DNA of 58,549 nucleotides, from positions 1 to 58,549 of the forward strand of contig JAUSEE010000031.1 in assembly GCA_030650095.1 (NCBI GenBank), read 5' to 3'. The notes beneath the pieces are model-generated. The model had not been told where the DNA came from and searched no databases. It was given only the letters and a program-made list of their open reading frames with translations. This document shows, one piece after another, positions 1 through 58,549 of this stretch. A program made the translations under genes and the position numbers. Source of the DNA: Candidatus Buchananbacteria bacterium. Its GTDB lineage: Bacteria > Patescibacteriota > Patescibacteriia > 2-01-FULL-39-33. The number at the start of each line of letters is the position of its first letter. Within the stretch, counting starts at the first letter, position 1.

Positions 1-5
1 TCACA

Positions 6-51
6 CTGCCCTTCATCCCCTGGCTTAAAAGCCAGGGGTATCTGGGCAGCA
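6..51. other. Strong two-part hairpin at window edge
   Basis: An inner perfect stem (CCCCTGGCTT / AAGCCAGGGG region, loop AAA) is nested within an outer stem CTGCCC / GGGCAG. No T-run follows on either side, so it does not look like a simple terminator. It may be the end of a structured RNA or a repeat extending beyond the window. Seen directly; role unknown. Confidence 0.5.
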
Positions 52-101
52 ACATTATAAAAATTGATTATCCGCTGTTTATGACCTATTGTAAAACAAT
101 A

Positions 102-130
102 TTGACAAAATTATTAATATATGTTATGGT
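102..130 (+). promoter_or_regulatory. Sigma-70-type promoter for the 214..699 gene
   Basis: TTGACA (102-107) and TATGGT (125-130) are separated by 17 nt, on the same strand and about 85 nt upstream of the start codon of the following gene. Confidence 0.6.
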
Positions 131-213
131 TACTTTTATTAGCAAGCTAAGTATGGCTAGCTAAGAAACTTGAAAAAGCATCAAAGCTTAAGATAAAAAA
201 GGAGAAATGAATC

Positions 214-699
214 ATGGGGTTTCTATGGTGTAGCTTGATTGTGGTTGTTTTTGTCGCTTTTGCGGTATTGACATTTATCGCGCATTTATGGAATGTGTAT
301 GATTGTCCATCAATGGTTAGGAAACTGACAAATTTGTCGTTAAAAATGGATGGCAACGACGAATATGAACGGTTGTACGCGGCTAAAGAATGGATTAGTG
401 AAATGCGCAAATCTCGTATTCTGCGCGGCAGAGAACAAAAAGTCGCCGAAGCTGAAAGACTCGTCGAGCAACTTGACGCAAAAATAAAGTCAGAAGAGAA
501 AGCTCGAGAGTTCGACAGTTCCTACTTAATCGTAAGCAGTGATAAAGTTGGTGACTCAGGTGAGTTCTTTGTCTTGAATCTTAAAAACGATTACGGTCAT
601 CAGGTTAAAGCATTTTCGTCGAGCGATCTACTTGTGGGATCAAGAGTTACTCTCAAACCGTCTATGTTATATCAAGCCGTGCCACTTTCGGCCGAATAG
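214..699 (+). CDS. Membrane-anchored coiled-coil protein, function unknown
   Basis: 161-residue protein not recognised from any family. Residues about 3-27 form one hydrophobic membrane segment, followed by a charged, probably coiled-coil stretch (about 40-105, rich in E, K, R and A) and a C-terminal globular part of about 55 residues. The start is well supported: AAGGAG lies 9 nt upstream of the ATG and a good promoter lies further upstream. The gene is transcribed alone, followed by a strong terminator, and converges with the glycosyltransferase-like gene. Likely membrane-bound with a cytoplasmic C-terminus (inference). The overlapping minus-strand ORF 147..410 is a shadow. Confidence 0.75.
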   Translation: MGFLWCSLIVVVFVAFAVLTFIAHLWNVYDCPSMVRKLTNLSLKMDGNDEYERLYAAKEWISEMRKSRILRGREQKVAEAERLVEQLDAKIKSEEKAREFDSSYLIVSSDKVGDSGEFFVLNLKNDYGHQVKAFSSSDLLVGSRVTLKPSMLYQAVPLSAE

Positions 700-732
700 C
701 ACGAAAAGTAGCTCATGTAGCACATTACTCGT

Positions 733-766
733 CCGCCCAGGATTTCTCTGGGCGGCGTTTTATTTT
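733..766 (+). terminator. Rho-independent terminator of the 214..699 gene
   Basis: Perfect 8-bp stem CCGCCCAG / CTGGGCGG with a 7-nt loop, followed by a T-rich tail on the plus strand. Confidence 0.85.
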
Positions 767-841
767 GTAGTAAAAATAGATTAACTTGGATTATGGATAT
801 TTTAATGATCACATTAAAATTCCAGGATGACTGCAATAATT

Positions 842-880
842 AATCCCTTGGATTACATAGATGTGATTCAAGGGATTTTT
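842..880. terminator. Bidirectional terminator-like hairpin between convergent genes
   Basis: Long near-palindrome AATCCCTTG ... CAAGGGATT with T-run on the plus side and A-run context on the other, located between the plus-strand gene ending at 699 and the minus-strand gene ending at 912. It probably terminates both transcripts. Confidence 0.65.
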
Positions 881-911
881 TTATTGAAAAAATATTTTAT
901 AACCAATATCT

Positions 912-2261
912 TTAATATTGCAAAACAGTCTCAACCTTCTTAGCCTTCTGGTATTGATGGAAAATTATGTCCTCTATATTGTAAGTGCCGAATTTAGGAG
1001 CTTCCAAAAAGCCTTGCATAGCCGCTTCGGCCAGCCAGCCGGATTTGAGCCAATCAACCAGCCATTCGTTGACATACTTAGGCTCCTCGGCTTTAATGCC
1101 GGCGCCGATTGTCCTAAGCCACCTTTGATTGAAATCTTCCTGCGAGCCTATGGGCGGAGCCGTAATAATCGGTATGCCCAAAGCGCAATAAAAAGACAGC
1201 TCGCTTGGCTTGGTCCATAAGATATCGGTTTTCCTTAAAACTTTATTGAACTTATTGAAAAAGCGATATTTGTTGCGATCAAATAAGATATTAACGCTTT
1301 TGCCCAAATGGGAAGAAATGCCTACTTTTTTGGCCTGGTCCTTAAAATACTGATTGACCGCCAAGTGGGTGCCGGCCATGAGGTTAAGGGTTATTTCTCC
1401 GCTGGCAATTTGTTTTTTTAAGCTATCCATAATAATCCCGCCCAATTCCCTTTGAGCTCCGGCCCCGCCTACGGCAAAAGTGATAGTTAGAGGTCGAACC
1501 GAATTTTTGAGTAATTTACGGCCCAGATGATGGCGCAGGGTTTTTTCATATTGTGAAATATAAAATTTATCCGGATCAAGATTAATCAATCTTTGGCCCA
1601 AATCCTCTTTGATTATTTCTAAATTTCTACCCACATTCTCCGGTGGCAAAGGAAAGCCGGTTAAAAATATCTTTTCCGGCCTAACGCCATACAAAATGAG
1701 CCTATCCACTACTCTCCTGTTAGGCGCAAAATACATTATTTTACTATTCTTAGGATCAAGTGGCACCCAAGTCCGGCTGACATCGGTATCGGTGGCAATG
1801 CAATAGATCTCTCCGGGATAACCGAAATACTCGGCCATAAAAGCCGTGATAAAAAAAGTGGTGATAAGCGGCAGTGGATTCTTTGACAGCCTCTCAATCA
1901 AATCCTGCCCCCAGCAAGATTCTTTAAACAAGCGATAAATCTGCTTAAGCTGTAAATTCGGCCGTGACAAATCGCGCCGAGGATAAAACTGGGGTATGGA
2001 TTGAAACCTGTCATAGATATTAAACAACTTGTTTCCCAAAAATGGCACTTTTTTAAAACGGGAAACAAACTCGTAAAAGCCTTTGCTGTTGACCCAAATA
2101 TCTTTATCTTTTTTGGGTATGCCTTTATAATTATTAGCCGTGATAATTCCTTCATAGGCTAAATAATTCAAAGGATGAGCGGCTCTTTGATGGCCATAGC
2201 CCATATCAACAGTAATCACCCAAGCTTTGCGCATCTTTTCTTTAGAGTTTTTACCAGGCAT
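912..2261 (-). CDS. GT-B fold glycosyltransferase-like protein (MGDG synthase/MurG-like)
   Basis: 449-residue protein with the hallmarks of the GT-B superfamily related to monogalactosyldiacylglycerol synthases and MurG. An N-terminal MGYGHQRAA motif (about residue 20) matches the G-G/Y-G-H-x-x-A acceptor-site signature. A central FAVGGAGAQ strand-turn opens the C-terminal Rossmann half. A C-terminal TKPSELSFY...GSQEDFNQ region resembles the nucleotide-sugar binding segment (TKPG...GQE.N). Such enzymes transfer a sugar from a nucleotide donor to a lipid acceptor at the inner membrane face; substrate here is unknown. It lacks a signal peptide. ATG start with no clear Shine-Dalgarno. Family assignment is from motifs only; exact substrate not inferable. 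Confidence 0.65.
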   Translation of the reverse strand: MPGKNSKEKMRKAWVITVDMGYGHQRAAHPLNYLAYEGIITANNYKGIPKKDKDIWVNSKGFYEFVSRFKKVPFLGNKLFNIYDRFQSIPQFYPRRDLSRPNLQLKQIYRLFKESCWGQDLIERLSKNPLPLITTFFITAFMAEYFGYPGEIYCIATDTDVSRTWVPLDPKNSKIMYFAPNRRVVDRLILYGVRPEKIFLTGFPLPPENVGRNLEIIKEDLGQRLINLDPDKFYISQYEKTLRHHLGRKLLKNSVRPLTITFAVGGAGAQRELGGIIMDSLKKQIASGEITLNLMAGTHLAVNQYFKDQAKKVGISSHLGKSVNILFDRNKYRFFNKFNKVLRKTDILWTKPSELSFYCALGIPIITAPPIGSQEDFNQRWLRTIGAGIKAEEPKYVNEWLVDWLKSGWLAEAAMQGFLEAPKFGTYNIEDIIFHQYQKAKKVETVLQY

Positions 2262-2307
2262 GTATTATAAATTGGAAATTATTAAATCGCTTAACTATAT
2301 TATAACA

Positions 2308-2341
2308 CAAAAACTCTCCCAAAAAAATTGGGAGAGTTTTG
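2308..2341 (-). terminator. Terminator of the HU gene
   Basis: Stem AAAACTCTCCCA / TGGGAGAGTTTT with a short A-rich loop and a T-rich tail on the minus strand, 18 nt past the HU stop codon. Confidence 0.85.
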
Positions 2342-2358
2342 AGATAGTTAGCAACTAA

Positions 2359-2640
2359 TTATAACAATGCGTCTTTAGCTGCCTTGGCTACCCTGAATTT
2401 AACTACTGTTTTGGCTGGAATTTTAATTTCCGCGCCAGTGGCTGGGTTGCGTCCCATTCTTGCTTTTCGGTTAACTTTTACCAATTTTCCGATACCGGAA
2501 ATGGTAAACTCGCCACTATTTTTAACCTCTGAATAAGCCATTTCAGTAAGGGCGTCTATTAATGATGTGACATCTTTCTTACTGATATTGGTCTTTTCTG
2601 CCAAAGCAGCCAATATTTGAGATTTGGTCATCTTAGCCAT
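2359..2640 (-). CDS. hup: HU/IHF-family DNA-binding protein
   Basis: 93-residue histone-like protein. It has the usual length and layout: an alpha-helical dimerisation part (residues 1-45, starting MAKMTKSQILAAL) and the beta-arm with the family signature GRNPATGAEIKIPA at about residues 62-75, whose proline at the arm tip intercalates in bent DNA. HU compacts the chromosome and assists recombination and replication. It is monocistronic, with a strong promoter (TTGTTT-N17-TATAAT) upstream and a terminator just downstream. ATG start; no Shine-Dalgarno seen. Assignment is secure; HU versus IHF cannot be decided but HU is the default in CPR. Confidence 0.95.
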   Translation of the reverse strand: MAKMTKSQILAALAEKTNISKKDVTSLIDALTEMAYSEVKNSGEFTISGIGKLVKVNRKARMGRNPATGAEIKIPAKTVVKFRVAKAAKDALL

Positions 2641-2693
2641 AGTGCTCTATTAGTTAATTAATAAATTATGGAATTAGTTTTCCACATACCTAG

Positions 2694-2722
2694 ATTATAT
2701 ACCAATATAACAGGAAAAACAA
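2694..2722 (-). promoter_or_regulatory. Promoter of the HU gene
   Basis: On the minus strand TTGTTT (2717-2722) and a perfect TATAAT (2694-2699) are spaced by 17 nt, about 55 nt upstream of the HU start. Confidence 0.7.
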
Positions 2723-2766
2723 GGGAAAAGGCCAATACTGTAATTTGGCAAGAATTGGCGGTAATT

Positions 2767-2795
2767 AAAAAACCACCTGATATTCAAGTGGTTAA
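2767..2795 (-). terminator. Terminator overlapping the PP2C stop codon
   Basis: Minus-strand hairpin AACCAC / GTGGTT with internal pairing in the loop, followed by TTTTTT; the upstream arm overlaps the stop codon of the phosphatase gene. Confidence 0.75.
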
Positions 2796-3541
2796 GTTTT
2801 GATAAGCTTAATTACCATGGCAGTCAAGTTGTCTCGGCTGCCTCTTTGTGAAGCTGTTTTGGTGATTTCTTGGGAAATATCTTGAGTATTATCCCCATTT
2901 TTAACTATTGTAGCCACATCTTCGTTGGTCATTGTTTCAAAAATACCGTCGGAAGCTACTATTAAAGCCAAATCACTAGGCTTCAAAATGTATGTGGCCG
3001 TATAAGGAGTTGAGATTAAACCTAAAGAATAATACTCAAAATCGCCAATGGAACGGCTGATGGCAATTGATACGAGGTCATTTGAAAAAATACGATTGTT
3101 CATTACGACACCATCAAAATGACTTATTCTTTCTTCTTCTATCTTATTATCCGGGTGATGATCGACTGTTAATTGATCAACTTCTGATCCAATAGCCAGT
3201 ATCCTGACATCGCCGGCATTAGCCAAATAAACATCTCCTTGAGAAATGATTAAATTGGCAGCGCAAGAACCTCCGGGTAAGTCTAAAGTTTTCGTTTCAC
3301 TGGAAATTTTTTCATAAGCTAAAATGAAAGACTCGGCAAAATCAAGTCCTTCGTCCAAAAAGGACAAGAAACGCAAGTGTAATTCTTTTTCCACCAATTT
3401 TACAACCTCATCTCCGCCATGGCCGTCATAAACGCCGGCAAATAATTCGCCCTGATTTCTAAAATTAGCATCAAAATAAAAACGATCCTCCATGTACCGG
3501 CGCCGGCCACAATCGGCCGAGACTCCTATTTCAAACTTCAA
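2792..3541 (-). CDS. PP2C-family serine/threonine protein phosphatase
   Basis: 249-residue PPM/PP2C phosphatase (PrpC/Stp-like), dephosphorylating Ser/Thr-phosphoproteins in the cytoplasm with two metal ions. All core motifs are present: RRRYMED near the N-terminus, VYDGHGG, NAGDVR, SRSIGD, VASDGIFE and GSRDN close to the C-terminus, so it should be catalytically active. The ORF track starts at a GTG (3550), but that GTG is part of a perfect anti-SD match (AAAGGAGGTGAT). The in-frame TTG at 3541 lies 7 nt beyond AGGAGG and is the better start (MKFEIGVSADCG). No Ser/Thr kinase is visible nearby. It has its own promoter and terminator. Confidence 0.9.
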   Translation of the reverse strand: MKFEIGVSADCGRRRYMEDRFYFDANFRNQGELFAGVYDGHGGDEVVKLVEKELHLRFLSFLDEGLDFAESFILAYEKISSETKTLDLPGGSCAANLIISQGDVYLANAGDVRILAIGSEVDQLTVDHHPDNKIEEERISHFDGVVMNNRIFSNDLVSIAISRSIGDFEYYSLGLISTPYTATYILKPSDLALIVASDGIFETMTNEDVATIVKNGDNTQDISQEITKTASQRGSRDNLTAMVIKLIKT

Positions 3542-3556
3542 AGTAATCACCTCCTT
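3542..3556 (-). promoter_or_regulatory. Full-length Shine-Dalgarno that fixes a TTG start
   Basis: The minus strand reads AAAGGAGGTGATTACTTTG. The first twelve bases are complementary to the 3' end of 16S rRNA and the following TTG is in frame with the phosphatase. It is unusually complete for this window, where most genes lack any Shine-Dalgarno. Confidence 0.8.
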
Positions 3557-3589
3557 TGTTGTTTTAAGGTTCTATATTCGATTTAGGAC

Positions 3590-3618
3590 AGATTAACACG
3601 GCAAAAACTTTCTGTCAA
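3590..3618 (-). promoter_or_regulatory. Promoter of the PP2C gene
   Basis: TTGACA (3613-3618) and TAATCT (3590-3595) on the minus strand, spaced by 17 nt, about 50 nt upstream of the TTG start. Confidence 0.65.
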
Positions 3619-3663
3619 TTATAAAAAGCGGTTTTAAACCGTTTTTTATAATGGAATTAATTA

Positions 3664-4023
3664 TTACAAACAAGATTTAGCTTTGGCAAAGTCAATTAAG
3701 CTGGGGGAAGCACCAGCTTTAATGGCAGCTACCCTATCAGCTCCCAATTTGGCTGTAAAACAATCTTCCATGGCCGGAGTAATTTCACTGGGCAGTTTAG
3801 ACGGATCAATGCCTATTTTTTCCAAAGTGGATTCTTGGCTGGGAGTTAAAAGCGGATTTTTATCTCCTGAGACCTGGTTGGTTGAGGTGGCTTGATTAGC
3901 GCTATCAGATGATGGAGATATTAAAAATGACTTTAGAGTAAAATAAACATAAAGGCCGCCCCCGACGAGCAGTAGCATAACAATAACCAAAACGATAATT
4001 AAAAAAATCACTAATTTTTTCAT
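3664..4023 (-). CDS. Small membrane-anchored protein, function unknown
   Basis: 119 residues. A single long hydrophobic segment (residues about 4-30, IFLIIVLVIVMLLLVGGG) is preceded by two lysines and followed by a Ser/Thr/Asn-rich linker. The C-terminal domain carries two cysteines (MEDCFTAKLG and AKSCL at the very end), spaced so they could form a disulfide outside the cell. Proteins of this layout are common in CPR and uncharacterised. It is the next minus-strand gene after bcp (about 50 nt) and probably the last member of the lysS-cupin-bcp transcript. Confidence 0.75.
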   Translation of the reverse strand: MKKLVIFLIIVLVIVMLLLVGGGLYVYFTLKSFLISPSSDSANQATSTNQVSGDKNPLLTPSQESTLEKIGIDPSKLPSEITPAMEDCFTAKLGADRVAAIKAGASPSLIDFAKAKSCL

Positions 4024-4072
4024 CTTATTATATTAATGAATAATTAAACAAAAAATTATCACTGTTTTCTGC

Positions 4073-4540
4073 TTACTTCAGATTTTTAATATCACTCAAA
4101 ACTTCCCGGGCATGATCAGCCGGCTTAACCTTTTCATAAATCTTAGCTATCCGGCCTTGGGGATCAATCAAAAATGACATTCTTTTAATCCCTAAATAAC
4201 TTTTACCCATAAACTTTTTCTCTCCCCAAACGCCATAAGCTTTAATCACTTTTTTATCAACATCTGCTAAAATCGGAAAGGACAATTTAAACTTACTGTA
4301 AAAATTATGGTGGCTCTCCACGGAATCAGCGCTCACGCCCAAAACAGCGGCTTGGCTTTTTTTAAAATCAGAAAAATTATCTCTCAACTGGCAAGCTTCT
4401 TTAGTGCAACCAGGAGTGTTGTCTTTGGGGTAAAAATAAAACAAAAGCCACTTGCCCTGATAATCAGACAAAGAGTGGATATGGCCGGCTTGATCCGGCA
4501 ATGTAAAATTAGGAGCTTTTTGTTTTAATTTTAGTGGCAT
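4073..4540 (-). CDS. bcp: Thioredoxin-dependent peroxiredoxin, Bcp/PrxQ type
   Basis: 155-residue peroxiredoxin that reduces hydrogen peroxide and organic hydroperoxides using thioredoxin-like donors. The family signature NTPGCTKEACQLRDNF is intact: Cys45 is the peroxidatic cysteine and Cys50 is the expected resolving cysteine of the atypical two-Cys Bcp subfamily. The thioredoxin-fold strand WLLFYFYPKD precedes it and the length is typical. It starts 9 nt after the cupin gene, so the two are co-transcribed with lysS upstream; the combination suggests an oxidative-stress function riding on a housekeeping transcript (inference). Confidence 0.95.
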   Translation of the reverse strand: MPLKLKQKAPNFTLPDQAGHIHSLSDYQGKWLLFYFYPKDNTPGCTKEACQLRDNFSDFKKSQAAVLGVSADSVESHHNFYSKFKLSFPILADVDKKVIKAYGVWGEKKFMGKSYLGIKRMSFLIDPQGRIAKIYEKVKPADHAREVLSDIKNLK

Positions 4541-4549
4541 GAAACATTA

Positions 4550-4945
4550 TTATTCCGTTGTTTTACCGTCAAAATGCTCGTCGGAGGCTTCGGCTTCGGC
4601 TTTAGCTTTAAACACCACGCCATCCTGATGATTGGCCGGAGAATAAACAGTGTAAAGTTTCATTTCTTCGCTGGCCGAAGTATTTACTATATTATGATTA
4701 GCGCCAGCCGGCACAACTACGGCCGAGCCGTCTGATAATTCGTGCTCGACACCGTCTAAAATCGCCTTGCCCGTGCCTTTTTCCACTCTGATAAACTGAT
4801 CAAGAGTGTGGACTTCTGCGCCGATTTCTTCACCCGGAAGCAAGCTCATTAAAACCAATTGGCTGTGTTTGGCGGTATAGAGAACTTTCCGAAAGTTATC
4901 ATTAGCTATAGTCTCTGTTTCTAGATTAACAATGTATCCTTTCAT
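4550..4945 (-). CDS. Cupin-domain protein
   Basis: 131-residue single-domain cupin. The first cupin motif is recognisable as G-E-E-I-G-A-E-V-H-x-x-x-D-Q-F-I-R-V-E-x-G-x-G, with His and Glu available as metal ligands, and the second as PAGANHNIVN. Many CPR and other bacteria encode this short protein next to stress genes; its substrate is not known. The last 20 residues are acidic and probably disordered. It lies between lysS (50 nt) and bcp (9 nt) in the same direction and is most likely part of their operon. Confidence 0.85.
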   Translation of the reverse strand: MKGYIVNLETETIANDNFRKVLYTAKHSQLVLMSLLPGEEIGAEVHTLDQFIRVEKGTGKAILDGVEHELSDGSAVVVPAGANHNIVNTSASEEMKLYTVYSPANHQDGVVFKAKAEAEASDEHFDGKTTE

Positions 4946-4994
4946 AAATTTGTGATTAATTATTAAATATTTTTCATCTAATTAAAATTAGAAC

Positions 4995-6479
4995 TTATTC
5001 ATCGCTTTTCTCCGGCCTCATCAGAGGGAATAAAACCACATCCCGCAGATTGGACTGCTGGGTTAGGAGGGCGACAATCCTTTCTACGCCCATGCCCCAA
5101 CCGGAAATAGGCGGCATACCGTATTCCATGGCCTTGATATACTCGTCATCTTTGGACATAGCTTCTTCATCACCTCTTTCTTTGTCTTGGGCTTGTTTTT
5201 CCAGGCGTTCTTTTTGGTCCAGAGGATCAATCAATTCGCTGTAAGCATTTAATATTTCCCAGCCGTTGACAATCAGTTGGAATCTATCGGCAACGGTTGG
5301 ATCATCATTATTTTTTCTGGCCAAAGGAGATAAATCAATGGGGTGATGCAATAAGAATGTCGGATTGATGATTTTGGCTCTAGAAACTTCCTTATAGAGC
5401 GCATCAATCAGATTGCCTCGCCCTAATTTATCCATGTCTTCGATTTTTATTTTCTTTTTCTTGATTTCCTGACGCAAAGACTGGGCATCAGAAAACTTAT
5501 CAATATCAATGCCGCAATCGGTTGTGATTAAATCCTTAAAAGAAACCTTTTTCCAAGGTGGCTTGAAATCAACCGTTACGGACTTGCCCTCTCGATTGAT
5601 AATTTCTATTTTGGTAGTGCCCTTTAACTTTTTTATAATGGAAGAGAGCATCTCCTCGGTGAATTTCATATTATCCTGATAATCCCAATAAGCGCAGTAA
5701 TGTTCGACCATGGTGAAATCCTGCAAATGGCCCGGATCCATGCCTTCGTTTCTAAAAACTCTGGCCACTTCAAATATTTTTTCATAACCGCCGATAATCG
5801 CCTCTTTCAAATAAATTTCCGGGGCAATCCGCAAATAAACATCCAAATCTAAAGAATTATGGTGGGTGATAAACGGCTTAGCCAAGGCCCCAGAAGCGGA
5901 ATTGCAAAGCACCGGAGTTTCAATCTCATAAAATCCCTGATCCTTATAAAATTTTCTAAGTTCCCAAATAAAATCGCTCCTAAAATTAAACCGGTCGCGC
6001 GTGTCTTGACTAGTAATCAAATCCAAATATCTTTGGCGATACTTGGCTTCCTGATCCTTGAGACCGTGCCATTTTTCCGGCAGAGGCCTTAGAGCCTTGC
6101 TTAAAAATTGGTATTTTTCCACCAAGACAGATACTTCGCCTTTTTGTGTTTTAAAAACTTTGCCGGCCACGCCGATGAAATCGCCCAGATCAATCATTTT
6201 GGTGATATTTTTATAATCATCCTGATTTAAAACATCATTTTTAAACACCACCTGCAATTTGCCGGAAAAATCCTGGATATGAGCAAAGGCGATTTTTCCC
6301 ATATTGCGAAACAACATCACTCGGCCGGCTACTTTGACGGCCGTGTCCAATTTTAAATTTTTGATATCGGTGGCCTGATGAGTTTTGGCAAATTTATCAG
6401 CATAAGGATTAAGGCCTAAATCCTGGATTAGCTTTAATCTTTTTAACCTATCCTCCTGTTCGTTTATATTTTTGTTCAT
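4995..6479 (-). CDS. lysS: Lysyl-tRNA synthetase, class II
   Basis: 494-residue class IIb enzyme that charges tRNA-Lys with lysine and ATP. An N-terminal OB-fold anticodon-binding domain (about residues 48-140, VAGRVMLFRNMGKIAF) is followed by the catalytic domain with motif 2 (FRNEGMDPGHLQDFTMVEHY) and motif 3 (GWGMGVERIVALL, then NLRDVVLFPLMRP). All motifs are complete. ATG start without a Shine-Dalgarno, but a good promoter (TTGAAT-N17-TATTAT) lies only about 25 nt upstream. It heads a minus-strand unit with cupin, bcp and the small membrane protein. No T-box or other leader fits in the short upstream region. Confidence 0.97.
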   Translation of the reverse strand: MNKNINEQEDRLKRLKLIQDLGLNPYADKFAKTHQATDIKNLKLDTAVKVAGRVMLFRNMGKIAFAHIQDFSGKLQVVFKNDVLNQDDYKNITKMIDLGDFIGVAGKVFKTQKGEVSVLVEKYQFLSKALRPLPEKWHGLKDQEAKYRQRYLDLITSQDTRDRFNFRSDFIWELRKFYKDQGFYEIETPVLCNSASGALAKPFITHHNSLDLDVYLRIAPEIYLKEAIIGGYEKIFEVARVFRNEGMDPGHLQDFTMVEHYCAYWDYQDNMKFTEEMLSSIIKKLKGTTKIEIINREGKSVTVDFKPPWKKVSFKDLITTDCGIDIDKFSDAQSLRQEIKKKKIKIEDMDKLGRGNLIDALYKEVSRAKIINPTFLLHHPIDLSPLARKNNDDPTVADRFQLIVNGWEILNAYSELIDPLDQKERLEKQAQDKERGDEEAMSKDDEYIKAMEYGMPPISGWGMGVERIVALLTQQSNLRDVVLFPLMRPEKSDE

Positions 6480-6503
6480 AATTTTGTTGGCTTTATTGTT
6501 ATC

Positions 6504-6532
6504 ATAATATCATATAAGATTGCATAATTCAA
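6504..6532 (-). promoter_or_regulatory. Promoter of the lysS unit
   Basis: TTGAAT (6527-6532) and TATTAT (6504-6509) on the minus strand with a 17-nt spacer, giving a 5' leader of roughly 18-20 nt. Confidence 0.65.
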
Positions 6533-6581
6533 CGCTATTATCAGCTAAACCGGCCGCTGGTTTAATTATAACTTAACAATT

Positions 6582-6608
6582 AAAAAACACCTGGAAATGG
6601 TGTATTTT
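6582..6608 (-). terminator. Terminator of the TPR membrane protein gene
   Basis: Stem ACACC / GGTGT with a 7-nt loop, followed on the minus strand by TTTTTTAATT, 35-60 nt past the stop codon. The stem is short. Confidence 0.6.
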
Positions 6609-6642
6609 GACAATATTATTATAAATAAAAATTATTTAGAAA

Positions 6643-7689
6643 CTATTGATGCCTAATAACATCTTCATATATTTCTTTTAATTCTCTATTGTCAGGATCG
6701 AGTTGAGTAGCTTGTTTAAAATTTAAGATAGCCTTATCAACTTGATTAAGCACCCAATAATAATTTCCTAGCGCAACATAACACCAAGCATAATTCGGCT
6801 CGTATTCAACACAATATTTGGCATGACTTAATGATTTTTCATATTCTTTTTCAACTAGATAAACATATGAAAGTGAAGCATGGGCTGCGGCATATTTAGG
6901 AATTAAACTGATTGCTTTTAATTGGTATTCTTTTGTTTTTTCAATATTACCTTTTCGACTTTCTGAAATACCAAGCCAATAATACGCAATTGCCCTTTCC
7001 TCATCTGTTTCTGCATCTTCTAGCGCCTTTTTAGCGTTATCATTTTGTTGATTCCAATCTTGCTTTATCCAGCTAGCTCGAGTTTCATAGGCTCTTGCAT
7101 CAAAATTACTACTATTATTAATAAGCCCAACAACTACTACGGTCAAAATAATTAAAATAATTTCGACAACCTTTTCAATACCATTTTTATACTTATTAAT
7201 AAGAAATAAAAGAGGAATTACTAAAATAATCAGAACAATAACAGAAAAAAGCGCGTCATATCTTACAAAAGCATAATTAAAATCTGCCACATCCGACTCA
7301 TTAAATGTTTCTTGAAAAATTGGTCTTATCGGCATCGTTATAAGTATTGAAGAAAGGATAATAAATGAATCACTCAGAAGAGATAATTTAAAATTAGTTT
7401 TTTGATCTTTAGTTTTACTATTAAATCTGGCATAGACTAAACTAGACAAAAAAGAGAAACGATTTCTTAAAATGCTATAAATAAACACGAAAGAAAAAGT
7501 AACAGAAATTGATCTGACAAAAATTATTAGTAGCAGTTCCAAGTTGATATGTTTTTCAATAAAAATTAAACCTCTGGTGTATGACTCAAAAATTAACCCT
7601 ATAAATACCAACAAAAAAACTAATGTTGCTTCAATAATGAATCTACTAATATTTTCCTTATAAACTATACTTCTGTTTTTATTTTTCAT
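6643..7689 (-). CDS. Multi-pass membrane protein with C-terminal TPR domain
   Basis: 348 residues. The N-terminal half carries about five hydrophobic segments (roughly residues 15-36, 48-73, 106-125, 145-165, 170-192). The C-terminal half (about 225-345) contains consecutive tetratricopeptide repeats, with typical A-Y-Y-W-L-G, A-A-H-A-S-L-S-Y-V-Y and W-C-Y-V-A-L-G-N-Y-Y helices. TPRs mediate protein-protein contacts; the partner is unknown. An extended -10 element (TGATATAAT) sits 7 nt before the ATG, so the mRNA is probably leaderless. It is a single gene with its own terminator. Confidence 0.8.
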   Translation of the reverse strand: MKNKNRSIVYKENISRFIIEATLVFLLVFIGLIFESYTRGLIFIEKHINLELLLIIFVRSISVTFSFVFIYSILRNRFSFLSSLVYARFNSKTKDQKTNFKLSLLSDSFIILSSILITMPIRPIFQETFNESDVADFNYAFVRYDALFSVIVLIILVIPLLFLINKYKNGIEKVVEIILIILTVVVVGLINNSSNFDARAYETRASWIKQDWNQQNDNAKKALEDAETDEERAIAYYWLGISESRKGNIEKTKEYQLKAISLIPKYAAAHASLSYVYLVEKEYEKSLSHAKYCVEYEPNYAWCYVALGNYYWVLNQVDKAILNFKQATQLDPDNRELKEIYEDVIRHQ

Positions 7690-7693
7690 ATTT

Positions 7694-7702
7694 TTAATTA
7701 TA
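7694..7702 (-). promoter_or_regulatory. Extended -10 promoter giving a leaderless mRNA
   Basis: TGATATAAT on the minus strand with only 5-7 nt between the -10 hexamer and the ATG of the TPR gene. Transcription would begin at or next to the start codon. No good -35 is visible. Confidence 0.5.
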
Positions 7703-7732
7703 TCACAATTTAAACCATAATATTTAATAATT

Positions 7733-7757
7733 AAAAAACACCCCTTTCGGGGTGATT
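7733..7757 (-). terminator. Terminator of the tRNA-Thr / rpmG / tRNA-Trp unit
   Basis: Perfect hairpin CACCCC-GAAA-GGGGTG on the minus strand, followed by a T-rich tail (TTTTTTAA), just past the 3' end of tRNA-Trp. Confidence 0.85.
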
Positions 7758-7767
7758 TTTAATTGCA

Positions 7768-7838
7768 GGCGATGAGAGAATCGAACTCCCGCCATCGGTT
7801 TTGGAGACCGATGTTCTACCACTAAACTAATCGCCCAA
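7768..7838 (-). tRNA. trnW: tRNA-Trp (CCA anticodon)
   Basis: Minus-strand cloverleaf: acceptor GGGCGAT pairs with ATCGCCT (one G-U), anticodon arm ATCGGT-CTCCAAA-ACCGAT gives anticodon CCA, and the T-arm holds GTTCGATTC. The 3' CCA is not encoded. It is the last member of the tRNA-Thr-rpmG-tRNA-Trp transcript. Confidence 0.95.
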
Positions 7839-7877
7839 ACAAGCAAACGGCCAACAAATTGCCAGCCGTTTTACCAG

Positions 7878-8033
7878 TTACTTAGTTTCTTTATGTAGGG
7901 TGTGTTTTTTGCAATGCTTACAATACTTTTTAAGCTGTAATCTCTCTTTTAAAAGCTTTTTGTTTTTGGAAGAGAAATAATTAACACGTTTACACTCCGT
8001 ACACTCGAATTTAATCATATTTTCCTGTGACAT
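7878..8033 (-). CDS. rpmG: 50S ribosomal protein L33
   Basis: 51-residue protein missing from the ORF track because of its size. It starts [14 protein letters not shown] and retains both CxxC pairs (CTEC near residue 11 and CKHC near residue 38), so this is the zinc-binding form of L33. The rest is lysine-rich as expected ([16 protein letters not shown]). L33 binds 23S rRNA near the E site. The gene lies between tRNA-Thr(TGT) and tRNA-Trp on one strand. In many bacteria rpmG is next to tRNA-Trp and secE, and that neighbourhood is partly kept here. secE and nusG are not in this window. Confidence 0.93.
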
Positions 8034-8063
8034 AGCTGTACTTAGATTAATAATTTATTGATC

Positions 8064-8140
8064 TGGAGCCACCCTTCGGATTCGAACCGAAGACCTGCTG
8101 TTTACAAGACAGCTGCTCTAGCCAGCTGAGCTAGGGTGGC
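8064..8140 (-). tRNA. trnT: tRNA-Thr (TGT anticodon)
   Basis: Minus-strand cloverleaf with perfect 7-bp acceptor GCCACCC / GGGTGGC, anticodon arm GCTGT-CTTGTAA-ACAGC (anticodon TGT) and T-arm with GGTTCGAATCC. The CCA end is encoded (8064-8066). First gene of the tRNA-Thr-rpmG-tRNA-Trp unit. Confidence 0.95.
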
Positions 8141-8182
8141 AAAATAAAATAAAAGCGTTTACGGGCACACTTTAGTGTGGTT

Positions 8183-8211
8183 ATATTAGCATAAAACGCC
8201 CAAAAACACAA
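8183..8211 (-). promoter_or_regulatory. Promoter of the tRNA-Thr / rpmG / tRNA-Trp unit
   Basis: TTGTGT (8206-8211) and TAATAT (8183-8188) on the minus strand with a 17-nt spacer, about 40 nt upstream of the tRNA-Thr 5' end. A CACAC-TTTA-GTGTG mini-hairpin lies in the leader. Confidence 0.65.
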
Positions 8212-8243
8212 GTTCACGATTACACGGCATTTACTGGCATTAA

Positions 8244-8270
8244 AAAACAGAGATTTTTAATCTCTGTTTA
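8244..8270 (-). terminator. Terminator that overlaps the stop codon of the 8257..8469 gene
   Basis: Minus-strand stem AAACAGAGAT / ATCTCTGTTT with a 5-nt loop containing the stop codon, then TTTTTT. Coding end and terminator are superimposed. Confidence 0.8.
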
Positions 8271-8469
8271 AATTCAAAGCTAATATTTTAGCCATGGTAG
8301 CGCTGATGGCCGGGCGGTGTTTCTCTACGGTTCCTATAATTTCATTTAGATCATCAACGCTTGAGAGTTCCAAATCCAAGAAAATGCCCCAAGCCTCATT
8401 ATCGCTAAAATTGTCGGTGTCAATTATGACTAATTTAGCTCTTTCCAGTGAGTTTAATTCATCAGACAT
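8257..8469 (-). CDS. Small acidic protein, function unknown
   Basis: 70 residues beginning MSDELNSLERAKLVII, soluble and acidic, with no recognised motif. It is very probably real: GGAGG lies 7 nt before the ATG, which is rare in this genome, and a terminator directly overlaps the stop codon. It is monocistronic, between the tRNA-Thr promoter and the ABC-transporter relic. The plus-strand ORF 8294..8494 is its shadow. No function can be proposed. Confidence 0.7.
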   Translation of the reverse strand: MSDELNSLERAKLVIIDTDNFSDNEAWGIFLDLELSSVDDLNEIIGTVEKHRPAISATMAKILALNLNRD

Positions 8470-8562
8470 GTTTTGTCCTCCAAGTTGGATTTAATGTGCT
8501 GATAAGAGATTAACAGACAATAATCTATAAGTCAATAGTAACCAGAATAATATCTATATAAC

Positions 8563-8591
8563 AAAAAGAGCGGCTTGTAGCCACTCTTTTT
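8563..8591 (-). terminator. Terminator behind the ABC-transporter relic
   Basis: AAAAAGAG-c-GGC / GCC-a-CTCTTTTT hairpin, symmetric enough to work in both directions, lying just past the stop codon of the 8613..8696 fragment. Confidence 0.75.
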
Positions 8592-8612
8592 GCTGGTGAT
8601 AATTTCACCTCT

Positions 8613-8696
8613 TTATTTAATAAATCCGCCGGCCTGAAGCTCCCACAATTTCTTGTATATGCCGTTTTCTTTTTTAATCAATTGTTCATGATTGCC
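8613..8696 (-). pseudogene. C-terminal relic of an ABC transporter ATP-binding protein
   Basis: Minus-strand reading frame of 27 codons ending in a stop: GNHEQLIKKENGIYKKLWEL, then QAGGFIK. This is the classic end of type I ABC exporter ATPases (G-x-H-E-x-L followed by Y-x-x-L-W/Y-x-x-Q). Directly upstream of the Gly codon there is a stop and unrelated repeat sequence (the ACTCACTGCCAACC repeat), so the rest of the gene has been cut off at about 8697. The matching 5' part is not in this window. A normal terminator still follows. The truncation marks a rearrangement boundary of the recombinase zone. Confidence 0.7.
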
Positions 8697-8698
8697 TT

Positions 8699-8721
8699 AC
8701 TCACTGCCAACCCGTTCGAAT
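8699..8721. repeat. Direct repeat copy 1 (pair with 11979-12001)
   Basis: ACTCACTGCCAACC[C/T]GTTCGAAT occurs at 8699-8721 and 11979-12001 with one difference. Both copies are followed by about 20 nt, a long terminator hairpin, and GTGG joined to a tRNA-3'-end-like sequence. The pair brackets the RDD gene and the serine recombinase. Confidence 0.7.
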
Positions 8722-8739
8722 CTCAACTTGAACAACTCA

Positions 8740-8785
8740 ATTAAATTAAAAGAACGGGAATAAATTCCCGTTCTTTTAATTTAAT
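8740..8785. terminator. Perfect 21-bp hairpin before the inverted repeat
   Basis: ATTAAATTAAAAGAACGGGAA and its exact reverse complement are separated by 4 nt. The A/T-rich outer arms would give a terminator in either direction. It sits in the same relative position as the hairpin before tRNA-Tyr (12012-12048). Confidence 0.7.
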
Positions 8786-8873
8786 GTGGAGGATAATGGA
8801 CATAGCTCGAACGCATTTTCGGGCCGTCGCCGACGGCACTGATTTCCCCCCAAAAAAAATTAAGCCCGAATTC
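8786..8873. repeat. Inverted repeat, left copy (partner 10139-10228)
   Basis: About 88 bp beginning GTGGAGGATAATGGACATAG matches the reverse complement of 10139-10228 with few differences, mainly in a short GC-rich hairpin in the middle. The pair flanks the RDD gene. The GTGGAGGATAATGG... end resembles a tRNA 3' terminus with its CCA. Confidence 0.8.
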
Positions 8874-8930
8874 TGAACTTTGACAATTTCCAGTTTTTCA
8901 ATGATTTTTATTAAAAAATCATTTCAATAT

Positions 8931-10040
8931 TTATTGATTTGGTGGCAAATTATTTTTTTCTTCAGATTGCCATTGTACTTGGTGATCATATTGTCTAGTA
9001 GAATGACTATAACTAAGTCCTAGGTCAACGCCAGTTCTTAAGGTTATGACGATATAATTCAATTGTTCTGCAATCACCACATCATTAAGGTGTTTATCGT
9101 AAATATCCTTTAATATGCCATTAACGATTTCTTTGGATTGACTCTCATTGTCCAATATTTCACTTGGCACCCAACCCTCTATATATAAAATTTTTGTGTT
9201 GCCTACAGTACCAATTGTACTTTGGGTTTCAAAAGAAATGCCAATATTCTTTAAGCCATGACCAATCCGTAATTCATTATATAAAGAAATGTAATCTGAT
9301 TTAATAAATTTTTTCATTAGAATCCCAGCAAAAAAACTATTCATTAAAACGATGGCAATAATACCAATAATGGTAACAATGGTTACTGCGGTATATAAAA
9401 ATTTATTCTTTTTATCTTTTACATCATTATTAATCTTAGAAAAGTCCAATGTATGATTTTCTTGTAAAAAATATTGGTTAACAACATAAGATCCAGTAAT
9501 TATGTCAACTAATCCCCTTTTTTGATAATGGAATAATGGAAAAATAAAATAACCAATTAAAATAAATAGATCAATTATAGCTATCACATAACTAACTACA
9601 ATTTGATTCTGAATGACATTATTTAAAGAAATTGATATTCCAGAACTAAAGACAACAAAAACTAATGGGATAAATCTTATTAATGCAATTAGTGGATTAA
9701 CAAAATTACCATTTTTATTTACAACTGATATTTTAAATATCTTTTTACCTATTGTTTGGCCTTTATCTATAAAACTATCTGAAACTATGAAATAACCAGC
9801 CATTATTATCGCCGATATCCACCATAAATTTTCACCCAAACCATACAAAAATACCCCACCAAGCATTGCAATCAAAATTAATAGAATGGCTAAAGCAATT
9901 TCGTCGATTAAAAATGCAAAAAATCTATTGGGTAAGCTGGCAAATTGGGTTTTAGGAATTTTAATTGGTTTTTTACTCTTTCTCACTTCTTCATTTTTTT
10001 CATCTTCGTCAATGCTTTTTAAAAAATCGTTGTTTTCCAT
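8931..10040 (-). CDS. RDD-family membrane protein
   Basis: 369 residues. After a charged cytoplasmic N-terminus, residues about 32-200 hold an RDD domain: SLPNRFFAFLIDEIALAILL contains the conserved R and D, and a later segment ends DKGQTIGKKIFKISVVN, typical for the family. About five hydrophobic segments are visible: four in the RDD part and one near residue 215-240. A C-terminal domain of about 120 residues follows. RDD proteins are poorly understood; some act in ion exchange or envelope stress. The gene is enclosed by an 88-bp inverted repeat, suggesting it moved or inverted as a cassette (inference). ATG start without clear Shine-Dalgarno. Confidence 0.8.
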   Translation of the reverse strand: MENNDFLKSIDEDEKNEEVRKSKKPIKIPKTQFASLPNRFFAFLIDEIALAILLILIAMLGGVFLYGLGENLWWISAIIMAGYFIVSDSFIDKGQTIGKKIFKISVVNKNGNFVNPLIALIRFIPLVFVVFSSGISISLNNVIQNQIVVSYVIAIIDLFILIGYFIFPLFHYQKRGLVDIITGSYVVNQYFLQENHTLDFSKINNDVKDKKNKFLYTAVTIVTIIGIIAIVLMNSFFAGILMKKFIKSDYISLYNELRIGHGLKNIGISFETQSTIGTVGNTKILYIEGWVPSEILDNESQSKEIVNGILKDIYDKHLNDVVIAEQLNYIVITLRTGVDLGLSYSHSTRQYDHQVQWQSEEKNNLPPNQ

Positions 10041-10064
10041 ATATTATTTTATTATTACAATATA

Positions 10065-10084
10065 TTTAAAAATTTTCTTTTACC
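10065..10084. repeat. 20-bp inverted repeat, left copy (partner 10331-10350)
   Basis: ATTTAAAAATTTTCTTTTAC at 10065-10084 is the exact reverse complement of GTAAAAGAAAATTTTTAAAT at 10331-10350. The pair encloses the recombinase remnant (10086-10323). Confidence 0.75.
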
Positions 10085-10085
10085 C

Positions 10086-10323
10086 AAAATGCGGTTCGAC
10101 CCGATATTTTTTCTGGCTCTTTGGCAGTCTTGGATGTTCAGGATTCGGGCTTAATTTTTTTGGGGGGGAAATCAGCGCCACCTGTGGCGGCCCGAAAATG
10201 CGTTCGAGCTATGTCCATTATCCTCCACCAGTTCGGAAAAGTCAAATTTTGTTGGTCATTTTGGCCGCCTTCGGCGACCAAATCATACGGAATTTTAAAG
10301 TCCAAAAGCAATTAGCGGTTTTG
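10086..10323 (-). pseudogene. Inverted, internally deleted remnant of a serine recombinase gene
   Basis: Three pieces on the minus strand match the intact recombinase gene (10381..11901). 10228-10323 is about 98% identical to the reverse complement of 11743-11838, the 3' end of that gene. 10113-10133 equals an N-terminal coding segment (10517-10537, encoding SKTAKEP/AKTAKEP). 10086-10112 equals a C-terminal segment (11715-11741). The order shows a copy with most of its middle missing, joined in its 3' part to a tRNA-end-like sequence (GTGGAGGATAATGG) that forms the right arm of the inverted repeat. It cannot encode an active enzyme. Confidence 0.75.
10139..10228. repeat. Inverted repeat, right copy (partner 8786-8873)
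   Basis: Reverse-complement copy of 8786-8873. It is continuous with the 3' end of the recombinase remnant at 10228, so the repeat probably represents the attachment-site side of a former insertion. Confidence 0.8.
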
Positions 10324-10380
10324 AATTATGGTAAAAGAAAATTTTTAAATTCTAAATTATTAATCATTAATTAATCCCAA

Positions 10381-11901
10381 ATGAAATACTTTATTTACGC
10401 TCGCAAGAGTACAGAGGAAGAGGATAGACAAATATTATCTATCGAAGCTCAATTAGTTGAATTAAAAGAATTTGCCGCCAAAGAAAAACTGGAAATTGTC
10501 GCTTCCTTTCAGGAAGCCAAGACTGCCAAAGAGCCAGGCCGAATAATATTCGGCGAAATGCTAGCCAGAATCGAAAAGGGCGAAGCTAATGGCATTATTT
10601 CGTGGCACCCAGACAGATTGGCCAGAAATAGCGTTGACGGGGGCAAGATTATACACATGATCGACAAAGGAGTAATAAAAGCCCTCAAATTCCCAACCTT
10701 TTGGTTTGAGCCCACGCCACAAGGATTATTCATGCTTAGCATTGCTTTTGGCCAAAGCAAATACTATATCGATAACTTGCGCGAAAATGTTAAACGAGGT
10801 ATGAGGCAAAAGCTGAGAAATGGCGTCTGGCCTTCGCTTGCCCCGATCGGCTACTTGAATAATCCTAAAACCAGAGGCATTGATGTTGACCCTATTAAAG
10901 GGCCACTTGTTAGGCAGATATTTGAGCTCTATGCCTCTGGGGATTATTCATTAGGCGATTTAGAGAGATTCTGCGAAGAAAACAGTTTGGCAGGCTTTCA
11001 GGGCAAGCGAATCAGGACGAGCTACTTCTTCACGCTTTTGCAAAACATTTTCTATATTGGGCTCATGAAATTCGGAGGGGAAGTATTTGAGGGCACTCAC
11101 GAGCCGTTAATTTCTAAGAAACTTTTTGAAGATGTAAAAAATGTCATGAGGCAAAGAGGCAAGAAACGAGGCAAGATAAAAAAACATGATTTTCCATATA
11201 TTGGACTGCTAAAATGCTCGTGCGGGTGCGGTATCACGGCCGAGATGCAAAAGGGCCACCATTATTATCGCTGCACCAAGAAAAAACAAAATTGCCTCGA
11301 AAAACATTTTTTACGGGAAGAAGAACTGGAAAATCAAATCAAAACTTACTTTCAAAAAGTTTCAATTACAACCCAAGAAACCGAGAAAATATTGTTTGAG
11401 CTGGACAAAGAGGAAACGCAAGCAAAGGAAGAAGTAATCATTATTGTTCAAAATCTGAAAAGTGAGTTAGAAAATATAAACATAAACCTTGAGAAATTAC
11501 TCGACGTTTATTTAAGCGAGGCAATCACAACCGAGGAATACACCACCAGAAAACAAAAAATCCTAACTCGAAAGTTAGAACTTAATGAGAGAGTCCAAGA
11601 TTTTGAACAAAATGGTGTTTCTTGGGTCGAACCGGCTCGTGAGTTTATTTTATCGCTCAATCAAGCCAATATCCTAACACAGAGCACGGAGAAAAAAGAT
11701 CTGGCTGCATTTCTAAAAAATATCGGGTCGAACCGCATTTTACAAAACCGCCAATTGCTTTTGGACTTTAAAATTCCGTATGATTTGGTCGCCGAAGGCG
11801 GCCAAAATAACCAACAAAATTTGACTTTTCCGAACTGGTGGGCCGGGAGGGATTTCCGCCATAAATCGCCAACAGAAACTTGGCGATTTATTTTGTCCTA
11901 G
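10381..11901 (+). CDS. Large serine recombinase (site-specific integrase)
   Basis: 506-residue recombinase of the resolvase/invertase superfamily, large-serine subtype. The resolvase catalytic domain is at residues 1-140 with the nucleophile in YARKSTEEE (Ser10), conserved Arg in SWHPDRLARN, and the long E helix. A recombinase domain (about 165-260, PIGYLNNPKTRG...) and a zinc ribbon (LLKCSCGCG ... YYRCTKKKQNC, about residues 278-308) follow, then a coiled coil (about 340-410). The last ~25 codons run into a fragment of the tRNA-Tyr 3' end (WWAGRD...), so the natural C-terminus may have been altered by integration next to this tRNA. It likely mobilises the surrounding 3-kb zone. ATG follows an A/T-rich region without a clear Shine-Dalgarno. 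Confidence 0.92.
   Translation: MKYFIYARKSTEEEDRQILSIEAQLVELKEFAAKEKLEIVASFQEAKTAKEPGRIIFGEMLARIEKGEANGIISWHPDRLARNSVDGGKIIHMIDKGVIKALKFPTFWFEPTPQGLFMLSIAFGQSKYYIDNLRENVKRGMRQKLRNGVWPSLAPIGYLNNPKTRGIDVDPIKGPLVRQIFELYASGDYSLGDLERFCEENSLAGFQGKRIRTSYFFTLLQNIFYIGLMKFGGEVFEGTHEPLISKKLFEDVKNVMRQRGKKRGKIKKHDFPYIGLLKCSCGCGITAEMQKGHHYYRCTKKKQNCLEKHFLREEELENQIKTYFQKVSITTQETEKILFELDKEETQAKEEVIIIVQNLKSELENININLEKLLDVYLSEAITTEEYTTRKQKILTRKLELNERVQDFEQNGVSWVEPAREFILSLNQANILTQSTEKKDLAAFLKNIGSNRILQNRQLLLDFKIPYDLVAEGGQNNQQNLTFPNWWAGRDFRHKSPTETWRFILS
11743..11838. repeat. 3' end of recombinase gene, repeated inverted at 10228-10323
   Basis: 96 bp with about two mismatches relative to the reverse complement of 10228-10323. 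The two copies face each other around the recombinase gene and could support homologous inversion of the gene. Confidence 0.85.
11838..11854. repeat. Partial duplication of the tRNA-Tyr 3' end
   Basis: GTGGGCCGGGAGGGATT is identical to 12049-12065, the 3' end of tRNA-Tyr. It is fused to the 3' end of the recombinase frame. It is a candidate attachment-site scar. Confidence 0.75.
11863..11896 (+). terminator. Terminator at the end of the serine recombinase gene
   Basis: Perfect 10-bp stem AAATCGCCAA / TTGGCGATTT with a 7-nt loop followed by ATTTTG. It overlaps the last codons of the recombinase frame. Confidence 0.7.
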
Positions 11902-11978
11902 GTTGGCGCCCAATGCTCGCACTTGCTCGCATTGTCCGATCATTCGTTTCGTCGTTTTCGCTTCCGCTAAAACTCCTC

Positions 11979-12001
11979 ACTCACTGCCAACCTGTTCGAA
12001 T
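11979..12001. repeat. Direct repeat copy 2 (pair with 8699-8721)
   Basis: Second copy of ACTCACTGCCAACCTGTTCGAAT. The stretch 11902-12048 around it holds no gene. The plus-strand ORFs drawn here are translations of the tRNA antisense strand. Confidence 0.7.
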
Positions 12002-12011
12002 ATCTCCAAAC

Positions 12012-12048
12012 AAATCAAAAAACAGGACTATGTCCTATTTTTTGATTT
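12012..12048. terminator. Perfect 17-bp hairpin next to tRNA-Tyr
   Basis: AAATCAAAAAACAGGAC and its exact reverse complement around a TAT loop. On the minus strand it follows the 3' end of tRNA-Tyr directly and ends in a T-run, so it is the tRNA terminator; it is symmetric and may act both ways. Confidence 0.8.
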
Positions 12049-12049
12049 G

Positions 12050-12131
12050 TGGGCCGGGAGGGATTCGAACCCCCGAAGGCGTAGCCAAGAGATTTACAGT
12101 CTCCCCCATTTGACCGCTTTGGTACCGACCC
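12050..12131 (-). tRNA. trnY: tRNA-Tyr (GTA anticodon)
   Basis: Class II tRNA with a long variable arm. Acceptor GGGTCGG pairs with CCGGCCC; the anticodon loop CTGTAAA gives anticodon GTA; the T-arm holds GGTTCGAATCC. CCA is not encoded. A 17-bp copy of its 3' end lies at 11838-11854, behind the serine recombinase. Confidence 0.95.
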
Positions 12132-12155
12132 TTAATAACTATTAACAATTAACAC

Positions 12156-12518
12156 TTAACTATTGACATTATTCAACTTTTTTATAAAACCACCTAATTG
12201 TTTAGCCACTAATTCTGATGATTTAAACAATTCAACATATAATATTTTATCCAAATAACCGATATTGTATATTAAATTCAAGCAAGCAACTAATTCATTA
12301 ACCGATCCTAAAGAGATTTGTAAATACCTGGCAAAATCTTTATCCGATTTTTTAGCTGAACCTTCTGCAATATTTAGAATAATAGATAGAGCTGATCTAG
12401 TAGTTTGATCTTTTAATGAATTGTTATTTTTGATTTTTTCAGATGCTATTAATACTTTTTTATACAAATCTTTAGCATCATTATAAACCTGAAACTGAAA
12501 AAATCTAAATGTGTCCAT
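12156..12518 (-). CDS. Four-helix-bundle protein (S23/IVS family)
   Basis: 120 residues of the four-helix-bundle family first known from 23S rRNA intervening sequences (IVS, 'S23'). The characteristic segments are present: F-Q-V-Y-N-D-A-K-D-L-Y near the N-terminus, SLKDQTTRSALSIILNIAEG in the second helix and DFARYLQISLGSVNELVACL in the third. Function is unknown; in CPR genomes such genes are common as single-gene islands. Here it sits between tRNA-Tyr and a tRNA-Thr-like pseudogene, and short imperfect inverted repeats (TTAACAATTAACA type) flank it, which fits a small mobile cassette (inference). Confidence 0.88.
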   Translation of the reverse strand: MDTFRFFQFQVYNDAKDLYKKVLIASEKIKNNNSLKDQTTRSALSIILNIAEGSAKKSDKDFARYLQISLGSVNELVACLNLIYNIGYLDKILYVELFKSSELVAKQLGGFIKKLNNVNS

Positions 12519-12562
12519 TCTGCTTGTTAATTGTTAAAAGTAAATTGTCAAATGTTAACTTG

Positions 12563-12645
12563 AGCCGTTGTCCAGGATTGAACTGGAGACCTTCCCGATT
12601 ACTATCGGGACGCTCTACCTGTTTATTACAGATACATACAACTGC
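12563..12645 (-). pseudogene. tRNA-Thr-like pseudogene
   Basis: On the minus strand the 3' half is identical to tRNA-Thr(GGT) from the variable loop through the T-arm and acceptor (CAACGGC). The 5' acceptor GCAGTTG has one mismatch, and the D-arm has been replaced by an insertion that forms its own hairpin (CTGT-AATAA-ACAG). The anticodon arm is a different, strongly palindromic sequence (TCCCG-ATAGTAAT-CGGGA) with an 8-nt loop. It cannot fold as a normal tRNA and lies immediately beside the attL half-tRNA. Confidence 0.65.
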
Positions 12646-12648
12646 CTA

Positions 12649-12690
12649 AGCCGTTGTCCAGGATTGAACTGGAGACCTCATCCTTACCAT
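12649..12690 (-). repeat. attL: 3' half of tRNA-Thr(GGT) at the left element end
   Basis: GCCGTTGTCCAGGATTGAAC... through the anticodon stem, ending with the core TTACCAT (12684-12690). It equals the 3' half of tRNA-Thr(GGT), identical to the rescue copy at 32207-32243 up to the intron site. Joined to 32602-32632 it rebuilds a perfect 72-nt tRNA. Element sequence starts at 12691. Confidence 0.85.
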
Positions 12691-13240
12691 CAATTTAGTA
12701 TAGGATATTTACCCTGACAACAGCTAAATTTAAATAATAAATAGAAGGTTTATGACAATTTTATCGATCACCTGGATGACCTACTCCTTGCAGCTCAAAG
12801 AATACTTTTTCGAAATCTATTATTAATTAAGTAATGTAACTTTATCAAAAATTGTCTAAAAAATCAAGCATAGATATTATCTTTCAAAGTATGGGTATTC
12901 CTAAAAAAATATCTATTTTTTTGACCAAAGTATACTTATATGATTTTTATCGAACATAGCCAGTAGGAGGTAGCTTAAAATCGTTAGCTGACTAAGATGA
13001 CCTGTTAGTGGTTATCTAATAAAATTTCCTATCATAATATCCTTTCCTCTCTAAATAACTCAAAACATCATTGCTTCTGTTAATATCAATGACTCTCAAA
13101 TCACGCATATTATATTTGGAAAAAATAATTAATAAATAATTAACAATTGGTCTGCTTGTTAAGAGCATTATTTTAGAACTATAAGTGCCACCAGGTGGCA
13201 CTAGTGGCACTTTATTGCCAGAGAAATATGGTGATCCTGA
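12691..13240. other. Left arm of the element, no secure gene
   Basis: About 550 bp with no convincing intact gene. It holds a degenerate repeat of the 16178-16212 sequence (12971-13006), the GTGCCACCAGGTGGCAC palindrome (13185-13201) with an adjoining CACTAGTG, and a 64-aa minus frame (13016..13210) that could be the 3' end of a decayed gene. Confidence 0.5.
13185..13201. repeat. Palindromic site 1: GTGCCACCAGGTGGCAC
   Basis: Perfect 17-bp palindrome around CACCAGGTG. Related palindromes occur at 13791-13807, 13836-13848 and 27187-27202, all in non-coding parts of the element, suggesting an element-specific protein-binding site. Confidence 0.6.
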
Positions 13241-13404
13241 CTAGTAACCACACACAGAAAGGTTAGAGTTAAAACCTAATAATCCCCTTAACTTATCTTT
13301 GGTTAAATAATATTCTTTTAAAATATCAAAATTTAAATTATATAAAAAGTAAATACAATTAAATCGTTCATCTTCCCATAGTTTTTAAGATTTTTATCTG
13401 ACAT
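13241..13404 (-). pseudogene. Frameshifted remnant of a small gene
   Basis: Reading from an ATG at 13404 (MSDKNLKN) and shifting frame once after about eight codons gives a continuous, compositionally normal sequence (LWEDERFNCIYFLYNLNFDI, then LKEYYLTKDKLRGLLGFNSN and a stop at 13241). The total length is 164 nt, one base short of a whole number of codons, consistent with a single-base deletion. No family recognised. Just upstream another short frame ends in DDWGNDYIGVLNKQ. Together they suggest a decayed block. Confidence 0.4.
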
Positions 13405-13790
13405 ATTATTGTTTATTTAAAACACCGATATAATCATTACCCCAATCATCAAAAACAGTAGACGCTGAAATCCCAGAAATGATATGTCAATAAAAATAGT
13501 TGCGCATTGGCGATAACTTTTTCAAGTCACCCTACACAATTTCAAACATAAACCGTGCCACCCAAATAATAATAGTTTGGGTTGTTATAATTATTTCTTC
13601 TTTATATCAAAAATCGGCGAAAAATGCCAGTAGGCTAACCAATCAGCGAACCGCACCTTAATGAATAGAAAAGCCCTTTTTATTGGGGAAATCTATTTCA
13701 GGAAACAAAAACAGGCACTAAAATACCTGTCTTGTCCAGTCAGCTCCGCGCTATAAACGTCTATATTTAGGTGTTTTTAATTTTATATCT

Positions 13791-13807
13791 TTGCCACCTG
13801 GTGGCAA
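13791..13807. repeat. Palindromic site 2: TTGCCACCTGGTGGCAA
   Basis: Perfect 17-bp palindrome sharing the GCCACC-GGTGGC core with site 1. Confidence 0.6.
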
Positions 13808-13835
13808 ACATAATAACTTTTCTAACTATAGGGTG

Positions 13836-13848
13836 TTCACCTGGTGAA
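13836..13848. repeat. Palindromic site 3: TTCACCTGGTGAA
   Basis: 13-bp palindrome with the same CACCTGGTG core, 28 bp downstream of site 2. Confidence 0.55.
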
Positions 13849-13993
13849 TACCTTGATAATATTTTTTCTAAACTTTTAGCCGTATCCCATGCAGTCATAG
13901 TGTTGTGATGAATATTTTCAATCACTTGTCGCATAAATCTATAACGGACTTAAAGAAGCAAAATAACTTAGAATGACGATTAATTAACCAGGA

Positions 13994-14022
13994 CTGACAA
14001 AACCGTAATTAAATGATATGAT
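13994..14022 (+). promoter_or_regulatory. Promoter of the 14044..15189 gene
   Basis: CTGACA (13994-13999) and TATGAT (14017-14022) with a 17-nt spacer, 21 nt before the ATG. Confidence 0.6.
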
Positions 14023-14043
14023 TTTGATAATAACCCATTAATT

Positions 14044-15189
14044 ATGCCTTATCTTTCAACTGAAAGCCTGTGTCTGGCAAAAATGCTCTTGATTAAGGGT
14101 GATTATTTAAGTAACTCACCAGTTACAATCGACTTAATTGAAAAAACTACTGGCATAAAAGCTCCATATATCGCCAAAGCATTAGGTCATTTATTGAAAC
14201 TACGGATTATTACTATCCAGAATCTTCAATTAGATAAAAGATGTGTTGCCACAACAACCCTAGTCACCTGTAAAAAAACTGGCAACATTATAGAGCTGGT
14301 TAACAAAAAATTGCCGAAGGTAATTAAAGCAGTTAATGATTATCTGGAGTACGTCGAAACTTGCTACGATCCTTATAGTGGTGAACACTTAAAAGATAAA
14401 CCGACTGAAGCAACATCTTTTCTTCTAAATTTTAATAAAAACAAATTGAGTGAATTTATAGACAGCTACCTTGCTGACTATCGCGCAAACATGTTTGCGA
14501 CGAAAAACAAATTATTTTTTAAGGGCAGAAAAGAAGGAGTTCGATCTTTTTTAGTAAATACTGTTAATGCTGAAGTCTCTAAATTAAAAGCAAAAGAAAA
14601 AAAATTATCAAATATCAGTTTAGTCCTAAACTGCAATAGTGATGATCAACTGCCTCATGATATAGTAGAGATATTAATGTTAATGGAGAATGATAATAAT
14701 ATTATCATTACCAGTATTGATATATTTACTCATATTGATGTTGACCCAGAACAAGGTAATGCAACGATCAGTAGGCGCTGTAATAAAGTAGGACTAATCA
14801 TTACTGATTGGATGAATAATAAACTGCTTGAAAAAGATAATAACAATGACCTATCTTTTAGACACAGATTTATAGTCGAAAACGGAATGTCCAAAAGCTA
14901 CTTGCAAATTAATGATTATCAGGAAATACCACACACTAAGAAACCAGCCCTTATTATCAATTATTTTTATAATAAAATTAAGTACGATAAAACTTTTAAG
15001 AACTTTCATGATTTCAATAAATCTTTACCAAAGACTGAGAAAGACATTACCTCAGATGATTTCACTGATCGGATTAATAATATCAATAAAAGGGTGCGCA
15101 AAGTAACCGATGGAGTAATAGACGAGATTATCATTAAGGGCGAAAACGATGCCAGGGAGGCCAATATTTACCGCTGGTTAATTGATTAA
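14044..15189 (+). CDS. Protein with N-terminal winged-helix-like region, function unknown
   Basis: 381 residues. The N-terminal 65 residues (LCLAKMLLIKGDYLSNSPVT, then LIEKTTGIKAPYIAKALGHLLKLRII) resemble an Rrf2/MarR-type winged helix. The remaining 300 residues are lysine/asparagine-rich, partly helical and not recognised. Position alone, as the first plus-strand gene behind repeat-rich non-coding DNA, would fit a replication initiator or element regulator, but there is no motif to prove either. It has its own promoter and a terminator at 15226-15260. No Shine-Dalgarno. Confidence 0.7.
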   Translation: MPYLSTESLCLAKMLLIKGDYLSNSPVTIDLIEKTTGIKAPYIAKALGHLLKLRIITIQNLQLDKRCVATTTLVTCKKTGNIIELVNKKLPKVIKAVNDYLEYVETCYDPYSGEHLKDKPTEATSFLLNFNKNKLSEFIDSYLADYRANMFATKNKLFFKGRKEGVRSFLVNTVNAEVSKLKAKEKKLSNISLVLNCNSDDQLPHDIVEILMLMENDNNIIITSIDIFTHIDVDPEQGNATISRRCNKVGLIITDWMNNKLLEKDNNNDLSFRHRFIVENGMSKSYLQINDYQEIPHTKKPALIINYFYNKIKYDKTFKNFHDFNKSLPKTEKDITSDDFTDRINNINKRVRKVTDGVIDEIIIKGENDAREANIYRWLID

Positions 15190-15225
15190 ATCCAGTCGGT
15201 ATTTTGGTAGGTGTTAATAACTTAA

Positions 15226-15260
15226 AATAAAATGGCTGTAATTAGCCATTTTTAATTTTT
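15226..15260 (+). terminator. Terminator of the 14044..15189 gene
   Basis: AATGGCT-gtaatt-AGCCATT stem followed by TTTAATTTTTT on the plus strand. Confidence 0.8.
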
Positions 15261-15428
15261 TTAATTTTTGCAAACACCCACCCAAAAGTCAATAGATTCA
15301 ATATTTTTATAATAGTACAATTAGCTTATCGATTAGCGCTAAATGAACATTGACAACTAAATAACAAAAAGTCAGAACAACAAACAACAGTTTGTCCAAA
15401 TTAAATAATTAACTTAACAATTAAATTT

Positions 15429-15836
15429 ATGAAAAACACAACTTTCAACAACCAGTCAGTAAAATTATTCAACATATTATTTGCCTTTAACGATGCTGTT
15501 AAGCATGGGGCGATAATTGATGCCGATTTGATAAACAGAATAAATAAAGTCAGTAAAAAAATAGCAAAAGCCGCTAGTGAAGCTATGAATATCGGCATAA
15601 AGAAAAATCTGACATATGATACGCCAAGAAGAAAAGTATTTCCTAAACAATATGCCGATCAAAAGACTAGGCTAATATTGGATATCGGCTCAGCGTTTAC
15701 AGATGCTATCTATGTTAAAGCTTTAACTGACAAAAAAGTAATAAAAGAAATGAGTGAGATCAATGATAAGTTATTAGACTATCTCAGAAAATCCCCTGCA
15801 AAAACAAAGGCCAGTAACAAATCAAAGAAACAATAA
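15429..15836 (+). CDS. Lysine-rich helical protein, function unknown
   Basis: 135 residues, predicted mostly helical, very basic at the C-terminus (SPAKTKASNKSKKQ). No family recognised. The internal halves show a weak similarity to each other (KLFNILFAFNDAVKHGAIID and LILDIGSAFTDAIYVKALTD share the pattern of a hydrophobic helix with F-x-D-A), suggesting an internal duplication. A basic tail and the small size would suit a nucleic-acid-binding accessory protein (inference). It is followed after 6 nt by a small zinc-ribbon gene on the same strand. Confidence 0.6.
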   Translation: MKNTTFNNQSVKLFNILFAFNDAVKHGAIIDADLINRINKVSKKIAKAASEAMNIGIKKNLTYDTPRRKVFPKQYADQKTRLILDIGSAFTDAIYVKALTDKKVIKEMSEINDKLLDYLRKSPAKTKASNKSKKQ

Positions 15837-15842
15837 TCAAAT

Positions 15843-16019
15843 ATGAACAATAACAGAAAAAAGAAAATCATCGGCTGGATTGATATGTCTGGCAATAATC
15901 GTTGCCTAGCATGCGACGATGGTGACGGTAATGAAACAATCACTGTTGCTGATCTTGAAAAAGCAGAATGCCAGATAAAGTGCGACATCTGTGGTCACTT
16001 GATCAAAGAAGACTACTAA
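15843..16019 (+). CDS. Small protein with two CxxC pairs (zinc-ribbon-like)
   Basis: 58-residue frame missing from the ORF track (ATG 15843, TAA 16017-16019). It starts MNNNRKKKIIGWIDMSGNNR and has two CxxC pairs (CLAC at residue 21 and CDIC at residue 47), with GHLI following the second, as in zinc ribbons. It lies 6 nt behind the 15429 gene and is followed at once by a strong terminator, which supports it being the last gene of a two-gene transcript. Function unknown. Confidence 0.65.
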   Translation: MNNNRKKKIIGWIDMSGNNRCLACDDGDGNETITVADLEKAECQIKCDICGHLIKEDY

Positions 16020-16027
16020 TTAATTAC

Positions 16028-16068
16028 AAAACCCCTCGGGGGCATTAATTTTCCTCGAGGGGTTTATT
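16028..16068 (+). terminator. Terminator after the small zinc-ribbon gene
   Basis: AACCCCTCG / CGAGGGGTT stem with further G-C pairs inside and a TTTATT tail. It lies between convergent transcripts and may serve both. Confidence 0.8.
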
Positions 16069-16081
16069 AGTAGCTTCAGTA

Positions 16082-16276
16082 TTATTCGCCTGATAAATAA
16101 TTCTCATTAATTGAATAAGTTTGAGACCCTGGATCAAAGCATCCTCTCTGCATCCTCTCTGCTAATTTCCTTATAAGGTGGCTTAAAATCGTTAGATGGC
16201 TAAGATGACCTCTTGATAATTTAAATATCTTTAAGTGGTTGTGAACACGTTTAAATAACTCAGGATTTATCTCCAT
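16082..16276 (-). CDS. Small protein, function unknown
   Basis: 64 residues, beginning MEINPELFKRVHNHLKIFKL. The start codon overlaps the stop of the upstream gene (TAATG), implying translational coupling, which is the main support. The central segment GHLSHLTILSHLI is encoded by a sequence repeated in degenerate form at 12971-13006, where a similar peptide (GHLSQLTILSYLL) is encoded without an open frame around it. No known family. Confidence 0.5.
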   Translation of the reverse strand: MEINPELFKRVHNHLKIFKLSRGHLSHLTILSHLIRKLAERMQRGCFDPGSQTYSINENYLSGE

Positions 16277-16689
16277 TATTTATCTAATGCTTTCAGAACA
16301 GCAATATAATCGCATTTACACCATACATTACTACATGATTGAATTGGTAGTGGTTGTTTTTCCAGTATTTCTTTTAAATTATATATCCCATGAGCTTGGG
16401 CGCATTCTTCGCAGCAACCAGGATTATTTATAATCTCCACATTATCAACTACCTCGCTATCAATATATGATTTTAATATTTCTGATAATGCTATTTTATG
16501 GAATTTAATATAATTGCTAAATATAAGTGATGCATCAATATTTCTCTCCCTTTTAAACTTAACCATTTCGGCATAAATATATGCTATCTGAAAATTGTCA
16601 TTATTTTTCATTGCTTTTTCTAATTTTTCATGAAGAGACTTCCATTTATAATCATCTTTACTCCAGTTCTTATTGTTTAACTTAGACAT
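16276..16689 (-). CDS. Cysteine-rich C-terminal domain protein, function unknown
   Basis: 137 residues. The N-terminal 85 residues are helical (MSKLNNKNWSKDDYKWKSLH...). The C-terminal 50 hold a cysteine cluster: NPGCCEECAQAHG, then LPIQSCSNVWCKCDY. The C-x-x-C-x-x-H-G...P-I-x-x-C...C-x-C arrangement recalls the zinc-binding tail of phage head-morphogenesis/MuF-like proteins, but the match is too weak for a name. It is near the end of the helicase-WYL-DUF2130 minus-strand unit, 140 nt behind the lipoprotein gene. Confidence 0.6.
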   Translation of the reverse strand: MSKLNNKNWSKDDYKWKSLHEKLEKAMKNNDNFQIAYIYAEMVKFKRERNIDASLIFSNYIKFHKIALSEILKSYIDSEVVDNVEIINNPGCCEECAQAHGIYNLKEILEKQPLPIQSCSNVWCKCDYIAVLKALDK

Positions 16690-16830
16690 ACATATTAAAT
16701 TAATTTTTTCTACTCATAATCTCATTATGGTTATAGTGATCAAATCTAGTGTCTGATTCAAATAATATGGCCAGGGCCATTAATATCTTTTTATCAATGT
16801 TAATAATATTTTATCCCACTTCCCTATTAT

Positions 16831-17397
16831 TTATTTCAGTAAATCAATATCAATTATATCAATTAGGGGGATACAAAATTTTCTGCTAGATTCTTCGTAG
16901 CCGTAATATCCACAATCTAAACCTCTAAATTTTCCTATTACTAAATAAATATCTCTTTCAGAATCAATTTGATCACTAGTCAATCCATCATATCTTTTAA
17001 GTATATAGCTAACCCACTTACCTTTGTGCTGATAAGCGGTTATGTCTAATAAGTCCTCTGGTGATGCCCAAAAAAACTCGTAGTCTTTTCTTTCTCCTTT
17101 GATAAACTCATCATCATAAGGCCAAAATTTTATTCCATCAATTTGGCTTTGATTGCTAATTTTTCCCTCCCATTTAATAATTTTTTCAATACTAGTTGAG
17201 GTTGCTATATTATTTGGGTTGCTTAAATCATTAAAAGTTAAATCTGTAATTAATTTTTCATCGACTATTGGTTCTGAATAAACAACATTTGGCTCATCTT
17301 CTGTTGCTGTAATATTTAATTTATTATTCGTCTGTAAATTACTACTACAGCCAGATAAAACAAAGATAAAAATTAATAGTGGTAATATTTTTATCAT
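16831..17397 (-). CDS. Putative lipoprotein
   Basis: 188 residues. A lipoprotein signal peptide is clear: MIKILPLLIFIFVLSGCSSN with lipobox LSGC, so Cys17 would be lipidated and the protein anchored to the outer face of the membrane. The mature part is acidic, contains many aromatic residues and three further cysteines near the C-terminus (GLDCGYYGYEESSRKFCI) that may form a disulfide. No family recognised. It follows the DUF2130 gene by about 50 nt on the same strand. Confidence 0.75.
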   Translation of the reverse strand: MIKILPLLIFIFVLSGCSSNLQTNNKLNITATEDEPNVVYSEPIVDEKLITDLTFNDLSNPNNIATSTSIEKIIKWEGKISNQSQIDGIKFWPYDDEFIKGERKDYEFFWASPEDLLDITAYQHKGKWVSYILKRYDGLTSDQIDSERDIYLVIGKFRGLDCGYYGYEESSRKFCIPLIDIIDIDLLK

Positions 17398-17449
17398 ATT
17401 ATTTTTTTTAAATAATCCATAAGAAACCCGCTAGCGAATACATTATCTT

Positions 17450-18649
17450 TTATTCTTTAGTTGTATCAGCATTGGGGAGCTCTTCAAATTTAACTGACAT
17501 TGTAGGATTCCCTCGGGTTAGCTTTTTAATTGTCAAATCTTCTATTTTATTATTGGCTATACGAAGATTATTTTCTGACGACAGGAGAGCATCTTTGGTT
17601 TTTTGGAGATGATCTATGGTTTTATCTATTTCTTCGATGGCGGTTTTAAATTTACGACTGGCTAGATCATAATTTTTTGCAAATCCTTCTTTAAATTTAT
17701 TTACATTATCTTCAAAGTTTGTAATATCAATATTCTGATTCCTTACTAAAGCAAGCTCAGCCTTGTATTTAAGCGAATTCATAGCTGCATTACGTAGCAA
17801 GGTTATTATAGGAATGAAAAATTGTGGACGAACTACATACATTTTTTGATATTTATAAGAAACATCAATAATACCAATATTATATAGCTCATTTTCGGCT
17901 TCCAGAAGCGTCACAAGCACGGCGTACTCACACTTCTTCTCTATGCGATCTTTATCAAGCTCACGCAAAAAGTCTTCATTTTTATGCTTTGTGGCGGTCT
18001 CATCGCCTTCATTTTTCATTTCGAACATAATGGAAATGATTTCATTGCCAGAATCATCTGTTTCGCGATAGATATAGTCACCCTTACTGCCTGACTTGGA
18101 ATTATTGTCCTTTTCAAAATATGCTCGCTGGAAACCAGTAGCACGGAGTTTATTAAATTCAGTCTCACAATGTTGCTCCAAAGTTTCGCCAACCATTTTT
18201 GTACTGAGTTTTAATTTCATGTCCTTATAGCGTTCGATCATCTCGTCCTTTGACTTCAATTCGTTTTCATATTTATTCCTCAATGAAGTTTCAAGAAGGT
18301 GTTTTTCGTGTTCTTTACTTTGAAGTTTGGCAGTGAGACCATCACGCTCTTTCTCGATTTTATTGACCGCCTCAGTGACAGCAAGTTTTTTCTGAAGTTC
18401 TGCGTTATTGATTTTTGATTTTATTTCAGCTAATTCGGATTCCTTGTATGCAAGATCTTTTTGTAATATATTGGTAATATTTGCTTCAGCAAGTTTAATT
18501 GCATTTTCTTTTTCATTTTCTGCAATGTTTAATCGCTCTCGTAATTCTTCCTCAAATTGATGATCTCGAACTTGCTTAAGAATATCAGCAAAACCAGCCT
18601 CATCGACTTTGAAAACTTTTTTACAATTTGGACATATAATTTCTTTCAT
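17450..18649 (-). CDS. DUF2130-family protein, predicted nuclease
   Basis: 399 residues. An N-terminal zinc-finger-like CPNCKKVF is followed by a long coiled coil (about residues 25-145) and a globular domain with the DUF2130 hallmarks: [20 protein letters not shown], then [13 protein letters not shown] and [20 protein letters not shown]. The spaced D...E-x-K resembles a PD-(D/E)XK nuclease site, as proposed for this family (inference). A second coiled coil ends the protein. DUF2130 proteins are widespread and experimentally poorly known. It stands 70 nt behind the WYL gene and probably belongs to the same transcript as the helicase. Confidence 0.85.
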
Positions 18650-18719
18650 ATTGGTTTTTTAATCTTATAATGGTTTTGTTTTGAAATAAAAGGTAGTTAA
18701 CTCCGTTTCCATAAATTTT

Positions 18720-19403
18720 TTAAAATCTTCTACGATAACCGCCTCGGCCCTTCCAGTTTGGGGCTTCCATGATCATAGAATTAGCTAAATTTTGTTTAGG
18801 TTTATCAAATGCAAAATCTTCTAACAATTCCGCTCCTTGAATTCTGTCTAGTCTAAATGTTCGTAAATCATGAGCCAAATGACAATTAGCAACTACATAA
18901 GTCTTATTCAAAGAATATGGATCAACTATCCTCCAAATCCCCTTATAACGAATCTTTATTGACCGACTCTTATTTATACCAGCTTCCAAGACTGAATAGT
19001 AATTCACTTTTGTCTCGACTGGTTTTGCATGATCAATAACCACCTCATTATATTTTTTACGTGCAGTATTATATGAAGCTAATTGTCCCTCACTAAATTT
19101 TTGTTTAATACTTTCTAAATAATTAACTTTCTCTTGTGCCCTACTTGTTCCTCTGGAATATTTTAATGGATCACCAGTAAAAGAAAGTAATTTATTTATA
19201 TCACTCTTTGACGCCTCAAGCTCACGCCTCGTGCGACGCCCACCGCTAACCGAAATATACTCTGAAGAATAAGATTTTGTTTTACATACAGAACAAAATC
19301 TGCCAAAGCCAGTAATTAGCGCCTTATCTTTAAAATCTGATAACAATTTTATTTCTCCACAACGAGGACAAATCTTGGAATTACCGCTACGTAAATCATG
19401 AAT
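18720..19403 (-). CDS. Zinc-ribbon plus WYL-domain protein (ligand-sensing regulator-like)
   Basis: WYL-type domain at the C-terminal half: IRYKGIWRIVDPYSLNKTY followed by VVANCHLAHDLRTFRLDRI, matching the fold that senses nucleic-acid or nucleotide ligands in many defence regulators. The ORF track starts at a TTG (19346), which cuts a zinc ribbon in half: upstream in the same frame lies KICPRCGEIK, pairing with FCSVCKTK 18 residues later. No ATG, GTG or TTG exists upstream in frame; an ATT at 19403, 4 nt after AGGA, is the best candidate start, so the protein would be 227 residues. It starts about 30 nt past the end of the helicase gene. Start is uncertain. Confidence 0.75.
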   Translation of the reverse strand: MHDLRSGNSKICPRCGEIKLLSDFKDKALITGFGRFCSVCKTKSYSSEYISVSGGRRTRRELEASKSDINKLLSFTGDPLKYSRGTSRAQEKVNYLESIKQKFSEGQLASYNTARKKYNEVVIDHAKPVETKVNYYSVLEAGINKSRSIKIRYKGIWRIVDPYSLNKTYVVANCHLAHDLRTFRLDRIQGAELLEDFAFDKPKQNLANSMIMEAPNWKGRGGYRRRF

Positions 19404-19435
19404 AGTATCCTGTATATTATTGACTATTTCATGAT

Positions 19436-22400
19436 TTATAATTTTTTTTTTACTATTTCATATATTCTAGAATCTAATGTGCTGATTGGATTTTCCCCTA
19501 AATTAAACTTGTTTATTCTAATGAATTTATAACCATAACTTTCAAGAATATATTGTCGATATACATCTTCTGGAGAATAATATTCTTGATAATTTGACTC
19601 GTTAACCAAACCAATATAATCACCAAAATGCTCAAGGAAGCCATCATATTCAATAATGATTTTATATTGTTTTCCGTCATTATCGTCGTAAATAAGAAGA
19701 AAATCCACTCTATAATTTGGATGATTATAGCTTTTATCCAGTTGCTTTAGATACACGCCCAATTTAAACTGAGGCAAAATTTCTGCTGAATCTTTGTTTT
19801 CCTCCCAAAATTTAGTTTGATAAAACCAGTCAAGAACCAATGGTTCCATGGCAGATTTTTTATCAACAGCACTACTATCAAGCTCTTTCTGTCCATCAAT
19901 AAGTATATTGGAATAGTGTTGTAAAAATTCCTTGGTTGTTCCACTATACTGATCTATTGGCTTGCTTAGAACAAAATGCATACATTCTTTAGCACGACTT
20001 AAACCAACATTAAGACGTTGTGCTTTAATTTTTCCTTCATCGTCGTCTTGATCAATACTATTTAAATCACTAATAAATACATAATTTAATTTATCGTCAC
20101 TCAATGTTGCGACCATCGAATAAAATATTATATCCATTTCCTCTCCCTGACAGGTATCAAAAGTCATTATTTTTAGCTTTAGAATATCAAACAAATAATC
20201 CGCCTCTGGTAGATCGCTGATTTTCTTATATAATAGCTGCTGTTGATTTGTATGAGGAGTAATAATACCAACGGTACACTTCTTGCTATGATTCTTAATT
20301 TCTATAAGCTGTAAAATAATATAATCAACCTCTGGAGTGTTGGTATTTTTTATTATCTCCTCTAAACCATCGTGTTTTATTTGACTAAATTTTATAACTG
20401 AGTTAATTGAAACTCCCCTAACTTTCATGACCTGAAGACTACCTTTATAAAAATATTTATTTGAATAAGAGATAAGTTCTCTATAGCCACGAAAATGTTT
20501 TACTAGACGGATTTGATAATTATTAATAAAACCAAAGAAATCTAAAATTGAAACCTTAATATTAAACTTTTCTAATCGAACAACCTTATCAGTCTCAGAA
20601 GATATATGATTTAAAAATACATCCTTCAAATTAGATAGATATTGTTTATTTATGTCACCACGGGCTAACGCAGACTTAACATTACTGAATTGCAAACTAT
20701 CTCCGAGGACGACTACCTTCTTGGCTCTCAAAAGAGCGGGAAAAGCTTGGGCAATACTTACTTGAGAAGCTTCATCAATAACAACTAAATCAAAAATCTC
20801 AGGTTCTAATGGTATATACTCGGCATAATCACGAATCCCAGACAAAATACAGGGGAATGCGCTCTTTAACTTTATAAACTGCTCCTTGGGAAATTTCTTT
20901 TTATCTTTTATTACCTGTTTAAGTGCTTTTGCATCACCCTTATAGTCATTAGTAAAGCCAACAAACCGCTCATCCATTAGATAGGTCATTTGCATTGTTA
21001 CAATATTTTCTATCTGTCTTGTTCTGTCTCCATAGTTTAGATCCTTAATTTCATCAAACTTTGATATTAAATCTTGATGAATAGAAATTAGTCTAACTAA
21101 TTTTTCAAATTCAAGATCTGAAATACTTGTCAGTTTATTTTCACATAAAGATTTAAACAAATTATCATTAATGCCAGCGGCGGTAAAACTAGACTCATGG
21201 TTACATGATACCCCTCTTAGATAATTGATATCATCATCAATTTCTATCAGAGAATCAACATATTCCTTGCAGACACTTATTCCTTCTATTATTTTTTTTA
21301 AAAAAATTGTTTGTAGTAGTACATCAATACTTATGTCTTTTTTCAGGTTAATATTTGCATTAATTAAATCACTCTCTTCTGATATTAATTTAATTATATT
21401 TTCGTATAAAGAGTTTAATTCATAAACAACCGATAAACAATTCAGATCTTTAAGAGTTAAAATATTAATTGATCCCTCTCTTAATTTTTCAGTAAGTATT
21501 TCTGCCTTAGACAATCCTGCAGTTAAATGATTTAGTTTTGATAGTTGATCTTCAGATAAATAAACGTCTTTATTTTTTAAAATTGACGTTACTAAAAATA
21601 TAAAATCAATATTATCAAAAAAACTTAAATCACTCTCAACTTTAAGCTCAAGAATATACTTATAAATACCCATAATTGTTTCCAATTCCTTGATTTTTTT
21701 ATGAGGATTTTCGATGTTTGAAAGTACAAATTTTTTAAGAAAACCTTGATTTAGCTTCTCTATCTGCTTCGTCTTACCAAAATAGCCAAAAAGAAAACCC
21801 TTTAACTCCTTGGCTGATTTAATATACTTATCTAAAGAAGCTAAATCATCGGAGTGAGATTCGTTGAATAAATTTAATAATGATAAATCATCCTTAATGT
21901 AATACCTGGATTTTTTTACAACATCATTAAGTATTAGCGAAAACTTAATAACTTCTCGAATGATTTCTAGTGAGTTTAGATGATTTTTTCTCACGCCCAA
22001 GATACTTATATATTCTTTTTTGCCATCTAAAATATCGACAATTTCAAAAATATCTGTCAAATAACCAAGCAACTCACTAACAATCGATTCATGACTCTTG
22101 ATTAACGGCTGATATACCGTAAATAATTCATCAATTTGAAACTGAGAATTTTCTGCTATAATTCTCTTCATATCTATAAGATCAGTAATAACCTCTTCTA
22201 AATTCTTTGAATTATCTATATTTAGTTCTTTTTTGAAATCAAAATTAAAAGAAATAGATCTATTTGATTGAATTTTTTCTTTAATTTTTAATAGAATGCT
22301 CCTTATTTTGATTAGTTCTTCCACTGAATTAGTATTTTTAACCGCCTCATCAATATCAATACATAAACCATCATGATCAAAATGTTTTTTTAATAACACG

Positions 22401-24199
22401 AGCTCATTGATTTCATTAATAGAAATTTTATTATATGCGCTCACCTGATCCTCTACTCCATTCCTTAATGCAGCTATTGCAGTGTCAATTTGTTCATTTA
22501 AATTGGGATATTTACTTCTAACGGCTCTAAACTGCTCAGTTATCCCAGCAATAGATGATTGTGTTAGTAATTGGCTATATGTATTGCCAGTCTTACCCAA
22601 TCTTAATAATGGATTTTGAAATTTTTCATCAACCCTAACTTTATTGAGTGTATTAACTATATTTTTTTCTACCACGTCTAAAGCTTCCTTTTTATCGGAC
22701 AACACCAAAACTGATTTATCTTTAAGGATAGTATCAAAAACAATTGCTGTTATGGTGTGACTTTTTCCAGTTCCAGGGGGACCTTCTACTAATAAATATT
22801 TACATTTATCATTATTAATTGCCGAAAGAATCTGCTGCTGTTCACTATTTAATGGTATTGGACTTTTACAAACTAGTCGTTCATCGATATTCTTCTCGTC
22901 CCATTCATCAATAATAACCATATTAACAGATTCTGGATTCTTATGAATAAAATCATCAATTAAAATCTGAAATCCATTCATTAATGAGCTACCTTCTGGA
23001 GCATTAAGAATATCTTCATAATCATTAAGAAGTGCCTCATCCGACTTGTCAAATAAAGCTACATAAACATTTGAACTCACGGACACGTAAAGATTTTTTG
23101 TTGCTTGAATATCTGGATTGGATACTTGGATTTTACCGTCAAGATTAAAAAAATTAGTAATGTCTGTCAGTGTTTCCTGTAAGACTAAATGAAGATCTTT
23201 TTTATGGTCTGCCAAATAAATAATACGCTCCGCAATTGTTTGAAGAGAACCCTTTTTATCGCGTTCCAAATTATATTCCTGAGCGATATAGGCTAACGCT
23301 TTTTTATTAATGTATATCTGAGAATCAAAAATAATATAAAATATATCGCTCTTGCGCTCAATTGAGAAGGGTATATAAAATATCGGATATTTATTTTTCT
23401 GATAACTTATATCATAAAAATAAAAATAAAATTCTTGCTTATCCTCTGTTTTAAAATTTTGATACAACTCATGTAGATCATTAAATAAATCAGAAACCTT
23501 AAACATGTCAAAAAATTTGGTTAAACTATCACATACATCATTCAAATTTAATGCACCTATTAATAATTTTTTTGTATTTGATTTTTCTCCACTTAATTTC
23601 TGTCTAATAGCCTCAGATACAGAATCGCTGATTTTCATCTTTAAAATCTCAGTTAACTCTTCTTCTATTTGAAATATAGCATTTTCATCGGCAAGCTTAT
23701 TGTTATCTAAGGATTTTTCTAAACTTTTCACCAAATCAAGCACAATGCGTTTTTTAAATACCTTATCGGCATCAGCCATAACACAATTAAAGGCCTGCAA
23801 ATAATCGTCACTATACTTAAGAGCCGATTGCTTAATAGATTCATCAAGATCTTTAATTAAATTAACAATATCAGATTCTGACACCTTAGCTATTTGTTTT
23901 TTTATTAAGTCAAGCAATGACTTGGGTATATCAGCCTTGTATACGCTCTTCTGTACTGAGCTCAATATATCGCTATTAAAACAATTATTAACTAACTTAT
24001 AGGCTACTTTATAGAAGCTTGGGTATTTACTCAAATTAATACCAGTAAGCAACCCCTTATCATTATGAAGTTTTACGCTTCGACGGGGTAATTTTCTTTT
24101 ATGGAAATCGGTTTCTAAAAATTCCATAAAATAACCGCCAACTTCTTTAATAAAGCAAGATAGTGAGTTGGGCTGTTTTTCTATAGATTGTTTAGCCAT
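19436..24199 (-). CDS. Giant SF1 helicase with C-terminal nuclease domain, possible defence protein
   Basis: 1587 residues. The helicase is of the DNA2/NAM7/UPF1 type: Walker A EGPPGTGKSHT at about residue 475, Walker B VVIDEASQVS at about 1138, and motif VI VGLSRAKECMHFVL at about 1396. A long, mostly coiled-coil insertion lies between Walker A and B. The last ~120 residues form a DUF559/Vsr-like PD-(D/E)XK domain (YRVDFLLI ... IIIEYDGFLEH ... YRQYILESYGYKFIRINKF). Similar helicase-nuclease fusions are found in defence islands. The ORF track start (TTG at 24262) coincides with the -35 box of the promoter, so ATG 24199 (MAKQSIEKQ) is chosen. It heads the operon with the WYL and DUF2130 genes. 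Confidence 0.9.
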   Translation of the reverse strand: MAKQSIEKQPNSLSCFIKEVGGYFMEFLETDFHKRKLPRRSVKLHNDKGLLTGINLSKYPSFYKVAYKLVNNCFNSDILSSVQKSVYKADIPKSLLDLIKKQIAKVSESDIVNLIKDLDESIKQSALKYSDDYLQAFNCVMADADKVFKKRIVLDLVKSLEKSLDNNKLADENAIFQIEEELTEILKMKISDSVSEAIRQKLSGEKSNTKKLLIGALNLNDVCDSLTKFFDMFKVSDLFNDLHELYQNFKTEDKQEFYFYFYDISYQKNKYPIFYIPFSIERKSDIFYIIFDSQIYINKKALAYIAQEYNLERDKKGSLQTIAERIIYLADHKKDLHLVLQETLTDITNFFNLDGKIQVSNPDIQATKNLYVSVSSNVYVALFDKSDEALLNDYEDILNAPEGSSLMNGFQILIDDFIHKNPESVNMVIIDEWDEKNIDERLVCKSPIPLNSEQQQILSAINNDKCKYLLVEGPPGTGKSHTITAIVFDTILKDKSVLVLSDKKEALDVVEKNIVNTLNKVRVDEKFQNPLLRLGKTGNTYSQLLTQSSIAGITEQFRAVRSKYPNLNEQIDTAIAALRNGVEDQVSAYNKISINEINELVLLKKHFDHDGLCIDIDEAVKNTNSVEELIKIRSILLKIKEKIQSNRSISFNFDFKKELNIDNSKNLEEVITDLIDMKRIIAENSQFQIDELFTVYQPLIKSHESIVSELLGYLTDIFEIVDILDGKKEYISILGVRKNHLNSLEIIREVIKFSLILNDVVKKSRYYIKDDLSLLNLFNESHSDDLASLDKYIKSAKELKGFLFGYFGKTKQIEKLNQGFLKKFVLSNIENPHKKIKELETIMGIYKYILELKVESDLSFFDNIDFIFLVTSILKNKDVYLSEDQLSKLNHLTAGLSKAEILTEKLREGSINILTLKDLNCLSVVYELNSLYENIIKLISEESDLINANINLKKDISIDVLLQTIFLKKIIEGISVCKEYVDSLIEIDDDINYLRGVSCNHESSFTAAGINDNLFKSLCENKLTSISDLEFEKLVRLISIHQDLISKFDEIKDLNYGDRTRQIENIVTMQMTYLMDERFVGFTNDYKGDAKALKQVIKDKKKFPKEQFIKLKSAFPCILSGIRDYAEYIPLEPEIFDLVVIDEASQVSIAQAFPALLRAKKVVVLGDSLQFSNVKSALARGDINKQYLSNLKDVFLNHISSETDKVVRLEKFNIKVSILDFFGFINNYQIRLVKHFRGYRELISYSNKYFYKGSLQVMKVRGVSINSVIKFSQIKHDGLEEIIKNTNTPEVDYIILQLIEIKNHSKKCTVGIITPHTNQQQLLYKKISDLPEADYLFDILKLKIMTFDTCQGEEMDIIFYSMVATLSDDKLNYVFISDLNSIDQDDDEGKIKAQRLNVGLSRAKECMHFVLSKPIDQYSGTTKEFLQHYSNILIDGQKELDSSAVDKKSAMEPLVLDWFYQTKFWEENKDSAEILPQFKLGVYLKQLDKSYNHPNYRVDFLLIYDDNDGKQYKIIIEYDGFLEHFGDYIGLVNESNYQEYYSPEDVYRQYILESYGYKFIRINKFNLGENPISTLDSRIYEIVKKKL

Positions 24200-24233
24200 A
24201 AATTTAAATAAATTCTCATAAATATTAATTTTA

Positions 24234-24262
24234 ATAATACCACTTTTCACTTGATAAGTCAA
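24234..24262 (-). promoter_or_regulatory. Promoter of the helicase-WYL-DUF2130 operon
   Basis: TTGACT (24257-24262) and TATTAT (24234-24239) on the minus strand with a 17-nt spacer. The -35 overlaps the ORF-track start codon, showing that the annotated N-terminus is too long. Confidence 0.75.
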
Positions 24263-24265
24263 AAG

Positions 24266-24302
24266 AAAAACAGGAGCAGTTTTTATGTCTGCTCCTGTTT
24301 TT
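24266..24302. terminator. Strong terminator between the membrane gene and the helicase operon
   Basis: AAAACAGGAGCAG and CTGCTCCTGTTTT form a perfect 13-bp stem around a 9-nt loop. On the minus strand it ends the 24319..24861 transcript directly before the helicase promoter. Confidence 0.9.
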
Positions 24303-24318
24303 ATAACAATAATTTATC

Positions 24319-24861
24319 CTAAATTACCCATTCACGAGGTAGTCCTACAAATGAAAATCCAAAAGTAATTAATAGTGAAATAACAGCAATAACAGCGACC
24401 GGTACCAGCAGCTTCTTATTGGTCAAAATGGGCTTCTTCAAAGTCGAGATAAACCAGCGTTCTAAAACCGATAGGGCCAATAAAGTGATAGATAATTGCG
24501 CCAACAAGCTGGCAATACTATAAATTGACCATTGAAGATTATATGACAGATTTTGGTCAGCATGCCATATCTCCCCGTAAGGCAAGCTACCGCTTATGGT
24601 AAGCAAGATTACTGCGGCTAACAGCAACTTATATCCTAAATCACGATATTTCTTAGGCATTATCAGTATCAGCAATAATGCAGCGATCCAACATCCAATC
24701 AACTGGACGAAAAACAGCTGGTTATTGCTTAGGAAGTTATTGCTGACATTAATGCCTACCAAGAGATCACTGATAAATATAAATAACCAAAAGAATACCA
24801 CCAAGTAAGCGCCCCCGATTATTACTGAGATGAATTTTTTGAAGTCGTTGGATAAGGTCAT
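24319..24861 (-). CDS. Multi-pass membrane protein, function unknown
   Basis: 180 residues with about five hydrophobic segments (roughly 13-35, 48-66, 75-95, 108-130 and 150-172). The short loops carry basic residues consistent with an inner-membrane protein. No family recognised beyond a general similarity in layout to small CPR membrane proteins. It is the last gene of the minus-strand set SNase-like / zinc-ribbon / SppA / this gene, about 30 nt behind SppA, and is closed by a strong terminator. Confidence 0.7.
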   Translation of the reverse strand: MTLSNDFKKFISVIIGGAYLVVFFWLFIFISDLLVGINVSNNFLSNNQLFFVQLIGCWIAALLLILIMPKKYRDLGYKLLLAAVILLTISGSLPYGEIWHADQNLSYNLQWSIYSIASLLAQLSITLLALSVLERWFISTLKKPILTNKKLLVPVAVIAVISLLITFGFSFVGLPREWVI

Positions 24862-24892
24862 AAAATTATAAATTTAATATGTGAATGATTAT

Positions 24893-25708
24893 TTAACGAC
24901 AAACAACTGCTTCTTCGCCAATTACATCACTTAAATATTTCTCTACATCAAAGGAGTCACCAAGTTGATCTATTAAGCCATTATCCAAAGCCTTCTGACC
25001 ATCCATAGAATTGCCATCAGCTAATTGTTTTACCTTCTCAATATCCAGTTTTCTATTTTCTGCAACATTTCTGACAAATATATCATAGCCAGTTTGCAAA
25101 TTAGCTATGAGCATATCTTTCTCTTCTTTAGTTAATTTTTTATCTGAATTTCCAGTATCCTTATACTTGCCAATGCTTAATTGATTAAATGTTAATCCTT
25201 CTTTTTGGTTTTTATTAACATTATCCAAATATGACATAGTTATTCCAATCGATCCAACATCAGATAAATCAGAAGCAAATATCCTGTCAGCTCCACTGGC
25301 GGCAAAATAAGCTGCTGAAGCTCCCATGTCCCTGATTAAAGCCACTGTTGGTTTTTCCGATCGCTTAAGAGCATTGGCAATTTCTTGACCTGTGGTAGGC
25401 CAGCCCCCACCAGAATCTATGCTTAATAATATGGCTTTAATATTTTCATTGGCATCGGCGTCTTTGATTTGATTCACTATTTCTTCTGAAGATGAGCAGT
25501 CGGCACACTCCTCGTTCTCTTGGATGTAGGTATAAAGATCGCCATATAAATTTATTTTAGCGACATTGCAATCGCCATAAACCAAGGAATCATCATCAAA
25601 CCACATAATCACAGCGATAGACCAAAAAGCTATAACAGTTACTATTAGAATAATAACAGATATAGCTTTGGATATTTTTTTGATTTTTGGTGGTAGATGA
25701 AATTTCAT
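24893..25708 (-). CDS. sppA: Signal peptide peptidase SppA-like serine protease (S49)
   Basis: 271 residues. One N-terminal membrane anchor (about residues 14-38) is followed by an S49 protease domain. The segment VALIRDMGASAAYFAASGAD carries the nucleophilic Ser of the family and IFASDLSDVGSIGITMS its conserved continuation; a lysine in the KYKDTGNSDKKLTKEE region is the expected general base. Such enzymes cleave leftover signal peptides in the membrane. It is a short single-domain form, as in Gram-positive bacteria and archaea. In an integrative element it may act on element proteins or be passenger cargo (inference). It lies 10 nt behind the small zinc-ribbon gene. Confidence 0.9.
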   Translation of the reverse strand: MKFHLPPKIKKISKAISVIILIVTVIAFWSIAVIMWFDDDSLVYGDCNVAKINLYGDLYTYIQENEECADCSSSEEIVNQIKDADANENIKAILLSIDSGGGWPTTGQEIANALKRSEKPTVALIRDMGASAAYFAASGADRIFASDLSDVGSIGITMSYLDNVNKNQKEGLTFNQLSIGKYKDTGNSDKKLTKEEKDMLIANLQTGYDIFVRNVAENRKLDIEKVKQLADGNSMDGQKALDNGLIDQLGDSFDVEKYLSDVIGEEAVVCR

Positions 25709-25718
25709 AGATTATATC

Positions 25719-26060
25719 TTATTTTTTATTCTTTTTACTAAAAACCACTTTATTAAATATCATAGTAATAATAATTGCCAGAAAAGCATAGCCAACAATC
25801 TCCCCAAAAAAACCAACAAGCCCATTGCTCTCAGTAAAATTAATATAAATTGATCTACTTTGAAGCAAAAGAACAATAATAAAAATAATCATGAACATTT
25901 TCCATGTTCTCCGACTATTATTGTCATCTTTATTTTTTGATAAGACGGTTGAATCTTTCGGAGTTGAAGCAACATCATCTATTTGTTTGACTTTAACGCC
26001 ACACCCACCACAAAAACGGCTATTTTTTTCTATGACCAGCCCACACCTTGAACAAAACAT
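25719..26060 (-). CDS. Zinc-ribbon membrane protein, function unknown
   Basis: 113 residues. An N-terminal double-CxxC zinc ribbon (MFCSRCGLVIEKNSRFCGGC) is followed by a charged linker and two hydrophobic segments (about residues 53-70 and 82-105). This zinc-ribbon-plus-membrane layout is common and unspecific. The same architecture, with a different C-terminal part, is found in the neighbouring upstream gene (26090..26911), indicating related membrane-anchored partners. Spacing of 10 nt to sppA and 29 nt to the upstream gene supports one transcript. Confidence 0.75.
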   Translation of the reverse strand: MFCSRCGLVIEKNSRFCGGCGVKVKQIDDVASTPKDSTVLSKNKDDNNSRRTWKMFMIIFIIVLLLQSRSIYINFTESNGLVGFFGEIVGYAFLAIIITMIFNKVVFSKKNKK

Positions 26061-26089
26061 AAATTTATTATTTATTATTTTTTAAGAAT

Positions 26090-26911
26090 TTATTTACATG
26101 TTCCCCAAAAACCTCTTTTAGCGGCTCTAGCGACCTCTTGTTCATTATTTTGCAATCCTAACGCGTAATTAAAATCGCCAATATGGTAATTTGCAACAGC
26201 ATAACCTGCGTATACTAAATTTTTTTCGACGCTTATTTGTTCATCAGATTTAAGTTTACTAAAATCAAGAACTAATGGATCTACATCACTGCTTAGAATC
26301 GAAACATATCTCAAAAGACGTGGCTTCAACTTATCCACCGATTTATAATCTTCGGGAGTCGCTAAATAGACATATTTATGCTCGATAAACCTCTTTAAAA
26401 AATCAGTAGCCAATCTTGATCGACAATCATTACTACCTATGTCATAGATCCCAGTAATCTCTATGGTTCTAAAAGTTATAAAATTTTCATTTCCTTTTAT
26501 AATTAAATAGGATACGATAATAGTATTATTATCAACAACTTTCTCTACCCAAACTGATTTATTGTCATCTGGATCATTAGAAATTTGTTTTTCACTATCA
26601 ATTATAAAACCGTTTGGGTTAGAGAGGTAGACTGGATTAGTCGTCGAAGGCACATTATTAGCATTCCTATCTTCATCTGCTATCCTCTGTTTTTCGATTA
26701 AGTTATTAATAACATCTTTAGCAACCAAAAATCCAAAGGCTATAGCTATAATTACGACGACAATAATAATTATTTTAACCAAAGTTGAAAAACTTTTATT
26801 CTCTCCCATACTAATATCACCTACTGTCACCGTACTACCACAGCTAATACAAAATTTATTACTTGGTTTAAATTTTTGTCCACATTTTGGACAATTTTTT
26901 GGTTTTTCCAT
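26090..26911 (-). CDS. Zinc-ribbon, membrane-anchored SNase-like protein (probably inactive)
   Basis: 273 residues from the chosen ATG at 26911 (MEKPKNCPKCGQ). The ORF track extends to a GTG at 26947 inside the terminator-like end of an RNA structure, which is unlikely. Order: zinc ribbon (CPKCG ... CISCG, residues 7-28), a membrane segment (about 45-65), a linker, and a staphylococcal-nuclease-like domain (about 95-273) ending AARAAKRGFWGTCK-like, the usual SNase tail. The catalytic D-x-P-E of SNases is missing (ITGIYDIGSNDCRS), so cleavage activity is doubtful. It may bind nucleic acid at the membrane (inference). Confidence 0.7.
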   Translation of the reverse strand: MEKPKNCPKCGQKFKPSNKFCISCGSTVTVGDISMGENKSFSTLVKIIIIVVVIIAIAFGFLVAKDVINNLIEKQRIADEDRNANNVPSTTNPVYLSNPNGFIIDSEKQISNDPDDNKSVWVEKVVDNNTIIVSYLIIKGNENFITFRTIEITGIYDIGSNDCRSRLATDFLKRFIEHKYVYLATPEDYKSVDKLKPRLLRYVSILSSDVDPLVLDFSKLKSDEQISVEKNLVYAGYAVANYHIGDFNYALGLQNNEQEVARAAKRGFWGTCK

Positions 26912-26939
26912 ATTTTTAAATAATTTTAAGTAATCAAAA

Positions 26940-27052
26940 AAGGCCACCCGTACTGGTATGGCAATCTTTCAACTGCCCTATGACCTTTCGGACATAGGCT
27001 CACACAAGCAAAACCAGACGGAATGGCCGTCTCTGTGCTCGTGTGAGTCTTT
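26940..27052 (-). ncRNA. Candidate structured non-coding RNA
   Basis: Minus strand: TTGCTT and TATAAA with a 16-nt spacer lie directly before a compact set of hairpins. First, ACTCACACgAGCA pairs with TGCTtGTGTGAG and encloses AGACGG/CCGTCT. Second, CCTATGTCC-GAAA-GGTCATAGG. Third, a terminator-like GCCA...TGGC stem ending in CTTTTTTG. No open frame is present and the conserved pairs cover nearly all of it. No known RNA class was recognised. Plus-strand transcription with a T5 tail at 27051 cannot be excluded. Confidence 0.55.
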
Positions 27053-27053
27053 T

Positions 27054-27081
27054 TATAATCATGCCCGAAGCTAAAGCAACG
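27054..27081 (-). promoter_or_regulatory. Candidate promoter of the structured RNA
   Basis: TTGCTT about 16 nt upstream of TATAAA on the minus strand, with transcription predicted to begin at the first hairpin. The region 27082-27186 upstream holds only the GCCAGTGGGCTAACCA repeat. Confidence 0.4.
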
Positions 27082-27186
27082 AGTTTAGATTATCTACTAG
27101 ATTGTATCTGTAATCTACCAAAAAACGGCTCAAAAATCAAGCCAGTGGGCTAACCAGCTAAATAACCAATTAGCCCACAGTAACTC

Positions 27187-27202
27187 TGTCACCTGGTGGC
27201 AG
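27187..27202. repeat. Palindromic site 4: GTCACCTGGTGGCA
   Basis: Same CACCTGGTG core as the three sites in the left arm, 14 kb away. A second shared motif (GCCAGT[A/G]GGCTAACCA, 27141-27155 and 13626-13641) lies near both clusters. Confidence 0.55.
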
Positions 27203-27214
27203 AGTACATTATTA

Positions 27215-27418
27215 TTAAACCGACCGTGAATATTTTGCTAACCTTAAACAACTGAGGCATAACACTTTTTCTGGTTTTTTTATATGCGGAAAGGAAAGAA
27301 AAACGCGGTATTTAATGAATAATCGAAGGCACCGATTACATCGCCAGCAATTTGCATTCTCCCTTATCTGATATTTTTCTAAATAATAAATAACCTGCCC
27401 ATTAATTCGTTTCAACAT
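27215..27418 (-). CDS. Small zinc-finger-like protein
   Basis: 67 residues, starting MLKRINGQVIYYLEKYQIRE. Two CxxC pairs are visible (CWRCNRC near residue 24 and CLSC near residue 54), compatible with one zinc site. It starts 4 nt past the end of the putative annealing protein gene and closes that transcript. Basic and small; function unknown, a nucleic-acid-binding role is plausible. Confidence 0.6.
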   Translation of the reverse strand: MLKRINGQVIYYLEKYQIRENANCWRCNRCLRLFIKYRVFLSFPHIKKPEKVLCLSCLRLAKYSRSV

Positions 27419-27421
27419 AAG

Positions 27422-28195
27422 CTACTGGTTTAATAACTCCTCTATTAGTTGGCTAGCCTCAAATTTGGATAATCCTTCTGAAGTTTTAAGATGTTCTTCC
27501 AGTTCTTCTTTTTCAAAATATCTTTGACTGATTAAATTATAAAGAAACCTCTTTTGCTTGGCAGTGGCTGGAATAAAGCCAAATTCATCCCCCTGATCAG
27601 CTACAAAAGCGTTATTCACGGCGTCTGGGAAGCGCTGGGAGCTATTCTCTATATCAACCTGAACATTATGACCTCTTGAATAATCAACAGCCTCTGAGCG
27701 ACTGCTATCTAACGCTTCTGACAAATTTTCGATGTCTTGAGTGAAAATATCAGACAAGCCAGTTGTTCTGATCACAGCGTCTATGTAGGATGACTTTTGG
27801 CTCATCTTGATTGTCTTGTTCACATCCCATTGGTTTTTAGAAAGAGTGGCGGCTCCTCTGCCTTGCCCAACCACTTGATTATTTCGACAAAGATTACAGA
27901 CATAAGCGATTATATCTTTGACCTCACTAAAAGCGTTCATGGTGTCGTCATCTCTCTTAAAAGTGGCAGTTAAATTATAAATGTTTGCTAATTTTTCAGC
28001 TCCACCTTTCGCCAAAGATTTTCTGCCTTTTATTTCATAATAATCCTGATTCTCCTGCAGTTTGGGCAGTACTTGAGAAATAAAATAACTTCGCTTCGCC
28101 AGCAGATTATCCACTCCTTGTTTAAATGCCTCCAAAGTATCGGCCATCGGTTGAGCAATATTATCGGACATTGTTGTTGATAGTGCTTGAGTCAT
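27422..28195 (-). CDS. Possible single-strand annealing / recombination mediator protein
   Basis: 257 residues. The first 180 residues show the layout of phage- and element-encoded ssDNA-annealing-type proteins: NQDYYEIKGRKSLAKGGAEK, then KMSQKSSYIDAVIRTTGLSD and IFTQDIE, a pattern seen in Rad52/Sak-like and related uncharacterised mobile-element proteins. The C-terminal 50 residues (ATAKQKRFLYNLISQRYF ... LSKFEASQLIEELL) form a small helical domain also found at the end of such proteins. The assignment rests on pattern memory only. It overlaps the SymE-like gene by 4 nt (ATGA), so the two are translationally coupled. Confidence 0.5.
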   Translation of the reverse strand: MTQALSTTMSDNIAQPMADTLEAFKQGVDNLLAKRSYFISQVLPKLQENQDYYEIKGRKSLAKGGAEKLANIYNLTATFKRDDDTMNAFSEVKDIIAYVCNLCRNNQVVGQGRGAATLSKNQWDVNKTIKMSQKSSYIDAVIRTTGLSDIFTQDIENLSEALDSSRSEAVDYSRGHNVQVDIENSSQRFPDAVNNAFVADQGDEFGFIPATAKQKRFLYNLISQRYFEKEELEEHLKTSEGLSKFEASQLIEELLNQ

Positions 28196-28380
28196 ATGAT
28201 TTTAGTTATGATTAATTTGTTTAACTCATACTCAACATTTATTTTGTCACCAGTGTTGAAGCCACAAGCTAATAAGTAATTATTGACTATGCGAATATAC
28301 GGGATAATTCGACGATTATGATTGAGATGACTGACAGTCATTGTTCTGACTGCGCTATCGTTATTGATTGTTTCTGACAT
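28192..28380 (-). CDS. SymE-like toxin-family protein
   Basis: 62 residues. The C-terminal 40 residues RIIPYIRIVNNYLLACGFNT-GDKINVEYELNKLIIT match the SymE/AbrB-like fold: P-x-I-R-(x)n-L-x-x-A/C-G-F-x-x-G-D-x-V-x-V-x-x-x-x-x-x-L-I-I. SymE proteins are small, nucleic-acid-binding and in E. coli act as an SOS-induced toxin controlled by an antisense RNA. Whether this one is toxic is unknown; no antisense RNA is evident. Its stop overlaps the start of the next gene. Confidence 0.6.
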   Translation of the reverse strand: MSETINNDSAVRTMTVSHLNHNRRIIPYIRIVNNYLLACGFNTGDKINVEYELNKLIITKII

Positions 28381-28398
28381 AAAAATTGATTAAGTTAA

Positions 28399-28566
28399 TT
28401 ATTGATCCATTTGGCCGCACTTCTTGCACACGCCGATATAAATCACCTTGTCATTTTGAATATCAAGCATGGATATGGTTTTATAGCGATGCTTGCATTC
28501 GGCTTTTCTAAGATGATTGACGACTTCTTGATTGAGGCCAATTTCTCGCAGATTAGTCTTAGACAT
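28399..28566 (-). CDS. Small zinc-ribbon-like protein
   Basis: 55-residue frame missing from the ORF track (ATG at 28566). It begins MSKTNLREIGLNQEVVNHLR and ends with a CKKCGQMDQ motif; an earlier C-x-H pair (CKH) could complete a zinc site. Strong support: AGGAGGTGAGAGAAC directly before the ATG is one of the best ribosome-binding sites in the window. The upstream gene's stop codon lies just inside this gene (overlap of 8 nt). Function unknown. Confidence 0.65.
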   Translation of the reverse strand: MSKTNLREIGLNQEVVNHLRKAECKHRYKTISMLDIQNDKVIYIGVCKKCGQMDQ

Positions 28567-28741
28567 GTTCTCTCACCTCCTGTTTGACTTTAGGTTTATT
28601 GTTTTGAGGATTTGGTCCGACTGGACACGGTTCTCCTCCTAAATCCAACCACCTGAAAATACGGTTAAAGTAGCTTGATCGTCTGTAAGCTGACAAAGAA
28701 ACCAATGGAGTTATATCCATATTGGTAATTGAGTTAAACAT
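28559..28741 (-). CDS. Small protein, function unknown
   Basis: 60 residues, beginning MFNSITNMDITPLVSLSAYR. It fits in the minus-strand run between the ArdC-like gene (14 nt upstream) and the small zinc-ribbon gene, whose ribosome-binding site lies inside its last codons. The overlap and spacing suggest a coupled operon gene. No family recognised; the proline/asparagine-rich C-terminus looks disordered. Confidence 0.5.
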   Translation of the reverse strand: MFNSITNMDITPLVSLSAYRRSSYFNRIFRWLDLGGEPCPVGPNPQNNKPKVKQEVREHV

Positions 28742-28755
28742 AGCTGATTTGGTTA

Positions 28756-29055
28756 TTAATTAATTGGTTCAACTTGCAGATAGTAAAACAAATTGACTCG
28801 TTTGGGATAAGTGCTGATAACCTCGCCGTGTTCATCTTTGCGATCAACATAAGTAATACTTGGTATGGCACGTTCCCCGCGTTTGACTCTAAAGTTATTA
28901 GCCAACCATTGCTTGAAAGTAAGGCAATTATAATATGGGTCATAGTTTTTAACTTCTGCCTCGCCATACCTTCTGGCTATTTCTTCGGCCACCATTTTGG
29001 CAGTAGCCGTCGATCCTTTGTAGTTGGATTTAATAATGGATTTGATTGATTCCAT
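28756..29055 (-). CDS. Small protein resembling the ArdC N-terminal ssDNA-binding domain
   Basis: 99 residues. The central region DPYYNCLTFKQWLANNFRVK followed by RGERAIPSITYV resembles the N-terminal domain of ArdC-type antirestriction proteins (N-x-L-T-F-x-Q ... V-x-K-G-E-x-A). ArdC domains bind ssDNA and are typical of plasmids and conjugative elements. Only the N-terminal type domain is present; the metalloprotease half of ArdC is absent. First gene of a six-gene minus-strand run (28.76-27.2 kb). Recognition is tentative. Confidence 0.45.
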   Translation of the reverse strand: MESIKSIIKSNYKGSTATAKMVAEEIARRYGEAEVKNYDPYYNCLTFKQWLANNFRVKRGERAIPSITYVDRKDEHGEVISTYPKRVNLFYYLQVEPIN

Positions 29056-29653
29056 AAATTTGTTTGATTAATAATTTAGTAAATAAAAAAGCCACCAGTC
29101 GACTTTTAAACACTGACGGCTTGAGAAAGATTTAGCTATTAAACTAAATCAGAGATGGGGTATTTAATTATTAAATTAGGGCTTGGGGGAGCGGTTGATT
29201 AAGGAATCATCTATCAATATGGGAACTAGGACATAAAGGAATCATCTTCTTCTGCGACCAAATTTAAAGCTTGGGGGTGGTTTGGAAATAATTTCAAAAT
29301 AAAAATAATCTTGGTTAAAAAAATTCCACCAAATTTTTTAAACTTTTTTAACATCTAGTAAATTACTATTACTCTGCCAACCCTACTAAGTAGATATGAA
29401 AAAAAATAATTTCTTGTTAATAAACATATTTTATCCAATATACGCTTGTCTTGTTTAAATGATTAATAGTAAAAAATAATAAAAAATGTAACTTTACATC
29501 TAAATTTAGTGTTTTTTTGCGATGTGTCTTGACATTTAATTTCCCCACTAAGAATCATCATTAAAAGATGTTATTTCGACAAAAAAACAGAGCTTTTTTG
29601 TGATAAAAAATATCGTTTTCTTGTCTAAATTTATTATTTTTTCACAACGACAC
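29056..29653. other. AT-rich non-coding region with short direct repeats
   Basis: About 600 bp between divergent transcripts with no gene. AAGGAATCATCT occurs at 29201-29212 and 29236-29247, and GCTTGGGGG at 29181-29189 and 29269-29277, the two forming nested pairs. The part 29320-29650 is extremely AT-rich. Repeats next to an AT-rich stretch would suit a replication origin or a divergent control region; this is inference. Confidence 0.45.
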
Positions 29654-29682
29654 TTGACAAAATGAAAATACTCGTCTATAAT
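29654..29682 (+). promoter_or_regulatory. Consensus promoter of the integrase leader
   Basis: Perfect TTGACA (29654-29659), 17-nt spacer, perfect TATAAT (29677-29682). The strongest promoter sequence in the window, pointing to the 29805 and integrase genes. Confidence 0.85.
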
Positions 29683-29688
29683 TATATT

Positions 29689-29746
29689 TAATAAGCATCA
29701 CAACTAAATAAAAAACAAAGACGCAGCCAAGGGCTGTGTTTTTTGT
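29689..29746 (+). ncRNA. Short leader RNA ending in a terminator (attenuator or small RNA)
   Basis: From the predicted start of transcription at about 29689 only about 55 nt are made before a strong terminator (29711-29746: ACGCAGCC-aag-GGCTGTGT with flanking A6/T6). It lies between the consensus promoter and the genes 29805..30302 and the integrase. Either the integrase is made only by read-through, or a free small RNA is produced. Confidence 0.6.
29711..29746 (+). terminator. Leader terminator upstream of the integrase genes
   Basis: 8-bp stem with a 3-nt loop, extended by A-T pairs, ending in TTTTTTG. It is placed within 30-60 nt of a consensus promoter and about 60 nt before the first start codon. 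Confidence 0.8.
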
Positions 29747-29804
29747 TGCTGTCTGACTAAATGTTGGCAAAAAAAGCTTATTAAAAGATTAACTTAGATT
29801 ATTT

Positions 29805-30302
29805 ATGGCAAAAAAATTAAAATTCACTCCACTTACTGCTATCAAAATGAAATGTCTGAACTGCCAGGGATTCAATAAGATGGGCGTCAGGAGGTGCGGA
29901 CATCAAAATTGTCCTAATTTTCCCTATAGATTAGGCAATAATCCTAACCGTAAGGGAATCGATAATGGAATAATGACCAAAAACAATCATGGACTGGAGA
30001 AATCCTTAATTGAGTCGATAAAAAACAGGCAAAACAAGGCTGATAACACACTCATACCAAGGCCACTCTCAACTATTAGACAAGAGTGTCTTGATTGTTG
30101 TTTGGATCAGCCAGGAGAAGTATCTTTTTGTCCAGCTCTAGAATGTCCTTTTTACTTATTTCGTTTTGGACGCAGACCGACAGACAAAGAAATAAGTCAG
30201 TTCCTTATTGATTGCCATGAGCCAGAGATATTGAATGAAGCATATATCGACCTAGCAACTCAAGTCAAGAAAATCCTTAATTCAGTCAAAGAAAATAAAT
30301 AA
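29805..30302 (+). CDS. Protein with duplicated cysteine-rich domain of phage/element type
   Basis: 165 residues with two similar cysteine-rich halves. The first is MKCLNCQGFNK-MGVRRCGHQN-CPNFPYRLG; the second is QECLDCCLDQPGEVSFCPAL-ECPFYLFRFGR. Each follows C-L-x-C-(C)-...-V-x-x-C-x-x-x-x-C-P-x-(x)-x-(F/Y)-R-(x)-G, a pattern common in uncharacterised phage and plasmid proteins that probably bind zinc. It is 15 nt upstream of the tyrosine recombinase and transcribed with it, so it could be a recombination directionality or DNA-binding accessory factor (inference). No Shine-Dalgarno. Confidence 0.65.
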   Translation: MAKKLKFTPLTAIKMKCLNCQGFNKMGVRRCGHQNCPNFPYRLGNNPNRKGIDNGIMTKNNHGLEKSLIESIKNRQNKADNTLIPRPLSTIRQECLDCCLDQPGEVSFCPALECPFYLFRFGRRPTDKEISQFLIDCHEPEILNEAYIDLATQVKKILNSVKENK

Positions 30303-30317
30303 ATAACAATAAAAATT

Positions 30318-31340
30318 ATGAACAACAAAAACATCAAAGAATTATTTGATGATTTTATTAAACAATGCCGCTACATCACAAAGTTATCTGAATCATCAAT
30401 TGACGGCTATAATTCAACTTTTGAGCTTCTGCTTAAAATCTATCCTGATTTGACAGTCGAAATGCTGACTCCAGCACTAATGACAGAATTCTTTGAAAAA
30501 TTAGAGAAGAGAGCCAGAATAGTTGGGCGAAACAAAACAGTTAAAGTCGGCATTAAAAGCTCAACTGTGGCCACCTATCGATCAAAGCTTAATAAGTTTT
30601 TCAATTGGCTGGTAAGCAATGGATATCTTAAAAGCGATCCCTTTGGGGGGATGGCGTACCCAGATGTCGATTACGACGACAAAAAATTCCTCCGTAAAGA
30701 GGAGTTGGAAAAGATTGTTGCTGCTATTTCCACCAGATCGAATAATCTTCTTGTTAGAAAACGCGATCTAGCCATGTTTTACACTCTGCTTTATTGCGGC
30801 TTAAGGCGCGGGGAATTAATCGGTCTTAAGGTATATGATATTAATCTCGAAAAAAGAGAAATGACTGTGGCAGCAGAAACATCTAAAAGTAAGAATTCTA
30901 GAATTATTCCAATCCACCTAGAGCTAGTAACACTGTTTAAAGATTATTTGGCAGAAAGAAAAAAACTTAGATATCAAACATCATCTCTGTTCGTTTCCAA
31001 TAACAGGGACGCTGGTATTACTTTTAACGGGCTTAAACATTTTGTTGATAACATAAAAAACGCGTCGGGGGTGAATTTTCATCTACACCAACTGCGACAC
31101 ACATTTGCGGTCAATCTATTAAACAATCACAGCGATATAGCAAAATTAAAACAACTAATGGGCCACAGAGATATCAGAATGACTGCCAGCTATCTGCGTT
31201 GCCTGCCCACCGAGTCTATGAGAGCTGATGTAGAATCACTGAGATTAGATAAGATGTGTTGGAGATATTTCAGATATGATTCAGAGGATGTTTGCCAATC
31301 TGCGACCGTAAATGTTCGGCAGAAGCGGCCAAATAAATAG
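30318..31340 (+). CDS. Tyrosine recombinase (integrase) 1
   Basis: 340 residues of the XerC/D-like phage-integrase superfamily. N-terminal SAM-like core-binding domain at about residues 8-110 and catalytic domain at about 120-315. Catalytic residues: Arg in CGLRRGELIGL, Lys in the beta-hairpin region TSKSKNSRIIP, His-x-x-Arg in LHQLRHTFAV, His in LMGHRDIRM and a Tyr in TASYLRC. All needed residues are present. The C-terminal 40 residues extend beyond the tyrosine and are encoded by DNA overlapping the 3' end of the opposing recombinase gene by 71 bp. With its partner it probably catalyses integration into the tRNA-Thr anticodon loop. Confidence 0.92.
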   Translation: MNNKNIKELFDDFIKQCRYITKLSESSIDGYNSTFELLLKIYPDLTVEMLTPALMTEFFEKLEKRARIVGRNKTVKVGIKSSTVATYRSKLNKFFNWLVSNGYLKSDPFGGMAYPDVDYDDKKFLRKEELEKIVAAISTRSNNLLVRKRDLAMFYTLLYCGLRRGELIGLKVYDINLEKREMTVAAETSKSKNSRIIPIHLELVTLFKDYLAERKKLRYQTSSLFVSNNRDAGITFNGLKHFVDNIKNASGVNFHLHQLRHTFAVNLLNNHSDIAKLKQLMGHRDIRMTASYLRCLPTESMRADVESLRLDKMCWRYFRYDSEDVCQSATVNVRQKRPNK

Positions 31341-32163
31341 TAGTGGTCTTAATATCGCTGTGACCCATCATTTTAGAAAGAGAAAATATGTCACTGCCTC
31401 CTTCCAACATCAGAGTGGCAAAAGTATGACGAAGTTTATGAACACCAAAATTCTTACCCATAGCTCTGGTGATATTCAGCATCAAGCGCTTTAAGCCGTC
31501 TTCGCTTAAATCCAAATTTTTATTTAGAGCAGTGAAAAAACCAGGACAAGATTTACCCAGATTTTGGCGTTCTGCCAAATAACGTTTTAAAATTTCAGCC
31601 AGTTTATCACAGATTGGAACCACTCTGTCTTTGCTACCCTTACCCATTCTGACAAAAATTGACCTGTTCAATAAATCAACATCAGCATATCTAAGATTCA
31701 ACAATTCTTTCTTTCTTAATCCAGCAAAGAGAAAAACAGACAACACAGCTTGATTTCTGTACTTTGAAAATTTATTTTGATAAGGATAATTATAGGCAAT
31801 TTCCAAGAGTCGCATAGCTTCTTGCTTAGTAAGCCTGGGTGGCAATTTTTTCTCCACCTTGGGCAATTCCATATCTTCTGCTGGGTTGATCTCAATATAT
31901 TTTTCTTTTTGGCACCAGCGAAAGAAAACCACTAATGATTTAAGAAAGGTAATGAAAGAATTGGCTGACCAATGCCTTACTGTGCGGCCATAGAGAAAAA
32001 ATTCCCTGATATTTTTCTCATTAGCTTCTTCAACATGACTAATGCCAGAAAACTTGACATAAATGCTAATGGAATAACGATAGCGTTTTATGGTGCAGGG
32101 GGAATAACCGCGAATAAAAGAAGAATGCTCACAGAATTGATCAGTTAAAGTTTTTATTTCCAT
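31270..32163 (-). CDS. Tyrosine recombinase (integrase) 2
   Basis: 297 residues, XerC/D length. Core-binding domain about 5-95 (FCEHSSFIRGYSPCTIKRYR), catalytic domain about 105-290 with Arg in AGLRKKELLNLRY, Lys in GKGSKDRVVPI, His-x-x-Arg in VHKLRHTFATLM, His in MMGHSDIKT and Tyr in TTIYLAA, followed by a short tail. A good GGAGGTG lies 8 nt before the ATG. It faces recombinase 1 convergently. The tRNA-Thr rescue copy begins 44 nt upstream, on the same strand but upstream of it, so the two may share a transcript: intron-tRNA first, recombinase after. A two-recombinase module would allow an asymmetric synapse. Confidence 0.92.
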   Translation of the reverse strand: MEIKTLTDQFCEHSSFIRGYSPCTIKRYRYSISIYVKFSGISHVEEANEKNIREFFLYGRTVRHWSANSFITFLKSLVVFFRWCQKEKYIEINPAEDMELPKVEKKLPPRLTKQEAMRLLEIAYNYPYQNKFSKYRNQAVLSVFLFAGLRKKELLNLRYADVDLLNRSIFVRMGKGSKDRVVPICDKLAEILKRYLAERQNLGKSCPGFFTALNKNLDLSEDGLKRLMLNITRAMGKNFGVHKLRHTFATLMLEGGSDIFSLSKMMGHSDIKTTTIYLAASAEHLRSQIGKHPLNHI

Positions 32164-32206
32164 AAAAATAACACCTCCGAGATTTCAAAAGTGTTATTCT
32201 TGATTG

Positions 32207-32478
32207 AGCCGTTGTCCAGGATTGAACTGGAGACCTCATCCTTCGATTACACCTCTATTTCAAAATATATTAGAGGACTAGACTGTATATCAAGCATGGC
32301 CTTTCGGCTTTAGCTTCCCTTGTCAGTCGTTCGGGCGTGTCAGAGTGAGTGACGCCACGGTCTTAACCATTACTGGCCTTTGACCGTTATTGGGGATTCA
32401 ACAACCAGTTTCCTGATTGAAGGGCGAAGCCTTTTCGGCTCACCATGGATGCGCTCTACCAACTGAGCTACAACGGCA
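32207..32478 (-). tRNA. trnT: tRNA-Thr (GGT anticodon) interrupted by a group I intron
   Basis: Minus strand: 5' exon 32478-32442 (acceptor GCCGTTG, D-arm GCTCAGTTGGTAGAGC, anticodon stem CATCC and loop ATGGT) and 3' exon 32243-32207 (AAGGATG, variable loop, T-arm TCCAG-TTCAATC-CTGGA, acceptor CAACGGC). Splicing between positions 36 and 37 yields a perfect 72-nt tRNA identical to the host gene rebuilt from attL and attR. It is inside the element and would replace the tRNA destroyed by integration. Confidence 0.88.
32244..32441 (-). other. Group I self-splicing intron in the anticodon loop of tRNA-Thr
   Basis: 198 bp without an open frame. Exon end GGT pairs with intron GCC, giving P1 (GGT-GAGCC-gaaaa-GGCTTC-GCC) with the canonical U-G pair at the 5' splice site. 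The intron ends in G. GACTG and CAGTC can form P7, and CCTCTA...TAGAGG a P9 hairpin next to the 3' splice site. The minimal size and anticodon-loop position resemble tRNA group I introns of bacteria. Splicing has not been tested. Confidence 0.85.
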
Positions 32479-32594
32479 TAATTTTTTAAATTGTCATGTG
32501 TCTATCAGACCTACTCCAGTAAAGAGTTGGTCTATGTTTTCTACTTTATAGCTAAATTTAGAATCAAAACAGGGTTATGCACAGTCCCATATCA
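32479..32594. other. Right end of the element
   Basis: About 115 bp between the 5' end of the rescue tRNA and the attR core. It has no gene; it must carry the promoter of the rescue tRNA (AT-rich stretch around 32480-32560) and the recombinase arm sites, if any. Confidence 0.5.
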
Positions 32595-32632
32595 TTACCA
32601 TGGATGCGCTCTACCAACTGAGCTACAACGGC
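32595..32632 (-). repeat. attR: 5' half of tRNA-Thr(GGT) at the right element end
   Basis: Core TTACCAT (32595-32601) followed by GGATGCGCTCTACCAACTGA... to the 5' end of the tRNA at 32632. It equals exon 1 of the rescue copy. On the minus strand the host tRNA starts normally but runs into element sequence after the anticodon loop, so the gene is broken. Confidence 0.85.
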
Positions 32633-32693
32633 GTAATTTAAAATAAAAACTAGGAAAAGTCTAGTTATTAGCTTTGTTATACTAACAAATTTT

Positions 32694-33548
32694 TTATAAA
32701 TTTTCAATAGCTTTCTGTAAATCGGCTAATTTAGCATTATCCGGATTAATCTTCTTTAAATTATTAAAAGCGTCCTTGGCTAAACCGCGATCTTTCATTT
32801 TTAGGCTCATGTCCAATAATTTATCCAGGTATTTAGGATTATTGGGATCAATGGAAGTGGCTTTTAAATAAGAATCCAGGGCCCTATTGTCTTTCTTCAT
32901 AGCCTCATAAACCTGCCCCAAATCTTCGTAATAAACGGCTATTTTAGAATCAATATCCAATTTAGACAAAGCCTCGGCCTCTAATTCTTCCATTTTATGG
33001 CCTCTGATAATTTTCTTGCCGCCATCGCCAACTAATTTTAGCTTTAATAAATATTTGTAAATCTCCTCGGCTTGATCATAGCTTTTGGTAGAAAAATAAA
33101 GATCACCCAGCATTTCATAGGCCTGGATATTTTTATTATCTTTGGCAATTATTTCAATTAATGATTTTTCGGCTTCGGCTGATTGATTTTCGTCAATGAA
33201 TTTATCCGATTCTTTAAAAAGTTCTTCGATTGTTTTTGGTTTTAAATTTTCATCTTTATTTGCTTCATATTTCTTTTCCAGTTCGACCACAATTTTCTGA
33301 ATCTGTTTTATTTTGCCCGATAGCAACCCGCTTCTAACAGAAGTAACTTTGCTGATTTTGGCTTTTAAATTATGGCTCAATCTTAAAAATTTGGCTTCCA
33401 ATATTTTATTTTTAATCAATCCCTGTTTCTCTTCTGTTAAAGATTCAATATTAAGATTCTTCAAATCCGGAATCTTCTTAAAAATCATATAACCCAAAAC
33501 AACTACGCCCAGAATTACTACTGCTAGTGAAATTATAAATATAATCAT
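32694..33548 (-). CDS. Membrane-anchored TPR protein
   Basis: 284 residues. One N-terminal membrane segment (residues 2-24) is followed by a charged linker and at least four tetratricopeptide repeats (about 115-280: AYEMLGDLYFSTKSYDQAEE, VYYEDLGQVYEAMKKDNRAL, SYLKATSIDPNNPKYL). The TPRs probably face the cytoplasm and tether partners to the membrane. Its ATG overlaps the tpiA stop codon by 4 nt (ATGA), so it is translationally coupled to tpiA. It is the last gene of the minus-strand chain scpA-scpB-dacA-tpiA-this gene. Function unknown. Confidence 0.8.
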   Translation of the reverse strand: MIIFIISLAVVILGVVVLGYMIFKKIPDLKNLNIESLTEEKQGLIKNKILEAKFLRLSHNLKAKISKVTSVRSGLLSGKIKQIQKIVVELEKKYEANKDENLKPKTIEELFKESDKFIDENQSAEAEKSLIEIIAKDNKNIQAYEMLGDLYFSTKSYDQAEEIYKYLLKLKLVGDGGKKIIRGHKMEELEAEALSKLDIDSKIAVYYEDLGQVYEAMKKDNRALDSYLKATSIDPNNPKYLDKLLDMSLKMKDRGLAKDAFNNLKKINPDNAKLADLQKAIENL

Positions 33549-34300
33549 AAAGATTTAACAATTTCTTTGAACTTATTAATTTCCAAGCTGGCCCCGCCCA
33601 CCAAGAAGCCATCCAACAATTTAAGCTGGGAAAAGCCGACAGCGCCATCAGAATCAACACTGCCACCGTACACCATCCTGACATTATTTTTAACAACTGT
33701 CAATGGATAGATATCAATCAAAACTTGCTGTATCAATTCAAAAACTCTGGCCACTTCTTCCGGCTCGGCTATATCGCCGGAACCAATAGCCCAAACAGGC
33801 TCGTAAGCAATTACAATATCTTCATTGTCAACAATATTTACGCCATCTAAACATTCCTTTAACTGATGGTACAAAACATTGTCAGTAAGGCCTTCATGCC
33901 TTTCGTCTTTGGTTTCGCCAATGCACAAAATAGGTGTTAAATTATTTTCTAAACAAATATTTACTTTTTTATTCACCATTAAATTCGTCTCGCCCAAATA
34001 TTTACGCCTTTCGCTGTGGCCGACTATAGTATACTGGCAACCGATTTCCTGTAAAACGGCTGGCGATGTTTCACCGGTATAAGCGCCGTTTTCTTCCCAA
34101 AAAACATTTTGAGCGCCCAGTTTAAGATTGGTATTTTTAATCAGGCCAGCCACAGATGAAAGAGCCACAGCCGAAGGGCAAACAATAATATCTTTATCTT
34201 TTATTTCACTTAAATCGTCTTTAACTTGAGAAGTTAAATCAAGCGTCTTTTGAAATGACAAATTCATTTTCCAATTAGCTATGATGATAGGTTTTTTCAT
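33545..34300 (-). CDS. tpiA: Triosephosphate isomerase
   Basis: 251 residues from the ATG at 34300, which overlaps the stop of the carboxypeptidase gene by 4 nt; the ORF-track TTG at 34312 is four codons too long. The enzyme interconverts dihydroxyacetone phosphate and glyceraldehyde 3-phosphate in glycolysis. Active-site residues are all present: Lys in IIANWKMN, His in IVGHSERR, Glu in AYEPVWAIGSG, and the phosphate-binding YGGSVDSDGA and LVGGASL near the C-terminus. Full typical length. Confidence 0.97.
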   Translation of the reverse strand: MKKPIIIANWKMNLSFQKTLDLTSQVKDDLSEIKDKDIIVCPSAVALSSVAGLIKNTNLKLGAQNVFWEENGAYTGETSPAVLQEIGCQYTIVGHSERRKYLGETNLMVNKKVNICLENNLTPILCIGETKDERHEGLTDNVLYHQLKECLDGVNIVDNEDIVIAYEPVWAIGSGDIAEPEEVARVFELIQQVLIDIYPLTVVKNNVRMVYGGSVDSDGAVGFSQLKLLDGFLVGGASLEINKFKEIVKSL

Positions 34301-35241
34301 ATATTTGACCAATTAAAATTATTAAAAACCCAATAAGCCAAGCTTTTGGTATCGGTAAACCGGCTGTTAATAGTAGAACTGCCTAAAACAATCACTAGAA
34401 TCCGGCGATTACCGCTGTCACTAACTCGGCTGGCAAAATTATAGCCGGCTATTTCCAAATAACCTGTTTTGCCATTTTCTACTTTGTAACTTTGATCTCC
34501 CAAACCAAATTCCTGGTTTAATATTTTATCAGTACTTTTTATATTTCGAGTTAAGCCTCTATTTATTATAGTAATGGTGTAAGATTCAGTGCCGGTGACT
34601 TCTTTAATGCGGCTACTATCAAAAGCGGCTTTAGATAGAATAGCCAGATCCACGGCAGTAGATTTATTGTAATTGCTCAAACCCGTCACATCCGAAAAAG
34701 AGGTGCTGTTCATACGAAGCTCCTTAGCTTTTTCATTCATTTTACTGACAAATTCATCCAAACTTAAACCGGTTGATCTGGCCAAGGCCACTGTGGCTTC
34801 ATTGGAAGAAGAAATTAAAGAGGCATGAAAAAGATCAGAAACGCTAATCACTTCTCCATTGATCAGATACTGAATGCCGCCATCGCGGTAATCCAAATCA
34901 GATATTTTTACCGAACTATCCCAACCGGGGTTATAATCCAAAAATACCAAAGCGGTCATTAATTTGGTAAGGCTGGCAATGGAACGGACTTCCTGTGAAT
35001 TTTTATCATAAAGAATTTTATTGGTTTTATCATCAACCACCAAAACGCTTTGAGCCGAAACATTTACTCCTAAACTGTATTTAGAATCATCTTTTTGTGG
35101 AGCCTTTTTTTCTAAAGACCTCACTTCAGCCTGCTCGAGGCGGTATTCCGGCCGGATTAAACTATCCAGGGTCATTTGCCCGCCCGCCTGTGATTTTAAA
35201 AACAAACTGGTTAGTATTAAATTGACTAAGAGTTCAAACAT
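34297..35241 (-). CDS. dacA: D-alanyl-D-alanine carboxypeptidase (S11, PBP5-like)
   Basis: 314 residues. N-terminal hydrophobic segment (residues 1-16) acts as signal or anchor. The three penicillin-binding motifs are intact: SLTK (SIASLTKLMTALV), SSN (HASLISSSNEATVALA) and KTG (NGKTGYLEIAGYNF). The enzyme trims the terminal D-Ala of peptidoglycan stem peptides outside the cell. The C-terminal membrane-binding domain of classical PBP5 is missing, so the form is short. It is 14 nt behind scpB and overlaps tpiA by 4 nt, an unusual but evidently fixed operon arrangement. Confidence 0.93.
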   Translation of the reverse strand: MFELLVNLILTSLFLKSQAGGQMTLDSLIRPEYRLEQAEVRSLEKKAPQKDDSKYSLGVNVSAQSVLVVDDKTNKILYDKNSQEVRSIASLTKLMTALVFLDYNPGWDSSVKISDLDYRDGGIQYLINGEVISVSDLFHASLISSSNEATVALARSTGLSLDEFVSKMNEKAKELRMNSTSFSDVTGLSNYNKSTAVDLAILSKAAFDSSRIKEVTGTESYTITIINRGLTRNIKSTDKILNQEFGLGDQSYKVENGKTGYLEIAGYNFASRVSDSGNRRILVIVLGSSTINSRFTDTKSLAYWVFNNFNWSNI

Positions 35242-35255
35242 GGAAATTAATATTA

Positions 35256-35849
35256 TTATTCGCTTATTTCTTGACTGTTTATTGTCTCGCCGGTATTTTT
35301 ATTGTCGTTTATGCCGGATAATAATTTATCCAGATTATTATTACGGTTCAATTTTTCAAAATCAGGCAAATCTTCTATCTTCTTTAGTCCTAAATATTTT
35401 AGAAAATCAAAAGTAATGCTATAAAAAACAGTCATCTTTTTGGCATCTTCTTTGGCCTCAATCAAGCCCCGAATCAGCAGATTGCGCAAGATAACACTGC
35501 AATTGACACCTCGGATTAATTCTAATTCCGCTTTGGATATAGGCGCGCGATAAGCGATAATGGTGAGTGTTTCAAGCGATGGCTTGGTTAGTTCGCCTGT
35601 CACCTCGCTTTTAATGAATTTTTTGACCGCTTCGCTGGAATCATTTGAAGTGGCTAGCTGATACTTATCATCTATTTTAATAATAACAATTCCGCCGTCT
35701 TTAGCCTGATATTCCTTTTCCAAATCAGCTAAAACATCAGTTACTTCTTTTAAGTTAGCCGAGATGGACTTAGATAGCTCCTTAATAGATAAAGGCTTAT
35801 GAGAAATGAAAAGCAAGCTTTCAATATTATTTTTCAATTTCTTATTCAT
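35256..35849 (-). CDS. scpB: Chromosome segregation and condensation protein ScpB
   Basis: 197 residues. Two winged-helix domains: residues about 5-80 (ESLLFISHKPLSIKELSKSI) and 85-160 (LTIIAYRAPISKAELELIRG). The family motif AYRAP-I-S-K-A-E-x-x-x-I-R-G is present. ScpB dimers bind ScpA and SMC to form the bacterial condensin that organises and segregates chromosomes. It lies 22 nt behind scpA on the same strand. The acidic, asparagine-rich C-terminus (about 165-197) is disordered and lineage-specific. Confidence 0.95.
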   Translation of the reverse strand: MNKKLKNNIESLLFISHKPLSIKELSKSISANLKEVTDVLADLEKEYQAKDGGIVIIKIDDKYQLATSNDSSEAVKKFIKSEVTGELTKPSLETLTIIAYRAPISKAELELIRGVNCSVILRNLLIRGLIEAKEDAKKMTVFYSITFDFLKYLGLKKIEDLPDFEKLNRNNNLDKLLSGINDNKNTGETINSQEISE

Positions 35850-35871
35850 TATTATATATGATTATTAATCT

Positions 35872-36570
35872 TTAGGCTTTTTCCACAAAAATATCATCAA
35901 ATACCCCGCCTTGGTTCACAGCCACCTCCCCTGATTTTATCAGCTCCAAGAGAGCCATAAAACTGATAACTATTTCGGTCCTATTTTTAGCATCAATTAA
36001 GACATCGCGAAAATTAATTTTTTTCAGTTTCAAAATTGCGTCCCTGATACTGGTGACTTTTTCTTTCAAGGTAACCGTTTGCTGCATTACTTTCTGCGGC
36101 AGATTAACCACATAATCTATACGCGCTAGTATCTCCGCATAAATGGCGCCCAGATCACCGGCAATTAGCGCTTGGGGCGGTGAAAATGCAGTTTCCACAC
36201 TAAAAGAAATCTTATCTCGGCTAAACAAAAAATTATTGCCGGCGATTATTTTTTCAATATTTTTGGAAGCATCCAAATAATCCTTGTACATTTTCAGCTG
36301 GGCTTCCAATTGCTCGGCACTATCCTCTTCGTCATCGGCTAATTGAGGTATTAAGGTCTTGGATTTTATGACTAAGAGTTTAGTGGCTACTACCAAAAAA
36401 TCAGCCAGTTCAGTGGCGCTGATTTCTGGATGATTATCTAAATAAGCCAAATACCCATCAGTGACTTCGGCTAAGGCAACTTGGGAAATATCCATTTCCC
36501 GGCTTTCTATAAGCTGCAGGAGCAAATCCAAGGGGCCCTGAAATTTTTCCAAAGCTATTTTATAATCCAT
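35872..36570 (-). CDS. scpA: Chromosome segregation and condensation protein ScpA
   Basis: 232 residues, kleisin of bacterial condensin. The N-terminal kleisin motif YKIALEKFQGPLDLLLQLIE is nearly consensus and is followed by M-D-I-S-Q-V-A-L-A-E-V-T and the LADFLVVATKLLVIKSK helix that contacts the SMC neck. The C-terminal winged helix (about 185-232, ALLELIKSGEVAVNQGGVF) binds the SMC head. The gene begins at the base after the YbaK-family stop and is followed by scpB, as in most bacteria. Confidence 0.95.
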   Translation of the reverse strand: MDYKIALEKFQGPLDLLLQLIESREMDISQVALAEVTDGYLAYLDNHPEISATELADFLVVATKLLVIKSKTLIPQLADDEEDSAEQLEAQLKMYKDYLDASKNIEKIIAGNNFLFSRDKISFSVETAFSPPQALIAGDLGAIYAEILARIDYVVNLPQKVMQQTVTLKEKVTSIRDAILKLKKINFRDVLIDAKNRTEIVISFMALLELIKSGEVAVNQGGVFDDIFVEKA

Positions 36571-37167
36571 TTATCTTTTTTTCTTTTTGGCCGCTGTTTT
36601 CTTTTTAGCCGGTTTTTTCTTAGGAAAAGATTTCTTCTTGGCTGCTGCCTTTTTCTTAACCTTGATCATTTTTCTTTTGGTATTTTTGGGTATCTTATAA
36701 CCGCCTTTCATGGCAATATCGGCCATTTTCGCTTCCTCCATTTGAATAAAATCCTTCACCTTGATAAAAACACTGTCGGTAACGCTGCCGGTGCTAAAGA
36801 CCGCTTTTTTGGTGCCAAGCATGGCCTTATCCACTAACATTTCTAATTTGTGCAGTTTGCCAAAAGAAGAAACTGCGCCCGGTTTTATCTTTAAAACTTT
36901 AATTATGACTTTTTCACTGGGAATAGACACCTTCTTGGCTTTCAAGGCCTTTTTTATCTTGTTTAAATCCAGCTTTTTGTCAGCCGGCACGACCACTAGA
37001 GCATAAGTGTTATCGGCTTTGATGATCAAATTCTTGGCGATTTCTTTTAATTCTTTTTTAAGTGTTTGAGCGGCATCATAGGCGGTATAAACAGTTTTAT
37101 GGGCTATTTCCTCATAATCAATATTCTGCTTATCCAAATAACTTTTTATTTTTTTGGGAATTGACAT
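36571..37167 (-). CDS. YbaK/EbsC-family aminoacyl-tRNA deacylase-like protein with lysine-rich tail
   Basis: 198 residues. Residues 1-150 match the YbaK/ProX editing fold: IDYEEIAHKTVYTAYDAA, then KNLIIKADNTYALVVVPAD with the catalytic-site lysine, and PGAVSSFGKLHKLEMLVD with the conserved G-x-x-x-P/S-F-G. Such enzymes hydrolyse mischarged Cys- or Ala-tRNA. The last 40 residues are almost only Lys, Ala and Pro (KKAAAKKKSFPKKKPAKKKT), like histone-H1-type tails, and probably bind nucleic acid. This tail is unusual for the family. It directly precedes scpA. Confidence 0.8.
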   Translation of the reverse strand: MSIPKKIKSYLDKQNIDYEEIAHKTVYTAYDAAQTLKKELKEIAKNLIIKADNTYALVVVPADKKLDLNKIKKALKAKKVSIPSEKVIIKVLKIKPGAVSSFGKLHKLEMLVDKAMLGTKKAVFSTGSVTDSVFIKVKDFIQMEEAKMADIAMKGGYKIPKNTKRKMIKVKKKAAAKKKSFPKKKPAKKKTAAKKKKR

Positions 37168-37199
37168 ATTAAATTATTTAATTAATAGTTATGGCAAAA

Positions 37200-38126
37200 T
37201 TACCTGATAATCGCAGCCCCCGGCTTTTGCAAGTCTAATAAATTAGTAACCTCCTGTTCAAAGCATTGTCGTCCGCTTTGATGATAATACCAATTCTCTC
37301 CGGTCACAAAGTTATTATTATCCGAAGTGTCAGCCGTCAGTTCAAAATCAGCGCATAATTCATATTTGGTTTCGCTGATCACCCGGTATTCATAGAGCTG
37401 TTTGGTTGTGGGATCAATCATATTAGAAAATTTAGGAGCTGATAAATCGCCGGGCAGAGATTTGGTGGAAACATAATCAGAAGCGATCATGTTTTTGATA
37501 TTGTCCAATTTATAAACCCTGTCCTGATCGCGTTTTTGTTTTCTGGTATTTTGAGGTGAATCAATCAAGAAAAATCCGCCCACCACCGAGGCGATGACAG
37601 CCACAACCACTACATAAAAAAATATCTTGGAAACCGAGCTTCTGGAGCCATAATCAGTGCGCTTGAGATCATACCAATAATAGCCGAAGATGCCGCTGGC
37701 AATTAACAATACGACTAAAATCTTTAAAATAGACGCCCAGGTATAACTGCCATCTAAAAATTGGAAAATTAATTGAATCAAACGGCCGATAATATTTAAG
37801 GCGGCAGCTAAAAGAACCAAATAAGTCAGCCAGCGATAAACGCCGCTTTGGTGGTTTAAAACATTATTCTTGTAATGCTTGTGCAAAAAGCCGATTACCA
37901 AGAGAAATATTGGTGCTACAATCAAAGCCGAAGCAATACCAAACTTCAAGCCTGACTGGGAAAAGGAATTATAGAGATAAAGTTCTTTCGGACTAAGAAA
38001 TTTATCGATGATCTGAAAAAGAATTATGCCGATAGAAATCGACATCCAGCTTAAAGTAATCAAGCTGAAAAGGTTGAGGAAAGCGTCCAGCGCCCCCTTG
38101 CCTTTATAATGATCTTGTTCTTCCAT
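37200..38126 (-). CDS. DUF5671-domain membrane protein
   Basis: 308 residues. The N-terminal MEEQDHYKGKGALDAFLNLF leads into a DUF5671-type membrane domain with about six hydrophobic segments (roughly 15-35, 55-78, 92-115, 128-150, 167-187). The remaining 110 residues form a soluble C-terminal domain with two cysteines (YELCADFEL, GRQCFEQEV), probably outside the membrane. This combination is frequent in Patescibacteria and uncharacterised. The first five codons and the A/T-rich leader are shared with the two following paralogous genes. Confidence 0.75.
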   Translation of the reverse strand: MEEQDHYKGKGALDAFLNLFSLITLSWMSISIGIILFQIIDKFLSPKELYLYNSFSQSGLKFGIASALIVAPIFLLVIGFLHKHYKNNVLNHQSGVYRWLTYLVLLAAALNIIGRLIQLIFQFLDGSYTWASILKILVVLLIASGIFGYYWYDLKRTDYGSRSSVSKIFFYVVVVAVIASVVGGFFLIDSPQNTRKQKRDQDRVYKLDNIKNMIASDYVSTKSLPGDLSAPKFSNMIDPTTKQLYEYRVISETKYELCADFELTADTSDNNNFVTGENWYYHQSGRQCFEQEVTNLLDLQKPGAAIIR

Positions 38127-38150
38127 ACATTTAGGTGGTTAAATAATTAT

Positions 38151-38798
38151 TTATTTAATAGAATTATATATTTTTTCAAAAATTACAAATAAATCATCAT
38201 AACCGCCTCCTGACAGCTGACAAGATTTTTGAAACTCATCGTTTTCACCACTGCCAATAAATATTAATGCGATTGGATTTAGATCATTTAAAGGTGTGCC
38301 GAGCCAAAGCTTAACAGTTTTACTTTTATTTTCAGAAATAATTTGACGCTGACTAGTTTGAAAGTTCCAAGCCTCATATCCAATTTCTAAAATTGGACAT
38401 TTTAATTCCATTTTTACATCTTTGCCATCAAAAAATAATATGTACCCGCCATTAACAGCTGTTGTCCAATGATTAGGATATAAAAAACTATAACCATAAT
38501 GTTTATATTCCAACCAATTATCTGTTGAATCACCACTTTCCGGTAATTGATTGTTATTTTCATCTATTTTTGATAATAATTCTTCTTGAGTGCTCTTCAA
38601 CTGAGTTTGCAAATCAGTAATTTGATTCTGCAGTGACTTATAACTTTCACTATTGCTATCAATGATTGTTTTTTGCCAAAAATAAACGCCTCCACCAACC
38701 AAGACCGCGGTAACAACTACACTAATAATAACTGCCAGCCAAATATTAATTGATCCTTTTCCAATTACATTAAATTGCTGTGGATCTTGTTCTTCCAT
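38151..38798 (-). CDS. Membrane-anchored protein, tandem paralogue A
   Basis: 215 residues. The first 48 residues (MEEQDPQQFNVIGKGSINIW, then the membrane segment LAVIISVVVTAVLVGGGVYF) are nearly identical to the neighbouring gene 38819..39658. A coiled coil follows (about 50-75), then a unique extracellular domain with two cysteines (ELKCPILEIG, FQKSCQLSGG). The identical N-terminus and diverging C-terminal domain suggest duplication with domain replacement. Upstream spacer (AATTTAGGTGGTTAAATAATTA) is also duplicated. Confidence 0.8.
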   Translation of the reverse strand: MEEQDPQQFNVIGKGSINIWLAVIISVVVTAVLVGGGVYFWQKTIIDSNSESYKSLQNQITDLQTQLKSTQEELLSKIDENNNQLPESGDSTDNWLEYKHYGYSFLYPNHWTTAVNGGYILFFDGKDVKMELKCPILEIGYEAWNFQTSQRQIISENKSKTVKLWLGTPLNDLNPIALIFIGSGENDEFQKSCQLSGGGYDDLFVIFEKIYNSIK

Positions 38799-38818
38799 AA
38801 ATTTAGGTGGTTAAATAA

Positions 38819-39658
38819 TTATTGAATGAATTTAAAACTGTCGGCCATTTCATCATCAAAAGTGGTATAAGCATCGGTATTGTTGTTTTCATCATAAGTC
38901 ATGAAAAGAAAAGATTGGCCCAGATCCCAAATAGCTGCCCTTTTTAAGGTGGGCGAATATCTAATCACGAAACGAAAATTTATATGGCAATTGCTTTTCT
39001 CTAAATCCAAACCATCGCCATTAACTCGAACATCATAAGTATCATAACTGCCTATCTTACTTTTACTGCCAATAGAACAACCGCTGCCGTAGCGGCTTTT
39101 GATTAAAGAGGACAACTCTAAATCATTATTGACTGTTCTAACCATAATACCCCATTGTATGCCTTTGGTTTTATCAATATCGCTTAAATTACCTGCGCTT
39201 CTGGTTAAAATGTCGTTATAATCATAACTTGTCTTATAGGTAACATAAACGACATTTTCCGATTCAATGATTGTAATTTTTTCCGATGGAGTATTAACAT
39301 TTGATATTGTTTTTGGAATTTTAAGTGAAAAGCCTAAATCATTATTGGTATATAAATCCCAAGTTTGATCTATGCCAGTTATGGTTGAGTTACCACCTAT
39401 TGATTGATCACTATTATCCTGGTCTGTTTTTTCAGACAGTTCTTTTTGAGATTCAAGTAACAGTATTTGTAACCCATTTATTTTATTCTGCAGAAATCTA
39501 TAACTTACATTATTCCTATCAATGATTGTTTTTTGCCAAAAATAAACACCTCCGCCAAATAAGACCGCGGTAATAACTACACTAATAATAACTGCCAGCC
39601 AAATATTAATTGATCCTTTTCCAATTGGATTAAATTGCTGTTGATTTTGTTCTTCCAT
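38819..39658 (-). CDS. Membrane-anchored protein, tandem paralogue B
   Basis: 279 residues. Same N-terminal anchor as paralogue A (MEEQNQQQFNPIGKGSINIW followed by LAVIISVVITAVLFGGGVYF) and a similar coiled-coil stretch, but a longer, different C-terminal domain (about 105-279) with two cysteines (GSGCSIGSKS, EKSNCHINFR). It probably lies outside the cell. Together with paralogue A and the DUF5671 gene it forms a minus-strand array of envelope proteins that share the same start region. Function unknown. Confidence 0.8.
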   Translation of the reverse strand: MEEQNQQQFNPIGKGSINIWLAVIISVVITAVLFGGGVYFWQKTIIDRNNVSYRFLQNKINGLQILLLESQKELSEKTDQDNSDQSIGGNSTITGIDQTWDLYTNNDLGFSLKIPKTISNVNTPSEKITIIESENVVYVTYKTSYDYNDILTRSAGNLSDIDKTKGIQWGIMVRTVNNDLELSSLIKSRYGSGCSIGSKSKIGSYDTYDVRVNGDGLDLEKSNCHINFRFVIRYSPTLKRAAIWDLGQSFLFMTYDENNNTDAYTTFDDEMADSFKFIQ

Positions 39659-39668
39659 TATTTTATGA

Positions 39669-39986
39669 TTATTTTTTATCTTTATATTTTTTGAAGGGCA
39701 ACTTTTGTTGCCGGCCCAGAAGTTCTTTGGCCTTTTTTGTCCCCTCTTTAGTCAAAACAACCTCTTTGATAAACCATTTTTTGGCCGTTTTAATGCCCAC
39801 GCCCCTGATCAAGCCTCTTTTTATAAGCTTATCAACGCTTTTGGTAATGATATTAAGCTTATCTTCCTCGCTGGGGCTGATTTTTTGGCCAACATAAAAC
39901 CTCTTCAAAACAGCTTTGTTAACTGTATTCTTTTCACCCTCCAACCCTTTTTTCAGGATATATTTTTGCAAGCCAGAGAGCACCAT
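39669..39986 (-). CDS. Small basic winged-helix-like protein
   Basis: 105 residues, strongly basic. The middle part (DKLNIITKSVDKLIKRGLIR, then GVGIKTAKKWFIKEVVLTKEG) reads as a winged helix: helix, recognition helix, two strands. Candidates are DNA-binding transcription factors, but the family is not recognised. The C-terminus (QQKLPFKKYKDKK) is lysine-rich. It lies 10 nt upstream of paralogue B on the same strand, which suggests co-transcription. Confidence 0.65.
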   Translation of the reverse strand: MVLSGLQKYILKKGLEGEKNTVNKAVLKRFYVGQKISPSEEDKLNIITKSVDKLIKRGLIRGVGIKTAKKWFIKEVVLTKEGTKKAKELLGRQQKLPFKKYKDKK

Positions 39987-40049
39987 AAAACTATAATTTA
40001 TGGTTATATTATACTAAAATAGTCATTTTAATACAAACTTGGCCACACT

Positions 40050-40085
40050 AAAACCGCTACCGATTAAATCGGGAGCGGTTTTAAA
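40050..40085 (-). terminator. Terminator of aspS
   Basis: AAAACCGCTaCCGAT / ATCGGgAGCGGTTTT stem with a 3-nt loop, about 10 nt past the aspS stop; T-rich tail on the minus strand. Confidence 0.8.
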
Positions 40086-40092
40086 TAGGTGA

Positions 40093-41874
40093 TTAATCTT
40101 CTTTAACTATTTTAATATGCAATTCTTCCAATTGTTTAGGCTCCACTTCGCTGGGGGCGTTTAACATAGCATCTCGGCCTTGGCCGTCTTTGGGGAAAGC
40201 ATAAATATCCCTAATGGACTCCCAATCATTTAAAACCATTAAAAGCCGATCAATACCAGGGGCATTGCCGCCATGGGGTGGAGCGCCATACTCAAAGGCT
40301 CTAATCATATGGCCGAATTTATCATCAACCTGCTTTTTGCTATAGCCGGCAAGTTCAAAGGCTTTATACATAATCTCTGGGTTGTGATTTCTAATCGCTC
40401 CAGAAGTCAGTTCGTAACCGTTTAAAACAAAATCATACTGATAGGCCAAAATATCCAATGGATTTTTGTTTTCCAGAGCTTCCAAGCCGCCTTGGGGCAT
40501 AGAAAAAGGGTTGTGGGCAAAATCCAGCTTACCATCCTCTTCATGATACATTGGAAAATCGGTAATCCAGGCCCAAGCAGCCTGATTATTGTCTTTCAAA
40601 CCCAGCATCTGGCCGCATTTGTCTCTAACCGCTCCCAAAGATTGAGAAGCCACCAGCCATTTATCAGCCGTAAAGAAAACTATATCGCCCGCTTGGGCTT
40701 CAACCGCTTTAATGATTTCAGCTGATTTTTCCTGGCTTAAGAATTTTAAAATGGGAGATTTCGGCCCTTCTTCCGCCATAATGATATAAGCCAAGCCTTT
40801 AGCTTTGTATGTTTTGGCAATTTCGGTTAACTCATCTATTTCTTTTCTAGAAAATTTAGCTCCGTCTTCAACTTTCAGCGCCTTAACCGCTCCGCCGCTT
40901 TTTATGGCCTCATCAAAAATACTAAAACCGCTATCGGTTGCCAAATCGGTTATATCCTTTAATTCCAAAGCAAACCTCAAATCCGGCTTGTCTGAGCCGT
41001 ATCTGTTTATAGAATCAATCCAGGGCAATTGGATAAAGCGGCCATTTTTGCCAAGATTAACAATTTTTTTATGGCTGAATTTTTCTGTTAATTCTATCAT
41101 TAAAGGTTCCATAATCTGGAAAATATCATCCTGCTCCACAAAACTCATTTCCATATCTAGTTGATAAAACTCGCCGAAATGCCTGTCGTTTCTGGGGTCT
41201 TCATCTCTAAAACAAGGGGCGATTTGAAAATACCTGTCCACGCCCGCCACCATCAAAAGTTGTTTGAACTGTTGTGGCGCCTGGGGCAGAGCATAAAACT
41301 TGCCTGGATAAAGCCTGGAGGGCACCAGCCAATCGCGAGCTCCTTCCGGAGAAGAGTTGGCTAAAATAGGAGTTTGGACTTCTCGAAAATCATGCTTATG
41401 AAAATAGGCTCTAATGTGGGTGATGAGATCATCTCTGACTTTTAACATTTCCTGCAATTTCGGACGACGCAAATCTATAAAACGATATTTAAGCCGTATA
41501 TTTTCTCCGGCCTCAAAGCCTTTTTCGGCGTTTACTTCAAAAGGCGGAGTTTTTGATTTGTTCAAAACATTAATGCCGGTAGCTTCGATTTCAATCTCGC
41601 CGGTAGAGATTTTTTTATTGATCATTTTTTCCGGCCGAACAGCTACTTTACCAGTCACTTGTATAACCCATTCGCTTCTAACTTCGTCGGCTAGCTTGGT
41701 AACTTTTTTTTCTGTTTCCGGATCAAAAGTGATTTGAGTTAAGCCGTAACGATCGCGTAAATCAATAAAAATAATTCCGCCATGATCGCGCCGGCTATTA
41801 ACCCAGCCCGACAAAGTGACTTCTTGGCCTTCATTTTTTTTAGTTAATTCGCCGCAGGTGTGTGTTCTAAGCAT
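40093..41874 (-). CDS. aspS: Aspartyl-tRNA synthetase, bacterial type
   Basis: 593 residues, class IIb. OB-fold anticodon-binding domain (about 1-105, VTLSGWVNSRRDHGGIIFID), catalytic core with motif 2 (FRDEDPRNDRHFGEFYQLDM), the bacterial GAD insertion domain (about 285-420), and motif 3 (GAPPHGGNAPGIDRLLMVL). Charges tRNA-Asp. If the genome lacks AsnRS, it could be the non-discriminating form that also charges tRNA-Asn; the sequence alone does not tell. A T-box-like leader and a promoter lie upstream, so regulation by uncharged tRNA is likely. Confidence 0.97.
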   Translation of the reverse strand: MLRTHTCGELTKKNEGQEVTLSGWVNSRRDHGGIIFIDLRDRYGLTQITFDPETEKKVTKLADEVRSEWVIQVTGKVAVRPEKMINKKISTGEIEIEATGINVLNKSKTPPFEVNAEKGFEAGENIRLKYRFIDLRRPKLQEMLKVRDDLITHIRAYFHKHDFREVQTPILANSSPEGARDWLVPSRLYPGKFYALPQAPQQFKQLLMVAGVDRYFQIAPCFRDEDPRNDRHFGEFYQLDMEMSFVEQDDIFQIMEPLMIELTEKFSHKKIVNLGKNGRFIQLPWIDSINRYGSDKPDLRFALELKDITDLATDSGFSIFDEAIKSGGAVKALKVEDGAKFSRKEIDELTEIAKTYKAKGLAYIIMAEEGPKSPILKFLSQEKSAEIIKAVEAQAGDIVFFTADKWLVASQSLGAVRDKCGQMLGLKDNNQAAWAWITDFPMYHEEDGKLDFAHNPFSMPQGGLEALENKNPLDILAYQYDFVLNGYELTSGAIRNHNPEIMYKAFELAGYSKKQVDDKFGHMIRAFEYGAPPHGGNAPGIDRLLMVLNDWESIRDIYAFPKDGQGRDAMLNAPSEVEPKQLEELHIKIVKED

Positions 41875-41892
41875 ATTATTATTATTTTAAAT

Positions 41893-42096
41893 AAAAAAGC
41901 CGAAACAGCTTTCCAAGAGCCTTAAACAGGCGGTGCCATCTCGGTATTTACTTAATTATGGCAATAACGGGCCTACCCGGCGAGTTCTACTGGCTCGGCT
42001 AAAAACCTGAATTAGATTTTTAACTTAACTTTCTTCCCGCGCCTTCTTTAGTGTTGGCTAAAGTAAAAACGGCTTTAAATAACTTGTCTCTGGGTT
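41893..42096 (-). promoter_or_regulatory. T-box riboswitch-like leader of aspS
   Basis: 200-nt leader. Near its 3' end AGATGGCACCGCC (41929-41941) matches the T-box sequence, with TGGC able to pair with the GCCA end of tRNA-Asp or tRNA-Asn. Upstream lies GGGTAGGCCCGTTATTGCC, resembling the segment that commonly precedes a T-box, and the 5' part has AGAGACAAGT, like the AGAGA of stem I. AACC/GGTT closes a long stem I. The leader ends GGCTTTTTT. A GAC/GAT specifier was not found with certainty. Confidence 0.65.
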
Positions 42097-42097
42097 A

Positions 42098-42126
42098 ATT
42101 TTAAGAAATAATCGACAATTAGTCAA
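42098..42126 (-). promoter_or_regulatory. Promoter of the aspS leader
   Basis: TTGACT (42121-42126) and TAAAAT (42098-42103) on the minus strand with a 17-nt spacer. Transcription would start about 215 nt upstream of aspS. Confidence 0.7.
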
Positions 42127-42176
42127 GATTGACAAAAACAACTAATCGTATTTAAGTAAAAAATAATAACTTATAT

Positions 42177-42743
42177 CTAATCAAATAACTTGGACAACAT
42201 AACATAGCTTTTTACCTGCCGATCCGCTATTTCCGTAACAATCTTATTAAATTCCGCTATGAGCCCTTTTTGTTTGTTGGATTTTATTTCCGGCTTATAA
42301 CCCAAATGATCCAGAAGTTCAAAGATATTTTTATTTAAACACAGCAAATCATCCTGCTTGGACTTACCATCATCCAATAAGCTTAGGAACCTGGTTATTA
42401 TTTCAAAAACAACATCATCTTCAAAATCATATTTAATCAGTAAATTGACTACCTCTAAAAAATACAAAGCAATGATAGTCTTGGAAGTGCTGCTATTTAT
42501 ATTTTTATATTTCACTTCCAGCTGGGCGCCAGCTAATCTATTAAACGAAGCTCCTTTGGCAACCATGATCTTAACAACCGAGAAAAACTCCAAATGGGAA
42601 TTAAGTTTGGAAGTTATCTTCTTAGCCCCTCTTAAAATGGCCGAGATTTTGCCATGCCCAAGAGTATAAATAACAAATTTTGCATCGTAATCTTTGTGAT
42701 TATCTTTGTTTAAAATTACGCCATGAGTGAGATAGGTGGACAT
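42177..42743 (-). CDS. recO: DNA repair protein RecO
   Basis: 188 residues. N-terminal OB fold (about 1-78, LTHGVILNKDNHKDYDAKFV ... RGAKKITSKL) and helical C-terminal domain. RecO anneals ssDNA and, with RecR, loads RecA during gap repair. The protein is shorter than the usual 230-250 residues and lacks the cysteines of the zinc-binding site, as in many CPR. The start codon is adjacent to the end of ruvX (one base apart), part of the recO-ruvX-map-adk-secY minus-strand chain. Confidence 0.85.
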   Translation of the reverse strand: MSTYLTHGVILNKDNHKDYDAKFVIYTLGHGKISAILRGAKKITSKLNSHLEFFSVVKIMVAKGASFNRLAGAQLEVKYKNINSSTSKTIIALYFLEVVNLLIKYDFEDDVVFEIITRFLSLLDDGKSKQDDLLCLNKNIFELLDHLGYKPEIKSNKQKGLIAEFNKIVTEIADRQVKSYVMLSKLFD

Positions 42744-43136
42744 TTATTTGCTGAAAGAATCAAAATAACCTTGCAGAATAAGCATAGCCGAAACATCATC
42801 ATCTTTGGATTTTCTTTTAGCTATTAACTTTTGCGCCTCCTGGGTGGAAAATCTTTCATCTTGCCCGATTATCTCCAAGCCGGTTTCAGTCCTAAGCTTA
42901 AAAATAAAATCTTCTATTTTTTTAATCTGCTCTGATTCAATGACCATAGGATTAACCGGCACGCCCACGATTATTTTTTCGATTCTTTCCTTTTCGCAAA
43001 CGCTTTTTATCTGATGAATGGCATTATTCCAGCCCAGGTTTTTGATAACGCCATAGGGCGTGGCTACGCCGCTTTCTATATCGCCGATAGCTAAGCCTAT
43101 CTTGGAATCGCCATAATCTATGCCTAATAATTTCAT
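42744..43136 (-). CDS. ruvX: Holliday junction resolvase-like / pre-16S rRNA nuclease YqgF
   Basis: 130 residues, RNase H fold of the YqgF family. Catalytic acidic residues are in LGIDYGDSKIGLAIGD (first Asp), IIVGVPVNP (strand 4) and QDERFSTQEAQ (Glu/Asp). The family processes the 5' end of 16S rRNA in bacteria and was earlier predicted to be a Holliday junction resolvase. Typical length. It lies between map and recO without gaps. Confidence 0.92.
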   Translation of the reverse strand: MKLLGIDYGDSKIGLAIGDIESGVATPYGVIKNLGWNNAIHQIKSVCEKERIEKIIVGVPVNPMVIESEQIKKIEDFIFKLRTETGLEIIGQDERFSTQEAQKLIAKRKSKDDDVSAMLILQGYFDSFSK

Positions 43137-43137
43137 A

Positions 43138-43905
43138 TTATTTAGTAATTATTTCGTATCCTTTATCAGTTACTACTATGGTATGCTCAAAATGAGCCGA
43201 GATGCTCTTGTCATGGGTTACTATGGTCCAGCCATCTTCCAGACTGTCAACCTCCCAACCACCGACATTAACCATAGGCTCAATAGCCAAAACCATGCCT
43301 TCTTTTAACTCTATATCGGGAACGCTGCGGTCAAAAAAATTAGGAATCTGGGGGTCTTCATGAGCACTGTAGCCAACACCATGTCCCACCAGTTGACGCA
43401 CTACTGAAAAACCATTTTTTTCCACATGCTCTTCAATGGCTTTGGATATATCAGAAATATGACGACCGGGTTTGATTTGCTTTATACCTTTCATCAATGA
43501 TTCATAAGTCACCGAAACCAATTTGCTTAAGCCCTCTTTGGCTCGCCCGACAATTATGGTCCTGGCCATATCGGTAAATAAGCCTTGATACTCCAAACCG
43601 CAATCAATGCCCACAATATCGCCCTCTTTGATAATTCTGTTGGGCACCGGCAGGCCGTGAACAACCTCCTCATTTATAGAAACGCATAAGGCTGAAGGAT
43701 AAACGCTATCGGCCCAAGCCGCCTTGTAACCCTTGAAGCTGGGCCGTCCACCTTTTTGCTTGATGAGGTTTTCCGCCAATTGGGTGAGTTTTTCGGTAGA
43801 AGCTCCTGGTTTAACTTCTTTGGCCACTTCACTTAAAACCCACGACAAAACATGCCCGCCCAAGCGGAGTTTTTCTATATCTGATTTAGTTTTTAATCTG
43901 ATCAT
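43138..43905 (-). CDS. map: Methionine aminopeptidase, type I
   Basis: 255 residues. Removes the N-terminal Met from nascent proteins. The five metal ligands are visible: Asp in GIDCGLEYQGLF and in TDMART, His in VGHGVGYSAHEDP, Glu in AIEPMVNVGG and Glu in HFEHTIVVT. The substrate-side His is in EEVVHGLP. The usual order adk-map after secY in the spc operon is preserved here. Same strand, one base away from ruvX. Confidence 0.97.
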   Translation of the reverse strand: MIRLKTKSDIEKLRLGGHVLSWVLSEVAKEVKPGASTEKLTQLAENLIKQKGGRPSFKGYKAAWADSVYPSALCVSINEEVVHGLPVPNRIIKEGDIVGIDCGLEYQGLFTDMARTIIVGRAKEGLSKLVSVTYESLMKGIKQIKPGRHISDISKAIEEHVEKNGFSVVRQLVGHGVGYSAHEDPQIPNFFDRSVPDIELKEGMVLAIEPMVNVGGWEVDSLEDGWTIVTHDKSISAHFEHTIVVTDKGYEIITK

Positions 43906-43946
43906 GGAATTATTATATAGAAATAAACGATGACTGACTATTTTTA

Positions 43947-44621
43947 CTACAAATTAATTTTGCTTCTTAAATCATCTACCAAATATTTAATCGTATCCTG
44001 GAAGACTTTCTCAATATGCTGATCGCCGTTAACTTTAATCAATTTATTCTGCTCTTGATAGTAATTTAAAATAGGATCATTATTCTTATGGTAAATTTCC
44101 AGGCGATCTTTTATTTTCTCCGGCGTATCGTCATCCCTAACATAAAGCGCTTCACTGCAAACATCACAAATGCCATCCACTTTAGTGGGCGAATACTTGA
44201 TATGCCAACTATGTCCGTTTTTGCAAGTCCGACGGCCTGATATCCTTTCAATGATAACCTCATCTTTAATTTCAATTAAAAAAACATAATCAATATTAGA
44301 AATACCATCTAAAAATTTAACTTGTTCCTCGGTTCGAGGAAAGCCGTCTAAAATATAGCCAACTTGGCAATCGTCTTTTTTAATTCTTTCTGATACCATT
44401 TGATTAACCAGTTCATCAGACACCAACCGGCCGTTATCAATTAAATCAGCAATCTGTTTAGCTAAATGATTATCTGAGTCCGCTTTTATCTCCCTTAGTA
44501 AATGACCGGTGGAAATATGAGGAATAGTAAAAGTATCGGCTAATAACTTAGCTTGCGTGCCCTTGCCTGAGGCCGGCGGACCAAATAGAATGATTTCAAA
44601 CGGCTTGTTGTTTTTGCTCAT
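43947..44621 (-). CDS. adk: Adenylate kinase with zinc-binding LID
   Basis: 224 residues. P-loop GPPASGKGTQAKLL at residues 13-26, NMP-binding domain, and a LID with a CxxxH ... CxxC pattern (RRTCKNGHSWH and GICDVCSEAL), so it is the long, zinc-containing type. Two Arg of the active site lie in ISGRRTC and GFPRTEEQ. It equilibrates ATP, AMP and ADP. It follows the secY terminator (44682-44712) and so may be partly uncoupled from the ribosomal protein transcript. Confidence 0.96.
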   Translation of the reverse strand: MSKNNKPFEIILFGPPASGKGTQAKLLADTFTIPHISTGHLLREIKADSDNHLAKQIADLIDNGRLVSDELVNQMVSERIKKDDCQVGYILDGFPRTEEQVKFLDGISNIDYVFLIEIKDEVIIERISGRRTCKNGHSWHIKYSPTKVDGICDVCSEALYVRDDDTPEKIKDRLEIYHKNNDPILNYYQEQNKLIKVNGDQHIEKVFQDTIKYLVDDLRSKINL

Positions 44622-44674
44622 AAAGACATTTTACATAATTAATTACTAATCTATTTTAACTTATTTTGAAGAAT

Positions 44675-44712
44675 AAAAAAAGGTAAAAACGTGGGAGTAC
44701 CGCGTTTTTACC
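44675..44712 (-). terminator. Terminator between secY and adk
   Basis: GGTAAAAACG / CGTTTTTACC stem with a GC-containing loop, followed on the minus strand by T7. It lies 18 nt past the secY stop and marks the end of the S10-spc transcript. Confidence 0.85.
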
Positions 44713-44729
44713 ATATAAACAAATAAACT

Positions 44730-46004
44730 TTATATTTCTTCGTAATCCCTCATTGACAATTGGGCATTAATCTGGTTAAACATTTCAATGACAACCGAAA
44801 CTACGATAAGTAAACTGGTACCTCCAACCACTAACGATTGAGTATTGGTAATTTGAGCCGTAACTAGGGGTAAAATAGCAATAATGCCCAAAAACAAAGC
44901 ACCAGTAAAGACTATTCTGGTAACTATTTTCTGCAAATAAGCGGCCGTATTTTTACCCGGTCTTATGCCTGGGACAAAGCCACCTTGCTTTTGCAAGTTT
45001 TCAGCAATCTGATCCGGATGGAAAATAACCGCAGTATAAAAATAAGTGAAAGCCACCACCATGACAAAATATATAATGCCATAAAAAAGTTGATTTTGGA
45101 AAAGTTGAACCACCCATTGGGAAGCCGCAGCGATCCAATCGGTTTTAACTCTCAAAAAAAGCTGGGCGATTATTGGCGGAAACATCACCATGGCAATGGC
45201 AAAGATAATCGGAATAACACCCGCCTGGTTAACCCGAAGTGGCAAATGGGTATCTACGCCGCCATAAACTTTATTGCCCCTTATTCTCCTGGCATAAGAC
45301 ACCGGAATATTCCTTTGACCTTCAGTAATAATAACTACGCCGATTATGGTAACAAGAGCAATGGCAGCGAATATAACCATGTTAATTATTTGCGCCTGAT
45401 CATAAGTATAAAGAGTGCTGCCCACGCTAGTTGGCAAAGCTGATATAATGCCGGCAAAAATAAGCAGCGAAATGCCGTTGCCGATATGCTTTTCCGAAAT
45501 CAATTCTCCTATCCACATCAAAAATATAGTACCGGCTGTGATGGTTAACATCGCCACAAAAATATCCCAGGAAGTGAAATTAGGCAGAACATTAACGGCT
45601 GATTGCCTAAGCAGGGTAATGGTGGCAAAAGATTGGAAGAAAGCCAAAGGAATTGTTAGCCATCTGGTCCATTTATTTATTTTATTACGGCCATACTCGC
45701 CTTCCTTGGAAATTTCTTCCAATTTAGGCACCACCATAGTCAGGAGTTGGAAAATAATGGAAGCGGTGATATAAGGCGCAATGCCCAACATGACAATAGA
45801 AAAATTTTCCATGCTGCCGCCGGAAAAAACATTAATTAATCCTAAAAACTGATTGCTCTGGAAAAGATTCTTAAGAGCCACGGTATCAACACCCGGTATT
45901 GGAATATGAGCAGCTATCCTAAAAATTATAAGCATAGCCAAAACGAACAAAATGCTTTTCCTTAAATCTTTAATCTTCCAAATTTGGATGATTTTATTCC
46001 ACAT
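44730..46004 (-). CDS. secY: Preprotein translocase subunit SecY
   Basis: 424 residues with ten transmembrane helices, central pore of the Sec translocon. Starts MWNKIIQIWKIKDLRKSILF; TM2a plug area IPIPGVDTVALKNLF and the signature SEKHIGNGISLLIFAGIIS and RNIPVSYARRIRGNKVYGG are present. Cytoplasmic loops C4 and C5 include FHPDQIAENLQKQGGFVPG IRPGK, the SecA-binding area. It is downstream of rplO as in nearly all spc operons. Confidence 0.97.
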   Translation of the reverse strand: MWNKIIQIWKIKDLRKSILFVLAMLIIFRIAAHIPIPGVDTVALKNLFQSNQFLGLINVFSGGSMENFSIVMLGIAPYITASIIFQLLTMVVPKLEEISKEGEYGRNKINKWTRWLTIPLAFFQSFATITLLRQSAVNVLPNFTSWDIFVAMLTITAGTIFLMWIGELISEKHIGNGISLLIFAGIISALPTSVGSTLYTYDQAQIINMVIFAAIALVTIIGVVIITEGQRNIPVSYARRIRGNKVYGGVDTHLPLRVNQAGVIPIIFAIAMVMFPPIIAQLFLRVKTDWIAAASQWVVQLFQNQLFYGIIYFVMVVAFTYFYTAVIFHPDQIAENLQKQGGFVPGIRPGKNTAAYLQKIVTRIVFTGALFLGIIAILPLVTAQITNTQSLVVGGTSLLIVVSVVIEMFNQINAQLSMRDYEEI

Positions 46005-46068
46005 ATTTTATGGGTTAATTTTCTGGAGTAAAATTTCTAACCAGAAAAAATATATTTATTTGTAAAAT

Positions 46069-46515
46069 TTATTTAACGATAATTTCTGCCTGACCGCCGG
46101 CTTTTTCAATAGCCGCTTTAGCTGAAGCAGAGAAAGCATTAGCTGAGACGCTTATTTTTTTGGACAATTTTCCAGAACCCAAGACCTTAACTCCGTTTTT
46201 AGCGGAAGTGATCAGGCCTGTTTTAATCAGTTCTTTGGCTGTAACTTTATCACCCTCTTTAAAAATTTTATCCAAATCAGACAAATTAACAACAGCCAAC
46301 TTGGCTTTTAAACTCTTAAAGCCGCGTGATTTGGGAACTCTTTGCATAGTTTGTTTGAAACCCAAAGCTTTCAAACCGGATCGTCCTCCGCTTCTGGCTT
46401 TTTGTCCTTTCATGCCTTTGCCTGAATAAGAACCGCGTTTGCCGCCTCGGCCGACACGCTTTCTTCTTTTAGTGGAGCCTTGGGCCGGTTTTAAATTTGA
46501 TAAAGTTAAATTCAT
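46069..46515 (-). CDS. rplO: 50S ribosomal protein L15
   Basis: 148 residues. Arg/Gly-rich N-terminal arm (KRRKRVGRGGKRGSYSGKGM) that enters 23S rRNA, then the globular L15 domain (about 60-148). Typical length. It follows rpsE with 20 nt between; the L30 gene (rpmD), which normally lies here, is absent. Confidence 0.97.
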   Translation of the reverse strand: MNLTLSNLKPAQGSTKRRKRVGRGGKRGSYSGKGMKGQKARSGGRSGLKALGFKQTMQRVPKSRGFKSLKAKLAVVNLSDLDKIFKEGDKVTAKELIKTGLITSAKNGVKVLGSGKLSKKISVSANAFSASAKAAIEKAGGQAEIIVK

Positions 46516-46535
46516 AATATTTTAGTATATAGATA

Positions 46536-47087
46536 TTATTTTTTATCCTCTTGGATTATTTCTTCATCTTTAGGCTTGGCTGGAACATTCTCTGTTTTCA
46601 CTTTACGATTAACTTTTTTTAGAGAACTAAGGGCTTTAATGGTAGCGTCCACATTATTAACCTTGCTATTGGTGCCCATGATTTTAGAAACAACATTTTT
46701 AACACCGGCCAGTTCCAAAACTATTCGGACAGCGCCGCCGGAAATAATACCGGTACCTTCGGGAGCTGGTTTCAAGAACACTTTAGCAGCGCCAACTTTG
46801 ACATAAATCTCATGAGCGATAGTGCCGCTGGAAACATCCACTTTAATCAAGTTCTTTTCCGCTTTCGCCACTGCTTTGCTGACAGCCAAGGAAACATCTT
46901 TGCCTTTGGCCAAACCAACGCCAACCCGGCCCTTTTTATCGCCAATCACAACGCAGGCCCTAAAGCGCATTCTTTTTCCGCCGGCCATAACCCTGGTAAC
47001 ACGAGCCAAATCAACAATCTGCTGTTCGAATTCAGGCTGTTCTTTTTTGGGTCTCATTTTTCTCTTGTGGTTATCTTTTTCTGCCAT
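46536..47087 (-). CDS. rpsE: 30S ribosomal protein S5
   Basis: 183 residues. Double-stranded RNA-binding-like N-terminal domain with MRFRACVVIGDKKGRVGVGL and AKGKDVSLAVSKAV, and C-terminal S5 domain (about 95-165: APEGTGIISGGAVRIVLELA). A lysine- and acid-rich tail of about 20 residues extends the C-terminus. S5 supports the decoding site and translational accuracy. Lies between rplR and rplO. Confidence 0.97.
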   Translation of the reverse strand: MAEKDNHKRKMRPKKEQPEFEQQIVDLARVTRVMAGGKRMRFRACVVIGDKKGRVGVGLAKGKDVSLAVSKAVAKAEKNLIKVDVSSGTIAHEIYVKVGAAKVFLKPAPEGTGIISGGAVRIVLELAGVKNVVSKIMGTNSKVNNVDATIKALSSLKKVNRKVKTENVPAKPKDEEIIQEDKK

Positions 47088-47101
47088 ATTATCTTTAAAA
47101 A

Positions 47102-47458
47102 TTAAATTTTTAGTCCGGCTGCTCTAGCGCCTTCAGCTATAGCCTTAACTCGGCCATGATACTTAAACATGCCCCTGTCAAAAACTGCTTTTTCTATTTT
47201 TTTAGCCAAGGCTTTTTGGGCGATTAATTTGCCGACGACAGCCGCTTTTTCAGTTTTTGTTTTTCCTTCTTTAACATCTGCATCACTAGCGCTAACTAGG
47301 GTTTTACCGCTTTGATCATCAATAAGCTGGGCATAAATATGATTTAAGCTTCGATAAACCGAAAGCCTGGGACAATCAGGAGTTCCAAAAACTTTGGCTC
47401 TAACTCTTTTGTGCCTTCTGGCTCTAGCTTCATTTTTTATTTTCTGTGACTTTTTCAT
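47102..47458 (-). CDS. rplR: 50S ribosomal protein L18
   Basis: 118 residues from ATG 47458 ([20 protein letters not shown]). The ORF-track TTG at 47476 would add MKFKYN over an A/T-rich spacer and is less likely. L18 binds 5S rRNA; the signature [20 protein letters not shown] and the C-terminal [20 protein letters not shown] are present. It follows rplF with about 24 nt. Confidence 0.95.
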
Positions 47459-47481
47459 ATTATACTTAAACTTCAATTAAT

Positions 47482-48024
47482 TTATTCTTTACCCGCTGCC
47501 TTACCGGCCTTCTTTCTTACTTCTTCACCGGTATACCTGATGCCTTTGCCTTTATACGGCTCTGGTTTTTTTATTTTTCTGATTTGAGCAGCCACTTCTC
47601 CGACTAATTGCTTATCAATGCCGGAAACATTTATGGTGTTACCTTCGGTTTTGACTTCTATGCCGTCAGGGATATTATATTCCACCGGATGAGAAAATCC
47701 AACATTCAAAACTAATTTCTTACCCACAGCATTGGCTTTAAAGCCCACGCCATTGATTTCCATTTGCTTGGAAAAACCAACTGTAACGCCTAAAACCATG
47801 TTATCCAACAAACTGGCGAAAAGACCCCAAAGAGACCTTTGTTGCTTGTTATTTTCGTCTTGTACCTTAACGGTAAGAAAGCCACCTGCGATTTCAACTG
47901 AAACAACTGGATGAAGCTCTTGCTTTAAGAGCCCCTTTGGACCTTTGACACTAACAACTCGGCCGTCGATCTTAACTTCAACGCTGCTAGGAATTTTAAT
48001 TTGTTGTTTTCCGACTCTGCTCAT
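47482..48024 (-). CDS. rplF: 50S ribosomal protein L6
   Basis: 180 residues with the tandem L6 repeats (about 10-80 and 90-165). The C-terminal signature PEPYKGKGIRYTGEEVRKKAGKAAG is canonical. L6 stabilises the sarcin-ricin loop area where elongation factors bind. Follows rpsH by 5 nt. Confidence 0.97.
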   Translation of the reverse strand: MSRVGKQQIKIPSSVEVKIDGRVVSVKGPKGLLKQELHPVVSVEIAGGFLTVKVQDENNKQQRSLWGLFASLLDNMVLGVTVGFSKQMEINGVGFKANAVGKKLVLNVGFSHPVEYNIPDGIEVKTEGNTINVSGIDKQLVGEVAAQIRKIKKPEPYKGKGIRYTGEEVRKKAGKAAGKE

Positions 48025-48029
48025 ATTAT

Positions 48030-48431
48030 TTAGTAAATTTCACAAATAATTTCTCCGCCCAATCCTAGCTTCTTGGCTTTTTTATTGGTCATAATACCCT
48101 GGGAAGTAGATAAAATAGCAATGCCCAGATTGTTTAAAACTTTAGGCAAATTATCGCTCGTGGCATAAATCCTTCTGCCCGGCTTGGAAATCTTTTTAAT
48201 ACTAGTGATAGCCGAACTGCCGTCTTCATATCTCAAATCAACTTCAAGACCGCCAAACTTCTGATCATTTGATCCCGGCTTGATTTCATTGAAACTAGAA
48301 ATAAATCCTTCAGATTTTAAAATCTTAAGAATTTCCAATTTTATTTTGGAAAACGGAACATACACCTGCTTTTTCTTAACAGCAGAGGCATTTCTGATTC
48401 TAGTTAGCATGTCAGCAATTGGATCTGTCAT
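48030..48431 (-). CDS. rpsH: 30S ribosomal protein S8
   Basis: 133 residues. Starts MTDPIADMLTRIRNASAVKK, the conserved S8 beginning, and ends GIAILSTSQGIMTNKKAKKL-GLGGEIICEIY. S8 is a primary 16S rRNA-binding protein and, in other bacteria, a translational repressor of the spc operon. Typical length and place. Confidence 0.97.
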   Translation of the reverse strand: MTDPIADMLTRIRNASAVKKKQVYVPFSKIKLEILKILKSEGFISSFNEIKPGSNDQKFGGLEVDLRYEDGSSAITSIKKISKPGRRIYATSDNLPKVLNNLGIAILSTSQGIMTNKKAKKLGLGGEIICEIY

Positions 48432-48468
48432 ATTTCAATATTAAAAGTTATTTTAAATTTATAATTAA

Positions 48469-48654
48469 TTACCAAGACGATTTAGTGACTCCGGGAATCT
48501 GGCCATTGGTGGCTAATTCTCTAAAGCAGATACGGCATAAATTGAATTGCCTCATATAGCCATGCCTTCGTCCGCAACGCCAACAACGGTTAATCGTTCG
48601 TGTTGATTGACTTGGTGTTCTTTTTGATTTTGCGATTTGCGCTTTAGTTGCCAT
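48469..48654 (-). CDS. rpsN: 30S ribosomal protein S14, zinc-binding type
   Basis: 61 residues, short (type Z) form with the zinc site [20 protein letters not shown] intact. The N-terminus [20 protein letters not shown] is lysine-rich. S14 assembles late into the head of the 30S subunit. It lies between rplE and rpsH as expected. Confidence 0.96.
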
Positions 48655-48705
48655 ATCTTTATTAATCGGCGGGAAACAGCCCTAGAGAACCATTTCCGGC
48701 TTACT

Positions 48706-49260
48706 TTAATTATCTATATTTTTCTTAAATGGAAATCCTAATGTTTTAAACAGCTCCAAACCTTCTTCATAGGTTTTAGCGGAAGTGGTTATAGAAATTT
48801 CCAAACCATAAATCCTTTCGACTTCATCAGATTTTATTTCTGGAAAAACATTATGTTCTTTAAGACCCAGGGTTAAATTTCCCTGTTTATCAATATTTTT
48901 AGGATCCAAACCTCTAAAATCCCTAATTCTAGGAATAGCCACTAACACCAATTTATCTAGAAAATCATACATCCTCTGTCCGCGCATTGTAACCTTGGCG
49001 CCCACCACCATGCCTTCTCTTATTTTGAAAGCGGAAATCGCTTTTTTAGCTTTGGTTTTAATTGGTTTCTGGCCGGTGATTCTGGTTAGAATATTTTCAA
49101 TATTATCGGCGTAGTTGCTTTCAGAATTTCTGGCATTAATGCCAATATTAACACTTACCTTTTCCACCTTAGGCACAGCATTGCTATTCTTATAATCAAA
49201 CTTGGCCTTAAGCGCAGGAATGGAGTCAGTTTGATATTTTTGATATAATATTGATTTCAT
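48706..49260 (-). CDS. rplE: 50S ribosomal protein L5
   Basis: 184 residues. Signatures: NIGINARNSESNYADNIENI, TGQKPIKTKAKKAISAFKIREG and the C-terminal EIKSDEVERIYGLEISITTS-AKTYEEGLELFKTLGFPF. L5 binds 5S rRNA and contacts the P-site tRNA. Spaced 9 nt from rplX. Normal length. Confidence 0.97.
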   Translation of the reverse strand: MKSILYQKYQTDSIPALKAKFDYKNSNAVPKVEKVSVNIGINARNSESNYADNIENILTRITGQKPIKTKAKKAISAFKIREGMVVGAKVTMRGQRMYDFLDKLVLVAIPRIRDFRGLDPKNIDKQGNLTLGLKEHNVFPEIKSDEVERIYGLEISITTSAKTYEEGLELFKTLGFPFKKNIDN

Positions 49261-49269
49261 AAGTATTAT

Positions 49270-49593
49270 TTATATAACTTCTTTACATTTTTTACAAACC
49301 CTGTTGTTTGATGTTTTAGTTTTATCTTCTGAAACAGTCTTTTTTGATCCAACTCTGACAGCTTGACCGCATTTGGGACAAACAAGAGCAATATTGGAAA
49401 TATTAACCGGTGATGGAAATTGGATTCTTTGTCCTTTTTCACCTTGTTTTTTTGGACGTTGGTGCTTGATCATCAAATTAAGGCCTTCAACTACAATTCT
49501 TTTTTCTTTCACGAAAACTTGCAAAACCTTGCCGGTTTTACCCTTGTCTCTGCCTGACAGCATTTTTACTTTATCGCCTGTTTTTATTTTCAT
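49270..49593 (-). CDS. rplX: 50S ribosomal protein L24
   Basis: 107 residues. N-terminal KOW domain MKIKTGDKVKMLSGRDKGKT-GKVLQVF and a C-terminal zinc-ribbon-like part CPKCGQAVRVG ... NNRVCKKC. L24 is an assembly initiator for the large subunit. Four cysteines are typical of the metal-binding bacterial variants. Confidence 0.97.
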   Translation of the reverse strand: MKIKTGDKVKMLSGRDKGKTGKVLQVFVKEKRIVVEGLNLMIKHQRPKKQGEKGQRIQFPSPVNISNIALVCPKCGQAVRVGSKKTVSEDKTKTSNNRVCKKCKEVI

Positions 49594-49605
49594 AAATTTA
49601 TTCTT

Positions 49606-49977
49606 TTATAATACTTCTGGAGCTAAGCTAATAATTTTTTGATAACCTAAATTCCTTAATTCCCTGGCGACCGGACCAAAAACACGGGTTCCTTTCATAT
49701 CCTTATTTTTAGTGTCAATAATCACAGCGGCATTATCATCAAACCTGATATAAGAACCGTCTGATCTTCTGACTTCTTTTTTGGTGCGAACCAAAACAGC
49801 ATGAACCACATCACCCTTTTTAACCATGCTATGGGGAGTCGCTTCTTTAACAGTGACTGTGACAACATCGCCCAATCTGGCATATCTTTTCCTGTAACCG
49901 CCCAAAACCCTGATGACCTTTAATCTTTTGGCACCGGTGTTGTCAGCTGATTTTAATGTTGATTCTGCTTGAACCAT
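49606..49977 (-). CDS. rplN: 50S ribosomal protein L14
   Basis: 123 residues beginning [20 protein letters not shown], with the signature [40 protein letters not shown] and [14 protein letters not shown]-like end. L14 lies at the subunit interface and binds L19 and rRNA. A hairpin repeat (49991-50080) separates it from rpsQ. Confidence 0.97.
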
Positions 49978-49990
49978 ATGTTTTTGATTT

Positions 49991-50080
49991 AGCTATTTAG
50001 TAGATTAGCTTATTAGCTAATTAGGACTTATTTATAAGATATTTTTATAAACAACCCCTAACAAGCTAAAAAGCTACAAC
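49991..50080. repeat. Intergenic hairpin repeat, copy 1 (rplN-rpsQ spacer)
   Basis: Shared unit: TTAGCTTATTAGCTAATTAGG ... CCCTAACAAGCTAAAAAGCTACAA, whose ends are complementary, with an AT-rich middle (TTATAAGATATTTTTATAA). Copies 2 and 3 are at 50974-51060 and 51795-51877, about 90% alike at the ends. Confidence 0.85.
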
Positions 50081-50084
50081 TTGA

Positions 50085-50336
50085 TTATTTTTTATAAACT
50101 ACTTTCCATCTCTTATCCTTGCTAATAGGCTTGGATTCAACTATTTCTATGACATCGCCAATTTTATATTGATTCTTAGGATCATGAGCCTTGTATTTCT
50201 TGCTTACTCTGTATCTTTTTTGATAAGTCGGATGAAGCTTGAATTGATCAACTCTAATCACGACAGTCTTTTCCATTTTGTCGGAAACTACCTCGCCTTT
50301 GAGTTTTCTTTTGATTGTCTTATTTTCTTTATCCAT
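50085..50336 (-). CDS. rpsQ: 30S ribosomal protein S17
   Basis: 83 residues, OB-fold. The core LKGEVVSDKMEKTVVIRVDQ and YKAHDPKNQYKIGDVIEIVE, then SKPISKDKRWKVV, is canonical. S17 is a primary 16S rRNA-binding protein of the 30S body. It follows rpmC with 22 nt. Confidence 0.97.
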   Translation of the reverse strand: MDKENKTIKRKLKGEVVSDKMEKTVVIRVDQFKLHPTYQKRYRVSKKYKAHDPKNQYKIGDVIEIVESKPISKDKRWKVVYKK

Positions 50337-50358
50337 ATAAATCAGTTATTGTGATATA

Positions 50359-50553
50359 TTATTTTACTTTTTTATTTTCGCCTAAAGCGGTCATGACCTT
50401 GGCAATATCCTTTTTGATAACTCTGACTTCCCTGATATTCTTCAATTGATTCTGAAAAACTTTGAATTTCAAATCAGCCAACTTTTTCCTTAAATCATCA
50501 AGGAGTTGATTCAACTCAGCTACCGGCTTGTTTCTAATTTCTTTAATATCCAT
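50359..50553 (-). CDS. rpmC: 50S ribosomal protein L29
   Basis: 64 residues, two antiparallel helices: MDIKEIRNKPVAELNQLLDD and QLKNIREVRVIKKDIAKVMT. L29 surrounds the polypeptide exit tunnel and is near the binding site of trigger factor. It lies 4 nt after rplP, as in most bacteria. Confidence 0.95.
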   Translation of the reverse strand: MDIKEIRNKPVAELNQLLDDLRKKLADLKFKVFQNQLKNIREVRVIKKDIAKVMTALGENKKVK

Positions 50554-50557
50554 ATAA

Positions 50558-50968
50558 TTAATCCTTGACGATGAATTTAGTTTTAACTGGTAATTTATAG
50601 CCTGCCAATTTCATGGCTTCTTTAGCTTCCGCTTCGCTGATACCGTCCATTTCAAAAATAATGGTGCCTGGTTTCACTATAGCCACATAATATTCCGGAA
50701 CGCCCTTGCCTCCGCCCATGGTGGCCTGAGTGCCTTTTTGAGTTATCGGCCGATGAGGAAAAATCCTAATCCAGATTTTGCCGCCGCGCTTAAGGAACTT
50801 AGTAATCACCCTTCTGGCTGATTCTATTTGTGCAGCGCTCACCCAAGCACCGGTTGTCGCTTTAAGAGCAAAGGCGCCAAAAGCAATAGTGTTGTTTCTG
50901 GCAGCAACACCTTTAACATTGGGACGATGCGGTTTTCTCATTTTTAATTTCTTTGGTGCTAAAGACAT
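50558..50968 (-). CDS. rplP: 50S ribosomal protein L16
   Basis: 136 residues starting MSLAPKKLKMRKPHRPNVKG, with the signature KIWIRIFPHRPITQKGTQAT-MGGGKGVPEYYVA and a SEAEAKEAMKLAGYKLPVKT end. L16 helps position aminoacyl-tRNA at the A site. A hairpin repeat separates it from rpsC. Confidence 0.97.
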   Translation of the reverse strand: MSLAPKKLKMRKPHRPNVKGVAARNNTIAFGAFALKATTGAWVSAAQIESARRVITKFLKRGGKIWIRIFPHRPITQKGTQATMGGGKGVPEYYVAIVKPGTIIFEMDGISEAEAKEAMKLAGYKLPVKTKFIVKD

Positions 50969-50973
50969 ATTTT

Positions 50974-51060
50974 GTTAGCTAGTTAGCTTATTAGCTAATT
51001 AGGATTTATTTATAAGATATTTTTATAAACACGCCCTAACAAGCTAAAAAGCTACAATCT
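50974..51060. repeat. Intergenic hairpin repeat, copy 2 (rplP-rpsC spacer)
   Basis: Nearly identical to copy 1, including the AT-rich middle; the complementary ends make a long hairpin between rpsC and rplP on the minus-strand mRNA. Confidence 0.85.
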
Positions 51061-51070
51061 AAATTATTAA

Positions 51071-51781
51071 TTATTTCAATCTCTTAGCCAATTCCGGTTT
51101 TTGGGCAGGCTCTTGATTATTATCATAATTAAACACTTCACCGCGATAAATCCAAACCTTAACTCCGATTTTTCCGTATATGGTCATAGCGGCGTCTCGG
51201 CTGTAATCTATATCAGCGCGTAAAGTGTGTAGCGGAACCTTGCCGGTAGAAAAAGTTTCTCTGCGGGCAATTTCTGCTCCATTCAACCTGCCGGCAACAA
51301 TAACCTTGATGCCTTTGGCACCGGCTTTTTCCGATCGGCCCATGGCTTGCTTGACCGCCCGCCTGAAAGGAATTCTTTTTTCCAAATCGGCAATAACCTG
51401 TTGGACAATAACAGCCGAATCCAAACTGGGGTTTTCAACTTCAATGATATTAATATTAATATTCTTAATGCCCTTTTTGCGAGAAAAAGAATCTTTCATA
51501 AACTTGTTATGAATTTCTTTCTTCAGCTCTTCGGCGCCTTGGCCGCCTCGGCCAATAACAATGCCAGGCTTGGCGCAACGAACATTAATACTAATGCCAT
51601 TATTTGATCTCTCGATATCAACTCGAGAAACTCCAGCGGCTTTGAATTTCTTCAAAATAAATTTTCTTATTTTTATATCATGTTCCAAAAGCTGAGAAAA
51701 ATCACGATCAGAAAACCACTTGGAATCCCAAGTTTTGTTAATATTCAATCTAAAGGCTTTTGGATGAACTTTCTGTCCCAT
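51071..51781 (-). CDS. rpsC: 30S ribosomal protein S3
   Basis: 236 residues. KH domain with VRCAKPGIVIGRGGQGAEEL and the C-terminal S3 domain RRAVKQAMGRSEKAGAKGIK and GRLNGAEIARRETFSTGKVP-LHTLRADIDYS. S3 forms part of the mRNA entry channel. Spacer repeats on both sides. Confidence 0.97.
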   Translation of the reverse strand: MGQKVHPKAFRLNINKTWDSKWFSDRDFSQLLEHDIKIRKFILKKFKAAGVSRVDIERSNNGISINVRCAKPGIVIGRGGQGAEELKKEIHNKFMKDSFSRKKGIKNININIIEVENPSLDSAVIVQQVIADLEKRIPFRRAVKQAMGRSEKAGAKGIKVIVAGRLNGAEIARRETFSTGKVPLHTLRADIDYSRDAAMTIYGKIGVKVWIYRGEVFNYDNNQEPAQKPELAKRLK

Positions 51782-51794
51782 ATATATTAATTTT

Positions 51795-51877
51795 TAGCTG
51801 GTTAGCTTATTAGCTAATTAGGATTTATTTGTCTTCCTTTACAAACGATCCCTAACAAGCTAAAAAGCTACAACCTG
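51795..51877. repeat. Intergenic hairpin repeat, copy 3 (rpsC-rplV spacer)
   Basis: Third copy with the same complementary ends; its central part differs (GTCTTCCTTTACAAAC), showing that the ends are conserved while the loop varies. Confidence 0.8.
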
Positions 51878-51887
51878 TTATAATTAT

Positions 51888-52406
51888 TTAACTGCCAGTT
51901 CTTCTATTAAAAATTTTATTGCCTGTTTTCTTGCTGGTGCTGCCGCTTCTCTTACTGCCTGTGTCTGATTTTTTATCTTCTTTCTTGTCTTCGTGGCCCA
52001 GACTGCCTAAATCTTCTATTTTAATCAAATCATCTTTAGTATCTTCTTTCTTAACTTTCTTGGAAGTAGTCGGCACCCTTTCTCCTAAAACAACAGTAAT
52101 GTGAGAAGATCTTTTAATCAACGGGGTGGCTCGGCCCATGGCTCGAGGCATCCACCGCTTTAGGGTTGGGCCGCCATCAACTGTAATTTCCTTAACAAAC
52201 AAATTATTTCTTTTTAGATCTTCATTTTCTTCGGCGTTAGCCACGGCTGATTTCAATAATTTTCCCAGAGGTAATGTAGCCAGTTTTTTATTAAACTGAA
52301 GCTGAACCAAAGCGTCTTCCACGTTTAAACCACGGACTAAATTAGCTAGTAATCTAACCTTCTTGGGAGACATTCTTATAAATTTTGCTTTAGCTTTAAC
52401 TTCCAT
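51888..52406 (-). CDS. rplV: 50S ribosomal protein L22 with C-terminal extension
   Basis: 172 residues. Residues 1-112 are the normal L22 (FIRMSPKKVRLLANLVRGLN, ..., LKRWMPRAMGRATPLIKRSS-HITVVLGE), whose hairpin reaches the exit tunnel. The last 60 residues (KKEDTKDDLIKIEDLGSLGH, DKKEDKKSDTGSKRSGS and a basic end) are a charged low-complexity extension, probably at the ribosome surface. Confidence 0.95.
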   Translation of the reverse strand: MEVKAKAKFIRMSPKKVRLLANLVRGLNVEDALVQLQFNKKLATLPLGKLLKSAVANAEENEDLKRNNLFVKEITVDGGPTLKRWMPRAMGRATPLIKRSSHITVVLGERVPTTSKKVKKEDTKDDLIKIEDLGSLGHEDKKEDKKSDTGSKRSGSTSKKTGNKIFNRRTGS

Positions 52407-52417
52407 AATGTTTTATC

Positions 52418-52711
52418 TTATTTAGCTGGTTTGGCTGATTCGATTGATTTTTGAATCTTACCGCCATGTCTGACAAATTTTTTGGTAAGTGAAAATTCGC
52501 CCAACTTATGTCCAACCATGTTTTCAACTATCAATACCGGAATATGATCCTTGCCGTTATGAACGCCAAAAGTAAACCCGACCATTTCTGGGGTGATAGT
52601 GCTTTCCCTGGCCCAAGTTTTAATAATGACTTTTTCTCCTTTTTGGATTTTAGCCATTTTTTTCAATAATTTTTGGTCGACGTAAGGACTTTTTTTAGAA
52701 CTTCTGGACAT
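52418..52711 (-). CDS. rpsS: 30S ribosomal protein S19
   Basis: 97 residues, with the signature [41 protein letters not shown]19 is in the head of the 30S subunit and contacts S13 and the A site. It lies between rplB and rplV as usual; 12 nt to rplV. Confidence 0.97.
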
Positions 52712-52799
52712 ATTTTATTAAGAGTTATGACAGGCAGTGAACGGTCGGCGGAACTTTTTAATTTTCTACCTACTGTTCACTACCCGTTTAACTTATTTA
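52712..52799. repeat. Hairpin-forming spacer between rplB and rpsS
   Basis: 88 bp with imperfectly complementary ends (CAGTGAACGGT and ACTGTTCACTACCCG) around an A/T-rich centre. A different sequence from the other spacers, but the same size and fold type. Confidence 0.55.
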
Positions 52800-53648
52800 T
52801 TATTTATTTCTTTTTTTAGCGTTTCTTCTGGAAATGATCATAGCATCTGATTTCTTGCCGCGCTTTCTGGTCTTAACTCCCAGTGCCGGTTTGCCCCAGG
52901 GAGTTTTCGGATTCTTCAAACCGATAGGGTTGCTGCCTTCACCGCCGCCATGAGGATGATCTACTGGGTTCATGGCTTTGCCTCTGACTGTCGGCCTAAT
53001 GCCTCGGTGGCGCATACGGCCAGCTTTGCCCCAACGGATATTTTTGTAATCAGCATTGCTAACCGAGCCGATGGTTGCCAGGCATTTGTCGGAAACGAAT
53101 CTAACCTCGCCGGAAGGCAGCTTGAGCTGGGCGTTGCCGCCATCAATGCCCATTAAATAAATGGAATTACCGGCGCTTCTGGCCAACTGGCCGCCTTTGC
53201 CCGGAGTTATTTCCACATTATATACAAACATGCCGGCCGGAACAAACTCCAGAGGCATAGTATTGCCAACTTTCAGCTCAATCAATTTTTGAGAACTCAA
53301 CAGTTTTTCTCCAACTTTTAAATCAGCCGAAGCAATGATATATCTTTTTTCTCCATCGGCATAATTAAGCAAAGCAATGCGGCAATTCCTGTTTGGATCA
53401 TATTCAATGGTGGCCACTGTGGCCGGAATATCAAATTTATCCATTTTATAATCAATGATTCTGACTTTCTTTTTGTTGCCGCCGCCTTGATGTCGAACCG
53501 TGATTTTACCTTGGTTGTTACGACCAGCCATGTTTTTACCGGAAACAATCAGCTGTTTGTGAGGCTTGCTAGTGGTAATATCATAACTAGTCAGCACGGA
53601 AGTGTGACGCCTAGAGGGAGAAGTTGGTTTGTAGATTTTTACTGCCAT
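52800..53648 (-). CDS. rplB: 50S ribosomal protein L2
   Basis: 282 residues. Conserved His region [20 protein letters not shown] near the peptidyl-transferase centre is intact, as are [20 protein letters not shown] and [15 protein letters not shown]-type segments. L2 is needed for subunit joining and peptidyl transfer. Normal length. Confidence 0.97.
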
Positions 53649-53657
53649 ATTTTTTAC

Positions 53658-54116
53658 TTATACGCCTTCATGAATCTTAATATTTTTTCCTTCAGGCAAG
53701 GTAACGATAGCTTTCTTCCAATCTTTGGTTTTACCGGTGTTTCGGCCATGCCTGACTATCTTGCCTAAATTATTCAACACATTAACCTTAACCGGCTTAA
53801 CGCCGTACTTGGCTTCAATGGCTTGAGCTACTTGAATCTTGTTAGCCTGATTTGATACTTCAAAAACATATTTATTGCTTTGTCCCAAGTTAGTCGCTTT
53901 TTCAGTGATAAGCGGTCTGATCAAAATGCCATGAAGCTTTGAAGCTCTTAGGGCAGTAATTGGGGTAGAAACAGATTTTTCTTTCTTTTCTTTTTTAATT
54001 ACAGCTTTAGCCTCCGAAGAATCAACTTCATTTTTAGCAACATCAACTCGAGCGGTTTCTTTTTCAGAAATTGCTTCATCTTCTTTTGATTTTTTAAACT
54101 TATCAAAAATGCTCAT
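53658..54116 (-). CDS. rplW: 50S ribosomal protein L23 with N-terminal extension
   Basis: 152 residues, while standard L23 is about 95. The L23 domain begins near residue 60 (LHGILIRPLITEKATNLGQS, NKYVFEVSNQANKIQVAQAI). The first 55 residues (MSIFDKFKKSKEDEAISEKE...) are a charged, low-complexity extension. L23 lies at the tunnel exit and docks trigger factor and SRP, so the extension could alter those contacts (inference). Confidence 0.95.
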   Translation of the reverse strand: MSIFDKFKKSKEDEAISEKETARVDVAKNEVDSSEAKAVIKKEKKEKSVSTPITALRASKLHGILIRPLITEKATNLGQSNKYVFEVSNQANKIQVAQAIEAKYGVKPVKVNVLNNLGKIVRHGRNTGKTKDWKKAIVTLPEGKNIKIHEGV

Positions 54117-54135
54117 AGCTTTCTATCTAAATATA

Positions 54136-54819
54136 TTATTTTTTATCTTTAATCTGGCTTCTTTTAACGCTCACCTGCTTGTAATGCTTATCAATCTTAT
54201 CAACGGCTTTCTCGGAAGCAAACATCGTATCGTGATTTAAGATATCAACGCAATTCAAACTGTCGGCTAAAATAACATCAACTTTATCTAAATTTTTTAC
54301 TGCTCTGATTAAGTTATCATCGTTCTTATCCAGTACCAATAAAAATTTCTTGCCGTTTTTAATATCAGTTATCTTTGATTTAAGGCTCTCAAGCCAATCC
54401 TTTAAATCTTTGGTCTTGCCACTGGCCAGTTCTATTTTTTCAAAGACTAAAAATGAACGGTCTATAACCTTATCAGACAAACACATGGCCATGGCCAATT
54501 GCTTTTGCTTTTTATTGATGCCTTTGGTGAAATTCCTGTCGCTGGTCGGGCCGAAAGTAACGCCACCGCCCACCCAAATAGGAGAACGGCTGGAACCATG
54601 CCTGGCTCGGCCGGTGCCTTTTTGCGCCCAAGGCTTTTTACCGCCGCCTCTGACTTCGCTTTTATCCTTGGTATCGGCTAAAACTCGTCTGGCATTGGCT
54701 TGTTGGGCTACCACCACTTGGTGGATAACTTCTGTTTTCGGCTTCACGCCAAAAAGACGCTGGCTGATTTCGATATCCTTGGTTTTATCACCATTTGAAT
54801 TGTAAACTGATATCTTCAT
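54136..54819 (-). CDS. rplD: 50S ribosomal protein L4
   Basis: 227 residues. The long loop signature GGGKKPWAQKGTGRARHGSS-RSPIWVGGGVTFGPTSDRNF reaches into the exit tunnel. In E. coli L4 also represses the S10 operon by attenuation; here a terminator-like hairpin lies upstream of rplC. Confidence 0.97.
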   Translation of the reverse strand: MKISVYNSNGDKTKDIEISQRLFGVKPKTEVIHQVVVAQQANARRVLADTKDKSEVRGGGKKPWAQKGTGRARHGSSRSPIWVGGGVTFGPTSDRNFTKGINKKQKQLAMAMCLSDKVIDRSFLVFEKIELASGKTKDLKDWLESLKSKITDIKNGKKFLLVLDKNDDNLIRAVKNLDKVDVILADSLNCVDILNHDTMFASEKAVDKIDKHYKQVSVKRSQIKDKK

Positions 54820-54821
54820 AT

Positions 54822-54899
54822 TATTAGTAATCAGTAAATCGTAATCCGTAATCCGTAATTTTCCATAAAATTACGAGTTACGAGTTACGAGTTACAAAT
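54822..54899. repeat. Hairpin of short tandem repeats between rplC and rplD
   Basis: (CGTAATC)n units on one side (TCGTAATCCGTAATCCGTAAT) and (GAGTTAC)n on the other (ACGAGTTACGAGTTACGAGT) are mutually complementary around TTTTCCATAAAA. A stem-loop built of three heptamers per arm. Confidence 0.8.
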
Positions 54900-54907
54900 T
54901 GTAAAGA

Positions 54908-55645
54908 TTATTTATTTTCTTCCTTAATCTCTGGTATCACGTCTTCTGCTATTTTTTCACTGGTAACTTCTGGTTCGACTTTAATTTCCGGTTCAACTTT
55001 TACTTCTGGCTTAACTTCTTTTAAAATCATTTCTCCTGGAGCGCTAATGATAAGCAAGCCGTTTCTGGCGCCTGGCACAGCTCCTTTGATGTACAATATG
55101 TTTTTTTCTTGATCAATATCGACTATAGTCAAGCCGGAAATGCTGATTTGGTCGTTGCCCATTCGGCCGGCCATTCTCATGCCCTTAAAAACCCTGGCTG
55201 GATCGGTAGCTCCGATAGAACCTGATTTTCTTAACTGATCTTTATGTCCATGAGAAGCCGGGCTGCCATGGAATCTATGCCTTTTAACCACGCCCTGATA
55301 ACCTCGTCCCTTGGATGTGCCGGTAACTTTAACCTCATCATCTTTGGCAAAAACACCCACCGTAATCTGATCGCCTCTTTTTATCTGGGCAACTTCCTTG
55401 GAATCCACTCGGAATTCCTTCATGGTTTTAACAGAAGCCAAATCCTTAAGATGTCCGGCTTGTGGTTTTTTAATATGCTTACCTACGCCAAAGCCAACTT
55501 GGACAGCGCTGTATTTATCTTTATCTTCAGTTTTTATTTGAGTCACAACATTGGGCTGGGCTAAAACGGCAGTCACAGGAACAACTCTTCCATTTTCTTG
55601 GAAGATTTGAGTCATTTCTAATTTTTTACCTAATATGAATTTCAT
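54908..55645 (-). CDS. rplC: 50S ribosomal protein L3 with C-terminal extension
   Basis: 245 residues. L3 core with RGYQGVVKRHRFHGSPASHG and HKDQLRKSGSIGATDPARVF-KGMRMAGRMG is canonical. The last 35 residues are repeats of V-K-P-E-V-K-V-E-P-E type (KPEVKVEPEIKVEPEVTSEK) and acidic, a lineage-specific tail. L3 helps form the A-site side of the peptidyl-transferase centre. Confidence 0.95.
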   Translation of the reverse strand: MKFILGKKLEMTQIFQENGRVVPVTAVLAQPNVVTQIKTEDKDKYSAVQVGFGVGKHIKKPQAGHLKDLASVKTMKEFRVDSKEVAQIKRGDQITVGVFAKDDEVKVTGTSKGRGYQGVVKRHRFHGSPASHGHKDQLRKSGSIGATDPARVFKGMRMAGRMGNDQISISGLTIVDIDQEKNILYIKGAVPGARNGLLIISAPGEMILKEVKPEVKVEPEIKVEPEVTSEKIAEDVIPEIKEENK

Positions 55646-55670
55646 TATCTTGTGATACTTTTCTATTTAA

Positions 55671-55703
55671 AATAAAAAACCTGGCTATATCCTAATATAC
55701 CAG
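55671..55703 (-). terminator. Terminator-like hairpin directly upstream of rplC
   Basis: Minus strand CTGG-TATAT-tagg-ATATA-g-CCAG followed by TTTTTTATTTT, 25-55 nt before the rplC start. Since the ribosomal transcript must pass it, it is a candidate attenuator. Confidence 0.6.
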
Positions 55704-56168
55704 ATTACAACAGAGCCCGGGCTTTTAAAAAGCCTTACTCAATTAATCTAATTTTACTAAGATATTTTTATCCTTATCAATCAAAATTACATCGATGGAG
55801 GTTTTCCCCTTTTTGCTTCTATTGAGACCATGGGAGAATATCATTCAGACTGAAATCTCCATATTCCGGTTAAATTTTTTAAAAATTTTCTTAGCTTACT
55901 ATCCAGTAGGCTGCAAAAATTATTTAATAAATTTGCCTCGGAATCTGAAAATTTCATCTCAGAAGCATATTCTCCTATGGTCTCATTGCCCGGGATCTTT
56001 TTCCATTTATGAAAATGATTGCATTTAAGAACCGAAGATAGAAGGAGAGAGAACGCTCAACTGTTCACACGCTTCGCCGTAGCGTATAGTGCAATTCGTT
56101 CAGCTGAGCCCAGGCGAGCTCTCTCTCCAAAAATAGAAAATGTTCTATCTTCGGCTCTTAATTTTAAT
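55704..56168 (-). promoter_or_regulatory. Structured rpsJ-rplC spacer (candidate attenuation leader)
   Basis: About 465 bp without a gene, in the middle of the ribosomal cluster. It holds two large stem-loops on the minus-strand RNA: 56028-56160, with AAGAgCCGAAGATAGAA / TTCTATCTTCGGtTCTT outside and GGAGAGAGAgCTC / GAGCgtTCTCTCTCC, CTCAGCTG / CAGTTGAG and CGCT / AGCG inside; and 55821-55990, with a ~48-bp imperfect inverted repeat (GAGACCATGGGAGAATAT). The terminator-like hairpin before rplC follows. Confidence 0.6.
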
Positions 56169-56513
56169 TTACATTTTAATCTCAATGTTCACACCCGCCG
56201 GAAGATTCAAATTCATCAAAGCATCAACTGTCTTGGCATCCGGATCAATGATATCCAATAATCTTTTATGGATCCTCATTTCAAACTGCTCGCGGCTGTC
56301 TTTGTGTACAAAAGTCGACCGATTGACTGTGTATTTCTTTTTTTCGGTCGGCAGTGGTACTGGACCAGCCACCTTGATGCCGTTTCTCTCACAAGTCTCA
56401 ATGATCTTTTTGGCAGAATTATCAATAACCTTATGATCATAAGCCTTGATCTTTATTCTGATCCTCTGATGAGTCTTATCTTTCTCTTTGGTTGCAATAT
56501 TTGTACTTGCCAT
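56169..56513 (-). CDS. rpsJ: 30S ribosomal protein S10
   Basis: 114 residues. Core [20 protein letters not shown] and the signature [40 protein letters not shown] are canonical. S10 is in the 30S head and is also the NusE partner of NusB in antitermination. The N-terminus is about 12 residues longer than usual. Separated from tuf by 81 nt. Confidence 0.97.
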
Positions 56514-56594
56514 GTTTTTTATTTCAATCTATTTTCGGGATGCCGAGAGGCAAGCTCTTTCAAGCCTGCCTTTCAACCCCTGACTTAAATAGTT

Positions 56595-57782
56595 TTATTT
56601 TATAATCTTGGTTACTGAACCGGCGCCAACGGTATGGCCGCCTTCACGAATAGCGAATTTCATTTTGTCTTCCATGGCCACATCTTTACCCAACTTGATC
56701 TTCAAATTAATGGTATCGCCCGGCATAACCATTTCGGTGCCCTCTGGCAAATCAATTTCACCTGTTACATCAGTAGTTCTAATGTAGAACTGCGGTTTAT
56801 AGCCTTTGAAAAATGGTTTGTGTCGGCCGCCTTCTTCTTTGCTTAAAACATAAACTTCGGCTTCAAATTCGCTGTGAGGAGTAATAGTACCCGGTTTAGC
56901 CAAAACTTGGCCTCTTTCAACATCATCTTTCTTAACACCTCTTAGCAAAATACCAGCATTATCACCGGCCCTACCTTCGTCCAAATTCTTGTTAAACATT
57001 TCAATGCCGGTTACAACTGTCTTTTGGGTTGGAGCCAAACCGACGATTTCAACTTCTTCGTTCAATTTAACGATGCCTCTGTCGATTCTGCCGGTCACAA
57101 CAGTGCCGCGGCCTTCAATAGAGAAAATATCTTCGATAGGCATCAAAAATGGCTTATCAACAGCTCTTTCTGGAACTGGGATATAGCTGTCTAAAGCTTC
57201 CATTAATTTCATAACCGGTTCAGCATCAGCGCCATTTGGATCCTGCAAAGCTTTCAAAGCTGAGCCTCTGATAACTGGGGCATTATCGCCGTCAAATTCA
57301 TATTTCTTTAATAGATCCCTGATTTCTTCTTCTACCAAATCAACCAGTGAAGGATCATCAACTTGATCTACTTTGTTAATGAAAACTACAATGTAAGGCA
57401 CGCCCACCTGTCTTGAGAGCAAGATGTGCTCTTTGGTTTGAGGCATGGGGCCATCGGTAGCAGAAACAACCAAGATAGCTCCGTCCATTTGAGCGGCGCC
57501 GGTAATCATGTTTTTGATATAATCAGCGTGGCCAGGACAGTCAACGTGGGCATAGTGCCTGTTGGCAGTTTCATACTCAACGTGAGCAGTAGCGATGGTA
57601 ATTCCTCGCTCTTTTTCTTCTGGAGCTGCGTCAATCTGATCAATAGATTTATTTTGTGAAGAAAAACCTTTAGCTCTAAGCACCTGCAAAATAGCAGCAG
57701 TTAGAGTGGTTTTACCGTGGTCAACGTGACCAATAGTGCCTACATTTACATGAGGCTTGCTTCTGTCGAAATTTTCAGCCAT
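56595..57782 (-). CDS. tuf: Elongation factor Tu
   Basis: 395 residues, full length. G-domain motifs: [17 protein letters not shown] (G1), [12 protein letters not shown] (G3), NKVDQVDDP (G4), and domains II-III ending [20 protein letters not shown]. Delivers aminoacyl-tRNA to the ribosome. GAAGGA lies 12 nt upstream of the ATG. It is the first gene of the minus-strand ribosomal chain here; rpsL, rpsG and fusA are not adjacent. Confidence 0.98.
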
Positions 57783-57789
57783 TTTGGTT

Positions 57790-57845
57790 AATTCCTTCTC
57801 GAGACCCTCACCTTTGAGTAAGGGAGTTTTACCCAGGCCTCGATA
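57790..57845 (-). promoter_or_regulatory. Structured 5' leader of tuf
   Basis: Minus-strand RNA just before tuf: TCGAGGCC / GGTCTCGA (8 bp) encloses CCCTTACT / AGGTGAGGG (8 bp). The ribosome-binding GAAGGA directly follows the stem. It may control tuf translation. Confidence 0.5.
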
Positions 57846-57916
57846 ACTTATTTATTTTATTAAATTAAAATCGTTAAAAAACGAAACTTTTTGCTTAGAT
57901 GCAAAAATGCTTAATT

Positions 57917-57944
57917 ATTATAACAAAAATTATAATTTTTGCAA
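57917..57944 (-). promoter_or_regulatory. Promoter of tuf and the ribosomal protein cluster
   Basis: TTGCAA (57939-57944) and a perfect TATAAT (57917-57922) on the minus strand with a 16-nt spacer, about 135 nt before the tuf start. Confidence 0.7.
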
Positions 57945-57963
57945 GAGCTGTAATTATCTACAG

Positions 57964-58359
57964 TTATTCCACTGGTTCAAAATAGTATCTGTCTTCGTCT
58001 TCTTCGTCAGAATTGTCTAAATTTAGCGAAAAATCTCCATTAAGAGCAGAAACTGGTATATCGTTAAAATTAGGATCAATCATGAACTCATCATTTTTGT
58101 CTAATTCTTGCGAAAAATCATGTTGTTCAATGGGCAAATGATCATTTTCCTGAGAATCTTTCCAAATTTCAATATCACGATTTATTTTATCTAATAATTC
58201 ATCTTCTGTCAAGCCTTTTATTTCCGACCTGCCTAAGACCAGTTTTTCGTAATCACTGATGGTCATAATGACGCAGTCTAAGTTGTCGTTTTTGTCTAAA
58301 ATTACAACTTTATCCCCTGTTTTCTTAATTAAGTTGATGACTCTTTGGATGGATTCCAT
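57964..58359 (-). CDS. Acidic protein with Phd/YefM-like N-terminus
   Basis: 131 residues. The N-terminal 45 residues (INLIKKTGDKVVILDKNDNL, then DCVIMTISDYEKLVLG) resemble the DNA-binding part of Phd/YefM-type antitoxins (V-x-x-x-G-x-x-V-x-I-x-x-x-x-x-x-x-V-I-M-S-x-x-x-Y-E-x-L). The rest is long, very acidic (DNSDEEDEDRYYFEPVE) and not part of that family. No toxin gene lies beside it in the window. Such acidic proteins are common in CPR. A general regulator or a lone antitoxin-derived protein are both possible. Confidence 0.6.
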   Translation of the reverse strand: MESIQRVINLIKKTGDKVVILDKNDNLDCVIMTISDYEKLVLGRSEIKGLTEDELLDKINRDIEIWKDSQENDHLPIEQHDFSQELDKNDEFMIDPNFNDIPVSALNGDFSLNLDNSDEEDEDRYYFEPVE

Positions 58360-58447
58360 ATTTTTGGGAGATTTTTAATTTATGGCTTAATATGGGTTAA
58401 TTCTAATGGAAAAAGGATAATTTATCAAGTTTTAGATACCTCTTGTT

Positions 58448-58527
58448 ACTTTTGTACCGCCAAAAGTAACCAAAAGCTCGCGAACGTAAAAAATCATATC
58501 ATTTGGCCTCCCGATATATCGGGAAGC
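58448..58527. repeat. Two inverted repeats at the right window edge
   Basis: GTTACTTTTG-taccgc-CAAAAGTAAC forms a perfect 10-bp hairpin, and TCCCGATATATCGGGA is a 16-bp palindrome. The second resembles the TCCCGAT...ATCGGGA palindrome in the tRNA-Thr-like pseudogene (12595-12610). Confidence 0.65.
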
Positions 58528-58549
58528 ACAATATTTTTTAATGTTCGCC

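Follow-up and report, generated by a model that had tools for sequence, protein, structure and literature searches.

What the long and highly structured gap between rpsJ and rplC does is the question raised by a ribosomal protein cluster in a patescibacterial genome (1.16 Mb in 62 contigs, labelled G000), of which a stretch of 58,549 nucleotides, here called the window, was analysed. Among named organisms, Candidatus Buchananbacteria are the closest to this genome. On the minus strand the order is tuf, rpsJ, the spacer, rplC, rplD and then the remaining genes of the S10-type block. The initial annotation gave the spacer a length of 465 bp and regarded it as exceptional in a cluster with short gaps. 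Its length is 523 bp (55646-56168). The rplC-rplD and rplW-rplB gaps are indeed short, with about 10 nt across Patescibacteria, but a long rpsJ-rplC gap is common in these bacteria, the median being about 210 nt over 78 spacers (from 80 rpsJ loci of named genomes). As a whole, the spacer of the window folds with a z of -9.8 against shuffles. Short repeats of type ATTACGAGTTACGAGTTACGAG lie at 54826-54895 in the rplD-rplC gap, and TTCGTAATTCGTA-like repeats are frequent in the rpsJ-rplC spacers of other Patescibacteria.

The spacer had been explained either as a new attenuating leader or as the insertion of a structured element. It contains both, and the large hairpins that had drawn attention are not the regulator, one being mobile (element B) and the other restricted to a genus (hairpin A). 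The regulator would consist of a combination not singled out earlier, namely a smaller conserved hairpin, an antiterminator and a terminator (Table 1). From the sequence comparisons it is highly probable that the spacer is a conserved cis-regulatory leader RNA attenuating transcription into the rplC-rplD-rplW-rplB... block, with a putative downstream-encoded protein as ligand (most likely L4), with element B inserted in the apical loop of helix P2 and with hairpin A as a separate element.

Table 1. Genes and RNA features in and around the rpsJ-rplC spacer of the window, in the direction of transcription
Feature	Position	Strand	Evidence
tuf	57782-56595	minus	
rpsJ (S10), gene upstream of spacer	56169..56513	minus	
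rpsJ-rplC intergenic spacer, 523 bp	55646..56168	minus	
Hairpin A, single-copy, genus-restricted, just 3′ of rpsJ	56027..56159	minus	z -7.3
Sensor hairpin P1, 5′ strand (AUGGA)	56002..56006	minus	
Internal loop, 5′ side, AAAGA (AAG core)	55996..56000	minus	conserved in alignments
P2, 5′ strand (UCCC)	55992..55995	minus	
Element B, 163-bp dispersed palindromic repeat in P2 apical loop	55823..55985	minus	z -9.0, family searches, empty sites
P2, 3′ strand (GGGA)	55805..55808	minus	
Internal loop, 3′ side, AAAC	55801..55804	minus	conserved in alignments
P1, 3′ strand (UCCAU)	55795..55799	minus	
AGGA element	55771..55774	minus	
Predicted antiterminator strand a (AUAUCUUAGUA)	55755..55765	minus	cognate versus non-cognate test
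Intrinsic terminator AAUCUGG...CCAGG-U6	55674..55706	minus	
Predicted antiterminator strand b, inside terminator loop and inner arm	55687..55697	minus	cognate versus non-cognate test
rplC (L3), first gene of the block predicted to be controlled	54908..55645	minus	

Element B corresponds to the inverted-repeat hairpin of about 170 nt that the initial annotation had placed at 55821-55990, and the hairpin is borne out by folding (-68.0 kcal/mol, better than all 200 shuffles; arms at 55823-55849 and 55959-55985). Relatives of the element occur elsewhere in the same genome and in distant members of the class. A covariance model built from 11 copies finds the element in 33 of 192 class genomes, and a few of these have matches by the dozen. 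A more exhaustive search finds three sites in the window's genome (each on both strands) and about seven in G001; G002 and G004 have none. None of the nine other family genomes has the element in its rpsJ-rplC spacer. Because the site is empty in these relatives and the repeat is spread in many copies elsewhere, element B is an inserted, mobile, palindromic repeat and not the regulator. Its core is conserved, whereas the outer arms differ in sequence from copy to copy and keep their complementarity (in nine copies, with those of the window and G001 left out, cognate arms pair at -30.5 against -12.8 kcal/mol for non-cognate ones, permutation p = 5e-5). G039, G019 and G148 provide examples of such a core with copy-specific complementary arms. 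The element resembles MITE- and REP-like palindromic repeats in being short, apparently non-coding, dispersed, palindromic, multi-copy and patchy between close relatives, and like MITEs it leaves empty sites in relatives. With its variable outer arms it seems to depart from typical MITEs, where the ends are conserved, and no clear target-site duplication is seen. In the sister genome G001 the same repeat lies directly upstream of tuf (around 1573-1716 of locus L010; G001:C10:80072-80215), in the same gene cluster as in the window and in another gap.

Hairpin A is likewise real as a structure. The hairpin of about 130 nt reported at 56028-56160 is found at 56027-56159 with -64.1 kcal/mol, again better than all 200 shuffles, and inverted-repeat arms lie at 56018-56043 and 56143-56168. 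Among 240 class genomes it is present only in G000 and its congener G002. The G002 copy is 85% identical to that of the window and is split by further inserted sequence of about 170 bases (spacer at about 2206-2400 of L011), which makes the region just 3′ of rpsJ look like a hotspot of insertion. In G004 there is a hairpin whose ends resemble those of A and whose inner part differs. Hairpin A is thus a separate, lineage-specific hairpin and not the regulator.

What is shared by the relatives is smaller. Lack of conservation among close relatives had been named as one outcome that would speak against a leader. Hairpins A and B are indeed lineage-specific, but the leader is kept in 10 of 10 family genomes (G000-G009), all of which have the same layout before rplC of a sensor hairpin, an AGGA element and a terminator with a U-run. 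The family consensus of the sensor is AUGGAG-AAAGA-UCC...GGA-AAAC-CUCCAU, in which 93% of the pairs are preserved; after sliding of the partner strand the figure is at most 61%. The AAG and AAC cores of the internal loop are conserved in alignments A1, A2 and A6, and the window's genus has an A-C mismatch at position 56001. In the eight relatives with a clean excision the sensor is the free-energy minimum. In place of element B the relatives carry short apical loops, often containing AGAAGC, a motif that also flanks B in the window. The length of the P2 apical loop varies among relatives and the sensor can therefore still form around the insertion; excised alone, the window's sensor folds with B in its apical loop. 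In the free-energy minimum of the whole spacer, GAUCCCGGGC on the P2 side pairs with GCCCGGGCUC at 55713-55722 and P1 does not form, so this predicted pairing, or B itself, may have altered the switch in the window's genome.

Downstream of the sensor the family members carry the AGGA element 17-21 nt after P1 (AGGGA in one) and then a strand a, just 3′ of it, whose pairing partner, strand b, lies in the loop of the terminator or in its inner arm. The terminator-like hairpin CTGG...CCAG-T6 noticed in the initial annotation is this terminator, which the family retains. The pairs are UAUCUUAAAAA:UUUUUAAGAUA in G002 and G004, GUUCAAAC:GUUUGAAC in G005, GUUUGUAUU:AAUACGAAC in G009 and GUUUCA:UGAAAC in G007. 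Strands a and b thus differ completely between genera and still pair, as measured by a position-restricted cognate test that was devised after the pairing had been spotted by eye (permutation p = 3e-5; 2e-4 with one genome per genus). Plain duplex energy of the whole linker with the terminator against shuffled linkers is not significant (Fisher p = 0.055). The antiterminator of Uhrbacteria-type leaders is GCCUUU:AGAGGC; it shares bases with the 5′ arm of the terminator and also covaries (permutation p = 3e-4). In some Moranbacteria the 3′ strand of P1 could itself pair with that arm. The overlap of b with the terminator suggests that antiterminator and terminator are mutually exclusive. A hairpin with a T-run precedes rplC in 54 of 59 patescibacterial loci, against 3/57 in the rplC-rplD gap, 0/29 and 0/51 in gaps further downstream and 20/60 between tuf and rpsJ. 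A separate test finds strong terminators in 53 of 78 rpsJ-rplC spacers and in 13 of 234 shuffles.

Homologous spacers were also sought more widely in related CPR, as the initial annotation had suggested, and related leader types turn up in other Patescibacteria; the covariation that it had proposed to check supports both the sensor pairs and the a:b helix. A 17-sequence alignment that leaves out the window's genus keeps 91.7% of the sensor pairs, against at most 48.6% when slid, and has 20 double-sided cells where shuffles have 6.7. With 34 sequences, 91.6% are paired and the double-sided cells number 46, against 15 in shuffles. Covariance model R1, trained on 17 hairpins without the window's genus, recovers the two held-out congeners at the right place (E = 5e-5 and 0.005). 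It matches at least 22 of 286 class genomes, a lower bound since few candidates were scored per genome and, of the window's family, the class search caught only G006. Each of these genomes has a single match, in every case between rpsJ and rplC. Moranbacteria and some Paceibacterota have a related hairpin in the same gap, CUAGUU-AAAGU...AUACUC-AACUAG, which is 95.5% paired against at most 47% when slid. A phylum-wide search with the Moranbacteria model matched one genome, which says little because about 18 candidates were scored per genome. A third sensor type, GG-AUUGA-UCC...GGA-UAUCG-CC, occurs in rpsJ-rplC spacers of Doudnabacteria and Kerfeldbacteria (L045, L054 and L087). The initial descriptor of the internal loop was too strict and gave almost no matches. 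Its relaxed version matches 14 of 77 spacers for the U type (4 of 770 shuffles) and 7 of 77 for the M type (1 of 770).

The sensor hairpin (P1, the AAAGA/AAAC loop and P2), the a:b antiterminator and the terminator containing b, as they emerge from comparison, suggest a feedback switch. When free ribosomal protein is scarce, a would pair with b and RNA polymerase would read through. In excess, a protein encoded downstream (most likely L4, else L3, L23 or L2) would bind the sensor hairpin, upon which a:b would be lost and the terminator would form, the route from sensor to a:b not being visible in the sequence. Termination would turn down rplC and the later genes and spare tuf-rpsJ. With ribosomal-protein attenuators in general this RNA shares a conserved sensor hairpin just ahead of the ribosomal protein genes and an apparently exclusive antiterminator/terminator pair, the antiterminator pairing being supported by the two permutation tests. 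L4 is favoured as the putative ligand because it controls the E. coli S10 operon by attenuation (PMC10931766). Mimicry of rRNA gives no clue to the ligand, since two 23S rRNAs, searched with models R1 and R2 as well as with the loop descriptor, contained no match to the sensor or its internal loop. The 23S rRNA match of the window's genome (L175, G000:C30:19639-23496) spans 3858 bases against 2925 model positions, so about 900 bases are inserted in it, perhaps as an intron or intervening sequence.

A simpler arrangement would have inserted repeats and an ordinary terminator at the end of the tuf-rpsJ transcript, with rplC expressed from its own promoter and no switch at all. The insertion of B and the narrow distribution of A agree with it, as does a promoter-like site, TTGATA-18-TAAAAT at 55780-55751. 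This site lies downstream of the sensor, however, and the number of such promoters is within that of shuffles (5 against an expected 3.1). The sensor hairpin of G005 and G006 begins no more than about 20 nt from the rpsJ stop, which leaves no room for a promoter after rpsJ. Transcription therefore probably reads through from upstream, and the switch would disconnect tuf-rpsJ from rplC and the genes after it. An ordinary terminator would need neither a covarying sensor hairpin nor a covarying a:b helix, and the arrangement without a switch is therefore unlikely.

Much less probable is a role of A, B and the leader as RNase sites or barriers that would make the stabilities of the tuf-rpsJ and rplC mRNAs unequal with little termination. 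Large stable hairpins could block exonucleases, but a conserved U-run terminator with a competing antiterminator across genera would be left unexplained. Slimmer still are the chances of leader-peptide attenuation, in which a short frame, ATGGAAAAAGATCC..., would be translated and the position of the ribosome would set the terminator. Several family members do have an in-frame ATG/GTG GAA/GAG AAA GAT. This reading was rejected, as neither length nor sequence of the frame is conserved, G007 has lost the ATG, Uhrbacteria-type leaders lack it, and the bases concerned covary as part of P1 (from GC to AU). Attenuation by a protein-sensing leader is the reading retained here.

No family of Rfam 15 exceeds its gathering score in the window's spacer or in the loci of 20 relatives, and at a relaxed E only spurious microRNA matches appear, far below the cut-off. 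Elsewhere in the window, 26960-27091 on the minus strand matches the LOOT RNA (RF03000, 69.7 bits), an RNA of unknown function. A literature search limited to open-licence papers, which is weak evidence, found no rplC leader, and no ribosomal leader or ribosomal-protein feedback in Patescibacteria/CPR. The nearest known system is that of E. coli, where L4 controls the S10 operon through a leader upstream of rpsJ whose intrinsic terminator acts with NusA pausing; the site of this leader is conserved only in some gamma-proteobacteria (PMC10931766). Both are structured RNAs before an S10-type block with an intrinsic terminator and would work alike. The patescibacterial RNA, however, follows rpsJ, both in the window and in all of the 22 R1 matches; its hairpin is different and is joined by an antiterminator that competes with the terminator. 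It is best read as not homologous to the E. coli leader.

The L10 leader uses a kink-turn. In B. subtilis the L10(L12)4 (rplJ) and L20 leaders switch between antiterminator and terminator (PMC10931766), as proposed here, with another gene and another sensor, and no Rfam leader family matches the patescibacterial RNA. The rpsL-leaders attenuate a ribosomal protein operon by means of a sensor that varies by lineage (PMC2965389, PMC2704228), just as the Buchananbacteria/Uhrbacteria and Moranbacteria types differ here; they precede rpsL, whereas the patescibacterial leader precedes rplC.

Most Patescibacteria are uncultured. On balance, it seems somewhat more probable than otherwise that they carry, as a group, an undescribed class of rplC leaders in which attenuation uncouples tuf-rpsJ from the L3/L4 block through lineage-specific sensors (Buchananbacteria/Uhrbacteria, Moranbacteria and Doudnabacteria types) and in which the apical loops accept mobile palindromes with the switch unbroken. 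The insertion of element B is a natural experiment in this respect, a mobile hairpin having entered a part of a regulatory RNA whose length seems unimportant. A leader RNA that occurs once per genome, in one gap, and is absent from Rfam offers a concrete and testable regulator for the largest ribosomal gene block. It suggests that the S10 operon can be attenuated by an RNA unlike that of E. coli and at another place, a so far undescribed way in which Patescibacteria may balance the parts of their ribosomes.
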